The translations under genes were made by a program, and so were the position numbers. From positions 13,251,856 through 13,315,855 of the forward strand of contig NC_135246.1 in the NCBI RefSeq assembly GCF_947623445.1: a DNA stretch of 64,000 nucleotides, read 5' to 3'. The stretch's first letter is position 1. The number at the start of each line of letters is the position of its first letter. The stretch comes from Clavelina lepadiformis (lineage: Eukaryota > Chordata > Ascidiacea > Aplousobranchia > Clavelinidae). This document shows positions 1-64,000 of this stretch, piece after piece. The notes beneath the pieces were generated by a model, which was not told where the DNA came from, did not search any database, and saw only the letters and a program-made list of their open reading frames with translations.

Positions 1-3000
1 ATTAATGTAAATATATCTCAATGTAATCTTGTCAAAAGTTATTTCTTTTTGATAATGGGGAAATTGCAGTTGCTAGTGCAATATTGTATTCTTATTTTTA
101 TTTCTTCAGTATTAAAAACTTTTCAGGGCAAATTTTTAGCTGAGGTTTATCATGCAGTGCTTTGTCAAACATTTATATTGCTCCTGCTTTAGAAGGAAAA
201 TGAATATGATTACAACCATTTTTAAATGTTTTAAACGTTTTTACATAAAAATATTAACGAAAACCTTTTGTATATGGACCCCGTTGTTTGAAAACATGTT
301 ACTTTTGGGGTTTACAGCGATTAAAAGACTCATCCAACTGAATTGATTGTATCATGATGTGAATTTAATCTAGCGATAGTTAACTAAGCAATCAGCTGAC
401 ACCTCACACATGATATTTCCACTTTTACGATTTCGAACGCCTTGTGTACATTAAATAACAAATGGTATTGTTTATATCTTTGGCGACGACTAAACTTTCT
501 ATAACCTCAAGTTAAATGTCTTTAAACAAATCTTATTAAAGAGGCCTTTGTGTTATGTAGCCTTGAAAGGAATTTTTACATACTTTTTACAAGATATCAT
601 AATCAGAACACAAAGTTAAATAGACTGCGATATGTCAGCGATAAATGTCGTCAAGTGATGATAGAATTTGCAGAAGTTTTGTGTTCTTTAACGGCGATAA
701 ACACGAGTGCTTCGGTAATAACAGGAAGGGCTTTGTTGTCTCAAGCTGCCAACACCAGCTTTGTTGTAGGATTTCGTTATGTGGAAAGTATAGGAATAAC
801 GAATTACTTTTTCTAAACAGCATAACGGTACTGGCGTTGTATTTTTATCCAAGCACTGGTATCGAAACCGACGTTAATTGCAAAGTACCAACTGCCCACC
901 TCTGGACATGGAAAGAGCTAAACTCATAAACTTGTTAATTTTAGAGTTCGTTCTATCTTTTACTCTACAACAAGTGTGTTCATGTCTTAAAAATATACTG
1001 TAAGTTAACTTGCTACATGGAAAGCTTGACGGCTGCTAAAAATATCTTGTCAGAAAATTTTATTTTGAAAAACGTTATAAGAGTATTGCTAAAAATTTAG
1101 CTAAATATTTTTCACTTGTGCATAGAATTGTTTTAGCTCATACAGTAATTCTACCAAAAAAAAACAATTAATTAGAAATTGTTTTGTACCTAAAGGGCTT
1201 TACGTACATATGAGACTCGATGCTTTTAATGTACGTCACTTTCGGAATTTTGCTTCTATTTAAACATTCAAAAATGTTTTTTTCGCATGGTTTTGTTTCG
1301 CTTAATGAGTTTGAATAGCTTAATTTTAAAACATATGACGTTTCATGTAACTCGGAAAAAAATGAAACGCAAAGTATATAGTCTATGTGCATAGGCTATT
1401 TATCTTTTGAAATGCTAGCTACCAACAACTGTTGACAATCCAGTCAGCCCAAATAGACTATACAGCTAAGACAAAAATTAAAACAAATATTTGTTTAACA
1501 AAGAAACGGAAAGAGGAAATCTAATGTTTGCTTTATCGATTGAAAAAAGCTAAAAACGTATCATGTTATTATAAAATGACACCTTAAAGGTTTTTATGTC
1601 TCTATATACCTAACTATACAGCCCAGGTTCCAAGCAAACATATCACGATTATCTGACCGCATTATTTCCATTGCAGCAGACAACATCTTTGGCGCAAAAT
1701 TTGAAGTGCCTATTTTGTAATTGAAACGCGTTTTACATTATGTTTTTTCTTGGTTGTATGCATGTACATCGCTAACGTTCACTGCTAACTAAAACTAAAC
1801 TATGCTTTCTTCTATATCACTCAATATATGGATTGTTGGACAAGTTTCGTAGTCTTGTGATACATATAGTTTTACATACGTTTCTGATAAGTATTTTACA
1901 TGAAATACTAAACATGTTACTGTTGTTTACAAAAGAAACACATTCGATGGATTTGCTAAAAAACTTAAAATGACCGTAAATAATTACAGTACTTATAAGT
2001 AGGCTACCTTTGAAACAAAGTATGACACAGAATTCTAAACATATAAATTCAAAATTTGGTCACTGTTTTAAATAAAGGTATAATGCCAATGCAGTTGAGC
2101 AAGTTAACATTCAATTTATAAAACTTTAACTAAGATTGGACAAATACATGTAAATTTAGATATACATATACATAAAGCAATTTGTGGGAGCAAACTATAC
2201 CTGATCCAGCTTAGTGTTATATTTTCGAAAAAAAGTTGAAGGCTAAAGTTTGTCAAATGACTGACCAGTAGTTCTGATCTAATAGTACCATTACAAAGGA
2301 CTGTCATTTTACGCTCTCCTAATAATTTCCAAAATAGTGTTTGTTTTCTATATTTTACTGTTACTTTTCTTTACCATTTACTTTTATCGTTACCAATCTT
2401 TTTTAGATATTTTTATAACACAACCCAAATAGAATCATATTTTGCACTGGAAGGCAATACCGTACTTTTGTTAAGCGTACAGACAACTTCTTTTATTTAA
2501 TAAAGCTTTTTGCTGGTTGATGCGTTTATAGGTAGGGATGTGCCGAACACGATCCTGAGCCGGAAAGGTTCAGTATGAGCTTTACCAATTCTAAGTATTC
2601 TCACAATCCGGGGTTTCACTCACGGATGTAAATCGTTAACTTTTGGCAAAGAAACAAGTTATTGCGACAAAAGAATTCTTTTTAAAACATTTCATGATCT
2701 ATAAAGCTTTCCTAAACCTGACATCAATCACAAGGTTATAGTTACCTCCACAGTATGTAGTAAGTAACCTATATATTTATGCATAGCGTGCTGGCCCTGT
2801 TTAACGCTTTATGTTAGTTTTTCTTCTACAATAAAAAAAAAACAAGCAGAAAAAATTGATTAAACGAGAAAAAAACGTATGAACGTGAAGCATATACTGT
2901 AATCTACAAATAGAGAAAATCGATTTAGCCTATATAAAAGATCTATGTTCATTGTGTAGCCTCTACGTGTTTTAGAAAAAGTGCGATACTTGTCAAGCTA

Positions 3001-3856
3001 AATCAAATATAATCGGTTGTGTTAATGCAAACTTTCTCTTATTCCTTTATTTGCCACTGACAACTGTTTGTACCCTCGAAACAGCCGTTATGGAATTCAT
3101 GCATGCGGTAGACAGAGTGTCACTCGCATGTCACAGTCACGTGAGTGTATACGGTATACTGCTGTAACTTAGCTTCCTGAAAAGTCAATCACACAACTTC
3201 TGTTAGTCAAACGTTTTCATTCCATAAATCCAAAAATATATCTATACCAAGAACCATACAGCCTAAACCATAATAATTTGCTTTGCTCAAACTCACGTTT
3301 CCAGTGGAAAACTTACAGGTTACATTTTCAGTTATAGTATACTGAATAACTGTAAAACGTTTACTTTAATATACCGCCAGTAATCTTGGTCAAAATCATA
3401 ACAGCCGTTTGTAGCAGACAATTTCTTCTTTGCCATAAATTTTATCGTTGTGATGTTTGCTTATACACTATATAGCTCGCATTTTAATTTCAAGTATATA
3501 TTGCAGGTATAACAGTGTAAAGTAAATATTTTGCCATCATACAAAATTTTTAAATTTAGTTTAGGTGTATTAAGTCTGATACCAGTTGGTAGTCGGTAAA
3601 TTATTAAAAGGTTTTTGTTATCGCGTTACGGTGGATTGTTAACACAGATGAATGCCATGATATAACATTTTAAAGTATGACAAAAAAAAGTTACTGCGTT
3701 GATATACCGTAAGTGCCATTAACATTTAACAGTGACAAAGATAAAAGTTTGAAATTCAAAAAGAGGTGAGCTCATAATGCCTTTTCAAGAGATTTGGTCA
3801 ATCACAGTTTTTAGGGACCATTAAACACTATTTAGAAGTGTTTGGTGGCTTTAAAG
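1..3856. other. Gene-poor AT-rich stretch
   Basis: I see no convincing gene here. Open frames are short and have no recognisable domain. The longest (645-929, plus, 94 codons) lacks splice context and resembles no family I know. Two stretches have splice-like edges but cannot be placed: plus strand near 1675, where a pyrimidine tract and CAG precede a 14-codon frame ending in TAA, and minus strand 2210-2307, where a frame ends at a GTATAG donor-like site. The last eight bases (3849-3856, ctttaaag) are the left target-site duplication of the MITE that follows. Confidence 0.5.
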
Positions 3857-4176
3857 CAGTGATTCCCAAACTGTGTGCCGCGGCACACTAGTGTGCCACC
3901 ATAGATTCTCAAGTGTGCCGCGAATCTTTTTGGAATGTTGGAAAAGAACTGTATAAATATTTAGAATAAGGCATGCAGACAAGCATATGCTACTTAAAAG
4001 CTTTCTAACTGCTTCAATAGCTGATATATAAGCACATGTGACGATGAATACAATTATGGCATTGCTAATAGAGTAGCGTAATTTTTTAAAGCAACTTTTC
4101 TTCTCTTGTAAGTGTGCCACGAGCGTTTTATAATTTTTCTAGTGTGCCACAAGCTGAAAAAGTTTGGGAACCACTG
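3857..4176. mobile_element. hAT-type MITE, 320 bp
   Basis: A short non-autonomous transposon. The ends are inverted: cagtgattcccaaact on the left and agtttgggaaccactg on the right. It is flanked by a perfect 8-bp duplication, ctttaaag at 3849-3856 and 4177-4184, which is the hAT hallmark. The motif gtgtgcc(g/a)c recurs just inside both ends, including a palindrome at the left end, as expected of subterminal transposase-binding sites. No coding capacity. The superfamily call rests on the 8-bp duplication and the CAGNGNTTCCCAAAC-like tips. Confidence 0.9.
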
Positions 4177-4443
4177 CTTTAAAGTGAAGGTACTGTACGT
4201 AGGGTTTTTGTATGACGCTTAATATAATCTCTGATAGCAAACAAAGTGATTTTTGTGTTTACCAGTGATCAAATTAGGCTAAAATGATAGCAGCATTAAA
4301 GAAAGTTGTTAAAGCAGAAAACCACATTATATTACAAGCTCTATACACAAAAGCATTTACTTCTTAGGAAAGCAAGTTATCTAATCATCCTACCTGGTTA
4401 TATTACCAAGATCTCCACATATAACACAATTATACTGACTTAC

Positions 4444-4566
4444 TTCTGGTAGCGGCACCATCCAGGCGCCATTCTTAGTAAAGTCAACAATAAACTCAAA
4501 TTGTGTGAGTGTGGTTGTACTGGTATGAATAAGCTCAATTGTTTGCCAAGGATTTATGAGTTCTTC
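4444..4566 (-). CDS. Orphan coding-like exon, unknown gene
   Basis: I do not recognise the product. The stretch is a 41-codon open frame on the minus strand, preceded by a good 3' splice site (tcatacag) and followed by a consensus donor (GAA then GTAAGT). Both boundaries are phase 0. The predicted peptide is ordinary in composition, beginning EELINPWQTIELIH and ending FTKNGAWMVPLPE. No partner exon was found on either side, so it could be a relic of a dead gene or part of a gene with long introns. A chance open frame with two good splice sites cannot be excluded. Confidence 0.3.
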
Positions 4567-6283
4567 CTGTATGATACGATGGTTTACGTAATTTGAAAAG
4601 CCTTTTACATAAGAACACTCTGGTAGTACGTACTACACACTGTATTTTTTAACATGATTACTAAATTTTTCTTTATACCTAAACCATGGAGTCATTCCTT
4701 TCATTAGGCTTTCTTTTATATCTCCTTTCTATTTGCGATCATTATATTATCATTTAGACATAATATGATAGACATGATGTTGTACGATACCCTACCCCTG
4801 ATATGCTTTCATGTAAGACCCTACACTGCATGCAATCATGGTGTTTTTTTGAATCTTATCCAAATTTTTTACCAAAATAGCCAATGTTTGTAAACTTTCT
4901 TAGTGAGGCGCAACTAACTTGCGCAAGTCAGGTAGACATTTAGTCCGGCAGGGCTTTCATCTCCAAGATTTTCACTTTTAAACGTTTTTCTGTTCCATTC
5001 CTATCCCATTTCATGGATGTTATATGTATTACATTACTATTATAAGTACTCCATTACACCATGTTTCATAACCAGTCAGTATACTGCATTCGGCATTCTA
5101 TGGAATGCCAAATCGTATGCACATGTAATAATTTTAAATTCAGAATACTCCTACTTTTTTATGCCTCAGTTTTGTAATTTATTTTTTTAGGACAAGAATA
5201 TTAGATATTCTTAAATGTGGAACAACAAAACAAAAAAGTCATAACCAAGTTTGCCAACCTTAAATACGTTTTATATCTTAATGTCTATGGGACAACTTTC
5301 CTGTATAGTGTATACAGTCCCATGCTATTCCATCGAACAAATTTCATATAACATTGAAAACCCTGCTGCTCATTCATATCAAACAAATAGTTTTTTAAAG
5401 AAGGTTTATAATAACTCTGCGGCAGACCCGCTATAAAGCTTCCTATAAAGTATTGACGCAATAAAGCATCAAATCTCACATGAAATAACCAATAACAACA
5501 CTCTAACTCACAACATTTGAACAAACTAGCTACTCATCTTTTTCGGTTCTGATTTGTTCGACCACAGGTGAATTACTTTTGTATTTTCAGAAACCAGGAT
5601 TCACTTGATGACCTGTCACAGTTTTACCCTTCTTTGAACATTATCTTTAATTTTTTGTCTAAATCAGCTCTTTTGAAGGCATTGTTCATGTATTTCTTTG
5701 TTCGTTCGTTGTTCATGAGCCTATAACTGCTGACGACTTATAACTTCTCTTAGTGCTTTTATGGTTGGTCTGTTAAATATTTGCGTTTTTTCAGTTTTAA
5801 CCAGAAACTGCACAAGGCTGCAAGAGTTGTAGTAAAACTATTAATGTAACAGTTATTACATTATCACGGAACATATGCAGTCAAATAAAAGCCATAAAAG
5901 TCTTCCATAATAAGGTTGACTATATAAGGAAAGCGATGTATGACAGCATTTAAGACAGCTTCACCAAACTAAAACAGCGCCATATAAATGTGTTTGAAAC
6001 GCAAAACGACGTTGGTAATGCAGTTTCCGGGCGTCTCATTTTGTCTTATTGCTGGGAAGAATACGCGTATCCCGGTGATACAAATACAATAGAAATGGCC
6101 TGCTATAGTAACTGCGGCTATGGTGACATTTCGTGTATTATGACACGTACTGCAACATCCCGTTTGCAAACCATATGTTTTGCACTGAAAAGACTTGGTC
6201 TATGGTGACATTGTGTAAAAGAAAAATTTGCTTAAAGTGCTTCTGTTCCTTAAGCTTGTAAAAATTTTGCATACGGTGTTGAA
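4567..6283. other. No gene seen
   Basis: AT-rich sequence with only short open frames on both strands (for example 5251-5436 plus and 5990-6208 plus) and no domain, splice pair or transposon end that I can support. Confidence 0.45.
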
Positions 6284-6650
6284 ATTGTAATGAAAAGTGG
6301 TGTATGTTACCTTAGCCTGTAAGGTTTACCCACTTACACTACAAAGTCTGTTTCCTTGTGTATTACTTAACAGTGAACTTTGATAGACTTCAGCAATAAT
6401 GACGCAGGAATGACTACTGTATAATCTGATTATATTTGAAGCTTCTTTGAACGAATACATCAAGATAGAACACTGTGACAGCAACAGCACAAAGACATGT
6501 TGCGGCGTTGAACGTAGAAAACCAAAAGAGACTGAATGAATCAAAATGCACGCACAGTAAGAGGGAAGCATCGATTACGTCACGCAGTGTTATGCTTCGC
6601 TGATTCGATAGACGAGAATTCTATGTCGTACACAATTTTATATTATATTA
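6284..6650 (+). repeat. Interspersed repeat, copy 1
   Basis: About 370 bp that recurs in the same orientation at 43653-44055. Shared blocks include attgtaatgaaa at the left, ccttagcctgtaagg, gaagcttctttgaacgaata, atgttgcggcgttg, attacgtcacgcagtgttat and gaattctatgtcgtacacaa at the right. The two copies differ by many substitutions and indels, so they are not a recent duplication. I saw no terminal inverted repeat, target duplication, A-rich tail or open frame, so the element class is unknown. Confidence 0.8.
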
Positions 6651-6759
6651 AGTGATATATTTATCACAAAATCAATAGACGTTTGGTTGTGTTCGTTATC
6701 AATGTAAAGTTATCACGCTTTCAAAGCAGGCAGTAGCATACATTCAATAAGTCAAAGTA

Positions 6760-7679
6760 CAGTGAGACCTCGTTAATCCGGACCACTTCGTTTCGTCAAA
6801 AAATGTCGGTTTAGCGGGGTTTCCGGATTATCGGAAAGTAAAAAATCAATCATTCTTGCAAATGCAGCACCGTGTTCAAAACGAAGTATGCACCTTACTC
6901 CAATTCTAAGTACCGACTTTCTGGCTGGACAGCAACTAAAATAAAATTATATTTTTTGTATGATCCGACCCAGTGTCGAACCCCAGAACCACCGTATTAA
7001 AGACGAATGCTCTCCAAGTGACGAACATTCGGCGGCAAATCGGTTTGACAACCGCTCTTGCATGGCGAAGCATTCCGGCGGGACAAGCAGTCTGAACTTT
7101 CTTTGACCTGTTTCCAATCTTTGCGCAATGCGATATCTAAAGCTGATAGCACGATTGAGTTGCAGTAGTATGTCTTCAATAGATTGCCGCACTCAACCGA
7201 TGTAATGTACGTATTTTTTTTGCGACCGCGGAAGCGTTGTTTGTTACTGTTGATGAACAATTTATTTTTTCGTTTCTAAAATACTGTACAGTATTTCATA
7301 GTATGACTAAAAAGCTGTGCGGCTAAAATTTTTTACAAAGCGCAATGCTGTACAGTACTGTACTTTTGAATCAATAAAGACCGCAACGTTATTATGCGTA
7401 GATAATAATCGGCTATTGTTTCGTCAACTAACTACCCAGTGTACATAGTGTATTAGGACAATCGTGAATCATTTTCGCTTAATTGTTAATAATCCGGTTT
7501 ATCGGATTTTATTGCTATTGATTTAGCACATTTGTTCCAAAACTTTTGTGTCGGAGTCGGACAGCGGGGTTTCCGGATTAAAGGGGTAAAATGCATAGGA
7601 AGAAATCCGTTCCCGGCAGTTTTGTGTCGGATAGCGGGGATTCCGGTTGTTCGGGGTCCGGATTAACGAGGTCCCACTG
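6760..7679. mobile_element. Tigger/pogo-like element, copy 1, 920 bp
   Basis: Terminal inverted repeats begin cagtgagacctcgttaatcc at the left and mirror as taacgaggtcccactg at the right. The element is flanked by TA dinucleotides, typical of the Tc1/mariner group, and this tip type is typical of Tigger/pogo. It also has subterminal 'aatccgg/ccggatt' motifs on both sides. No transposase frame remains, so it is non-autonomous. A second copy in the opposite orientation lies at 30097-31032. Confidence 0.85.
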
Positions 7680-8037
7680 TATTTGTATTGCACTATAGCA
7701 GCCGATTCAATAAAAATTGTAATGTAGGTGTAGGGGTTCCTACCGTGCAATGAATGGCTGTTCAAAACTTTACGAGCCAGCAAATATTTCCTTCTCATGG
7801 CATGCAATCGAAACAAAAACACTTATCGATGTCTTAAAGCGCCCAGCAGACAATAAGCTTTGCAAAATTAGCAACCGGCGCCCTTTTTGCCCTTGCACAC
7901 TTTTTCGGTCTTGTACATAATTGCATATTGCCTATACCGCAGTTTAAATCCAATGTAAATTGGCAGCGAAGTATATGATAAAAACGCAGCAGCAGTCTCT
8001 GCAACACTTTATTTAATAATTTCGTTACACACAATTG

Positions 8038-10398
8038 TCATATGGCTTTACTGTTTGGAATTTTCGCAGGCAATAAGAATGCGTAAAGATGATCTAAATT
8101 CCGATTTCGTTTTTTGAATTGCCGGTTAAGATTTTCAAATTTTTGGTGGAACTCTTTTTGTGCTTGCATGATTTCTTGCTCTGTGAACGACTTTTCATGA
8201 AAATCTCCCAGGAAAACCTGAAAGTTGTGAAGTTTTAAAAGAAAAGATGGTAAAGCATATAAGATAGAAGCACATTGTTTTCCACATGTTGATGGTTAGC
8301 CAGAAATCAATGATCTTGAAACATTATAACGTTACTTCGTCTTCCGATAAAGAATAAGAGAAAGAAACGGAGAGAGTTGCCATTATCACACTTGGCAGAG
8401 TGTTGATAAATTATTCTTTCAACGTTAGCCTAAAATTCGCAGGCGACGTCGTGCGCCCAGTCTTGTAGCTCGTAATCTTGTAAAATCTCCTACATTCATA
8501 GGCGCAAGTTGATTTTCACAAATACATCAGGAAAACAGTTTAAAACATTACGTTAAGAAAGCGCTCGAAGAAATGCAACTCACTTGATCTGATAAATAGT
8601 AAACTCGCAGTATTTTTTCAACGTATTGTTTCAAGACTTTCCATATGTCAAGTGCATCGTTTCTTTAGTGGTGGTTAGGCAATAATCCCGGATTGTCAGT
8701 ACCTGAAAGCGTGTTCACTGTTTTGATACTGAGTAATGGATGTTATAAAACTGACAGTTTTGTAAATGCACGCTTTAACAAGTAATGGTATGGACGTATG
8801 TTAACGTAACTTTCTTGTTACGCTGATGGTTATGGTAGTACCCAATTTACCATTTCTCTTAACATCTGGGATATCCAAGTCGGATATAATAAAAATCTTG
8901 TAATAATTCTACATAGTCGATGTCCCACCTACATAAGCAACATTTCAAAAACGTAAGCATATGAAAGACTAGACCTGACACTTTTCAGAAATAGCGTAAA
9001 CATAGCCAGAGAGCGTTTAATCATTCTTGTGATAATATGCCATAAAATTTATGGCCTAAATCGAATTTGGAGAATCATAACGACTTTTTGTGACCATTTT
9101 TATTAGGCTTTACTTCTGTATGTAGTATGGGTCATCGTGCCCCAAATGTCGGTATAATCCTTTGTAGTCGCCAATTTCGCAAAGGCTGGTGAAAAGCCCT
9201 GGGTATGTAACGAGATATATATGGTAAAGCTAGTAGTTTATAGGTCAACATGTTACAATTATACAATTTAACTGCGTGTAATTTTTACTTGTAAATGTAG
9301 CCTACTCCCACTGTAGCAAGACCAAGACACTATAAGGCAACTATATCACATTTTAGATCAACTTATACTCCACATTAACTGCAGCTTTAGACTTCCTCAA
9401 TTAAATCCCGACATTAAGACGTTGGGGATAGCGGAAAAATTTGTTTACCTTGAAAAAAGTTTTGTGCCAAATTATATGTGATTGTCAAGCCGGATCCTCC
9501 TAAGGTTTTTAATCTTCCAAATGTGCGACGAAAGAGCTGAGGAAGACCGAGGAATGACTGCGCGTTCATATAACGATTGATCCCCCGTGCCATGTCATTT
9601 CCAAAAGGATTAGGTAGCCAACGAAAATGCATTTTATTTTCGCAAACTTCAATTTTTCTGAGTCTTCTTACAACATCGTGGGCGACGTTTTACGGTATAA
9701 GGTAGCTTTTAAAATAACTTTCTCATGAATCAAAGCCATGCCGTAAAACCACAAACCATTAAACCCACTTTTGGGATATTTTCTATTGGCTACGCATCAA
9801 AGGATTTTATAAGACGGTTTTAAAATTCAGCTATGTGACTGATGTTTTTACTAGACGTCATAAAACTCTAACGGAGAGCACTAAAATCCACGATAAAATG
9901 ACTTTGATGCAACCTCACCAGGAACACCGGTGACGCTGAATACGATTTTTTCCAACCAATCGAAAATTGGAAACTCAAAGTCTGTATTCTGATAATGTAT
10001 GAAAATGTTGTCGCATAACCATTTTTCTAATCCAAGACTGGCTAGTTCCGTTCAGAAATACCCATAAAAGTGCAAAACATTTTGTAATTCAGCAAACTCT
10101 TTGCAGAGAGCTATAGCCTATATGAATAAATTCATATATTCCATGTATGTGTTTGTACTTAGCGCATTTTTCTCATGAGGTAAACGACAATCTATTAGGT
10201 TCATTTGAATTAGGCTTACTTAGCTTCAAGATGACCGGTGTACCAACACTATCTCCACTGTGGTTTATAACAAACTCATCGAGGGATCCAGCTTTGAACG
10301 AGGTAGATAAGAAATACATCTTCCCCAACTTGTGCCAGTCTGTGCAGTTTCCATTTGAACCGATCAACTTGATGTCAACGCAGCTTTTCGTACCAGCT
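8038..10398 (-). pseudogene. Decayed arachidonate-type lipoxygenase
   Basis: Remnants of a non-haem iron lipoxygenase (ALOX family, which oxygenates polyunsaturated fatty acids). In gene order on the minus strand: 10220-10398, N-terminal PLAT/LH2 beta-barrel (RAGTKSCVDIKLIGSNG); 9919-10026, the following segment with the W...FEFP motif; about 9449-9660, an FRWLPN segment; 8584-8702, the helix LPNHH-stop-RNDALDIW, where families have LPxYxYRDD; 8433-8476, ELQDW; 8038-8217, the C-terminal helix ending PNSKAI, including the C-terminal Ile that ligands iron. A TAA at 8665-8667 interrupts the frame at a conserved tyrosine position. The ELQDW exon runs into TAG with no donor. I could not find the iron-binding histidine helix (HxxxxH) or the catalytic-domain segments between these pieces. 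The family call is firm; the pseudogene call is likely. Confidence 0.75.
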
Positions 10399-11187
10399 CT
10401 GAGATATCGGTTCGAAGTCAGCTATTGCAAAACGACAAGTTGCAACTGGGCCACTGGGTTGTATGAAAATTTACATTAAAACCGTCTTGGTATTAATTAC
10501 TTGAAACCATATCGAAAATAATGCTTTTACCGGAATCTTAAACTTCTAGTCTTACATAATCAAGAGCTAACTAACGATGCCTTATATCATTGTATATCGT
10601 TTGCATCGTGTTAATGAAACTTGTGGGAAGGTCTGTATTCGCTCATTTTGTACAATATATAGGTAGGCGTATCATTAGTAAACGTAAGCGATATTCAGGA
10701 TGTGTTCTCGGTTCCTGCTTTTTGGAATCTCATATTTTTATGAAGGCGTAAATAACAAAAACTCGGAGTAAGTAATTGCACCATTTTTTCTCCAGCAAGT
10801 TGAGGAGGACTGCAAATTGGGTAAAATAGAACGTGTTTTTAGCTTAAGTGCTTATAGCTTTGAACGAACAGTAAGCAAGCCTAAACAGGATATTGTTTCG
10901 CTGTCATAACAGAACTGGTGAATCTGTAGAATACAACCACTAACCGTCTGTATTTTAATTGCACATTATTATCAACGCATAAGCCACCATACCAAGTCTA
11001 AGTAACTAAACAGCATCAATAACCTATTAAATACTATACAGAATATCTAGGACAATCATATCCTACAATACAAGTGGATTAAATATTTTTCCAACTTAAA
11101 AATAAATCGCGTTAAATGGAAAAAAGAACATACTAAAATACACTTCATTTGGCCTACAACGATTAACAGCAACAGAAAAATATTAAT
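10399..11187. other. No gene seen
   Basis: Region upstream of the lipoxygenase relic on its strand. A first exon of that gene would be expected here, but I cannot identify one: the frame leading into the PLAT segment is closed by TAG about 36 bases upstream. No repeat or RNA gene was recognised. Confidence 0.4.
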
Positions 11188-11562
11188 ATGTATTACATTT
11201 TCAAAGATATAGGTAGACACTCTTACATAGCAGTGGAAAGGTGTCTGCACAAGTTACGACAACACATTTTAAAACTAAAACAACGACACGAAAAGGAGAT
11301 ACAGTTTTTCATCAAAAATAATATCACCCAAACGAACAACATAACCCGAGATGACGTCATTAGGAAAGTGACGTTTTGGAAATCTGAGCTGGATGCGAGT
11401 CAACGGGGCTCTCTTCCGTTGCAACAGGAACCGGGCATATGGGGGCGGTTCGTGCCGGTATCTGTGACGTCGGAGGTTGAGACACAGCCGGGTGGGGTAG
11501 CGGCGTGGTTACGAGAAAATTTGGCGTACTTGGAGTCATCAACTGAAGAGGTTAAACATTAA
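11188..11562 (+). CDS. Hypothetical 124-aa ORF
   Basis: An open frame of 124 codons starting MYYIFKD and ending STEEVKH, with a lysine/arginine-rich, helix-prone first half. The second half (11390-11540) is much more GC-rich than its surroundings, which could mean coding sequence, but the same stretch is also open on the minus strand with a proline-rich product. A CRE palindrome TGACGTCA (11352-11359) and further TGACGT-type sites at about 11368 and 11465 fall inside it, so it could instead be regulatory DNA downstream of GBF1. No family was recognised. Confidence 0.2.
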   Translation: MYYIFKDIGRHSYIAVERCLHKLRQHILKLKQRHEKEIQFFIKNNITQTNNITRDDVIRKVTFWKSELDASQRGSLPLQQEPGIWGRFVPVSVTSEVETQPGGVAAWLRENLAYLESSTEEVKH

Positions 11563-12065
11563 AATCACCCAAAATATGCAGCAAGACGATATGTTGTGAT
11601 TAAACAAAACAACTGAATTAAAAAACCTAACAGCAGCAGCCAACAACAAAATATTTTCACCGCCATCTACATCCTTCGATAAAATATGCCGATGCAGTTG
11701 CATGCATCTACATTCCGAACAGTTCGCTATGCGGAAAATGAAGCGTGAAATTTGCTCAAAATACGAAAATAACTTGCTACTCAGAGTAATAAATACTCGG
11801 AAACCAAGCATGCATAAAACCGTGGTCATGTTCACGAGTTGCGCAATTTCGATGCCTAAATTGGAATCAGTTGACAGTTTGACACCAATTACATGGGAAT
11901 TTATGATCACAGCACATGCAAGTTTAAACTGATGAAGTTTGTTAAAGAGACGATTTGCAGCGACGTCTATCACCGATGCAATCTATGCCCGAATACAAAA
12001 GACGGCCAATTCCGCTACGTCAGCTGTTTATATGGTTGATTGTCTAGATAAGCATGCATGGCGCT

Positions 12066-15000
12066 CTACAAATCATACACTGGTGATGCTGTATTAGTTC
12101 TTAAAGCGGGACTCACAATATTGGCGGGCATGGACGATGGTGTTAGTTGTTGAGGCTGGGACACCAAGGGACCACCTAGGCCAACAAGTTGCTTTGGCTG
12201 GCTCAAGCCTAGCGCTCTCACTGATGCCGAAAAAGGTACGATAGGCACTGGGTTAGTCGGGGGTGCATAGGGAGCAGCCAATTGAACCCCGGGTGGGGGC
12301 GCGACGTTCAAGCTGGTTGGGGGCGTGATTTTCGGTAATGGGGCGGCAATTATTCCGGCTGGGTTAATAGGAGACGCCGATATCAACTGAGACTTGGGTG
12401 GTGATGATGAATAGGGGACATTCTGTGGTGTTGAAGGACGTGCGCACTCTCGGGGAACTTCAGGTGCTTTTGGGGCGATCAGTTCCCGCTTTTTTGGTTC
12501 TGAATGGAAGTAAAAGCAATTTATTATACAAACTTCCATTCAACTGAAATCTAACAAAGATTTCACCATACTTTGTTTCCTCAGTAAATCTGTCTGTTTG
12601 TTTTGCAAGCACACATTACTGTTGTGTGACAAAGAATAAAAAAGGTCAAAGTTTGATTCAAAAAAGAAACACCTTAAGCAAATAGGTTTGTTCGCGTTAC
12701 CTGGTGTTGGAGGCTTAAAAACTTCACTCTTCAAATTAGGTAGAAAGCAATCAATCCGTTCCCAAGTGACATCCCACAGACTCGTGTATCCTGATGGAGT
12801 CTCAGCGCTATGGAAGATGCCAGCGGTGTCCATTACAAGAAGCATGTTCTTCAGTGATTCTGGAATCGCCTCGTACTAAAAATTAGAAAAAAATAGTATA
12901 ACAACACGTACACTGCATTGAGTCCAGTCAAGTGCAACATATTTCATGAGTTGCCCCTACCAGTACATCACGTTTTCCGACGTGCATGTATTTATCCATG
13001 AAGTCGAGAATTGTAAGCCATAATGCAGTAAAGGTGGGAAGAGTGAGTAATGGAGTAAGATGTTGCAAGAATACCTGCATATAAAGCAAATGTTTAATGT
13101 TGTTTTATACTTCCCTAAACATAAAGATATGAGAAACTATTTATTTGGTTCAGCTTAAAACGTACTACTGTCTTACACATTTCCAAGCTATCAAATACAC
13201 ATAATTTAACAAATACACATAATTTAACAAAGCAATTACATTAACGTAATGAGTTAAAAAGTACCAAGTAAATTTTTTTAAGTGGGGACTTTTGCACCAT
13301 TAACAACACTTAATGGTTGTATGCGCTTCAAGTTAAATGGTTGAGTTGTTATCATAAGACGTTAAGTGTGTTTAAAAGCAATGAACCATCCTTAGGGGCG
13401 ACAAGTTTTAGAAATTCTAGAACCCTGCTGATTGTTGGTCAATTTGGGGAAGTGGTAATATTACCTATTCAGCCTTTTTACTGAATAAATGACACAAAAG
13501 CAAATGACGGAAACCTTAGAAAGAAGAGTTGCTCCTCTCATTCTTGTCTCCTCCATGCCATCCGGATCAGCAGGACTGATGTTTTCAAGAAGTTTTGTCA
13601 GAAGTGGAAAAAGTACCTGGAAAGGAGAATATTTTTAAATTTTTATGAACTAATAAATTAAACTTTTCATTAATAAATTAATCAAAAATGTTCACTGTAT
13701 TCAAAGTAAGATTACTTTGTTAAAGCAAGATTCCCATTCTTTGCCGGTCAAAGTTTGCAAATCATGGACAAGCAACGCTCGCTGCAGGTAAGTTAAAGCC
13801 GAAGTTCTTACTTGCCTTCTTGCATCACAGCACAGTCTGAAACCAAAATACCAACAGTTATGTCACAATGTATATATCACAATAACACTACCAAAACTAG
13901 GTAGATACCTGGCTATGCCCTGAAGCAAAGGACACCAACATTTATCCCAGAGGTTACTCGCTTCCGCCGTAACTGCAAGAGCTTGACTTCCGCTCTGAAT
14001 CCTTTTCCTCTCTTCCTCAGCCCATGAGCTGTAGATGGATGCGGCTCGGGTGTGCAGTGTGTGCATCAAGTCAAGCAACTAATACGATAAACAGTGGTTT
14101 TCAATCAATAAAAGATTCATGAGCTGCTATTTTTTTTCTGGTAATATACAGAACATTTGTAGATAATGATATCACAACATTGTAAAAGTAGAACCTGAAG
14201 GGACAAAGTGTGATATCCCCCAGGGACATTCTCAACCGCTGTTTCGTCATCTGAGGCTTGTCCAGAAAGGTATCTGTGATTAATGATTGCAGATAAAATC
14301 TATTTACCTTTGTGCAAACTGATAGCTTGGTTAATGAGTAACTAAGCAAACAAATGGTAGAAAAACAGAAACAGACACTTACCTCCCACTTACTGGGCTG
14401 CCAGAAGTCTTTCTCTTCACGTCTCGTTCTTTTCTCTTTTTTAGTTTTTTCTTATCCAGCTGCTTAGGCACGTGGTTCTCTGGTGACGCAGCGTGGTGTG
14501 CTCGATTCACTGAAAGTTAACATTGATAAAGAAAGAAAACTACTTCATTTCCCTGAGTCAAAAATATCAATAGTACAGGTTTGACAGTAACAGTTAGCGG
14601 CTCAAAACATAACTTTTTGATGTATCGGTACAAGTGACAATGCAACACATTCAACATCTAACCTCCGTTGATGCTTGCTTCGACAAATGTCCGTATGCAC
14701 CTCACACAGAGCTCAAAGTTGTCCGGTGTTACATGAGCTGCATCTCTCACCAAGAAAGCCAAAGTCTCGCAGCTTTTCACCATGCACCGCATGTCATGCT
14801 GCCTCAACTCCTCGCCCAGCTGCAGCGTGAACTGATTGCATGGAGTGGGTGGTGGTGGAATTACCTGAAATGGAAAATTGTCAGCAAATGATTAAAACAA
14901 AATCTATCACTGGCTGTATTGTTCTATCCTTATTTTGAGTGTCACTATCGATACCCGAGGATACAAAGTTTGTTTGTATTACAAACCTGGATTGTGGAAG

Positions 15001-18000
15001 ATTTGTCTAGAGGCTTCTGCAGTTTCTGTGACAATACAATAATGACATGATGTGAGGTACGAAAAAATTAAATTTTAGTAATAATACGAACTTTAAGTGC
15101 ATGGTTAAATGAGGCATAGCAGCAAAATCAAAGTTGATAAATCATTTGATGACCAACAAACAATCAAGTTTTGGCGTTGTGATTCAGCTTGCACCCAATA
15201 CAAAACCAATAAGACAACATTAAACTAGACCAGCACAGTCCAACTTTTGGTACGCGAAGACATTTTTTGACTCGCATAAACTTTGCATATACCCATGACA
15301 TTATGCCGTTGTAACATAACTGCATTTATAACAAAAAAGGCGGAAGAGGTAAACGCACGATGTTTTTGAAATTTTATTTGTCAACTGCGAACAATACAAA
15401 AATCGATTCCAAGCCAGGTGGAATTTGTTATCTGCGGAAAGCTTAACTTAATTTCTATGGGCCCTCACTTTGCCTCCATTCGTACTCAGTATTCTGTTGA
15501 TAAGTGGGCCTACACCGAACATGTTGTCTAACAGTGGAGTATCATAAAGCTGCTTAACATTTACAGGAAAATAAATTATTTATTACTGGACATAAATTTT
15601 GCGATTCACAATTGAAAATTTAATGCAATTTTAAAAATTAAATTCACAAAGACAAGAATTTTATTGAAAATTATGGTTAGGGAAATAACCCTTTCATTAA
15701 CACTTTTATGTTTCAATTTACTGCCTGTTTGAATTTAATTTTGTTTGCTCATTTGTTTTCTAAGCTAAACTGGGCGCACTTCTTTGATAGATGCATCCAA
15801 TTACTTTTTACTTCTGCGCAAGGTCTTTGGTTTCATGATATCTCATTTAAGCAAACTTTAATGTGTTTTGTCAAACTTGGTCGCGATCATAAGCAGGTTT
15901 TTTTAAAAGTTTGGCTTCACCTACAGCTCAGAAGTTTCGAGAAACCATAACTACACAACGACTAAACCTGCTATTTTTTGTATTTGCAGAAGTATAAATT
16001 TTAAGGGATAGTTGGACAAGTTTAAGATATCGTTTTGGCCCGTCAAAACACTGATATTACAATATTTTCATTTGTGACAAGCAGTTAAGTATTGTTCCAC
16101 CACCTTGAGTTAAACAAAGGACAACAAAGTGACAATCTAACTCAACAAAAAATGGAAGGAACAGAGAATAGCTTATTTACAATAAATAGCACTAAGTGTT
16201 ACAAACTTTAAATGCAAGCAAAAATTTATATTGATCAAGCAATCACCACTTAGATTCGAGCTACAGCATAAATTAGGACTAGGAAAATATATCCGGCTAA
16301 TTGTTAGCTAACAGCTAAAGCTATTTGAAATTTGTTAGCCATTAGCCAAATATGTCTTAGTAAACATTTGTTGTAATTCAGTGACTGACGAAATTGCAGG
16401 GCTACGAAGACAGTGATATACACTATGCAGTGCGCACTTGTCATTAGTTATAAAGTGAAATTAGTTGCTAAAAATTAACAAGTGCTGTTTATGTGAAAAT
16501 GACAATGAATAATAGAAAATGACACCACAGAAAATACGACATTTTAGCAATGAAAACTTATAATGTAACCAAATGTACAGATTAGCTGTAATGCAAAAAC
16601 GTTCAGGACAATACAAAAATTAAGATATACAATTATTATACATACTAATATCAGAAAAAATAAAAACCCTTAGTAGCAAACGTGCAATGCTACTGCATGC
16701 CAACTCACCAAAACCAAACAGTCTCCATCTAACGACTGAAGGCGAAAAGTATAAAATACTGAAAGTTATGAATTTTTGGTCACATTAATTGCATTAGTTG
16801 TAACTTAGCATGACTTCGAAACCTTGCATAGCATTCATGATACAAGCTGTATTGTCTCATCATGCTACTACAACCATAATCCTTTTTGATGCAAAAAATA
16901 TAGAAATTCAAGCATCTGTACAGGTTATGAACTTAATATAAACAGGTAGCAAACATAATTTTGTAAAGGTTACCTGCACATCTGCTTCCACAGGAGGTCC
17001 TGGATGATTTTCATACAACTCACTGTCGGATGTGTAACCACGATCTGACAACAAATTGTTCCGATCACCGACTGGTGCTGTTTCACTGTCCGAGTGTGTT
17101 TCTGCAGGTTTAAAATTCAATTTAAAATTATTACAAATCAATATCATGTCCTACTAATCAAGTCATAAAATGCTTGAAGGGATGACAGCTTATATCAAAA
17201 AGAACTATTATCTCAACGAACTGGTTGAAGAATATGTAACTGTGACCTAACTATGTGGTAAATTTGACAATCATTGGGATGATTGCGATATCATGAGAAA
17301 ATCAATTCATAGCATAACACTTGCTTGCAGTATGAGAACTAACAGGAGAATTTTAGCTCATTTTTTGTATCGAATGAGAGGTTAGCATAGAACAGGGGTT
17401 CCCAACCGGTGGTACGCGTACCACTAGTGGTACGCGGGAGCTTTTCAGGTGGTACGCGAGCAGCTCTCCGTTGCATGCGATATACAGTATAGTAGTATAA
17501 CAATTTAATTTTGAGTTGCTAAAATATGCGAACAACACTTTTATTTCTTTCCGTACTAAATTCTCTGCACTCAGTAAGCTACTTTTGTCGATCTTGCTCC
17601 CTGCTGTCATTGTTATTAATACAGTGCTGCTGTGCGAATATTGGATCAAATTAGTTGTTTTGAAAATAGTGGTACGTGTTGACAATCCGTGGTGGCTAAG
17701 TGGTACGAGAACATAAAAAGGTTGGGAACCCCTGGCATAGAGAATAAGCAACAGATGGCATTTCAATGAGGCAATGAAACATGCTAAGCGTTCCCCTCCC
17801 TTTAAGTGGTCGGGGATACATGTTTGATTAAACCATAGTGTGTACAATGTACATGTGCTCAATGCACAGACATTATGGATGCTAAATATTTCATCACATA
17901 CTTCTGTCCAGATGTGAACCATCTGAAGAAACCAAGGTATCTTGTGATGGCTGGCGAGATAAATCGGCATTACTAGCTGCAGGAACATGAAGTATGGGTG

Positions 18001-21000
18001 GAGGTACTGCACCAGCTCCAACACATTTCATAACTGTGAAAACAGTTATAATGAATTTCAAAAGAAATGAATTGATTAAATGAAGCAATTTACAATCAAC
18101 TGAGGAATGTACAATTGCTTGCCCAATAAATATAGAAATTAAATGGCACAATACAACAACAAACCTGTAAAAATTGTGATCCAGTCTTCGCGAGAATGTA
18201 TGTTTGCAGCATTTGTACGAAGTAGTTCGTGAAGCCCATAGCCAATCTGGCGACTTACCTACATAACACAGACACAATGATTAAAATAGCTAAATGAGCC
18301 ATGCAGTAAAATAAGATCAACTTTGTACAGTATATCAGTCAACCTTCGGGATGATGCAAGGCTTGATCATAAGTAGAATCTGCAGAGATGCAAGGACTTC
18401 CTCAGCCACATCTTCCCTGTGAAGAAGACGGATTGCCATCCGGAGTAATCCGACCACAGCTCTCTCCAGGAGGAGACTGTAGTCAGTTGCCATGACAACA
18501 ATGGTATAAAGATGGTCGCGCACCATTTGCCATAAAGATAATATACGATCCCTAAAAATATAATAATAATGCTCTATCTCACAAAAAAATTACCAATGCT
18601 TAAAGCAAGTATCAGGCCCCAAATTGGAAAAATGCTAAAATGAAAATCCTCTTTTTTGCCCTTTGCCCAATAATAGAATAAGGTCATAATATTAACCATA
18701 TGTGGAAATTACCTATTCTGCAATATAACCCTAAGCAATAATTCCAGAAAAAATATGGCAGAATCTTCACTATACGTAGTCCCCATCTGCTCATGAGTGT
18801 GAGGACCCCTTGACGAATCCATGAGAGCTTTAATCAACTCCTGAAAAATTGCGATTTTATTAAGCTGTTTTCATTTTCTCAATACTTCGGTAAATTTATT
18901 GGTTTTATATTCCAGATGACACATTAAGTCTTACCTGCAGTGAGTCAAGCCTCAAAAATTTGCTCTCAGTTACAAGTGTTTCAAGCTGTAGTTCTTTTAC
19001 ACATTCCTAGAAAAGAATGACTAATTCATGCAAATATAGTAGTTTGTGGTTTTATAGTTACAAATTTTGAGTCGTAACCAGCTTAGACCTGTGCCAGTCT
19101 TAACGCCTCTTGGTCTTCAGCTGTGGCAGATTTCTGACTAGAGTTATCACCAGGCCCTCCACCCAACGTCATAAATTGATAAAAACTGCTGAAGATGGAA
19201 GAATCTGACCTGAAGTGTTTGAAATAAAACTGATTGAAAGCTTTCAAGAAATTTTAAACGCAGTGAGTCTGAATCTGTTCTAATGTCAACCACACTGTGC
19301 TTTAAACGTTATAATATAAAAACATAAACCATGTGAAAGTATGTTTAAGAAACAGACATAGCAATTGTCATGACATAAAAACTTTATCGCAACAGCAAAA
19401 TTTTAGCCCTAACCAGGTGGTCTATGAATGTACAAACCTCTGCATCGGAAGTTTCTCTCGGATCAGACTTATCCTGCCTGTTGGATCAACAAAGTCCTCA
19501 ACTTCCACCATGGCTGTTGGAAGAAGTTCTGCTCGATAAAAAGGCAAGATGATGTCAAAAATATTCCTCCATCCTTCACGAAGTATGTCTCCATGGCGAT
19601 GGGCGAGGTGGAATGCAGTGCGAGCAGCAAGCTGAGCTTTTCCGTTTACACCAAAACCAATTGCTGCAGCTTCAGGTGCCTTGACCATATAACGAACGTG
19701 TAAAAATGACAACAGAAGAAATAAATCCTTTGCAAATATTGATACAATTTTTGTTTACAAAACAATATCAGAAAAAATTGTTATGTTAGAATATTAAACA
19801 GTATCATGTTACTTTTATGTAATTTATATAATCACTTAGACAAACATTAACTTCCATCATATAACTAGTTGTTTACACAATTTACAAAATTATTTCTGTA
19901 AATAAACACTACTTCACCTCTCCACCATTAGCTAATGTGGTGAATTTACAGAGGGAGACAATCAAGTTATCAAAAACATCACTCATCCCAAAATGTGCGC
20001 TAATTAGGGCACATTTCCTGTAAAAAAAAACAAAAAGATTGATAACTGATAATTCCTCTGCTGTTCTGGTGTTTAAGTATTAACTTGGCTGTTACTAACC
20101 GATATCCTGTGATGGACTTTTGAATGATTTGTTCATCCAACGACTTATCAAACACGTAGGATAGAGCAGATACAGTAGGACCCCAGTTCATTGCAAACAG
20201 GTCTCGATCATAGATGTGAAGATTTTCTGTGCCATTTGGTGCACTGCAGTAAGCGTAAAACATAATCATGTCCATGTCACAATTAATAGCATTAAAAAAC
20301 TTCTAGAGCATATCTTGAATGGAAAGCAAAAGCTAAATAACTTGGCTATAAAATTTATGATTTACCCAGTAGAAGGTGCTTGAAGCCAGATGCCCTCTGA
20401 AGACGAACCTCTCCTCAAAAACAGGTTCCAGAGCCACTTGTCACGAATAGGACCTACTTGCTCTTCTGGAAGAACTATTTCATCATTTCTGAAAATAGCA
20501 GTGACACTGATCAACTGTAGAGTGCTGCACTTTGTTATGGCTGCTTTTTTTCGAATTAAGTGAAGAAACAAGCTTGTCCAAAATATGAAGAGATATGTGT
20601 CAAGAGATCAATATCTTAAAGTTATTGCAACCCTTACGCCCGGTAAAAAATCCTTCATGCGCAATCAAAAATATAAAATAAATACAAAAAGCAACTAACA
20701 CTATAACTCAACATTTTTGTACTTAAAACCAGAATGCCGAACTGGAACTGAACAACTGAACCTTTAAACTGGTTTGAGCGGATGATTTTAGAAAACTGAA
20801 CCAGAACAAGAACCCAATATATTAAATCTGTCTGAACCAAAACCAAAACCGAACCTGAACCATATATATGTATATGTTTTGTCAGTAAAAATATCTAAAT
20901 TTACATGAAACGCACATTAAGCAGATTGACAGACAAAACAAATGATAGTACTTTTAACTAGTATGTATATCACAATTTTTACCTAATTGTGTTGTAAATT

Positions 21001-24000
21001 TCTTCCAACATGGCTTGTTCAAAGTCAATGCCACCATTGCAGCCTTTAACGTTTCGTTTGAAATCATTCATGTTCATCGGCTCATTTTGTTTCCGAACAT
21101 TACGGTTATGTTGGTCAGTGTTGAGCATGATAATAGCATAAGATAATGTAAATGCGGCATCAAGGTTCATAAATGGATGATGGTTACATTCCTTGGTTGA
21201 AATAAAAAATTTCTGTTGATCAACGTTGTTCATACCACAAACAGACTTGGGATTTTAAGAATCGTTAGTCCTTCATTTCATTTCTATCTAGTTATATTAC
21301 AAAAAACTTTTTTGACAACAGTATCATGAGAAATAGTTTTACTTCCAAAATCACAGGAGAAAAAATCAACTTACCGACCAATAAGCTGAAAAGGCTTCAA
21401 TAAGTCGCTGTATGACAGGTGCTTCTCCTGGCAAGCGAAATGTCTCCAGATACATTCTGAGACTTTCATCAACTCGAAGTCCTTCAAACTTGAAAGTTCT
21501 ACAAAACATTGCAACATTCAGTAATTATCAAAGCAAATCGCCACCCAAGACAGCAGAACACCAAAAAAGCCCCAAACATATCAACCTGGAGCTATATAGA
21601 ATAAATACCTCACAAAACCATCGAGAATTTCAGGATTTCTTCTATCACTGATGTATTCACCAATCATTTTCTTATCGAGCCATGGGTTCACTCGCAGCCA
21701 TTTTGATACCTCTCTGGTGTCAAGTGGAACCGCAAGAAGATTTTGCTCCTGGAGGAAGGCAATGCCCTTTTTGGGCTTTTGGTTGAACAGTTCTGTGCCA
21801 CTTTGGAGAATCTATATATCAAGTAGAAATAATAAATGTAAGAATATCTCAACATTATGCCTCTAAAAATAAAGTAGGAAAAAGATTTTTCTTCTGAAAT
21901 TATGCGCACAATACAGTACTACCAGCAATCTTAAAATAATTGAAATCATTTCCAAAATCTTTGGCAATGAACCTTTTTCTTCTGCTTAATTTGCTGTAGT
22001 TCTTCTATTAATGGGAATGTTCCACTAAAACGAGGTGGAACTTTGTCAGGGATTGCTTCTGGTGCAGCCTTGCCGTCCAAATTTTGGTTTACTAAATTTT
22101 CACCAACATTTTGACCACAAGGAGGCACACTTGATGTCCACATTGGAGTCGACTTTAACGGAGTTGAAACAGGTGTAGTAGATTGTGTGCCTGAAAAATA
22201 TAGATCAATGATTCTAGCAAGATTTTCAAGTTATCAACCAAGATGTCAATTTTTAAAACTTTTTTCACACCAGGTGCAAATTCTTTTGCAATTTACCTTT
22301 GGTTGGTTCAAAGGGGTTTATGTCAGGATCGTTTCTGACAATTTCCCGTTGATTGCAGCGTTGCTCTACACTCCGAACTACAGTCAACAAAGCTTCAAGC
22401 GACAGCAAGTGGGTAGTGTATAAGCCAGATACAGGAAAAGCATTCTAAAAACAAAATAAATCAAAATAATATTAACAACTAGCACTTAACTATATAATTT
22501 CAGTTTATTTAAAACAGTGTTTCCTAAACTTTTTTGTAGTAACACCCATTTTCTTCCCAAAAGAATTCTTAGTGCCCACATATTCAAAAATTTTAAAGTA
22601 CATGGAAAAGTCAACACTCCTCTCTGTAAAGTTTTGAAAATATATAATGTTGTTCCTTACTCCCTTGTTTTAGTTTGCTAAGTAGGACTTAAACTCACTC
22701 TATGTATTAATGAAATTTGGATATTTTGCCACTATGTAAAGAACATTTATGTGGTCAAGCCTTAGGCTTAAACCAGGGCTTCCCAAACTGGGGGTCGCGA
22801 CCCCGCAAGGGGTCGCGTAACGAACGTCAGGGGTCGCAGAGCGTATACCAATTTTACACGAAGTACAAAATACAATCAAAACAAAATATCGTTCCAGCCT
22901 AATCAACATTAAAACCGCCTTGAGACCAGCATTAGCAGATGTTGAGCCACGGCTGGACTTGCTTTGTAGCAGAAAGCAGTCGCACCAATCACACTGAATA
23001 AATGTGTGTGCTTTTTTTGTTTCCAGTGGCCTACATATGTGTAAAGTAGTAAGTAGGCTTTGAGTACTGGTTGCTTGAATTCAGTCTTTGCATCTCAATA
23101 AATGTCACTAATGACAAAGGTATATTTCGCACTGCTAATCAATTTAAACGTGAAGGGTCGCGGAAAACTTCAGAAGTTTGAAAGGGGTCGCGAGCAAAAA
23201 AGTTTGGGAAGCCCTGGCTTAAACCCTAAAACCTGTCTTTTAAATTTCGTGATGCGATGAATGTAAATAAAATGTTTCAAAGACCAGTCAGAGAAGAAAA
23301 TGCCTAAAAATTCGTGACTTGAAACTGAGCAGTTTATGTAAACTTGGGTGGTAGGTGTATTATTTTGTAATGTATATATCAGCAAAACTGAAAGCACTGA
23401 ACAGTAATGATTCAAGACTGATGGATGCCTTAACTGAAGATAGCCTAATGTTTTTGTAAATAAACAGACGCAACTTGTGAACAATCATACTTGTATCTCA
23501 AAGCAATCTGACAAAAATGGCCTTTTTGCATATATTTAAATCGTGAACTAAATAAGCTGCTTTTCTACCTTTTTTTTACAAGTTGTCATGTTTTTGACGA
23601 CATGTTTAATTTATTGTAAATACCAATAAATTGCTGAAAAAGTTGAATCTAGATTTTGTAATAATTTTTTTGCGACCTTAGCCAGGTAGCAAACTTAACT
23701 GAGATATTATGATACTGTAACATTGTTAATCAATATTTGCAAAAGGACAATTATCCCAATAATAGTGCTTGGTAAATTTACTCACAATTGCGTGACAGAT
23801 TTTGCTATGGAACCATTATTGTCAATTTTGCCTACTCATCATATGTCATATCAGAGTCAAAAGAAATTTTAACTCACAAAAAATTAAAACAATCGAAAAA
23901 TTCATTAGTGAATCCATGGGGCATTATAGAAGTAACATAAGATGGTGTACCTGCATTTTAACGATGGATAGGATCTATCAATGATTTATTGGATGGTAGC

Positions 24001-27000
24001 ATTTTACATTTGAACATTAGTCTCAGTAATCAACTAATCAGCATCAGCTAAAGCTCAGTAATCACTAATCTGTATAATGCCATGTGTGATAAATCAGTAA
24101 TAACATTATGACACAGGGAAGTCTAAGGGACCAACACATCAGATTGCTTGTTCCTCAACAAAGAAAAAGCATATTTTAGCTACAACAGAACTTTTAATGA
24201 CATGATAATTCCTTTGGGATTTTTCAATTGTCATATGCACTGCTATCCTTAGAATGCTTTTGGCTTTATTTATAGCCAAGCTTAGAAAAATTGAAACAAG
24301 TGGTTTGTATTTCTATTTATCACAAATCACATTTAATAGTAAGTGGATTTAACTAATAGTTTTTTCTTGCAATGATAATCTTGCAAGGAAAAGTGGGCAA
24401 AGTGCAAAAAGCACCTGTAAGAAGCCCTTAATATACACCAACTTATAATCTAAGAATTGCACATACTTTTGAAAGCAATTTGCTGAGATCTTCAAACATG
24501 TTGGAGCAGTAGAAATCACAATCATAATTGAGATATAATTCAGTCACCAAACCAGGTATGTGCCATAACTGTACAACCGCTTCTAGTGAGAGCTCTTTGG
24601 CTTCATAAGACAGCTTAGGATTGTCACTTGATATCAAATCCATAAGTTTTTTCAGAAATTGCTGCATTAGAAAAGTCAGAATTTGAGAGGACAATAATAA
24701 TGAATGTATATTAAGGTAGCTGAGTGTAAAATGTGTAATGTGAAAACATAATGATACGATGGATATATTCACAAACATGCACTTGCGATAAAACGTCAGA
24801 ATTAAATATTCTACGCAAAACTCTCACTTCAAGTTGAAACTTAAGATCTTTTCGAAGAGACTGGAAGAGCAAAAGAGAGACACGAATAGAAGATGCAACC
24901 AATCCCAATCTTTCAACACTTAGTAACTAAAAAAAAACATCAATTGGGAATTAAATGATATAGATAACAGCTTTCTTGTAAAATAGTTAGCATCGAATGA
25001 TTAGAATGAAACAATGCAAAGGGAAAGCAAGTATACAAGTTACTACTGACACCTGAAATAAATATCTGCACATGTCATCTTTCACAAGCAACAACAAAGA
25101 AGGAAATTTTCCGATTTCATCATGTGAAACCTCGAGGGCGACCATAAGCAGTGACATCCCCATGTGTATCATGACATCTGAGTTATGCCTTTCAAAATTA
25201 GAGAAAAATGGTAAAGAAAAATACGAGAAATATTGTGCATTTACAACTTACATGGCACGGTTTTCTAATCACACTATCAACAAATGTGCTAGTGGATAAA
25301 TAATACCCCTCATGTTCTGAAAACATAAAACTAAATGACACAACGCTTATGTAACTAGCAACTGCTTCAAAAATCTGTTTCCAAATAATAACAAAAATAG
25401 AACATTTGCCTGCACCTGTCATGCGGGTTAGTTAGAGATATTAGGAATCTGAAAAGTTCCCGAACACAAGGAAGTCCGTATGGCAGAAGTGGACCAGAAA
25501 AACTGGCATGTGGTGACGCAGTAAAACGAACCTGAACAAAGATATAGCCGTCTTGTAGTTCATTGAAAAATGGCTTTGACTTTTTGTGACAGTACTGGGT
25601 AAGTGGCACAATTGATGCAAACTTACTCCTCGGGGGTTGTTAGATGTCTCCGCATCTTGAACTGATCCATTTTCACTTATCTGGGACTGAAGTTCCAACT
25701 CATCTCCAGCATCAACAGCAGACTCCTGACGTTGCACCTCACCTACTCCATCTTCTTTCTCACCATTCTCAGTATCAGCCATCGCTCCCTGAGTGAGAAT
25801 GTTTAAATTTTATTAACCAAACAAAATATCTTCATTGGCATTTGTAGGCAAGGGTGGTACCAGATAACTAAAATCCATTGATGATATCTGCCCTTTAATT
25901 TGTAACCTTCTGTACAATATCCACATTTAAAAGAAAAATCATTAATTTTTGGACGAAGCAGACTGCTGGAATCTAGCTTTCCATTGAGATGAATAGATGC
26001 AGCGTGGTCGTATGACAATGGGTTAGCATTATATATATATAGCAAGCAATTATCAATCACTTCATCATTATCTGCTGCATGGGAATCATTAGCTTCATTG
26101 TCTTCTTTGGCCACTTCTGGTTCTTTGTTTTCTGAACAAATTCAGAACATCAGTTGGCTATAACATTGCACACTAAATATAAACTTATTTATCAATCTTA
26201 CATAATGGTTTACAACATTATTGTGTTGACTTAACCTAACACCTGTAAGTTTGTGTAAACAGCTTCGCAAATAATGGTAACTAGTTCTAACTTTCAGGCA
26301 AATGACAAGGCAGTAACTTCTAGTGTACCTGTGTCATTCTCATTTGCTTCCCTTAATCCTGCATCACTTGCTTCCAAGGTAACATTACCCACGGGTTTCG
26401 GCTCAGTGCTTTCAACCTCGCCACTGCAGTGAAAATTTAATACACGATTACGGAAAGCAATCTTAAAAAGCTGAGCTAAGAAACATGCAAGAAATTGAGT
26501 TACTAATAATTCAGTTTGTAATAAAAGTAAGACTTTGTTTGAGGAGCTGGTTTTTCCTCCTGAGCAGGAAGTATCTGTGGAGGATGCTGATTGTTCTTCT
26601 TTTGCTCATTCTTTTTCCTTTTACTGGATTTTTTATGCCCCTTGCCTCGTGTCCCAGCATCACCCATACCACCAGCTCTCATTTTTAGCTGAAAAATTTG
26701 CAAAAAAATAATAATCTTTCATTATTCTCATGGCAGTGATTTAATTTGTTACACCATCAACTACAGAAATACCGTTGTGAGCAATCAATAACTTACAATT
26801 TACGTCATAACTTGAATTCTTTTGATGCTCTTAGAAGTTTGCCAATATCAGCAAGTGACCTTAAACTATGCGATAACACCAAATGTATTAAAAGAAAATA
26901 CCCTTTTCATTGTGCTTGAGGATGGATCTTTCATGTCTTCTGTAAACTCAGGTAAGCGAGTGAACAAAACCTGAACCATATCCACAAGTGTGTGCTCAGC

Positions 27001-29208
27001 TGACTTTCTTAGTAACTCTAGAAATCAAATCAATACACTAATTCAAAGTCATGCAAAACAGCATTGCTTATGGACAAAGGTTTCACACACTCCAACGGAA
27101 AATTATTCTTTGGGCACTTGTACTAACCGCTGAGTCTCATTTCGAAGCAAATACGGAAGCAAGATTGCATAATTTCACAAACTGCTTCATTGGTTAAGTG
27201 CACACCAATATTTGTGAGCAGCAGAATTCGTAATACCTGGCAAATTTGTGTTAGAAAAGTAAACTACTTTTTATGACTAAAATGTAGGCTACCATGTAGT
27301 TGGCAAAATTGTACCCACTTAAAACACTATAAATATGTTCACACACAGTGTTCAACAAAGTACACAAATATAACCCTTATACCTTCCAGCTAAAGTTTAA
27401 TGTTGAAATAACAACAAACCTGCAAGATTTTCATGAGGACAACTTCATCATTTGCAGGATCAGTGCCAACAAAGCGAGCGTGGGTTACCGCATCAGCCAT
27501 TGCTGATACAGCAAGGGCAATATTGGGAGATTTGTTGTCTTTAAAAATGAATTGGTTTGGTTACCACAACTTACATGATGTAGAATGCTAAACACACTAA
27601 TTAAACCCTTGGAAATTTTTCTAAACACCGTAGCAACATCTATAAAAGGCCATAAAATTAACTCCTTTACGTCTTACATGTTGTACGCAGTTTGGGAAAA
27701 TTAATGACTTACCAATCAAAGTATATGACAAAAATTTATTAATGGATGATAAAGCAAGGCCAGTGATAGGTCCTGTTGTGTCTTCCGATCTTACAACTTC
27801 AAGGAACGGAGTCAAATAAACACTGGGGCCCAGTTCAGATAGATCTAGATCGTAACATATTTGCAACTATTGAAATTACTGTATATAATATTTATTGACA
27901 AAATCAGAGAAATCCTACATACAAGGTTTTGTAATGGAAACCACTAAAACAAAATATAAACAATGATAATAAATAACTGCATCTCACCTTCACATCTGTT
28001 CAAAACATTCTTCAAACTGTTAAAACTGGAAATAAGTGGATCTTCATGATCACTCTGGTAGTTGTGGGTGGACCACCTGCAATTTATCAAACAAGACCTT
28101 TATTTAACTTTTGCAATTTATAGGGTCCATCAATGATTAGTACTGTATTCTGTTTCAGTATCCTGATGTTGGATTTAACAGTGTAAACTTCCATAATTGC
28201 ACACTGTGCAACCACTGGCAAGAACTAAAAGACTGTATTTTTTGTTAAACGTTGTTTACATATATATATTTATGCGTTTACAAATGTATATACAGTAGAC
28301 TCCGCTTATTATGACCACCTTGGGACCAGACTATATTGGTCATAACATCCGAATGACCAAAACATTAACCAAAACTGTTTAACCACACCAAGATGGATAC
28401 AAGTTAGAAACAAAACGACAAAAGACATTGAATTCATCATTTATTTCATTAACTTTAAACAGCAACCTTAAAGTATGTCAGTAGGAATACATGTAGAATC
28501 GAGAATGCGTGATTAAAGAATATGTGGCAAAATTGTCGTTGTCAGTTTGCTCAACCGACACAAAAAATTGATACAAAAACTTAAAAGAGATGGAAAAGTG
28601 GTCATAATATCCAAAGACTTGTCATAGTAAACGGAGAATTTTATATGGCAAAATTTAAGACCATACCAAAATGATCATATAAAGCGGATGGTCAGGTTAG
28701 GCAGATTCTACTGTACAGTATATGTATACCAGAATGCCCAGGTGTAAGCCTACTTCGCCTATATCTCACTGCCAGAGTTCTTTTACACTATAACCGCATA
28801 TAGGCTATAGATGCCAGAAAGATAAGCCCCTCTAAAATTGCAAACGTACCTTTCCTGTGTTGAGTCTTACAGATAGTTTATAATATGTTATGTGCAACGA
28901 TGCCAGATTTGTTTACTGCAAGTGACAAAACTGACAAAAAAAAACAACACTACAATACATTCGTTAAGGAGTTCATCAATAATCAGTTTATGACGTACCA
29001 TTATAATATATTATAATCTTCCAATTGATAGTTTAAAGCAATAGGATATAATACAATTAATACAGTCTTTCAATTTAAGTAACACCCATGCAGAAAATAC
29101 AATAACAACAAATTATTCCTACCGTATATTTCTTCGTAGTGCAGTCACAACTATATTAACCTCTCCAAGGACTATGTATTTTCCTTTGACTTGAGAGTTA
29201 AATGCCAT
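12066..29208 (-). CDS. GBF1: GBF1, Arf guanine-nucleotide exchange factor
   Basis: Large Sec7-family GEF that activates Arf1 at the cis-Golgi/ERGIC and drives COPI coat recruitment. I assembled 41 coding exons, all GT-AG, from ATG at 29206-29208 to the stop at 12066, giving about 1,897 codons against about 1,860 in human. The N-terminal DCB region starts in 27988-29208. The HUS region lies around 24467-25788. Sec7 is at residues about 693-872 (20983-21811), with the catalytic glutamate at about E785 in FRLPGEAP (exon 21375-21498) and the motif [10 protein letters not shown] in 20983-21191. The HDS regions follow, then a proline-rich tail (12066-12499). Two tiny in-phase exons, 16709-16735 (27 nt) and 14987-15025 (39 nt), lie in the poorly conserved linker. 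Exon 26504-26688 has an uncertain donor (26504 or 26534), and the acidic linker exon 26061-26131 is the least certain. Introns carry MITEs at 17393, 22774 and 28293. Methionine about 823 in Sec7 matches the position linked to brefeldin A sensitivity in human GBF1 (inference). Confidence 0.95.
17393..17734. mobile_element. hAT-type MITE in a GBF1 intron, 342 bp
   Basis: Ends are caggggttcccaaccggtgg and ggttgggaacccctg, an inverted repeat of about 15 bp. The flanking 8-bp duplication is gcatagaa / gcatagag, with one mismatch. Just inside each end the motif ggtacgcg recurs, including a palindromic double copy at the left. No coding capacity of its own, although a GBF1 exon frame to its right happens to read through into it. 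Confidence 0.9.
22774..23216. mobile_element. hAT-type MITE in a GBF1 intron, 443 bp
   Basis: Ends caggg-cttcccaaact and agtttgggaagccctg form an inverted repeat. The flanking 8-bp duplication gcttaaac is perfect (22766-22773 and 23217-23224). The motif ggggtcgcg recurs several times inside both ends, with a palindrome at the left. It lies in the 2-kb intron between GBF1 exons 22297-22444 and 24467-24661. Confidence 0.92.
28293..28713. mobile_element. Tigger/pogo-like MITE in GBF1 intron 1, 421 bp
   Basis: Imperfect inverted ends: cagtagactccgcttatta on the left; the right end reads ...gcagattctactg, and its reverse complement begins cagtagaatctgc. TA flanks both sides. Internal motifs such as 'tggtcataa' and 'gaccat' recur in both orientations. 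Non-coding. The tip sequence differs from that of the 0.93-kb Tigger-like pair, so this is a separate family. Confidence 0.75.
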
Positions 29209-30096
29209 TTTATATGTTCTGATAATTCTCCGCAATTCATAAACCTCTTTTGAACATTTTCTTACTAACCTATGCCATTTTCCAGTGTATTTGCAACAGC
29301 AAGCTACAAAACAAATATTGTTATAATAAACTGGTTTTTCCAATATTAAATACATTCAAAGTTCACTTTTGTAATTTTCGACAGCAACACTTATCCTGTT
29401 TGGCTACACGATGAAACGTTAAAAAATCACTAAGCTATTCCAGGGTAAGTAAGGGTAAGTGAGGGCAGATGAGCTCAGAGAAGGCACAGCTGGTCTGTCG
29501 ACTGGTTTGCAGGCAACTAAACGACTTTTTACTTGGTGAGGGCCAAAATCTGAATTTCTTTCAAACATCACCATTTATATGGGGATTATATCAATCACTA
29601 CAAAAGTTAAGCTAAACATTCTGTAATTCCTCAATTTTCAACATTTCGTAGTAATTTCTCACTTTTCAGCATTCTATTTTACAGACTTACAGTATTCAGA
29701 GGCTTCTTTACTTTTGCACTGCCATATCAGGATCGAGCATTGAAGCATTATTATGTCATAATTACATTTTTACTACCTCATAGTTCCTTCCCACTCAGAC
29801 CTTGAAGTCAGAGTTCAATAGCTCAAAAGACCTCAGTGGGTCAGTATCCCTGTATACTTAGGCTTTGCCACTTCAGGTGTAAGAAAATGAAGACATGTTT
29901 TGTCACTGTTTTTGTGTTTTAACCCTATTGGAGAGTTTGTATGATCCGCCGGAGAAATTTCTGAAGCGCAGGAAGTTGGTTTCTATGCCAAGTTTCTGGA
30001 CAGAATTGTAAATTTTGGCATTACATTTATTCGTGCCCTTACCCAGCGCACTGAATGCAAACTTTCTGGTATGGTTTTCTACCACTAATTGATATA
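29209..30096. other. GBF1 upstream region
   Basis: Presumed promoter and 5' UTR side of GBF1 (minus strand). The frame upstream of the chosen ATG stays open for about 49 codons to 29355, but GBF1 similarity begins only at the Met at 29206-29208, so I kept that start. A 3'-splice-like site (tttgtag, near 29304 on the minus strand) could receive a 5' UTR exon or a trans-spliced leader; this is not established. Nothing else was recognised. Confidence 0.4.
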
Positions 30097-31032
30097 CAGT
30101 GGGACCTCGTTAATCCGGACCCCGATGAACCGGAATCCCCGCTATCCGACACAAAACTGCCGGGAACGGATTTCTTCCTATGCATTTTACCCCTTTAATC
30201 CGGAAACCCCGCTGTCCGACTCCGACACAAAAGTTTTGGAACAAATGTGCTAAATCAATAGCAATAAAATCCGATAAACCGGATTATTAACAGTTAAGCG
30301 AAAATGATTCACGATTGTCCTAATACAGTATTGTTAGTTTGTTGACGAAACAATAGCCGATTATTATCTACGCATAATTACGTTGCGTTGCATAATGACG
30401 TTGTAGCAGCAGTGACGGTCCTATTCGTTGTGGCAAGCCACTTTGTCAGTTACAGCTGAGTAAGCCGCACAGCTTTTTAGTCATACTATGAAATACTGTA
30501 CAGTATTTTAGAAACGAAAAAATAAATTGTTCATCAACACTAACAAACAACGCTTCCGCGGTCGCAAAAAAATACGTACATTACATAGGTTGAGTGCGGC
30601 AATCTATTGAAGACATACTGCTGCGACTCAATCGTGCTATCAGCTTTTGATATCGCATTGCGCAAAAATTGGAAACAGGCCTAAGAAAGTTCTAGACTGC
30701 TGGTCCCGCCGGAATGCTTCGCCATGCAAAAGCGGTTGTCAAACCGATTTGCGGCCGCATGTTCGTCACTTCTGGCTTAGAGCATTCGTCTTTAATACGG
30801 TGGTTCTGGGGTTCGACACTGGGTCGGATCATACAAAAAATATAATTTTATTTTAGTTGCTGTCCAGCCAGAAACTCGGTACTTAGAATTGGAGTAAGGT
30901 GCATACTGCGTATCGAACACGGTGCTGCATTTGCAAGATTGATTGATTTTTTACTTTCCAATAATCCGGATACCCCGCTAAACCGACATTTTTTGACGAA
31001 ACGAAGTGGTCCGGATTAACGAGGTCTCACTG
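30097..31032. mobile_element. Tigger/pogo-like element, copy 2 (inverted), 936 bp
   Basis: Reverse-complement relative of 6760-7679 along its whole length, with the same inverted tips (cagtgggacctcgttaatcc ... gattaacgaggtctcactg) and TA flanks. It carries about 16 bp more, mostly a small insertion near 30395-30470. Read on the plus strand, 30775-30830 has a tRNA-like arrangement: TGGCTTAGAGC resembling a pol III A box and, 40 bases on, GGGGTTCGACACTGG resembling a B box. The predicted T-stem does not pair well, so I do not call a tRNA. Confidence 0.85.
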
Positions 31033-32109
31033 TACACATTAGTGAGCAACAGAAATATAAGTATACAGTAGCTCAGGTTTGTGGTTCCTCTGGTCCAATT
31101 CTAACAAAACAAGGTGTCTAACCATCTATCTCCACATCTTTTAGATCAAGCTTTTCATCTTGCAGCTTAAATTTAGCTAAGCCCAAAACAGTTTTATGAT
31201 ATTCACCTTTTGATCCACCTCTGTCGCTTGGTCAATTCTGAATGCGTGCCAAACGAATGAATTCTTATTTAAATGAATCATTAAGCATACAAGATTAGAC
31301 TGTTCTTTGGGCTAATTTGCAATTGATCAAAGCTCACATTCAATAATGTGCAAAATGCAAAGGTTCAAACAAGATACTAAAGAAAAGTAAAAACTTCTTA
31401 CGATAGCAATACTCATTAGGCTCCTTTAATTAAACTTAACACTAAATATAAAGAAACCCCTATAAATTAAAAATTGCTTCGGCTAATGCTATTCCCCATC
31501 AGCCCATAGTGAAAAGTGTGGCACCTCCACGAGATTCATCAATGTTCACGCAGTATAAAGGCTTCAAAAATAAACGAAGAATTAAGGCTTAAGCACATGC
31601 CAAACTTTGCGACTTTGTATGCAAGATTTCTTGGTGAAAACTGCCTACTTTGCATTCGAGCTGTTTCACATCATAATTCATAACCTTAACGATCATACAT
31701 AAAGTCTTAGTAATACAGTAACAAGTCAAATCCAAACATACTAGAATGTTCTTTTGGAATGGATACTGTCTCGGTTCCTGTTTTATTTTGCTAGGCCAAG
31801 AGCGAGCAGCAAGATGCTTCCAGTGAGCTTGATGAAGAAGTGGTGTCGGCAATCTACCATGGACTACTTCATCACAGAAAATTATTACCACGATTAAAGC
31901 TAGACGTTCTCTGGGAATTTGCATCAACTTTTCAATTTCTTATGTTATTGTAACATAATCAAATTGCAATTGTTTTAATCAGCATTGAGAATAAGGCATA
32001 TTAAGGGTTTTATCTTGAATTATTAATCTCAGCTGTTTATGGGACTGTTTAGGTGTGCCGTTTTACTAGACAATTTCATTCGTTTACATGTTTTTGTGCA
32101 ACTGAGGGT

Positions 32110-32205
32110 TCCAGTATCATGCCCTGACCACAGAAACAGGATCTTTATGTCTGGGATGGTGTTTCTTTGGGTGGGATTTCATTCTTGCCAAAGTGCACGA
32201 TAACA
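32110..32205 (+). repeat. Diverged dispersed repeat, copy A
   Basis: Shares an ordered set of blocks with 34600-34705: 'atcatgc-ct', 'ccacagaaac', 'tgggatgg-gtttctttgg' and 'gggattt', then a 'gtgcac' block. The whole unit is about 100 bp. No ends or target duplication are visible. Confidence 0.55.
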
Positions 32206-34599
32206 ACTCCTAGCCTAATCATGCCTTCGACGTTTCTCCAAATTTATTGTGTTTGGTGTAAAAATTCATAGCTTATGTTTTCTGGTTTAATTTAATTTCA
32301 TTTAATTTTAATATAAACACATTCTGGCCGACTGGGTTTGGTCAAGTGGCCGTGCTAACCTTCCAACGTTGTTATAGCACCAGTCACCACTGTAATTCAC
32401 ACATTGCACGTTTTGAGGATCTAATGCAGAAGTGTACAACCACAAGATGCCTTTGCACACTAGACCCCAGCAAGGACTGAAGCAAGGCTGCAAAGTGCTA
32501 AGTATAGGTCTAGTTTGGGAACTCAGGTATATCTCGGAGTTATAATTTAGTTTTATGAAATCTTTGCAGGTCTAGCCTAGTGTAGTAGCGCACAACCACA
32601 AAATGCGTTTGTATACTACACCATGCACAGCTAGTAAAACTGTGAAGCAATCTTGTTGTGCACTTCTGCACTAGACCCCGTTTTAAACCCTCAGGCCTTT
32701 GTCGTTTGTTGGTCGTCTGTAAACGTATTTCTTGTCTGTCCATTCTACAACGAGGTTAGTACCATACTTTTCGCTCCCTGCAGTCAACAGTCAATGGCAA
32801 AAAATAACAGTCCACAATAGGCTACTTAGCCTATGCAATACAGCAATACCCTACAGGCTACATAATGGTTCACATAAACAACTTGCTCTGCAACTTAACA
32901 GACTACCGTGCGGTGACAGCACGACAGAAGGCAAGGTACTAACAAATAACAAGTTAACAACACAAAATGCTAACTATATTTCATTTCTCTACAACTCAGA
33001 GGTGATGTGGAATAAAATTCGGTCAAAAGTCAGCATTGGGACAGTTATCAAATTTTGGTGACTTGCGCCACAGTTATTACAAGTCTAGAGTTTAGAAAAT
33101 AAAATAGCAAGTAAAGCAGAAATGTTGTAAAAAATGTCGTAGAAATGTTAGATTTCGTGCGAGTGAGTTTTTAATTTGTTTCGCATTAGTTTAATATGGC
33201 CAGCTCACTTGTCCGTCCGCTTGGTCAAGTTTAAACAATGGTTAAACAAACATTAAAAGGTCTGGCAAGATATCTTTCTGTGGAATCTGTAGATCCAGTT
33301 TAACTTCAAAATTTGTTCGTTTTGTAGTACGATTTTTTGACGTATAATTACTTTTAAAAAATAAAACATAAACACGTCAGCTAAAGTATAGATCTGACAA
33401 AAGGATTGAAATATGTAGCCTATTGCTGAAACTCCTTCTATTCAATGATTCTCAACAGGAACCACTTGTATAATCAAAAAATGAATTAGAAATGAATTCG
33501 ACTCTATTATTGCAGCGCCTATATCATTTTACTGTGTTTAATGTAATGTAATGTACAACTCATAACTCATAACGAAGAAGGAAGGTTGTGTGCTTTTCTA
33601 TTTGCAGATCAACCAACAAGTACTGTAATATGTCACTGGATACCAAACCAAACAGATACTGTCTAAAACTTTATTAAACCGTAACTGATTAAAGTTTATG
33701 ATGGTCATAATAAATAGGAATCGTCCACTCAATAAGATTCCAAACGCCAAGGCCTATAAAGGAAGGTAATTAACGAAAGAATGTAATTAAAACGAACTTA
33801 AAGTCAAGCAAAAATGAATGTGTGACGTGACGCTTGACGCCACGTTTCAATGACATTTTTCTTATTGTTTGCTTTACTATTATAGCTTTGGTTTTCTGGA
33901 GTCCTACTTTAGTGCTTTTATTCTTAATTGCTCTATCACGGTGTCCAAAGTTTGTCCTTTGCTAAATGCACATGTCCGATGACAATTGCCAAGTAATATA
34001 TTACGTCTTAAGCACCTGTGTAAATGCAGAGATACAAAATCATATTGTTTGCTTTTTGCCATTGGTTGTTGGAAGCGAAAAGTACTAATTTGCGCCAAGT
34101 ACATATATTAAGTGACTGACTGTAGTTGCACTTTCAGAGCTGTACTGACTGCTATGATATGATAAGTAGATCAGTTACTGACTGTGTATACGGCAGCTGT
34201 AGTAAAATCTATCAGGAAAGCTGTAGGTATCAAGCTTGGCTACTTCCACATTAACAGCAAGACAATAAGGCATTATATGATAATCTTGCTTCGTCATCTT
34301 CTGGTATAAGGGGTTCCTTACGTTTAAGGAAATCTCTTCAATTGATGGATTATTGGTCATCTTCACCAGTGGCTGACCTTCTTTGGGCATAATCAGCTAC
34401 AGCAAGCGTTAACAAATTTTAATTAAATTTTTTTTAAATATAATTTTACAGCAAGGTGATATCCTATTATTACTTACTAACTTATGCTTATTCACTCCTA
34501 CAACATATATAATACACTACCGGCATCGTATAATATAATCCGTTCATGGAAGTGTAAAGATATGCTGTATCTTGTTAATATATCCATGCACTTAAAGGC

Positions 34600-34705
34600 C
34601 CCAACATCATGCTCTCCACTTGTCCACAGAAACTACATTCCTATCCTTGGGATGGCGTTTCTTTTGGTAGGATTTTATTTTAACCATCCACTTGCAGTTG
34701 TGCAC
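34600..34705 (+). repeat. Diverged dispersed repeat, copy B
   Basis: Second copy of the unit at 32110-32205, in the same orientation about 2.5 kb away, with blocks ccacagaaac, tgggatggcgtttctttt and aggatttta. The minus-strand open frame over it (34607-34870) is probably fortuitous. Confidence 0.55.
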
Positions 34706-34950
34706 ACAATGCAGCTTGTTCTTTTTTGTGTGTTCTAATGTAAGTCCTAGTAGTTGCCTGTATGATACTTTTTTGCTTTTTATTGTTTTAGTCTTTATTT
34801 CAATTTCGAAGCTAAAATGTATTTGCGTTTGCACTCTTTTATCCTTATAGCACCACAGCAAAGTTAACATGTTGGACGATTTAAGTCTGTTCCTTGATTT
34901 GATGTGAGCTTATTTTCGTTCGATTTTATGTTGTGAAAGTTAGCATTATA

Positions 34951-34967
34951 TTTTTCTTTCTCCACAG
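34951..34967 (+). promoter_or_regulatory. Candidate 3' splice site in the ZDHHC 5' UTR
   Basis: A pyrimidine run (tttttctttctccacag) ends in AG at 34966-34967, 240 bases before the palmitoyltransferase ATG. It could join an upstream 5' UTR exon or accept a trans-spliced leader, as in tunicates. No donor or leader was identified, so its use is inferred. Confidence 0.4.
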
Positions 34968-35207
34968 TCAATGTCGAAAAACAGATGATACCGTACTTTT
35001 CAGATAATGTAGTGAATCACAAAGTTTGATATGTAGTAAAGCATATATAAGGAGTTCACCAGCTTTATGCCAATATCAGCACTGTCCTACAACGTATAAT
35101 GGGATATTAGTTTACATGTACAAGATGTACATACAACATAATTTTGTGCTTAACATCGAACAGGTAATAGGACATATTGGTTTAAACATTTAGCTAGATA
35201 ATAATTA

Positions 35208-36059
35208 ATGAAAGTTATTGACGTGATGAAATTGGTACATTTCTTGACTGGTGGCCGAAAATTATGGTTTGTCAAGGATATATGTGGAATGGTATGTGCA
35301 GGAGTTACCTGGGCGTTGATCCTATATGCTGAGTTTGTGGTCTGCATTGTTATGCTGATACCAGCTATGGAAAGATACCCACTGTATGGAGTATTTAACT
35401 TCCTGCTTTTCAATTTTTTGGCTTTTCTTGCATTAGCTTCCCATTTCAAGTCAATGACTACAGACCCAGGAAGTGTACCAAAGGGAAATGCAACCAAAGA
35501 AAAACTTGAAAGTATGAATTTGCAGCCAGGAGAAATTGTATACAGATGTGCAAAATGTTACAGCATTAAGCCTGAACGAGCACATCATTGCAGTGTTTGC
35601 AAACGGTGCATAAAGAAAATGGATCATCACTGTCCATGGATAAACAATTGTGTTGGCGAAACGAATCAAAAATACTTTGTCCTATTTACTTTCTATATAG
35701 CTGCTATTTCATTTCATGCACTTATTATGGTTGTATTACACTTTTTGAAGTGCATGGGAAACCAATGGAATGACTGTTCTCTGTTTTCACCACCTGCTAC
35801 CATTATATTTTTAATAACTTTAACATTTGAAGGGCTTTTATTTTTCCTCTTTACAATGATAATGTTTGGCACACAGATGCATTCAATATGCAACAATGAA
35901 ACTAGTATAGAGCAACTAAAGAATGAAAAACACTGGGGTAGTGGCAACAAATGGCTTAATGTTAAATCTGTGTTTGGAGACAAGTTTTCAACTGCTTGGC
36001 TCCTACCTTGGCATGAGCCAGTCATTGCCAAAGATGATGTTTATCAGTACATTGTATAA
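35208..36059 (+). CDS. ZDHHC3: ZDHHC3/7-type protein S-palmitoyltransferase
   Basis: Golgi-type DHHC acyltransferase that transfers palmitate from palmitoyl-CoA to cysteines of membrane proteins. The frame is 283 codons. An in-frame TAA six bases upstream of the ATG fixes the start. Four membrane segments lie near residues 24-44, 60-80, 156-180 and 197-222. The cysteine-rich domain (about 112-157) has the zinc-binding Cys/His pattern and the catalytic DHHC at 139-142, followed by [13 protein letters not shown] motif sits at 85-88. The C-terminal NVKSVFG matches the PaCCT motif, and the end YQYIV resembles the vertebrate QYVV tail. The coding region has no intron, unlike vertebrate ZDHHC3/7, so retroposition followed by retention is possible; there is no poly-A tract to prove it. 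The sequence is closest to ZDHHC3/ZDHHC7 and I cannot separate the two. Confidence 0.93.
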
Positions 36060-37978
36060 TTGTATACCATACTAATGGTAACATTTATCATTATAAAACA
36101 ATTGTTGGGTTGTTTGTATGAAGCATATATGTGTTGTATATATATGTTTCAATAAGTCGCCATAATGAAAACCCTTTTTGTCATGGCTCCGTATTTTTAT
36201 CCAGATGCAGGTGAATATGAGTTGCACTTAAGTTATTTTGTGTGTTTTCCAAATTATTTTACTTATATCAATCTTTGATTTGTTGTTAGCAGTGAGTTAA
36301 AGTTTTTGTACTTGCTAACTGCCATGTTCATGGGTTATATTATATAGCACACATTGTAAATTTATATCTGAATGCATTCAGTGACATGTTTTAGAGACCC
36401 TGAAAGTTTGCAGTAACTTTTTGGCACCCACTGTTGCACCGTTGTTTATATACTAGCTGCCCGAAGTTATGATGAACTAACAGTCAAAATTTCTGAAACC
36501 ATTTCTTGTCAAAAGTTCCAAGTTTAATAATTTTGTGTCAGATTTGTGCAGTAACCCATATTTACCATTTATTTTTGGAAAAAAATTAGGATTTAATGCA
36601 TGTTACTTTAAGACGTTTTACTTCACCGAGTGATTCACATTTTACAACTTTATTTTCTATTACACCAATGTTTAATGATTTCTAAAACCATTGTACAATG
36701 TATACCCAGTGTGATTTTGTTAATGTAAACTATTTTTCCTTCAAAGCATTGTGTCGAGTAAGCGAAGTTTTTGAAATATTAAAATTAGAAAATTTTTGTT
36801 AGACAGAAAAAAAAATTAGATTAATGAACTCTAGAATAACAAGATCGTACTTCTATAATTTGCATTCTATCAATTTGTTGTCAAAAAAAAACAACTTTTC
36901 AAAAATGGTACAAATGACATCCAGAATACAAGTTATCAATTTGCACCACAGTACAGTTGATTGATCTAATAGTTTTATATACTTGACTTATAGTGCATGT
37001 TTGCCAACAAAAAGGTTAAAACTATAATAAGCTGCAAACTAATTTCTGTTTGTAAAATCGCCGTCCCGGGGACGTAAAATTTTGCAAAGATTCATTTGGA
37101 AAGATGACATGTAGCATTACGGAACCTGATATAATAAGGAAGTATATTTATTCCTAATAATACTGAACACAAACGTTAGTATTACCCGACACTCGTAATC
37201 TTTGGCTCAAGAACTAGCAAAGTAAGAAATTTACACATTCATCTCATGGGTATTGGTTAAGTGGACCACCATGTTGGATTATTATACCTTTCTGAACTAA
37301 AAAGGCAAAAAGCAGAACTGGAATGAAACCTTTTTAGATTTTAACCACTTGTTAGTGCAGTAACTTTTACCTCAAGAGTTATTGTAAACATGTTGGTAAT
37401 ATGTCTATTTTTAAATGTAAAGGTCCTACATTAAGAAACACCCACTTCCGAAGAAATTTTTTAAGTTAACATATCGTTACCAAGCCAAAGTAGTTGAAGA
37501 AATTAAGCAATTGGTTTGAAGAATGTCATTCAAACCGGAGCAGAATCCACACCAGGGATGGGAAAACAACAGCCCACCAAAATATTTTGTGTAGCTTGCA
37601 TAGAAGTTTTATAAATCTAGATGTCATGCCCGAAATTTATTTTTGAGAGATCCCAAAATCAAAACATACATTTTATCAGGAAAGATTTATACTTGTATTA
37701 ACTAAGGCCACATAAATTTAATATACTAAGATACAGTACCTCAAAAAAAAAATCATTAACTCCTAGTTGTTTATTGAGCATCGTGTTGAAGGTCAACCGT
37801 TTCAATGAGTACGATAAATATTTGTCTTGTTATTAAGTTACAGCCTAGCAATTAAAGAAATTTTTTTAAATATGGCAAAGCAGATATGAAAGAAATGGAA
37901 ACTGTCGTATTACGGCATCCTGGCCCATGCAACTCAACACCCAATGCGGCCTTTGACACAAAGTTTTGCCCACCCATG
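36060..37978. other. 3' UTR and intergenic sequence
   Basis: Follows the palmitoyltransferase stop. I see no clear AATAAA close behind it, no open frame of note and no transposon ends until the MITE at 37987. Confidence 0.4.
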
Positions 37979-37986
37979 GTCTACAC

Positions 37987-38458
37987 CACGGGTCGGAAAC
38001 CTTAAGCATTGAAAGAGCCATATGGTGTCGTTTCCACCAAACTAAAACCTAAGACTAAATATATAATTCGAATTAATGCTTTACAGTTACACGTAAAAAC
38101 TTTAGCAGTTACCCTCACAAAATTCTCACTACAACGATGACAACTTGCATAGTCACCAAACAAAGACCAATATCCAAGACATGCGACCTCAAACAAAAAC
38201 AAACTTAGCATCGCGTGAGTGGCAAGCAGTCATGCGTATTATGCCAGCGAAAATCACTATGTAGTATTTTTATAAGATTTTCCACGTCCGAATAAAACAT
38301 TCTGAATAATAATCACACAAACGCATTAAGTTATTACATTGTGACACTAATAAACACCATTATTTATTCACATATAAGTTTTCCTAAATGAGCTTGTTGG
38401 CTCAAAGTCGCGGGAGCCAGAGCATAGGGATGAAAGAGCCGCGGGTTGCCGACCTATG
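37987..38458. mobile_element. hAT-type MITE, 472 bp
   Basis: Inverted ends cacgggtcggaaacc and gggttgccgacctatg, flanked by a perfect 8-bp duplication gtctacac at 37979-37986 and 38459-38466. The subterminal motifs 'gaaagagcc' and 'gccgcggg' lie near the two ends. No coding capacity. The tip CA-Y-R-GGTCGG-N-AACC differs from the other hAT elements in this window. Confidence 0.88.
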
Positions 38459-38787
38459 GTCTACACTAACACTTTTGTCTGGCTGAAATATGTCTTGAAA
38501 TTTATTCTGCTGTGTAATACAAAAGGACAGAGCGAGTCTGTGAATGAATTTTCATTTCACTGATTAATGGGTCCCCTTTAATGCAATGTCGCAATAAGAA
38601 TCCTAACTATACATTTTCAGTTTCATCCACTTGTACAAACTTTTAAAATTGATATGATTTAAAATTTTATGCTGCTATCTTGCACGGAGGAATTATTTTA
38701 GAGGTATGTTTAGTGTTCCAATATGTGCATTGTGCAAGGACTATCTTAGCATATCTTGGGCAATTTACTTTGCCTACAAAAATTTTT

Positions 38788-38793
38788 TTTATT
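38788..38793 (-). terminator. Polyadenylation signal of the NUDT16-like gene
   Basis: AATAAA on the minus strand (tttatt on the plus), 147 bases past the stop codon. Confidence 0.5.
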
Positions 38794-38939
38794 CTTTGAT
38801 AGTAAAATTAAATATTTGATTAGAGCATTTCAATTGATATTCTAAAATAGACAAAAAGAGATAACTACTATTATAAACTCTCCTAATCAGAGATACCACA
38901 CATCCAAACATGGTTATTGTATCTGCTTCATAGTTAACA

Positions 38940-41900
38940 TCAAACTGGTTGCTGAGCTTCCATCCAAATGGCTGTCATCCTATCTTTAGTTAAAATCCCC
39001 CTTGCCAATATTCCTTCTATCATCTCCTCTCTTGCACTAGCAATAAAGTTATTCTGCAAAAAAGGGACAAGAGCTTCGGTGAACTTCCTCGATAGATTGT
39101 GGTGAAGCGAGTGAACTGGAACTCGAACTATTCCCAGTGTCTACAGCCAGAAACATTAAGGTTTTAAGATATAAAAAGCTTGATGATCAATACAAAGCCA
39201 AGTTTGACATCATCCTCACAAAAAAGGGTCACGATAGCAGGGCAACCCATCATTTACAATTTAATTTCTTGACAATTCTTACCTCTCCACCCCAATCTTT
39301 TGCTAACAACACACCGGCTTCTATTTCTTTGAAGTCTTCCTCAGAATATTCTTTTATGTAGAAATGATCCACCAAGGTTGGTGAAACCCAAGAAGCAGAG
39401 TAGTTTTCTTCATCAAGATAGAACCTAAATTTACAACAATGATAGCAGTATAATTAAGCACTTTAGCAGTAGAATTATGTGTATGGACAAAAAATGCAGC
39501 AACTAGTTTAGTTTTAAAAATATTTTAATGAAACCGTTTAGCCAAGCCAATTTCCTCAGAAAGCTCACGATTCATGCCTACCACAGTCACCTCATCTTCC
39601 TCTATCAAACCACCAGGAAATCCTAATTTGCCATCAAATCGAAGTTGCATCTAAGACAATTATAAGTTGTTATAGTATGATTAGCTGACTTAACCTGGCT
39701 GTAAGTATTTACACGAGCTATCAACATCGTTGCATACATTTAATTCAGATACATGCGAACCTTGTTGATTTAAAAATAAGGAACAACGCAATAAGGCTGC
39801 TGCCAATCAAATTATATGAAGACTGATAAACTAATTCTAAGCACCTTTAACAAATTCACTACTTAGCGTATGTCCCTTGTTGTTTAGGAGATGGCTGGTG
39901 TTGCAATACTTAATGCCATGTCTGATACTTACAGCACACTTAAACCATTAAAATTTGCAGTAAACAACATTTTATTATTAATTAACCAGCATGTGATAAA
40001 TACCCCACAAGAAGGAAAACATCCCCATGTAAATTCGTAATACACAAATAAGTGTATTCTAACTCCAAATGGTAAAAATTTAAACGATGGTGTTTCATTT
40101 AATGTTGTTTATTACAAAGCTCCCAATTAGATAAAAACACAAACTTCATAAAAAATAAAAAGAACAGAAGTATGATGATATAATTGAATTATGTAAAAAA
40201 CTAAACAATAACATCATTTCTTAATTTAATAAGCACAAACTGTACTGCGATTCCATAATATCAAAGTATAATAAATAGTGACTTGTTTCATGTTATGACT
40301 AACTAGATCAGGGGTGGCCAAACTGCGGCTCTTTAATGAATTTGCATTGTTGAATTAGACATGCATTTTCCCGGTCTAGACGAGTTGTTCGATCAGATTA
40401 TGAAACAATGCGTTCTATCACACGTAGTAACAATGGACTCATTGTTAGTAATAATCAAATTACACTCCAAAAAGGACATTATTGTACAGAAGTGTGCTAA
40501 CTTGTACACTGTAGTTAAGTAAACTGTCAGTTTGAAGCTGTACCTCAGGGCTGACCTAGTTTTAAGTCTTGGTTACGGTTACACTAATAATTGCAAAAAG
40601 AGTTGGTGAAGCCCAGGTGGAGACTCATAGTATCACCACGCAGCACTAATGTTTATCAATAGCTACACTTCGTTGTGAGTGAATAAATTTGTATTTTTTA
40701 TTGTGTTTGTGTTGCGGCTCTTTTAAAGCTCGAATTGGTAATATGCGGCTCGAGCATGAAGCAGGTCTGGCCACTAGGGTTATGACTTTAAAAAAAAATT
40801 CAAAATTCTGTGTGTCCTGTAGTCACAAATGATGAACTTTTATGTCCTGATTTGAAAACTCACAAAATTTAAGACTGTTTAAACAAAAATCTCCCGCACC
40901 AAATTTTTCCAGTTTTCAATGTATGAAGGATGGGCTTTCTTTTGTAGATATAGACTATATAATATATATATCGACTACTTTGAATTTGACTGACACAATT
41001 TCAATTGCGAAGATTTGAAAATTTGTTTTGGTAAATTGTGATTGCACAGATTAAATTATTCATATCATGGCTTACCACCAGTCAAGTGAATCTGTTAAGA
41101 AGAATGTGGTATCCTGGACGAAAAATCTTGCTGTAAAGCCAGCAAGAAGAAACATGCCAATGATTGAAACCCTGAGTAATTATGTTCGCATTCCCAAAAA
41201 GAAAGACATTATTGGGCGATACCACTCACTTTTGGACCAAGCTAAGGACAAGACTACAAGAACGATTCTAATTGCTGATGAATTAATTATTCTCTGGGCA
41301 AAATTGAACTTTCCAGCGGTGACAAACAAACAATAATGTCAAAGCTACAGAAATTGATGGAGAAACAGGAGAAAAATAGAAAAAGAAAAATGGATCACAA
41401 TCTGGTGTTTGGAGAGCAGTTATAAGAGATGGCAACAATGCAAAGCTAAAATTAAAATCAATTATGAAAGTAGAGAATAATTTCTGTTTACACTTTGATG
41501 GAAAAAAGATTGGCAAACATGAATATCAGGTAGTATGCTTGAAAAGTCCATCAAGAGAAATCAAACTGGGTGTTCTAAAATGCGAAAGTGGAACAGCTCA
41601 AGATATTTTCAGCAGTCTAGAAAACCTATTAGATGAATAAGATGCATGGAAAAATTTGAAAATGATCATATGTGACACAACATCTATTAATACTGGACGG
41701 CTGAATGGCGTTGTTGTGAAACTGCAAAATGCAAGGATCAGCAAGGGTTTTGATAAACCACAGTATATTGGTTGCCAACATCATATTCTTGATAGAGTCT
41801 TAAGGCAGGTATTAGAGTTCTTCAATCCAACGTCTTCAACAAAACCAACTCTCAACTTCCATCTCTACACAATGCTAGATGGAATTCAAGAGCCATTTAT

Positions 41901-44481
41901 GCTATGATTGCCTACTTCCTCATCCCTAGATGGAGAGTAACTCTGGAGATATCATGCTCATTTATCGCAAATGCGTGGCAGGAAGCCTGGTTTTCTAACC
42001 AAAGGTTTAAAGATAGAATATACCAAAGATTATTTGATGCTATCTTTGAGCTCGAATGTCCTGGAGCCTTAAAACCCATTGGAATTTGGATAAGTCCGTT
42101 GTACATGTCCCACACACTAAAATAATTGCAGAAAGGGTAGTCAATTTGATGGAAGAACTTTACCAGAATTGCAAAAAGGACAAATATTTGAACATTAAAT
42201 TTGTAGCAAAGAATAAGTTTTGAATTGTAAATTTTTTTTTACATTTGGACCAATGTCAAAAATTAAACTCAGTTTGTGCGGGACATTTTTTACGATTTGA
42301 ACAAAATAATTATGATTTTCTAAATTTATACCAAAATGTTCATTGATTCCTGCTACAGGCAAAAAAAAAATTTCCTAGTCATAACCCTACTGGCCACCCC
42401 TGAACTAGATCAACATGACGGACTTAACAATTTTTTCAAAATGACTTGATTTTGAGTCCAGTTTTAGAACAGAAAACAAAGAACTCCTTAATTAAAGTTA
42501 ATATAATTTTTGGACTTTATATAAATGCATTGTTATGACTCATGTTTATTAATCAGTAGAAACTCACCATTATTGCATAGCGCATTGGTATACTTCCAAA
42601 TAAAAGTGCAGTAGTACCACAATACAAGAACGCATGAGCAGCTACTTTGCGCTGTTTGCAGTCAATTGTGGCTTTGTTTTTGTTTGTCACGTAATAGGCA
42701 CCCTAAAGAAAAACGATTTTCAGAATGGTAACTGCTAAATTGACATCGTAGCCTAAATTCTATTAAAGTTTGACCGTTGTTAACTTGTTTCCATAGTATG
42801 GCTATATGATATATCAATGTTTTAGCCGACCGCGGAATATGAACTTTAATACATTTTTCAAGGGTTTAGACTGTTACTGCTTAGTAGCTTAAAAATCTAA
42901 GATGAAATTGAGCAAGCATAACAAGTGTGCACAAGTATTAAGACAATTAACACAAAATGATGACGACATTATTCATTTATCAGTAAATCTGCAGTAAATT
43001 AGGTCAGCAAGGTTGCCCCACAATGATCACTTCTCATTTCGGAGCAATCTTATAAACATATCATCATGCTTATAAGGAAAGTGTTTTAGTTTTAAGTTAA
43101 TCTTTGCTTTCCTTTGGATAACCAATACCAAATATCAATCAAAGATCAAACCAAATGATAGGACCTCTCTAAATAACAGTAAATTGCTTCGGTTGGCTCA
43201 TACACTTGTCATAAGACTTCAGTAGTCTTAGTTTGGTGGTTATTTTAGTCCTCTAGCGGTATTAAGAGAGGTACGTCCTGGTATAACGACACAATCATAT
43301 GAAAGCAACCATTACAGAAGGCCTAACGCTTTTGAAATGAAACCATAAATGAAGTAATAATTCATCATTCGTAAAACTAAGAGAATTGCTTTCAAGGATA
43401 CATCCAAAAGGGAAAACATATTTAAGTTTTAAAACATTGCATTGGAACTGATAAGCAATTGTACACTATACCTATAAGTTAACTGTTTAAAACAAAGTGA
43501 CTTTTCTCCCCTTCACTTTTGCACTTTTACACATGACATTTATGTACACTCTATTTTATCAAAGTCACTCCACCACATACATAGACTTGAAATGTCAACG
43601 TTGCCCCACTAAAAACCTCTATATACTATCTGATGTAAAACAAAGGTTATGATATTGTAATGAAATGGTTGTATGTCGTTCCTTAGCCTGTAAGGGCGAC
43701 CACTTCAATTACAATGTTTCTCTGTTGAACTGTTTATTGTCCTCGATGTAAATGAGTCTCAAGGTCGTTGTTTCGCTTTTCTTAATCTTAGAATTAATTG
43801 TACACCTCGACAACTTTATATTCTGATTATATTGAAGCTTCTTTGAACGAATACATCAAGATAAAACATTGGTACAGCAACTACAGCATAAAGTCCTACA
43901 TGTTGCGGCGTTGTTCGTAATAACAAGAAGAGACTGAATAAATCAAAATGCACACACAGTAAGCACGAAGCAATCGATTACGTCACGCAGTGTTATGCTT
44001 CACTGATTCAATAGATGAGAATTCTATGTCGTACACAATCTTATATTACATTAATTCATAATATTATCACAATATATATCGTAAAAACATATATACATAG
44101 CCTACTGCCTTAAACGCATATGCTATATAACAACATTGGCCTAGCTTATAAAAAGAATACAAAGAATAAATTTCACCATAGGTCTATGTAGGACATGCAG
44201 CCTATTGTTAAAGATAGTTAGTTAGGTTAGGAAAATGGGTATACGCAAAAAGTTGATTTAAGCTGTTTTAAGGTTTTATTGGAGTTAGACTTAAATTAAA
44301 AGGCAGATTTACGTTAAGTCTAGTTACTAAGTTACAACATTTAAGTTTGGTTAACAAGAAACTGTAAAAATAGATCGAAAGCACGATTTTTCCGATAAAA
44401 TAGTGGCAGCCAAGAAAACACCGGTATACCACTTACATCATTCCATGGTGCTTTTCTTTTAAGATCATGTGCTGTCTCCAT
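38940..44481 (-). CDS. NUDT16: NUDT16-like Nudix hydrolase
   Basis: Nudix-family pyrophosphohydrolase most like NUDT16, the nuclear U8 snoRNA-decapping enzyme that also cleaves (d)IDP. Five exons, all GT-AG: 44437-44481, 42568-42702, 39535-39650, 39283-39424 and 38940-39140, giving 212 codons plus stop (human about 195). Exon 2 encodes HAFLYC...FGSIPMRYAIM, the NUDT16 core strand region. Exon 3 carries LRFDGKLGFPGG and a complete Nudix box GX5EX7REUXEEXGU at residues 74-96 (G74, E80, R88-E89, E92-E93, G95). The last exon has PFLQNNFIASARE, matching the family C-terminal helix. Intron 2 (2.9 kb) contains the nested transposons and intron 1 holds a repeat copy. NUDT16L1 is a close relative, but it lacks a working Nudix box, which this protein keeps. 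Confidence 0.9.
40775..42389 (+). mobile_element. Inner hAT-like transposon with transposase relic, 1,615 bp
   Basis: Perfect 13-bp terminal inverted repeat tagggttatgact / agtcataacccta. It is flanked by a perfect 8-bp duplication ctggccac (40767-40774 and 42390-42397) taken from the outer MITE tip, which proves a later insertion. Both tips are followed inward by an A-run on the respective strand. The interior carries a broken transposase-like reading frame. Tips and duplication length fit hAT, but the coded protein belongs to a subgroup I know only loosely. Confidence 0.9.
41067..42125 (+). pseudogene. Broken transposase-like ORF
   Basis: Three open segments in different frames (41067-41336, 41656-41907, 41904-42125), joined by stop-ridden sequence, look like one decayed gene. 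The first has a charged N-terminal region. The second contains CDTTSINTGRLNGVV and then GCQHHILDRVLR. An Asp near the start of a CDTTS block followed by a C-X2-H block is the layout of the catalytic core of hAT transposases. The third has a tryptophan-rich stretch. It cannot make a functional enzyme as it stands. Confidence 0.65.
43653..44055 (+). repeat. Interspersed repeat, copy 2
   Basis: Second copy of the repeat at 6284-6650, same orientation, about 400 bp, in intron 1 of the NUDT16-like gene. It is longer by an insert near 43740-43800. The right-hand 180 bases are the best conserved. Confidence 0.8.
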
Positions 44482-45112
44482 GATGTAATAATTGTATCTC
44501 AGGCGCTAGGTTACACAACTGGGTGCAGTACAAGCATACAGCACTAACAGCAGCCACTAACCAGTCCAGTCAAGCATCCAGATAGCTTCCAGCACCCTTA
44601 CTAGCCCTATGTTACCATTGCCAACACGGACTCACAGACCAAAAAAATGATAAAATTATCCCTAATATCTAAGTACAGTACTATATATATATAAGATATC
44701 TATGAGCATCTGTATCTTGGAGGTATTGTATTGTATAGCTTATTTTTTGCCATTAACTGTGCTGAAGTTATGACATAGAATACTGATAACAACTAATGCA
44801 ATAACTTGTTATTAGTATTCTATGGTTCTGGCAAATTCTTTTACAATTAACATACATATCTGTGCAGTTTTAACTGAACACGTGTTAAAATTTTCTCGTG
44901 ACATCACCATGATCATCAACCTGCATTTGGTGACGTTACACGGTCACCCGTTCTTTTGATTACGACCCCGCTTCAAAACTTGCGTATTTGCACGCACGAT
45001 TTCTCGTGAAAAATTACCTTACTTTCCAATCGGGGATTTTATGTTTATATTTACGTTCAGGTATTCATAAAGCCGTTTATTATCGACGTAAAACGAACAA
45101 TAAATCATAAAT

Positions 45113-45276
45113 ATTGACTTGTTTGTGACTTGCTTGCATTAACTTTTGGACTTGACTTGATAAACTTTACTGACTCGGTTTGACTTGGAAATGTAATTAA
45201 AATGACTCGACTTGACTTGTGCTGTTAGTGACTTAACTTGAGTCACAACCATTAACACTTGTTTCCATCACTGGTC
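45113..45276. repeat. Degenerate GACTTGACTTG repeat tract
   Basis: Irregular repeats of gacttg, gactcg and gacttaacttg, ending in ttgagtcacaacc and then ccatcactgg. The composition and the terminal 'catcactgg' resemble the ends of known marine-animal DNA transposons. No opposite end or duplication was found. It lies between the divergent NUDT16-like and SFT2D genes. Confidence 0.5.
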
Positions 45277-45983
45277 AGAAAATAAAAGTTTGAGAATGTT
45301 GCGCCACACTAAGTTTTCAAATCAAGTGAAATCTAAAACTCTTCTTTAAACTGTATATTGTTCGATGAAAGAAATCTGACTGGAGTCGATTTGCGGGCTC
45401 TAGTTGACCATTGTGTTACGTTACAACAAAGACAATAAGTTGATTGGTGATTAAACTCAAGCTTAAGCTTAAAATTGGAACTTCAACAAGTTACATTTTA
45501 AACATCTTCCTCCTTTGTTTCGCTGATAATGTCACTTGTTGTCTTTTTTTAAAGGCTCCTGCAAAAGTTTTTAAATTTATTAGAAAAACCACATTAAAGT
45601 GTATTTGCAAATGGCATACCACATCGACAAACGGGAAACAATGTTGTTTGTTACAGTATTGCCGGAACATCCGTATGCGTGAAGTGTATAGGCAGAGTAA
45701 ATTGGTGTACTGTGATCTTCCTCGGCACAGTGCTTTTAGTTGTTTAGTGCTATCCTATCGTTATTGAGTAATTTTTCACAAAATGCAAGCGGTTTTGTAG
45801 ACTAGTTATGCTACTGGTACTAAACTTCTTTTGATGATAAGACAATGCTTTAGTTCTGTTACTATACGAACGCTAGTTATTTTCTATTAGGCTTTGTCAA
45901 TGTCCTTATTCCTTATATTCTTGTCTTCCAGTTGTCACATATTTTACTGAATAAAAGTGCAGCAAATAGCGACCTGAAGAAAT

Positions 45984-49878
<3,895 letters not shown>

Positions 49879-50441
49879 ACTTGTTCGCGATATGTTAATA
49901 TTGCAGTTTCAACTTAAAAGTGTTTGATATATTTACAGCACTATTTTCTTTAATTTGCAGTTTGGCACACGCCATATGTGCCAATCTGTTTGTCGTTTTG
50001 GCTCATATGATTATACCATTTTTGTTCATATGGAAAGTTCAATTTTTAAAGAATTTTTTTTAGCAATTAACAATTGGGCTAAAGAAATGAGACCATCTTT
50101 GTAAAAGAGAGATATTCGGAACTTTCTTTTGCATTAAATTATGAAATACTTAATTTGCAAAATATTGTCACATTTTTGACACATGCGAGTTGTGACTGTT
50201 GGTCAAGCAATGTTGATTTCATTATGGCGTGATCAATTGTATTAACTTCTCTCACAACCTGCATTATATTGGTTGTTCAAGGCTTGGTTTATTTTAAACA
50301 GGAATGTGATTGCTTATTTTGTTCTGTTTGTATTTGTGCCTTCATTAAACTATTTCTTGTAACAACAATCTATATTAATCAGCTTTGTTCGTAGACCGTG
50401 TCCTGAACTCCTTGTTGGTGCGTCCTTTGCACTGTAAACCA

Positions 50442-50447
50442 TTTATT
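50442..50447 (-). terminator. Candidate PDX1 polyadenylation signal
   Basis: AATAAA on the minus strand (tttatt on the plus), 280 bases past the PDX1 stop. It lies in the region between the convergent SFT2D and PDX1 genes, so their 3' UTRs may overlap. Confidence 0.4.
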
Positions 50448-50726
50448 TCTGTCTACTGAAAGACAGACGACATGCACCTTGCTGGGCATTGTATTTGAAT
50501 TCGACTTCGAGAAAAAAATTGTGCTATCTAATAATTGTCAAAAATTATTTCCTACTCAAACAAGACCAACACACATGAATAACATGATTAATGTATTTGG
50601 TGAAAATGACACTTTAAAGGCTCGTGGACCATGAAGAAACTAATAATTTAATTTGACGTTGGTGGACGTTACATGAATTAGTTCCATTCTGGTTCGAAGG
50701 TTATCGTTCAACAGAACAGCCGTCGG

Positions 50727-52422
50727 TTAGTCAGTCTTTGCTTCTCTGGTTGCCCATACTTCTTTCAGATTGTCGCAATTAATTCCAACCTTTAAAAGTT
50801 GAAAAAATACTTTAAAAGAGCAACATAATCGTCGTCTGTGAGTTTATAGGAAAGACTATACTACAAACCATAGGCTCCCCCAGATCGTAGCTGACGTCTG
50901 CAAGAATTTTCGGGTCTTTGTAATGTGTGACGGCCTTTACCATCGCTTGGGCACGTTTTGTTGGGTTTGAACTCTTGAAAATGCCTGAGCCTACAAAAAC
51001 GCCATCGACTCCCAATTGCATTAGAAGGGACACATCCGCTGGTGTGGCTACATTGAACAATCGTGGTTATTTTCGAAACATTCACAGAAAACATATTTAG
51101 TCAGGGTAGTCACACAGAAACGAACCGAGTCCTCCAGCCGCAAAATTTACAACAGGAAGCCTTCCGAGTTCCGCTGTCTTTTTAAGAAGGTCAATAGGTA
51201 CCTTTCACAGAAGACAGCCTTATTTTATTACCTCAGGCTACTATCTGATACTTAAAACATTTAAGTCTTAATTATATAGTCTTGATTAAAACAACACGGA
51301 TAATTGTAGCAAGTGTCGTAAAAATTAACTTAATGTTAACCTGAATTTCTTTAGCAAAAGAATATAATTCCTCGGGGTTCATAGCTTTAGCTTGTCGAAT
51401 TTGACGGTTAATGGCACGCGCGTGTCGTACGGCTTCGACAACATTTCCAGTTCCGGCTTCTCCCTGAGAAAGCCGCTTGTTATTAGGCTGCTTTTGCATA
51501 ACATCGTGTTTCGCAGTTATTGATGTTCTACGTACCTTTGTCCGTATCATCGCCGCCCCTTCAGAAATCCTTCTTAAGGCTTCTCCTAAGTTGCGGGCGC
51601 CACAAACGAAAGGTGTCTTGAATGGTTGCTTATCAATATGATTTTCCTCGTCGGCCATCGTAAGGACTATAAAATAGGTTTATATAGTTTCTACAGACAC
51701 CGGTATACAAGTTTTAATGCACCTTCTGATTCATCAATCATGTCGACTCCAAGGGATTCCAGGATTTGAGCTTCGGCAAAATGTCCTATTCGTGCTTTAG
51801 CCATAACTGGTATGGTAACAGCGGCCATAATCTCTGTAATTATCTAAATAAGATATATCCGGTACGTAACCAAACGGCCATGGTTTGCAATTAACGCCAT
51901 ATAAATGACATTCACTAAAAATAGTACATTAAAATACCTTGGGGTCCGTCATTCTTGCCACTCCGCCAAATTTTCTTATGTCCGCTGGAACGCGCTCGAG
52001 TGCCATCACGGCGCACGCCTGCAAATATTAATGTCACACAACACAGTGTTATGAAACCAAGTCATGTGCTTTGTGTTTTTCTCAGTCTTACCCCTGCAGC
52101 TTCTGCAATTTTAGCTTGCTCTGCGTTGATTACGTCCATAACCAAACCACCTTTTGTCATTTGAGCAAATCCGCTTTTTACAGTGAACGATCCTGAAGCA
52201 ACAAGAAGTAAAAGTTTTCATTTTGCCTTCTGACCCAGACCACATGAATTATTTTTTAAGTAGCGAATGTATTTAAGTTGAATGTAGTTCTGTATTCATT
52301 CGCCATTGATATAACTCGCAGAAATAAAAGACCGATGAGATAGCAAAATCTTTTTTTTTGAACATAGCCTACTTGGCAAGCGCAAGACTTGGGCGTGACT
52401 CACCAGTTTTCACGTCTCCCAT
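50727..52422 (-). CDS. PDX1: PDX1/SNZ, pyridoxal 5'-phosphate synthase lyase subunit
   Basis: Synthase subunit (bacterial PdxS) that builds pyridoxal 5'-phosphate from ribose 5-phosphate, glyceraldehyde 3-phosphate and ammonia supplied by PDX2. Nine exons, all GT-AG: 52404-52422, 52092-52192, 51938-52018, 51723-51843, 51536-51666, 51341-51463, 51126-51201, 50869-51047 and 50727-50789. The product is 297 residues, the same length as yeast SNZ1. Every catalytic landmark of the (beta/alpha)8 barrel is present: D26 in LVMDVIN, K83 in [11 protein letters not shown]151 in MIRTKGEAGTGN, NFAAGG, and the phosphate loop [13 protein letters not shown]26, K83 and K151 correspond to Bacillus PdxS D24, K81 and K149. 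The start is fixed by the short first exon (MGDVKTG), which aligns with the fungal N-terminus. The 3' tail after GEPM is shorter than in bacteria but ends with stop after KTD. Divergent partner PDX2 lies 4.1 kb away. Confidence 0.96.
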
Positions 52423-52569
52423 TGTGTGGTCTATGTTGTCGATTTCCACAGCAACAAGCTATACAAGTGAGACAATCTATAATGTACCTGTAGTGCCTGT
52501 GAAAAGGTGTTTACTATTTAGTAACTTATTCATAGCGTTTTTGCAAGTTTAACACTATTTTAGCACTAA

Positions 52570-52599
52570 TTTACCCGCCAGGCCTACCTGGCGGGTAAA
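52570..52599. promoter_or_regulatory. 13-bp perfect inverted repeat upstream of PDX1
   Basis: Arms TTTACCCGCCAGG and CCTGGCGGGTAAA surround the four bases ccta. It begins 148 bases upstream of the PDX1 ATG on the PDX1-PDX2 intergenic side and is markedly GC-rich in AT-rich surroundings. It could be a protein-binding operator, an RNA hairpin in the 5' UTR, or the footprint of a tiny element. The function is unknown. Confidence 0.6.
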
Positions 52600-54784
52600 C
52601 GACAGTTTTTAAAAAATCGCCATAAATTACTGCAGATATCCTGAGATGCTATTTTCACGTTTAAACGATGAACCTGCTTTTTTTGAAATGCTGAAAATCA
52701 GATGTCGTAGTATTAATTCTTGTTTTCTATGTCATTGATAACTGTAATCGAAAACCAACTAGTAAAAGCAAGGGAGCGATTTGCATTTCCCCTGAACCGA
52801 CATGCGCTGGGAAAATCTTAGCGACATACAGTAGGCCTACTTAGCGACAACATCTGTGCTTCAATTGCTCTCGTTGGACTACTTGCTGTGCTACCATTTA
52901 ACGATGACAACTATAGATATACCACATTTGCTTTAATAAACCTCTTTTAATCACTCGTATTTTGCAATGTGCAATTTTGCAATCAAGCATCATTACATTA
53001 TGCACAGACATTCGACACATACTGCATGCTATGAGTTCCTTGTGGTGTAGGGATTGCTGAAGCCCAGTTACTTAACGTATTTTTCGGTTGATTTAATAAT
53101 AACTATCCGGTTTCTCTGATTGAATTTCAACCTGTATGCGTCTTATAGTGTGCCATACTTTCTTCGAACACGCTAAGATCAATATTCAATACCCTGCCCA
53201 GTTGGCCCACATTTCTCACTATTACATCAGCAACTCGCTATCAATATTACATAAGCAAACACTCAAACCACCAATGTGATATCGGCTTGTAGTTAGTTAC
53301 GTAATTCGTGCTGATTAGCTGTACATAGGGTCTGCAATAAAGTCCTGCGTTTAAACAATAACATGCTGTCACGATGACACCTAATTGCTTTTCACGCGTT
53401 CATTTATCGGGTTGGTGGTTTTATTTGTAGAAGTGTTTGTTGTACAGCTGTACAGTGAAAACCCTACCACTTCTTTGGTAGAGCAATTCATGCGGTAAGT
53501 ACGTTCTTTTTTGTCTGAAAACCTGAGCCAGGAAATGGTCACGTGTTTTACTGAAATGTACTGTGTTTAGTGACAGGTTTAGCAACAGGGTTGCAATCGG
53601 TGTTATCAGCGCATTACTTTTAAATTTATGTACGGATAGTCTGGCCGTGAAGTTTGAAGCTGAAACTTTGACACCAAGTAACCTCAACCACGTGCGTCAT
53701 CATTGCGTCCTAGTAACCTCGTGTCCTCATTTCGCGAGTTACGCAATCAAAAGTCATGACTACAAAGTAAGTCAACGTATTTACTGTGTAGATTATTGCT
53801 TGCTCTAGCTTACTTTGTTGTAATACAATTACAGTATGTATTTTGTCCAAGTTCTTAACATATTTTAACTTAACGCAACAGCATGTTACTAGTTCAATTG
53901 GTTGTTACGATTTGACCAGAAAAAGTGCACGTTCGAAGCTATTTTGTATTGACTTGTTTTTTATTAACTTAAATTATTGTATAGTAACTTAAACCTCACC
54001 TAAGTTTATCTTTTAATGTAAGTCTTAACTTCAATTTATGCCTAAATAACGAAAATAGAGTATTGGTCTACCATACCCTTTCTCGTTTCTCCTTACACAA
54101 CCTTTTCATGCCAACGTCTACTTGCTTTCCGGCATATGTTAACGCGAGGTGAAATTACGCGAAATGAACGCACTTCATCTTTTTTGAAGAACTGTAATCC
54201 AAAAATTTTGATTACTTTACTCCTTGTGGTCTGACTTCACATTTTAACTTATAACAACATTTAGTTGTTGCTGGTCATGATCAAGTGTGTTACACAGCTC
54301 AGCAGTTGGCACTGAAGTTCTTGGTTACAAGATAAAGTCTGTAGTGTTCTGGCTATGTAGCTGAACCACATATTGGCCGTGAAATCTTCCGCTGCCAGAA
54401 TGTAAAATACAGTAATAATGCACTCGCTTTCGACTCGCAAACATGTGTCCGTATACATGTACAGTACATTGTTTTATTGACATCGCAATTCATTTCCATT
54501 CTGCTGAAGATTAGACTACGAGTAAGTCTGATACATCACGAGACTCCAGCTGGTATAGAGAAATGTCCAAAGCGCCTTTGTAGTTGCAGTACTGTGTAAG
54601 TACTTAGATTAGCCTGAAGGGACAATATAATGGAACGACGTGCAAACCATTAGATTGGACAGGAAATAGAGTTTGCATAAAAAGTAAAACTAAGATTGAG
54701 AAACTATAACACGACGCACGAAGCCAAAAACTCACAAGATACTGTATGAACTTCCTGCCTTTTACCCATGTTTATCTACTATAG
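52600..54784. other. PDX1-PDX2 intergenic region, left part
   Basis: No gene recognised. Short open frames on both strands near 53421-53808 lack family similarity. Regulatory sequence for PDX1 is expected here, but I can name no site beyond the inverted repeat at 52570. Confidence 0.4.
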
Positions 54785-55721
54785 CAGCGGTGTCCATACT
54801 ACGGCCCGTCATCTGTTTAATATTGGCCTGCGGCCATCATCGAGGTCACACGTAACGTCGTACCAAAGATAAAGAAATACGAAACAAACGTTTGAAGTTT
54901 AGGTCTAACAAACTTTCTTTCAACATAGCTTACATAAAGTTGTTCAACTTCAAACTATTCAGGCGCGAATTATTTTTCCCAGCATTTAGCGGTAATTATT
55001 AATTTACATTTGTTAATTTTAAGATGACCTAAGTTACGATACGTTATTGAGCAGATATTGCGTAGACATTTACAAATTATGTTTCACAAGAACTACACAA
55101 TACAGTAATTTCTTATGGTCCCACCTGCCACAAGACCCTGTAGTGCCTGTACACTACAGTTAGCGGTTATATGTTGTTATATGTTACATCAAATATGGCA
55201 GAACCAAAGCAAATTTTCGAATGCAGGTATAGTATACATAAGTCAAAAATCTTCATTGTTATATAGGTCTTAACCACAATATACTAAGAACCAGAATGAC
55301 TGACAAGCATTTATGTGATGTCTTTCGCATCACTGCTCCCACAAAGAACGTTGAAATATTTCCAACTTTTATCCGCCCATTTTTCAATGAATGCATAAGA
55401 TTAGTTCTTCTAAAGGCTTTTTGATTTAAAAAGCGCTGGTCGGCGTAAAATTTGCGTTTGTGCTACCTGTTAGAGTTGCAGGGGCAAGCAAGTCGTTACA
55501 TTTGTGTGAATTTTTTATTGCTTTGGGCGATATTTTTCTCGGCCTACTATTTAACATTTTCAGTTCAAAAATGAATTTTTCCGCCAATGAATTTGCCCAT
55601 GGTCTTTACGATAGTTGTTGCGTTGTAGGCAAAACAGCGATCTTCAGACACAGTGAGTGGCCCGGACACTGGTTACCGTTTTAGCAAATGGCCCTCAGTG
55701 AAAAAGGTTTGGACAACCCTG
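54785..55721. mobile_element. hAT-type element between PDX1 and PDX2, 937 bp
   Basis: Inverted tips cagcggtgtccatac on the left and gtttggacaaccctg on the right, matching at most positions. The flanking 8-mers are tactatag and tacagtag (6 of 8 identical), a degraded duplication. The left end continues tacggcccgtc and the right end tggccctcagtg. There are only short open frames, none transposase-like. The looser ends suggest it is older than the other hAT insertions here. Confidence 0.75.
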
Positions 55722-56522
55722 TACAGTAGGCCTGCGTTGAGAAAACGATGATTACGGCTTTACTGATGGTTGTCGAAATATATGTTTCGTTACAAAACTA
55801 TGATGAACGAAAAAACTGCAGCTTAGGTTCAGTGGCGGTTTGAGTGGGTGGCTGACTGGTTGCAGCCGGAGGCCCTGCGAGTTGAAAAACACGTACTTAC
55901 AACAACAAAAATGACTTAATTCTGATGTAAAATAAAGTTCGTCGATTCTGTTGATTACAGAAGAAAGTAAGCGACTGATTTTCTTATGTCTGTCCGCTTT
56001 CTTGGCATATTTAACCCAATATGTCCATTTTTATTTCATTCACTCAGTTAGTTACACGCACTTAACGTGAAACGTTCCCAACAACATGATGACGAATTAG
56101 TTTTATTGTTTTGGACCTAGAAGTTAACCGCAGCATTTTAGCATTGATAAACATCGCGCCAGGTAAGAAAAATTTGGATTCGTGGGAATTCCAATAATAT
56201 ATTTCTGCAAATCCGGTTCTGCTGACTTGCCACTTAACAAAAAAACTTATAACCAAATTTTGAGTTGCTTCGGTTGGTTTTGAGTTACACTTGTAGAAAG
56301 CCGAGCGATTGTTAGTTACAATTTAAGCACGTATAACGCAATATTAAATCATTTAGTAATATACTAATATAACGACCGATTTTACCAAAGACGCCCCTGA
56401 CTCAATTTTAGCCATGGACACCCTCCAGTTTAATCCACTCCTTCTTAGGTTAAATAATTAAAAACTACTGTAGGCCACCTGACAAGCTAGTGTGCATAAA
56501 CAGGCAAGCGCCTTTTTATGAT
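55722..56522. other. PDX2 upstream region
   Basis: Presumed promoter and 5' UTR of PDX2. No gene or transposon end recognised. A longer 5' UTR with an extra exon cannot be excluded, because the first coding exon of PDX2 is only nine bases. Confidence 0.4.
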
Positions 56523-57826
56523 ATGTCTGGCGTTAGTTACAGTAAAATAGTCAAATCAGATTAAGTTTTTAAGACAAATGCTATGCAACGTATATCGTTA
56601 ATAACCCAGGGTCAAGGTTGGAGTTTTAGCAATACAAGGTGCGTTCATAGAGCATGTTCACTCTTTGCAAAAAGCCGAAAACACGTTGAAATTGAAGAAA
56701 CATGACATTGAAGTGCAAATAATGGAAATAAGGACATCGGATCAGGTGTATATATAAGCAACTTTTTCAATAAATTTTATGGTTCTTGCCTATTAGTGAT
56801 TTATATCAATAACGCATGACTTATATGGACCAGCAGCACGAAATTCCATACGCAACCATAACCATTTTAATATAGCTTCGCTATTATTTTCAGCTTAACG
56901 ACAACCTGAATGGCCTTATTATACCGGGTGGTGAGTCAACAGTTATGAAGAGGCATTTTGAAAACGGTTTCTTGGAAAATCTCAAGGATTGGACTCGTTT
57001 AAAGAATAAGGTATTATCTTGCCTACTTTCACACTATTTTTAAAAATACTTTAAGGAAAGATATTGAGTCTACAGTACGTGTAGCTGCCTAATAAGTTAA
57101 TTCTTGTAATAAGTTTTATTTGCAGTTTACTGCATCCATTTATAGCTAGTTTATACCAATACCTGCTTTTGTATGCATGGAGCATATGCAGATTACCGTG
57201 AAAATAACACAATAACATGTCTGGTCAGGTGAACGTATGTTTTTGTAGTTTACGTGGGGTACATGCGCTGGCCTGATCCTGTTATCGAATCAGATGGATG
57301 GTGGAAACTCCGAAGTACGTTGATTGATTAATTACACTTGCTAAAGTTACAAATCAGCTAAATACTGAATTTGTTTCTTTATGGACATGTCACTCGACAT
57401 CATGAACGTTTCACGGGAACAGTTTTTGTAAGATTGTGTAAGTAAACATATTCATTCGTTTTTGTTTAGTTACAGATTGGTGGTGTTGACATCACGTGTT
57501 CTCGCAATGCTTACGGGAGACAGATAAATTCCTTTGAGAGTCCTCTGCACCTGCTGGACTCACAGTTACAAAACATCGCCGGAAACAATACCTGTCTGGG
57601 CATATTTATCAGGGCGCCCAAAATTAAGTCGGTGGACAGCCAATCTGTCAACGTACTGTGCCATTTGAGCGCAGCGTCGCACGAGAACAACGCAGTTGAC
57701 GAGCCTGTCGCCGTGTGTCAAGAAAATATCATGGTTTCTACTTTTCATCCGGAGCTCTCCGGTGACACTTGCTGGCACGAATATTTCATATTGCAGGCCG
57801 CTGTACGAAAATCATTTCAGGCTTAA
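56523..57826 (+). CDS. PDX2: PDX2/SNO, pyridoxal 5'-phosphate synthase glutaminase subunit
   Basis: Class I glutamine amidotransferase (bacterial PdxT) that releases ammonia from glutamine and channels it to PDX1. Exons 56523-56531, 56617-56745, 56894-57010, 57249-57314 and 57476-57826, all GT-AG, give 223 codons plus stop (yeast SNO1 224). Seen in order: GVLAIQGAFIEHVH; the oxyanion motif PGGEST at 57-62; the nucleophile C91 in GTCAGLI; RNAYGRQINSFE; FIRAP; and the H198/E200 pair in FHPEL. The Cys-His-Glu triad is therefore intact. The start is the least certain point: the frame before GVLAIQG is closed by TAA with no ATG, so a splice is required. ATG-TCT-GGC followed by GTTAGT at 56523 gives MSG in phase and an 85-nt intron. 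An exon further upstream is possible. It is transcribed away from PDX1. Confidence 0.94.
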
Positions 57827-58027
57827 GAACAGCGACTCAAACAAACTCAAGTCACTATACTTTAGTAGAGATACAGCTAATGCTTTGTACAAAATTAGTT
57901 GAAAATTTGTACTCGTTAATTGAATAATCAAAACAATGTCTTGCGATATTGTAAACGTTTGTACAGTTTTTTATTGCGTAATGCTAATACAAAGATATAT
58001 GCGTTTATGAAGTGTACAACGTAATCA

Positions 58028-58033
58028 AATAAA
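58028..58033 (+). terminator. PDX2 polyadenylation signal
   Basis: AATAAA 201 bases past the PDX2 stop codon, ahead of an A-rich run. Confidence 0.6.
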
Positions 58034-58457
58034 AAAGCTGTAAATACACATCAAATGGTAGTGCGGTATTTCCTAGTCCGAACAGAGGTGAGACACATTC
58101 ACTTGCGAAATTATGCATGCAACCTATGTTGTGTTTCATGTGCACTATTTATCTATGAGTAAAGCATCCTGTCTTATACGCTCGAAAAAGTTTAGTCATA
58201 ATGCAAAATACACGTGTAAAACATTTTGTTAAGCTTGAAATAATTTAAGCTTCTTGTCGAGAAATTGTTTTGATATAAATAAGCAACTCGCAAAATTTGG
58301 CTGACTTTGTTATCTTACGGCGTATTCGATATCCACGCTGTATTGAATAAGTTGAAGATGTTTCACGCCCAGTAGCTTCTCGCACAACCAAGTAATAGTT
58401 GTATGGCACGACTTATAGGCTGTGGCCCAATTTGGGCAGTCCGTGAATACAAGCTAA

Positions 58458-61400
58458 TTACTCTTTCTCGGTAATAAGCTTGTCGTTGGCCATGCTTGCT
58501 TCTTTTACTGAGCTGACTTCATCAGTTTCTTTCACCTGTCAACATCAAGAAGAAATTACAAGATACTCTGTGTCGTTAAAATCAATCTCAGATGCCATGG
58601 CAAGGTCTTGTGGTTTGCGTAAAGCCAATTACCAGCCTCCTAAAATCAAGGATTTCTCGCGACAAGAAATTGCAACTATAGATACATTTTAAAAGGTTAT
58701 TGTGAGCCGAATGGACAGCTTATGTGTCAGAAAACTGCGTTCCCGCTACTTCGTATCAAAGGGAATTACAAGATTGCCAAAATCGCATCACCACAAATAC
58801 ACGTACTTATAGTTCTCGTGGAAACAATCACGCCAGCTATTTCCGGCTATTTCCACGTGCGTAATGTTACAAATTTTCGGTGATTTAATTAAATACGAGT
58901 ATTACCGCGGTTGCTGATCATGTTTTTACAAAGAAAACTTTGGAAGTTTAATGATAGGTTTCTTGTCAACATCAATTAAACAGCCTTAAACGCGAAAAGT
59001 TAATACTAATAAGCAGCCATGTTGAACCTCATTGTTAATTAAGCTTCATGGTTTTGTCAAATTTAGCTGACATCTTTATTTGTAAAAATTAATGTATAAA
59101 CACACACGACAAGACCAGCATCAGGCACACGGTGTATGCATTCTCATTTTTATTTTCTAATACTTTGCAGAAAAGAAATGAAGATTTCATCAGGAGAAAA
59201 CTTTTTTCCTGCCTGTGTCCTAAACTGCGCACGAGTCAAGGCAGCTGTAGTTTAAATATAAGTAAATCTTAAAGGCTGGCTTGAACAGAAATGCTTTAGC
59301 GGCCAATAGATCACACCAAGATTGGGCTCACATTGGTTCGGTGCATTTCCCGTACTTCAATAATTATTTCTGCCATACCAAAGAAAAACTTGGAATTTGA
59401 AAAGCAATGACTTCCGTTCAAAATGCCAATGGAGCCATGATCGTGTGAAATTGCCCGAAAGAGAAATGATTAAGCTGCTTGTACAATGAAAATAGTCTGG
59501 ACATTTCAGCCAGTGACGTATCTATAGCGCAAAGTTAGTGTTCTTTCGCCAACAAAACATCTGATATATTACAGGAGTTAAACCAATCGTAATTTTTATC
59601 TCTATGTAAGGACCGCTTCGATTACATATACGTTTGCACACCCCAGTTTACAAACAATGTTAGATTTAAGTTAAATCTTAAACTGTGAGCGAGTCCAAAA
59701 ACAGACGAACACAGCTCGTACAACATTTATGTGACTTCATGCGAACAAGAAGTAAGTTTTTCGGCGATGGTTGTAGATTGCAAGCTTAACTTTGAATAGA
59801 GAAATTGTTTACCTGATGGAGAGGCTGGACCGACTTTATAGGGGTCTCGCAATGCTCTGAGTGGCTCGTGTCCATCTTTCTGCTGTTAGGAGCAGTCTCT
59901 CCGCGGCTGAAAAAGACACCATGTGTGGTTATATTAGTGGGCTGAAGAGCATTTTAAGTGCATGTGACAGAATTAGAATTGTTGCATGAGGTATGCTATA
60001 TCTGCACTTTCCGTAGCGGGAAGCACAAGGCAAGACAAAGGTAAACTACCTGGATAATAATCTTTTGGAGACACAAAAATACCTAACTTGCGTGAAATGA
60101 CTGCGAAGTACCCTAGTAGTTTGGGTTTTTGAATTTGGAAGCAGATAAAAAAAGACATGTGGAATGTAAATTTAGAAACATTTGACTTGTCGGATTACCA
60201 GAAATCCTGAATTTAAACTTCCGTATTTCTAAATATATCTCGGTTTTCACCAATTTCCAGGCTGATGTGAGCAGACGCCAGATGCTTATAGTCACGTATG
60301 CAAAACAATGACCGTCATAAACAAAGCATATTCCGACCCGGATAAAAAGAGAGCAGTACTAACACGAAGTCTCATTAGAGCCAATGGTTTTAAAATAGAG
60401 CTAAACATTATCAAGAAAGGTTAAACGCCCCATTTGTGTGTCAGGGAATGATTGTTTTTGTCCATTTCGTGCGTCCATAGGATCTTTCACATCACTCAAA
60501 TTTAATTGAATTCTTGTCAAGCAATGAGCTAGGTTGCCAAATACCTCATGGTGTTGCTTGTGTATTTAGTGAATGTTGTAAACGAGAACGAACGGAAGGA
60601 TATGGCGATGCTCTTTCGCAAACGTTCCTGGAAGTTGTGTCCCAAAAATGTGTAGAGAATAGGGTTAAGGCAGCTGAAAATAGAAAGTCAAAATTCAGAA
60701 AACAGTCCCCAAACCTAAGCTCACAGCACGATGCTGGATATGACTTTCCCTGCATGTTGAAGGCAATGAAATATTTACCTATTCGCATATCCCAGACAGA
60801 AGGTAAAGTCTCTGACGTTGTGACAAACACCGATGTTGGCACGTATGCCTCGGATCTGGATGAGATGCCAAACGTAGAATGGAAGCCAGCAGATGAAGAA
60901 CGTGATCACAAGCACGATCACCATTCGCGTCACCTTGCGTCGAGTTCGTTCGGCCTAAACAACATCCGAGTTATATGATAGATTGTTGAAATACTGCCGG
61001 CGTCAGTTCAATGCTTGTAGTGTATACGCAGAAGTTTTAGGAACGCACAAATACTAATTACCCTACATAAATCCTTCAGAAAACTGAAATTCATTAACAT
61101 GCATATTCTTGGCATCATGAATAAAGTGGCACAACGATAAAATTTTGCGCTCATGTGACATGTCTATAGCTAAAAGTGGAGGGAACGTTGTTCGAAACCG
61201 TAAAATTTTATACCTGCTTTGACCGACCCCTCGTTTCCGATGGCTGCAGGAGCCGCATGATGATCATGATGTAGCATATTGTTATTATGAAGAATGGAAT
61301 CACAAATCCGACCACGAAGGTGAATATCAAGAAGACGTGAAATGTTTTGGAATCGGCGTGCTTACACAAAACTTTCATGTCGTCTTCTGAGGTCTTGTTA

Positions 61401-63451
61401 GGAACTAAGGCGTCATATTGAGCAAGAAATTCTTCATAACCTGGATATCCCCCTGACATTCCACCTTTAAAGTTAATTTAATTTTATGTAATCCTTTATG
61501 GATGTCTACAACGTTGGCGTTACATCGTAGACAACATATACAACTAACAAGAAAATATTTCAACGTCATAGTTAAAAATATAGCGGCAAAATATTAAAGA
61601 CAACAGAGGGAGTTTAATGGTTAGTGCTTATTCAATAACAATAACTTTATAACTCCTAATAGCAAGCTGATTTAATCAATTTATACCATACTTAGAACTT
61701 TATAAGTATGGATATAACATGATGTAATTACGATATACAGTAATACCCCGTCACACCACACTCGTTCTTGTTCTGAACGTCGTCACCAAACAGCTACACT
61801 TTGTGCGAACGAAACGGTCGTATGATAACAATTGTCTATAAACGGTCTGTGCACAAACTTCAAGAATGGGTTTGATCATTTCGTTGAAAAATTATAATTA
61901 TAGACGTAGAGTAGTGGCAACGTATTTAAACGAGATAGACGTACTACGAACGAAAGTTGTTGTACTGATATTGCATTTTGCGCGTATATTACCATTTTCG
62001 GGAAATAATTCGAAAAAAACTTCGACTTCTAATCAGATCACAACTTGTTTTCAAATAACTGGAAATTTTTTTTTGTTTTCAATCAATAGTTTGAAAATTT
62101 TTCCGATATCACAAAGTGTTATACAATTTTTCAAAACTTTATCGAGTGTTGAGAACAAAATTGATGTGACAGGACATGGGTATAACTACCAACCCGTTTC
62201 TTCTGGAAACATAGGCACCACGTTAGCGTAGTCGTTGTAGACAGCTTTCTCATCGCAGTTGTCTACATAAAAGTCGTATTCTGTATCATTTGGGAATGGA
62301 ACAGCTTCCGGTCCAAAATCCTGGTAATAGGGTTCCGTGCTTCCCTGTTGCACGTTGAACACCAGAGCACACACGTCTGCAAATTTGTGTGGAATTTATG
62401 TTATAACTTAACAGATATAATATGAGAAGACAAATAAAGATTAGCCCTTAATTGCTCAAAATTACCCTCTAAAATCTCTCCTAAGTGATTTTCAGTAACT
62501 TAAGCGCCTTAAACCTAGCGCTCACATGATCACGCATTGCAATACTTAAAAGACTCGTATATTTGCACGAAAAATATTTTGCAGTTAGGGAATGTTTATG
62601 GTTTGCAAACAAGATTATAGGCATCGACGATCCGTTGCGGTTCACGCTTAACAAAGCTGAAGGCGTCTGAAGCCCCACAAACTTTATCTCCAAAAACTGC
62701 GTATCGACCATTTTTGACAAGGGAGTCGAATGATTGTCGACGCGCATGTGGCTTAATCAAGGTTTTCTTGCTTAATATCTAGCAGGGATACCGAAGAATA
62801 GTGGTTACTTTGTTGCCCATACATCGGAGAACGTGCAACCGTAACGTAGAGTCGTATATTGCATTTGCCATTTACGGTTCAGGGCATCGGATGGGATATG
62901 TCTCAAACTTGTTCGGCCCCTTCTAGACTTGTTTGGACTTAAAGTATAGGATAGAAATGTTTGATGCCAAACACTTGGATCAGGTACTCGATTGGATAAG
63001 TGAAATCTCAACACAAACCTACCGCTATGAATCCGTGTGTAAATGAGCAAAGGCACCACCATCACCAACGACACAAGCCAAATGGCGGCACAGACCTGCA
63101 TTAGAAAAAATGAAACCTGATGGTGGTTTCAGAAACGTTTCTTAATTTGACAAATCGGTTAAAGGTTAAAAATTTTTAAAACGTTTGCTACCTCTTAACA
63201 AAGTTGTAAGGCGAAATTTTAAAATAGGTAAAAATGGTGTAAAGAAGTCTTATTGAAAAAACCTTTAATCTGATGGCATTAAACGCGTTTGTCACATAAC
63301 AAGAACAAGATCTTACGAAGAATGTGTTTCTGCTCGTTCTCCAACGACTAGACGTAACCACGTAAACAACCGCGATGTAACGATCGATCGACATGGCGGT
63401 TAGAAAGAAGATGCTGGCAAAATAGTTGAGGTATTTTACAGCTTCCACAAT
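58458..63451 (-). CDS. Class A peptide GPCR, somatostatin/galanin-like (3' part)
   Basis: Rhodopsin-like seven-helix receptor; the first exon(s), with helices 1-2, lie upstream or off the window. Exons: 63317-63451 (helix 3, EAVKYLNYFASIFF, then DRYIAVV); 63023-63095 (helix 4); 62194-62376 (acidic extracellular loop 2 with the conserved Cys in VCALVFN); 61214-61464 (rest of the loop, helix 5); 60779-60954 (helix 6, FFICWLPFYVWHL, start of helix 7); 60545-60673 (NPILY, the NPxxY motif); 59813-59906 and 58458-58535 (cytoplasmic tail ending LITEKE). All are GT-AG and in phase, with 372 residues visible. Loop 2 is unusually long (about 100 residues), rich in Asp/Glu/Tyr, with Asn sites NDT and NKT. 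If the donor at 60544 is skipped, reading continues to TAG at 60529-60531, giving a short-tailed form. SRWRTSR after DRY and the WLPF motif fit the somatostatin/opioid/galanin group. The ligand is unknown. Confidence 0.88.
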
Positions 63452-64000
63452 CTGAAAAACACGGAATTGCATTGGCTTGCTATGACGTTAATTAAATGCC
63501 TTCTGGTTACCACAAACTATAGCTCCATCATATAAGCTATATGGCTGCGACTAAATTTCGCAAAGCGAATTAACCAATTGAAGCAACTTTGTGTCAAAGC
63601 TCTGGACACGCAGAAAACGAGGTGCATTTTTGCTTATGGGAAGTGGTAAAAAACTGCAAAGCTGACGCATTTAAAACATAAGATATTGATCACAACATCA
63701 TCAAAATATTAGGCGATTGAACAATCGACGTATTGTAGAACGCCTGAGAAACCACACAAAGTCTGCCCAAACCACATAGGCACGAATGATAATGAAGCAA
63801 GCCATTACAGTAAGAGATACAAAGGACGCGCGTATTATATAGTTGTCAAGCAACATATTGTCACATGAAAACGAAAGATAAAATCGGCAATTACGTACAT
63901 AATAAAGCGCTTCTCGGGAAAATTTCATATGTCAACTGCTGAAGCAGCTTTTACCCTGCAAAATTCCTTTACAAATGTAGCAGTCGTTTTGGTTTGGAAA
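63452..64000. other. GPCR intron and window edge
   Basis: Expected to contain part of an intron, and perhaps an exon for helices 1-2 of the receptor, but I could not recognise such an exon. The minus-strand frame 63701-63928 is hydrophobic in part but shows none of the helix 1/2 signature residues. Confidence 0.35.

Follow-up and report, generated by a model that had tools for sequence, protein, structure and literature searches.

Results

Two divergently oriented genes, predicted to encode the two subunits of a DXP-independent pyridoxal 5'-phosphate (PLP) synthase, lie next to each other in the window, a stretch of 64,000 nucleotides that lies 13.25 Mb along contig C7 of the Clavelina lepadiformis assembly (209 Mb, 95 contigs). 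The substrates from which PLP synthase forms PLP are ribose 5-phosphate, glyceraldehyde 3-phosphate and glutamine, and its complex consists of 12 PDX1 and 12 PDX2 subunits with an ammonia channel. All introns of both genes are of the GT-AG type and both genes are intact (Table 1). Splicing and translation confirmed the first-pass annotation, made from the sequence alone, in its coordinates, strands, eight and four coding introns and divergent gene order.

Table 1. Features of the PDX1-PDX2 locus and its flanks (positions in the window)
Feature	Position	Strand	Basis and remarks
Flanking Got1/Sft2-like (SFT2D) exon	48839-49054	plus	PF04178, 49.8 bits
PDX1 (SNZ, PdxS) gene	50727-52422	minus	9 coding exons, 297 aa; splicing and translation, equal to P0001; TIGR00343 and PF01680 over cut-off
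PDX1 exons	52404-52422, 52092-52192, 51938-52018, 51723-51843, 51536-51666, 51341-51463, 51126-51201, 50869-51047, 50727-50789	minus	
Inter-start region	52423-53755		1,333 bp; putative bidirectional promoter
PDX2 isoform X3 upstream pieces	53490-53494 (start codon and exon end), 53640-53766	plus	joined to exons 3-5, equal to P0122 letter for letter
PDX2 (SNO, PdxT) coding region	53756-57826	plus	5 coding exons; splicing and translation, equal to P0121; TIGR03800 and PF01174 over cut-off
PDX2 exons	53756-53766, 56610-56745, 56894-57010, 57249-57314, 57470 or 57476-57826	plus	
PDX2 exon 4 and intron 4	57249-57476	plus	intron site matches in-frame inserts in P0131, P0132 and P0137 (alignment)
Flanking rhodopsin-type GPCR exons, one or more genes	60775-63487	minus	PF00001 matches at 60775-60954, 61208-61477 and 63188-63487

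The PDX1 translation is equal to the NCBI protein P0001 at 297 of 297 residues, and a second Clavelina PDX1 record, P0002, differs by one residue. The phases of its introns are 1,0,0,1,0,0,1,0. Over nearly its full length the protein scores above the cut-offs of the curated profiles TIGR00343 (475.5 bits, cut-off 438.45) and NF003215 (491.7, cut-off 395), both of NCBIfam, and PF01680 (363.4, cut-off 27). The alignment with PdxS of B. subtilis has 184 identical residues out of 294, and the residues D26, K83 and K151, correctly named as catalytic by the first-pass annotation, pair in it with D24, K81 and K149, the catalytic aspartate and the two lysines of PdxS.

The introns of PDX2 have phases 2,0,0,0. 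Use of the last acceptor at 57470 gives a protein of 228 aa, equal to P0121 at 228/228 residues, while the acceptor at 57476 gives 226 aa. PDX2 passes the cut-offs of TIGR03800 (155.3 versus 105.55 bits) and PF01174 (150 versus 27) and scores 99.6 bits, below the cut-off of 181, with NF010050 (PRK13526, PdxT), one of two PdxT equivalog models; this model presumably describes a narrower bacterial group and is hence not family-defining. The types of the catalytic residues and the PGGEST motif had been named correctly, but their numbering as C91, H198 and E200 was wrong: in the 228-aa form the triad is C94, H203 and E205, the motif occupies residues 60-65, and none of these residues varies among the 15 rows of the alignment. 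In the NCBI isoform X3 the exon carrying the N-terminal strand of PDX2 is absent, and its 53640-53766 piece includes the usual start codon at 53756; judged from the position of its first piece, transcription of this isoform begins at or before about 53490.

The genes were described in the first-pass annotation as flanked by animal genes, and the profile search of six flanking stretches bears this out, with one Got1/Sft2 match, three 7tm_1 matches between 60775 and 63487 and two stretches without a match. Genome searches, in which the best candidates were scored, returned five matches to PF01680, all within PDX1, and one match to PF01174, in PDX2; no second locus of PDX1 or PDX2 was found among these candidates.

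Both genes are already present in NCBI as PLP synthase subunits and are not new: P0001 (SNZERR-like) and P0121/P0122 (PdxT-like isoforms X2/X3) are identical proteins from the same genes, and we saw no difference. The rarity of the pathway in animals had been overstated, as the matches listed include at least 15 animal species with PDX1 and at least nine with PDX2, from sponges, cnidarians, annelids, molluscs, copepods and tunicates. Ciona PDX2 is absent among the matches listed (two lists of 120 rows), though Ciona PDX1 is listed. Four of the listed species have both subunits under their name, and in three of them (Clavelina, Capitella and Owenia) PDX1 and PDX2 are on contigs of equal length, the one feature of gene layout that the lists give; in the fourth, Amphimedon, the contigs are of different length.

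The PDX1 tree was built from 30 of 120 listed proteins, 10 of 80 loci and 6 solved-chain sequences, and the PDX2 tree from 46 of 221 listed proteins; omitted from both by choice were mainly near-duplicates, rows without species name and further fungi. All species-assigned animals in the PDX1 tree (15/15) fall in a single 27-row clade with support of 99/96, the rest of which is 11 other rows and one amoeba placed beside a sponge. Five tunicate-type rows (98/99) are nested within this clade. Molluscs, tunicates and copepods are each recovered as a group (the latter two with rows lacking species name), and tunicates, annelids and copepods come together apart from molluscs (98/85), which conflicts with the species tree. 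The PDX2 tree likewise places nine of nine species-assigned animals in a single clade of 24 rows (98/91), among many other rows without species name; within it cephalopods are joined with cnidarians and the two annelids stand apart.

In the AU tests on PDX1, a single clade of the animals without the amoeba is not rejected (p-AU 0.39). Grouping of tunicates with 14 bacterial rows, a constraint that also holds these bacterial rows together, is rejected (p-AU 0.005; those bacteria alone 0.18), and so is their grouping with seven Chloroflexota-type rows (p-AU 4e-05; those bacteria alone 0.32). A position of tunicates outside the clade's remaining 22 rows is marginally disfavoured (p-AU 0.067), a value that is not decisive for nesting in animals. 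A single clade of 18 PDX2 rows was rejected (p 1e-67), but this set omitted rows within the animal clade and the result is silent on animal origin; the PDX2 animal clade is read from its branch support. A tunicate-specific bacterial source is rejected by the PDX1 tree and the AU tests taken together.

Discussion

Our data imply that a complete predicted PLP synthase resides in an animal chromosome, as the first-pass annotation had proposed: the gene models are intact, equal to the NCBI proteins and above the curated cut-offs, the catalytic residues are present, and both subunits are placed in animal clades. The pair should allow Clavelina to synthesize its own vitamin B6. With high confidence we explain the locus as a divergent PLP synthase pair, found at a single place in the genome, in which the 1.3 kb separating the start codons is probably a shared promoter that would keep the two subunits in step. 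By vertical descent the pair would go back to early animals, and perhaps to an ancestor common to animals and fungi, and would have been lost later in many animal lines, vertebrates included.

The first-pass annotation had left open whether the pair is retained ancestry or an early horizontal transfer. Retained ancestry is favoured over a separate transfer into tunicates, because the animals form one clade for each subunit and the grouping of tunicates with bacteria is rejected; inheritance is thus the likelier of the two, while a transfer that predates the animal ancestor may hold. One could argue that the genes came by horizontal transfer into tunicates or an early animal line and gained their introns afterwards, since the distribution is patchy, bacterial PdxS proteins, mostly from Chloroflexota, are 70-78% identical to Clavelina PDX1 among the matches listed, and tunicates outside all other animal rows are not firmly rejected. 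The same high bacterial identity means that deep PDX1 nodes carry little signal. However, the tunicate-type PDX1 rows lie inside a well supported animal clade, PDX2 also falls within an animal clade, and the comparison of intron positions, which had been suggested in the first-pass annotation, revealed one PDX2 site common to three rows (P0131, P0132 and P0137) that are placed in the sponge clade of the PDX2 tree. We therefore regard such a transfer as unlikely.

Ascidians harbour symbionts, so DNA of a contaminant or symbiont in the assembly has to be considered. Moreover, the specimen used for sequencing had been growing attached to Ciona, as stated in PMC10884593. Against this stand the spliceosomal introns, the animal flanking genes and the location far inside a contig, on which we reject contamination, in agreement with the earlier judgement that it is unlikely; furthermore, P0002 provides a second Clavelina record, and Ciona PDX1 is only 85% identical. 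A foreign origin of this kind has hardly any probability left. It could also be that the genes are present and the usual B6 synthesis is lost, for example with PDX2 decaying and PDX1 working on free ammonia, or with PDX1 in another role. PDX2 is indeed much less conserved than PDX1 (57% versus 87% identity to the best match outside Clavelina among the matches listed), no Ciona PDX2 is listed, and isoform X3 is without the N-terminal strand. Yet the reading frame of PDX2 is open, its catalytic residues and PGGEST are intact, TIGR03800 is exceeded by about 50 bits, and low identity is usual among PDX2 proteins, as the 14 further sequences in the 15-row alignment are 39-57% identical to that of Clavelina. 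Loss of function is thus very improbable, and a vertically inherited pair that is predicted to work is the reading that we retain.

It is a further and more tentative proposal, which we hold to be slightly less likely than not, that the head-to-head pair is one ancestral animal-fungal unit whose shared promoter was kept in annelids, tunicates and others, that the ancestor which vertebrates share with tunicates could still make B6 and vertebrates lost this ability later, and that a living chordate is B6-prototrophic. The interest of the locus lies in evolution. An animal closely related to vertebrates has kept the entire synthase, so vertebrates may have lost it after tunicates had branched off. 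If inheritance is true, animal B6 dependence would be a lineage-specific loss, which can be tested in an ascidian. A 2021 review states that animals are unable to make vitamin B6 and lists the pathway, among animals, for some sponges only (PMC7954711). Our lists and trees show a complete predicted synthase for a chordate, and they contain the two subunits from further phyla as well. Among the matches listed from the open-access literature, no title or abstract dealt with the synthesis of B6 by tunicates, and the available portion of PMC2762978 holds nothing on the gene.

The locus adds no new kind of system. The structures of bacterial PdxS/PdxT, Arabidopsis PDX1 and Plasmodium Pdx2 (2nv2, 2zbt, 5lnr; 2abw) are homologous to the Clavelina proteins over nearly the whole length, and the catalytic residues of the B. 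subtilis enzyme are kept; the matches to solved structures stop short of the last residues, thus the C-terminal tails differ. In the sponge Suberites domuncula, which belongs to a different phylum, PDX1 (P0015) is 77% identical to that of Clavelina, and SNZ and SNO appear together in the title of Seack et al. (2001), as cited in PMC7954711. PMC2871058 describes SNZ/SNO as a pair whose conservation extends over several groups. Divergent pairs are known in fungi and a wider tabulation dates from 2010, the underlying species of which were not found in the available main text. The likeness to the fungal SNZ-SNO layout noted in the first-pass annotation holds, as PDX1 starts at 52422 on the minus strand and PDX2 at 53756 on the plus strand, and the two are read away from each other. 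In yeast the same two subunits are encoded head-to-head, as in Clavelina, by SNZ1/SNO1, SNZ2/SNO2 and SNZ3/SNO3, according to PMC3303733. Yeast has three such pairs, whereas one locus was found in the Clavelina genome, and yeast SNZ1 sits on a long branch (1.63) outside the PDX1 animal clade.

Results

The first-pass annotation had described a complete PDX1 with eight introns and a complete PDX2 with four, and this was confirmed by the rebuilt spliced models, which are identical at every letter to the NCBI proteins P0001 (PDX1) and P0121 (PDX2). Exon 1 of PDX2 holds 11 coding bases (MTT and two bases of the following codon), and its last acceptor may be 57470 or 57476. The PDX2 isoform P0122 was reproduced from the same model by omitting exon 2 and adding the upstream pieces 53490-53494 and 53640-53766; the presence of such isoforms in NCBI suggests transcript support for them.

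Coordinates of the PLP synthase genes in the window
Feature	Position	Strand	Spliced and translated model
PDX1 gene, complete	50727-52422	minus	9 coding exons, 8 GT-AG introns, 297 aa
PDX2 coding region, complete	53756-57826	plus	5 coding exons, 4 GT-AG introns

Three unnamed sponge-clade PDX2 rows (P0131 and the close relatives P0132 and P0137) carry in-frame inserts where intron 4 interrupts Clavelina PDX2, which, judged from their protein sequences, may be read as retained introns; compared from protein rows, the site would agree exactly at the residue level if the 57476 acceptor is the one used in Clavelina. The two acceptors (window 57465-57475) lie 6 bases apart and give proteins differing by LQ. 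The upstream one is used in both NCBI isoforms seen, and the downstream one coincides with the insert boundary of the sponge-clade rows.

The window spans 13251856-13315855 of contig C7 in an assembly of 209 Mb in 95 contigs, very likely from the ascidian Clavelina lepadiformis, under which name the identical NCBI proteins are recorded; the published assembly of this species is given as 210.1 Mb, for the most part in 9 chromosomes (PMC10884593). A profile search of the genome, with the best candidates scored, found no PF01680 or PF01174 match at E <= 0.001 beyond this pair. A second Clavelina PDX1 record, P0002, whose contig has a different length, differs from P0001 at 1 of 297 residues (N170Y). 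Among six flanking stretches, profiles matched Got1/Sft2 in one and rhodopsin-type GPCRs in three, the remaining two having no match.

PDX1 scores above the curated PdxS cut-offs and PDX2 above those for PdxT, with PDX2 below the cut-off of one additional PdxT model, NF010050. Alignment shows that PDX1 retains D26, K83 and K151 (D24, K81 and K149 in B. subtilis) and PDX2 retains C94, H203, E205 and PGGEST, residues which we take to have the functional roles familiar from the family. A working PLP synthase is the best-supported reading of these sequences: PDX2 would release ammonia from glutamine and PDX1 would make PLP. The gene layout suggests that both may be co-regulated from the intergenic region.

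Among the matches listed (best 120 of 8,000 scored proteins), PDX1 occurs in at least 15 named animal species: 2 tunicates, 4 annelids, 3 molluscs, 2 copepods and 4 sponges. PDX2 (best 120 of 7,998 and best 120 of 7,999, two lists) occurs in at least 9 named animals among the matches listed, namely 1 tunicate, 2 annelids, 2 cephalopods, 2 sponges, a coral and a sea anemone. Ciona intestinalis PDX1 is named (P0004, P0005), and no Ciona PDX2 is named among the matches of the two best-120 lists; it could be unannotated, divergent or lost. An unnamed PDX2 row with 57% identity, P0123, might represent another tunicate.

The longest-contig values of the PDX1 and PDX2 rows are equal in Clavelina (20,453,238), Capitella (1,120,146) and Owenia (37,288,061, a chromosome scale at which linkage evidence is weak), so the two genes probably share a scaffold in each of these animals. 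The values differ in Amphimedon (148,503 versus 390,064).

In the 46-row PDX1 tree all 15 named animals fall in a single 27-row clade (support 99/96), whose other members are the amoeba Stygamoeba and 11 unnamed rows. A group with 98/99 support unites five tunicate-type rows, of which three are unnamed. Within the clade, tunicates join annelids and copepods, apart from molluscs (98/85), which conflicts with the species tree, and the fine structure of the clade is therefore not to be relied on. The Stygamoeba row, P0090, pairs with the sponge Halisarca (92/78), which may reflect contamination of its transcriptome or noise. The 46-row PDX2 tree places 9/9 named animals with 15 unnamed rows in one 24-row clade (98/91), whose branching fits animal phylogeny poorly.

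Discussion

The first-pass annotation had proposed either retained ancestry or an early horizontal transfer, and our data partly support this interpretation, with the weight on ancestry. Both subunits lie within animal clades, and a PDX1 clade of animals that excludes the amoeba is not rejected (p-AU 0.39). Joining tunicate PDX1 with 14 bacterial rows is rejected (p-AU 0.005), and with 7 Chloroflexota-type rows more strongly (p-AU 4e-05); the control constraints on these bacteria alone are not (0.18 and 0.32, respectively). A transferred pair would find some support in the placement of tunicates outside all other rows of the PDX1 animal clade, which is only marginally disfavoured (p-AU 0.067), a result that counts against our reading. 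Because of this result we place slightly less weight on vertical descent and on an ancestral unit, and more on transfer. Even so, vertical descent of the pair in animals is very probable and horizontal transfer as its source quite improbable. That the pair was an ancestral animal-fungal head-to-head unit, with a B6-prototrophic tunicate-vertebrate ancestor and later loss in vertebrates, is a tentative proposal that we rate at somewhat below even chances.

A scan with patterns derived from the Clavelina query itself retained, among the best matches listed, 80 bacterial loci nearest to Clavelina PDX1, of which 73 are Chloroflexota by title. Eukaryote PDX1 may descend from a related bacterial type. 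The titles include Caldilineaceae, Anaerolineae and similar.

Both Clavelina genes were already named by NCBI and are not new. A 2001 report of SNZ and SNO from sponges is cited in PMC7954711, and yeast SNO-SNZ genes are described as head-to-head pairs (PMC3303733), the Clavelina pair being likewise divergent. In a 2010 study that covered 64 eukaryotes, SNZ1/SNO1 is one of the conserved gene pairs tabulated in a section on divergently transcribed pairs, with 12 species of the groups Pezizomycotina, Saccharomycotina, M and Protozoa; the portion of its running text on this pair mentions just the two fungal groups, and its printed legend gives M as mammals (PMC2871058). From the NCBI names, the sponge genes, the pair table and the yeast pairs it follows that neither genes nor layout are new. 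We read M as Metazoa, since mammals are not known to carry SNZ or SNO genes. What is added here is that both subunits of a chordate pair are placed inside animal clades, within the limits stated. As a gene family the pair is ordinary, and its interest for the history of vitamin dependence is moderate.

The C-terminal domain of the salvage oxidase PNPO was found in two frames elsewhere in the genome. These PNP_phzG_C frames stand in tandem (904-1659 and 2365-3141 of locus L008, around 19905136-19906773 of contig C2), each a single open frame (251 and 258 aa), and resemble an intronless tandem duplication of the oxidase.
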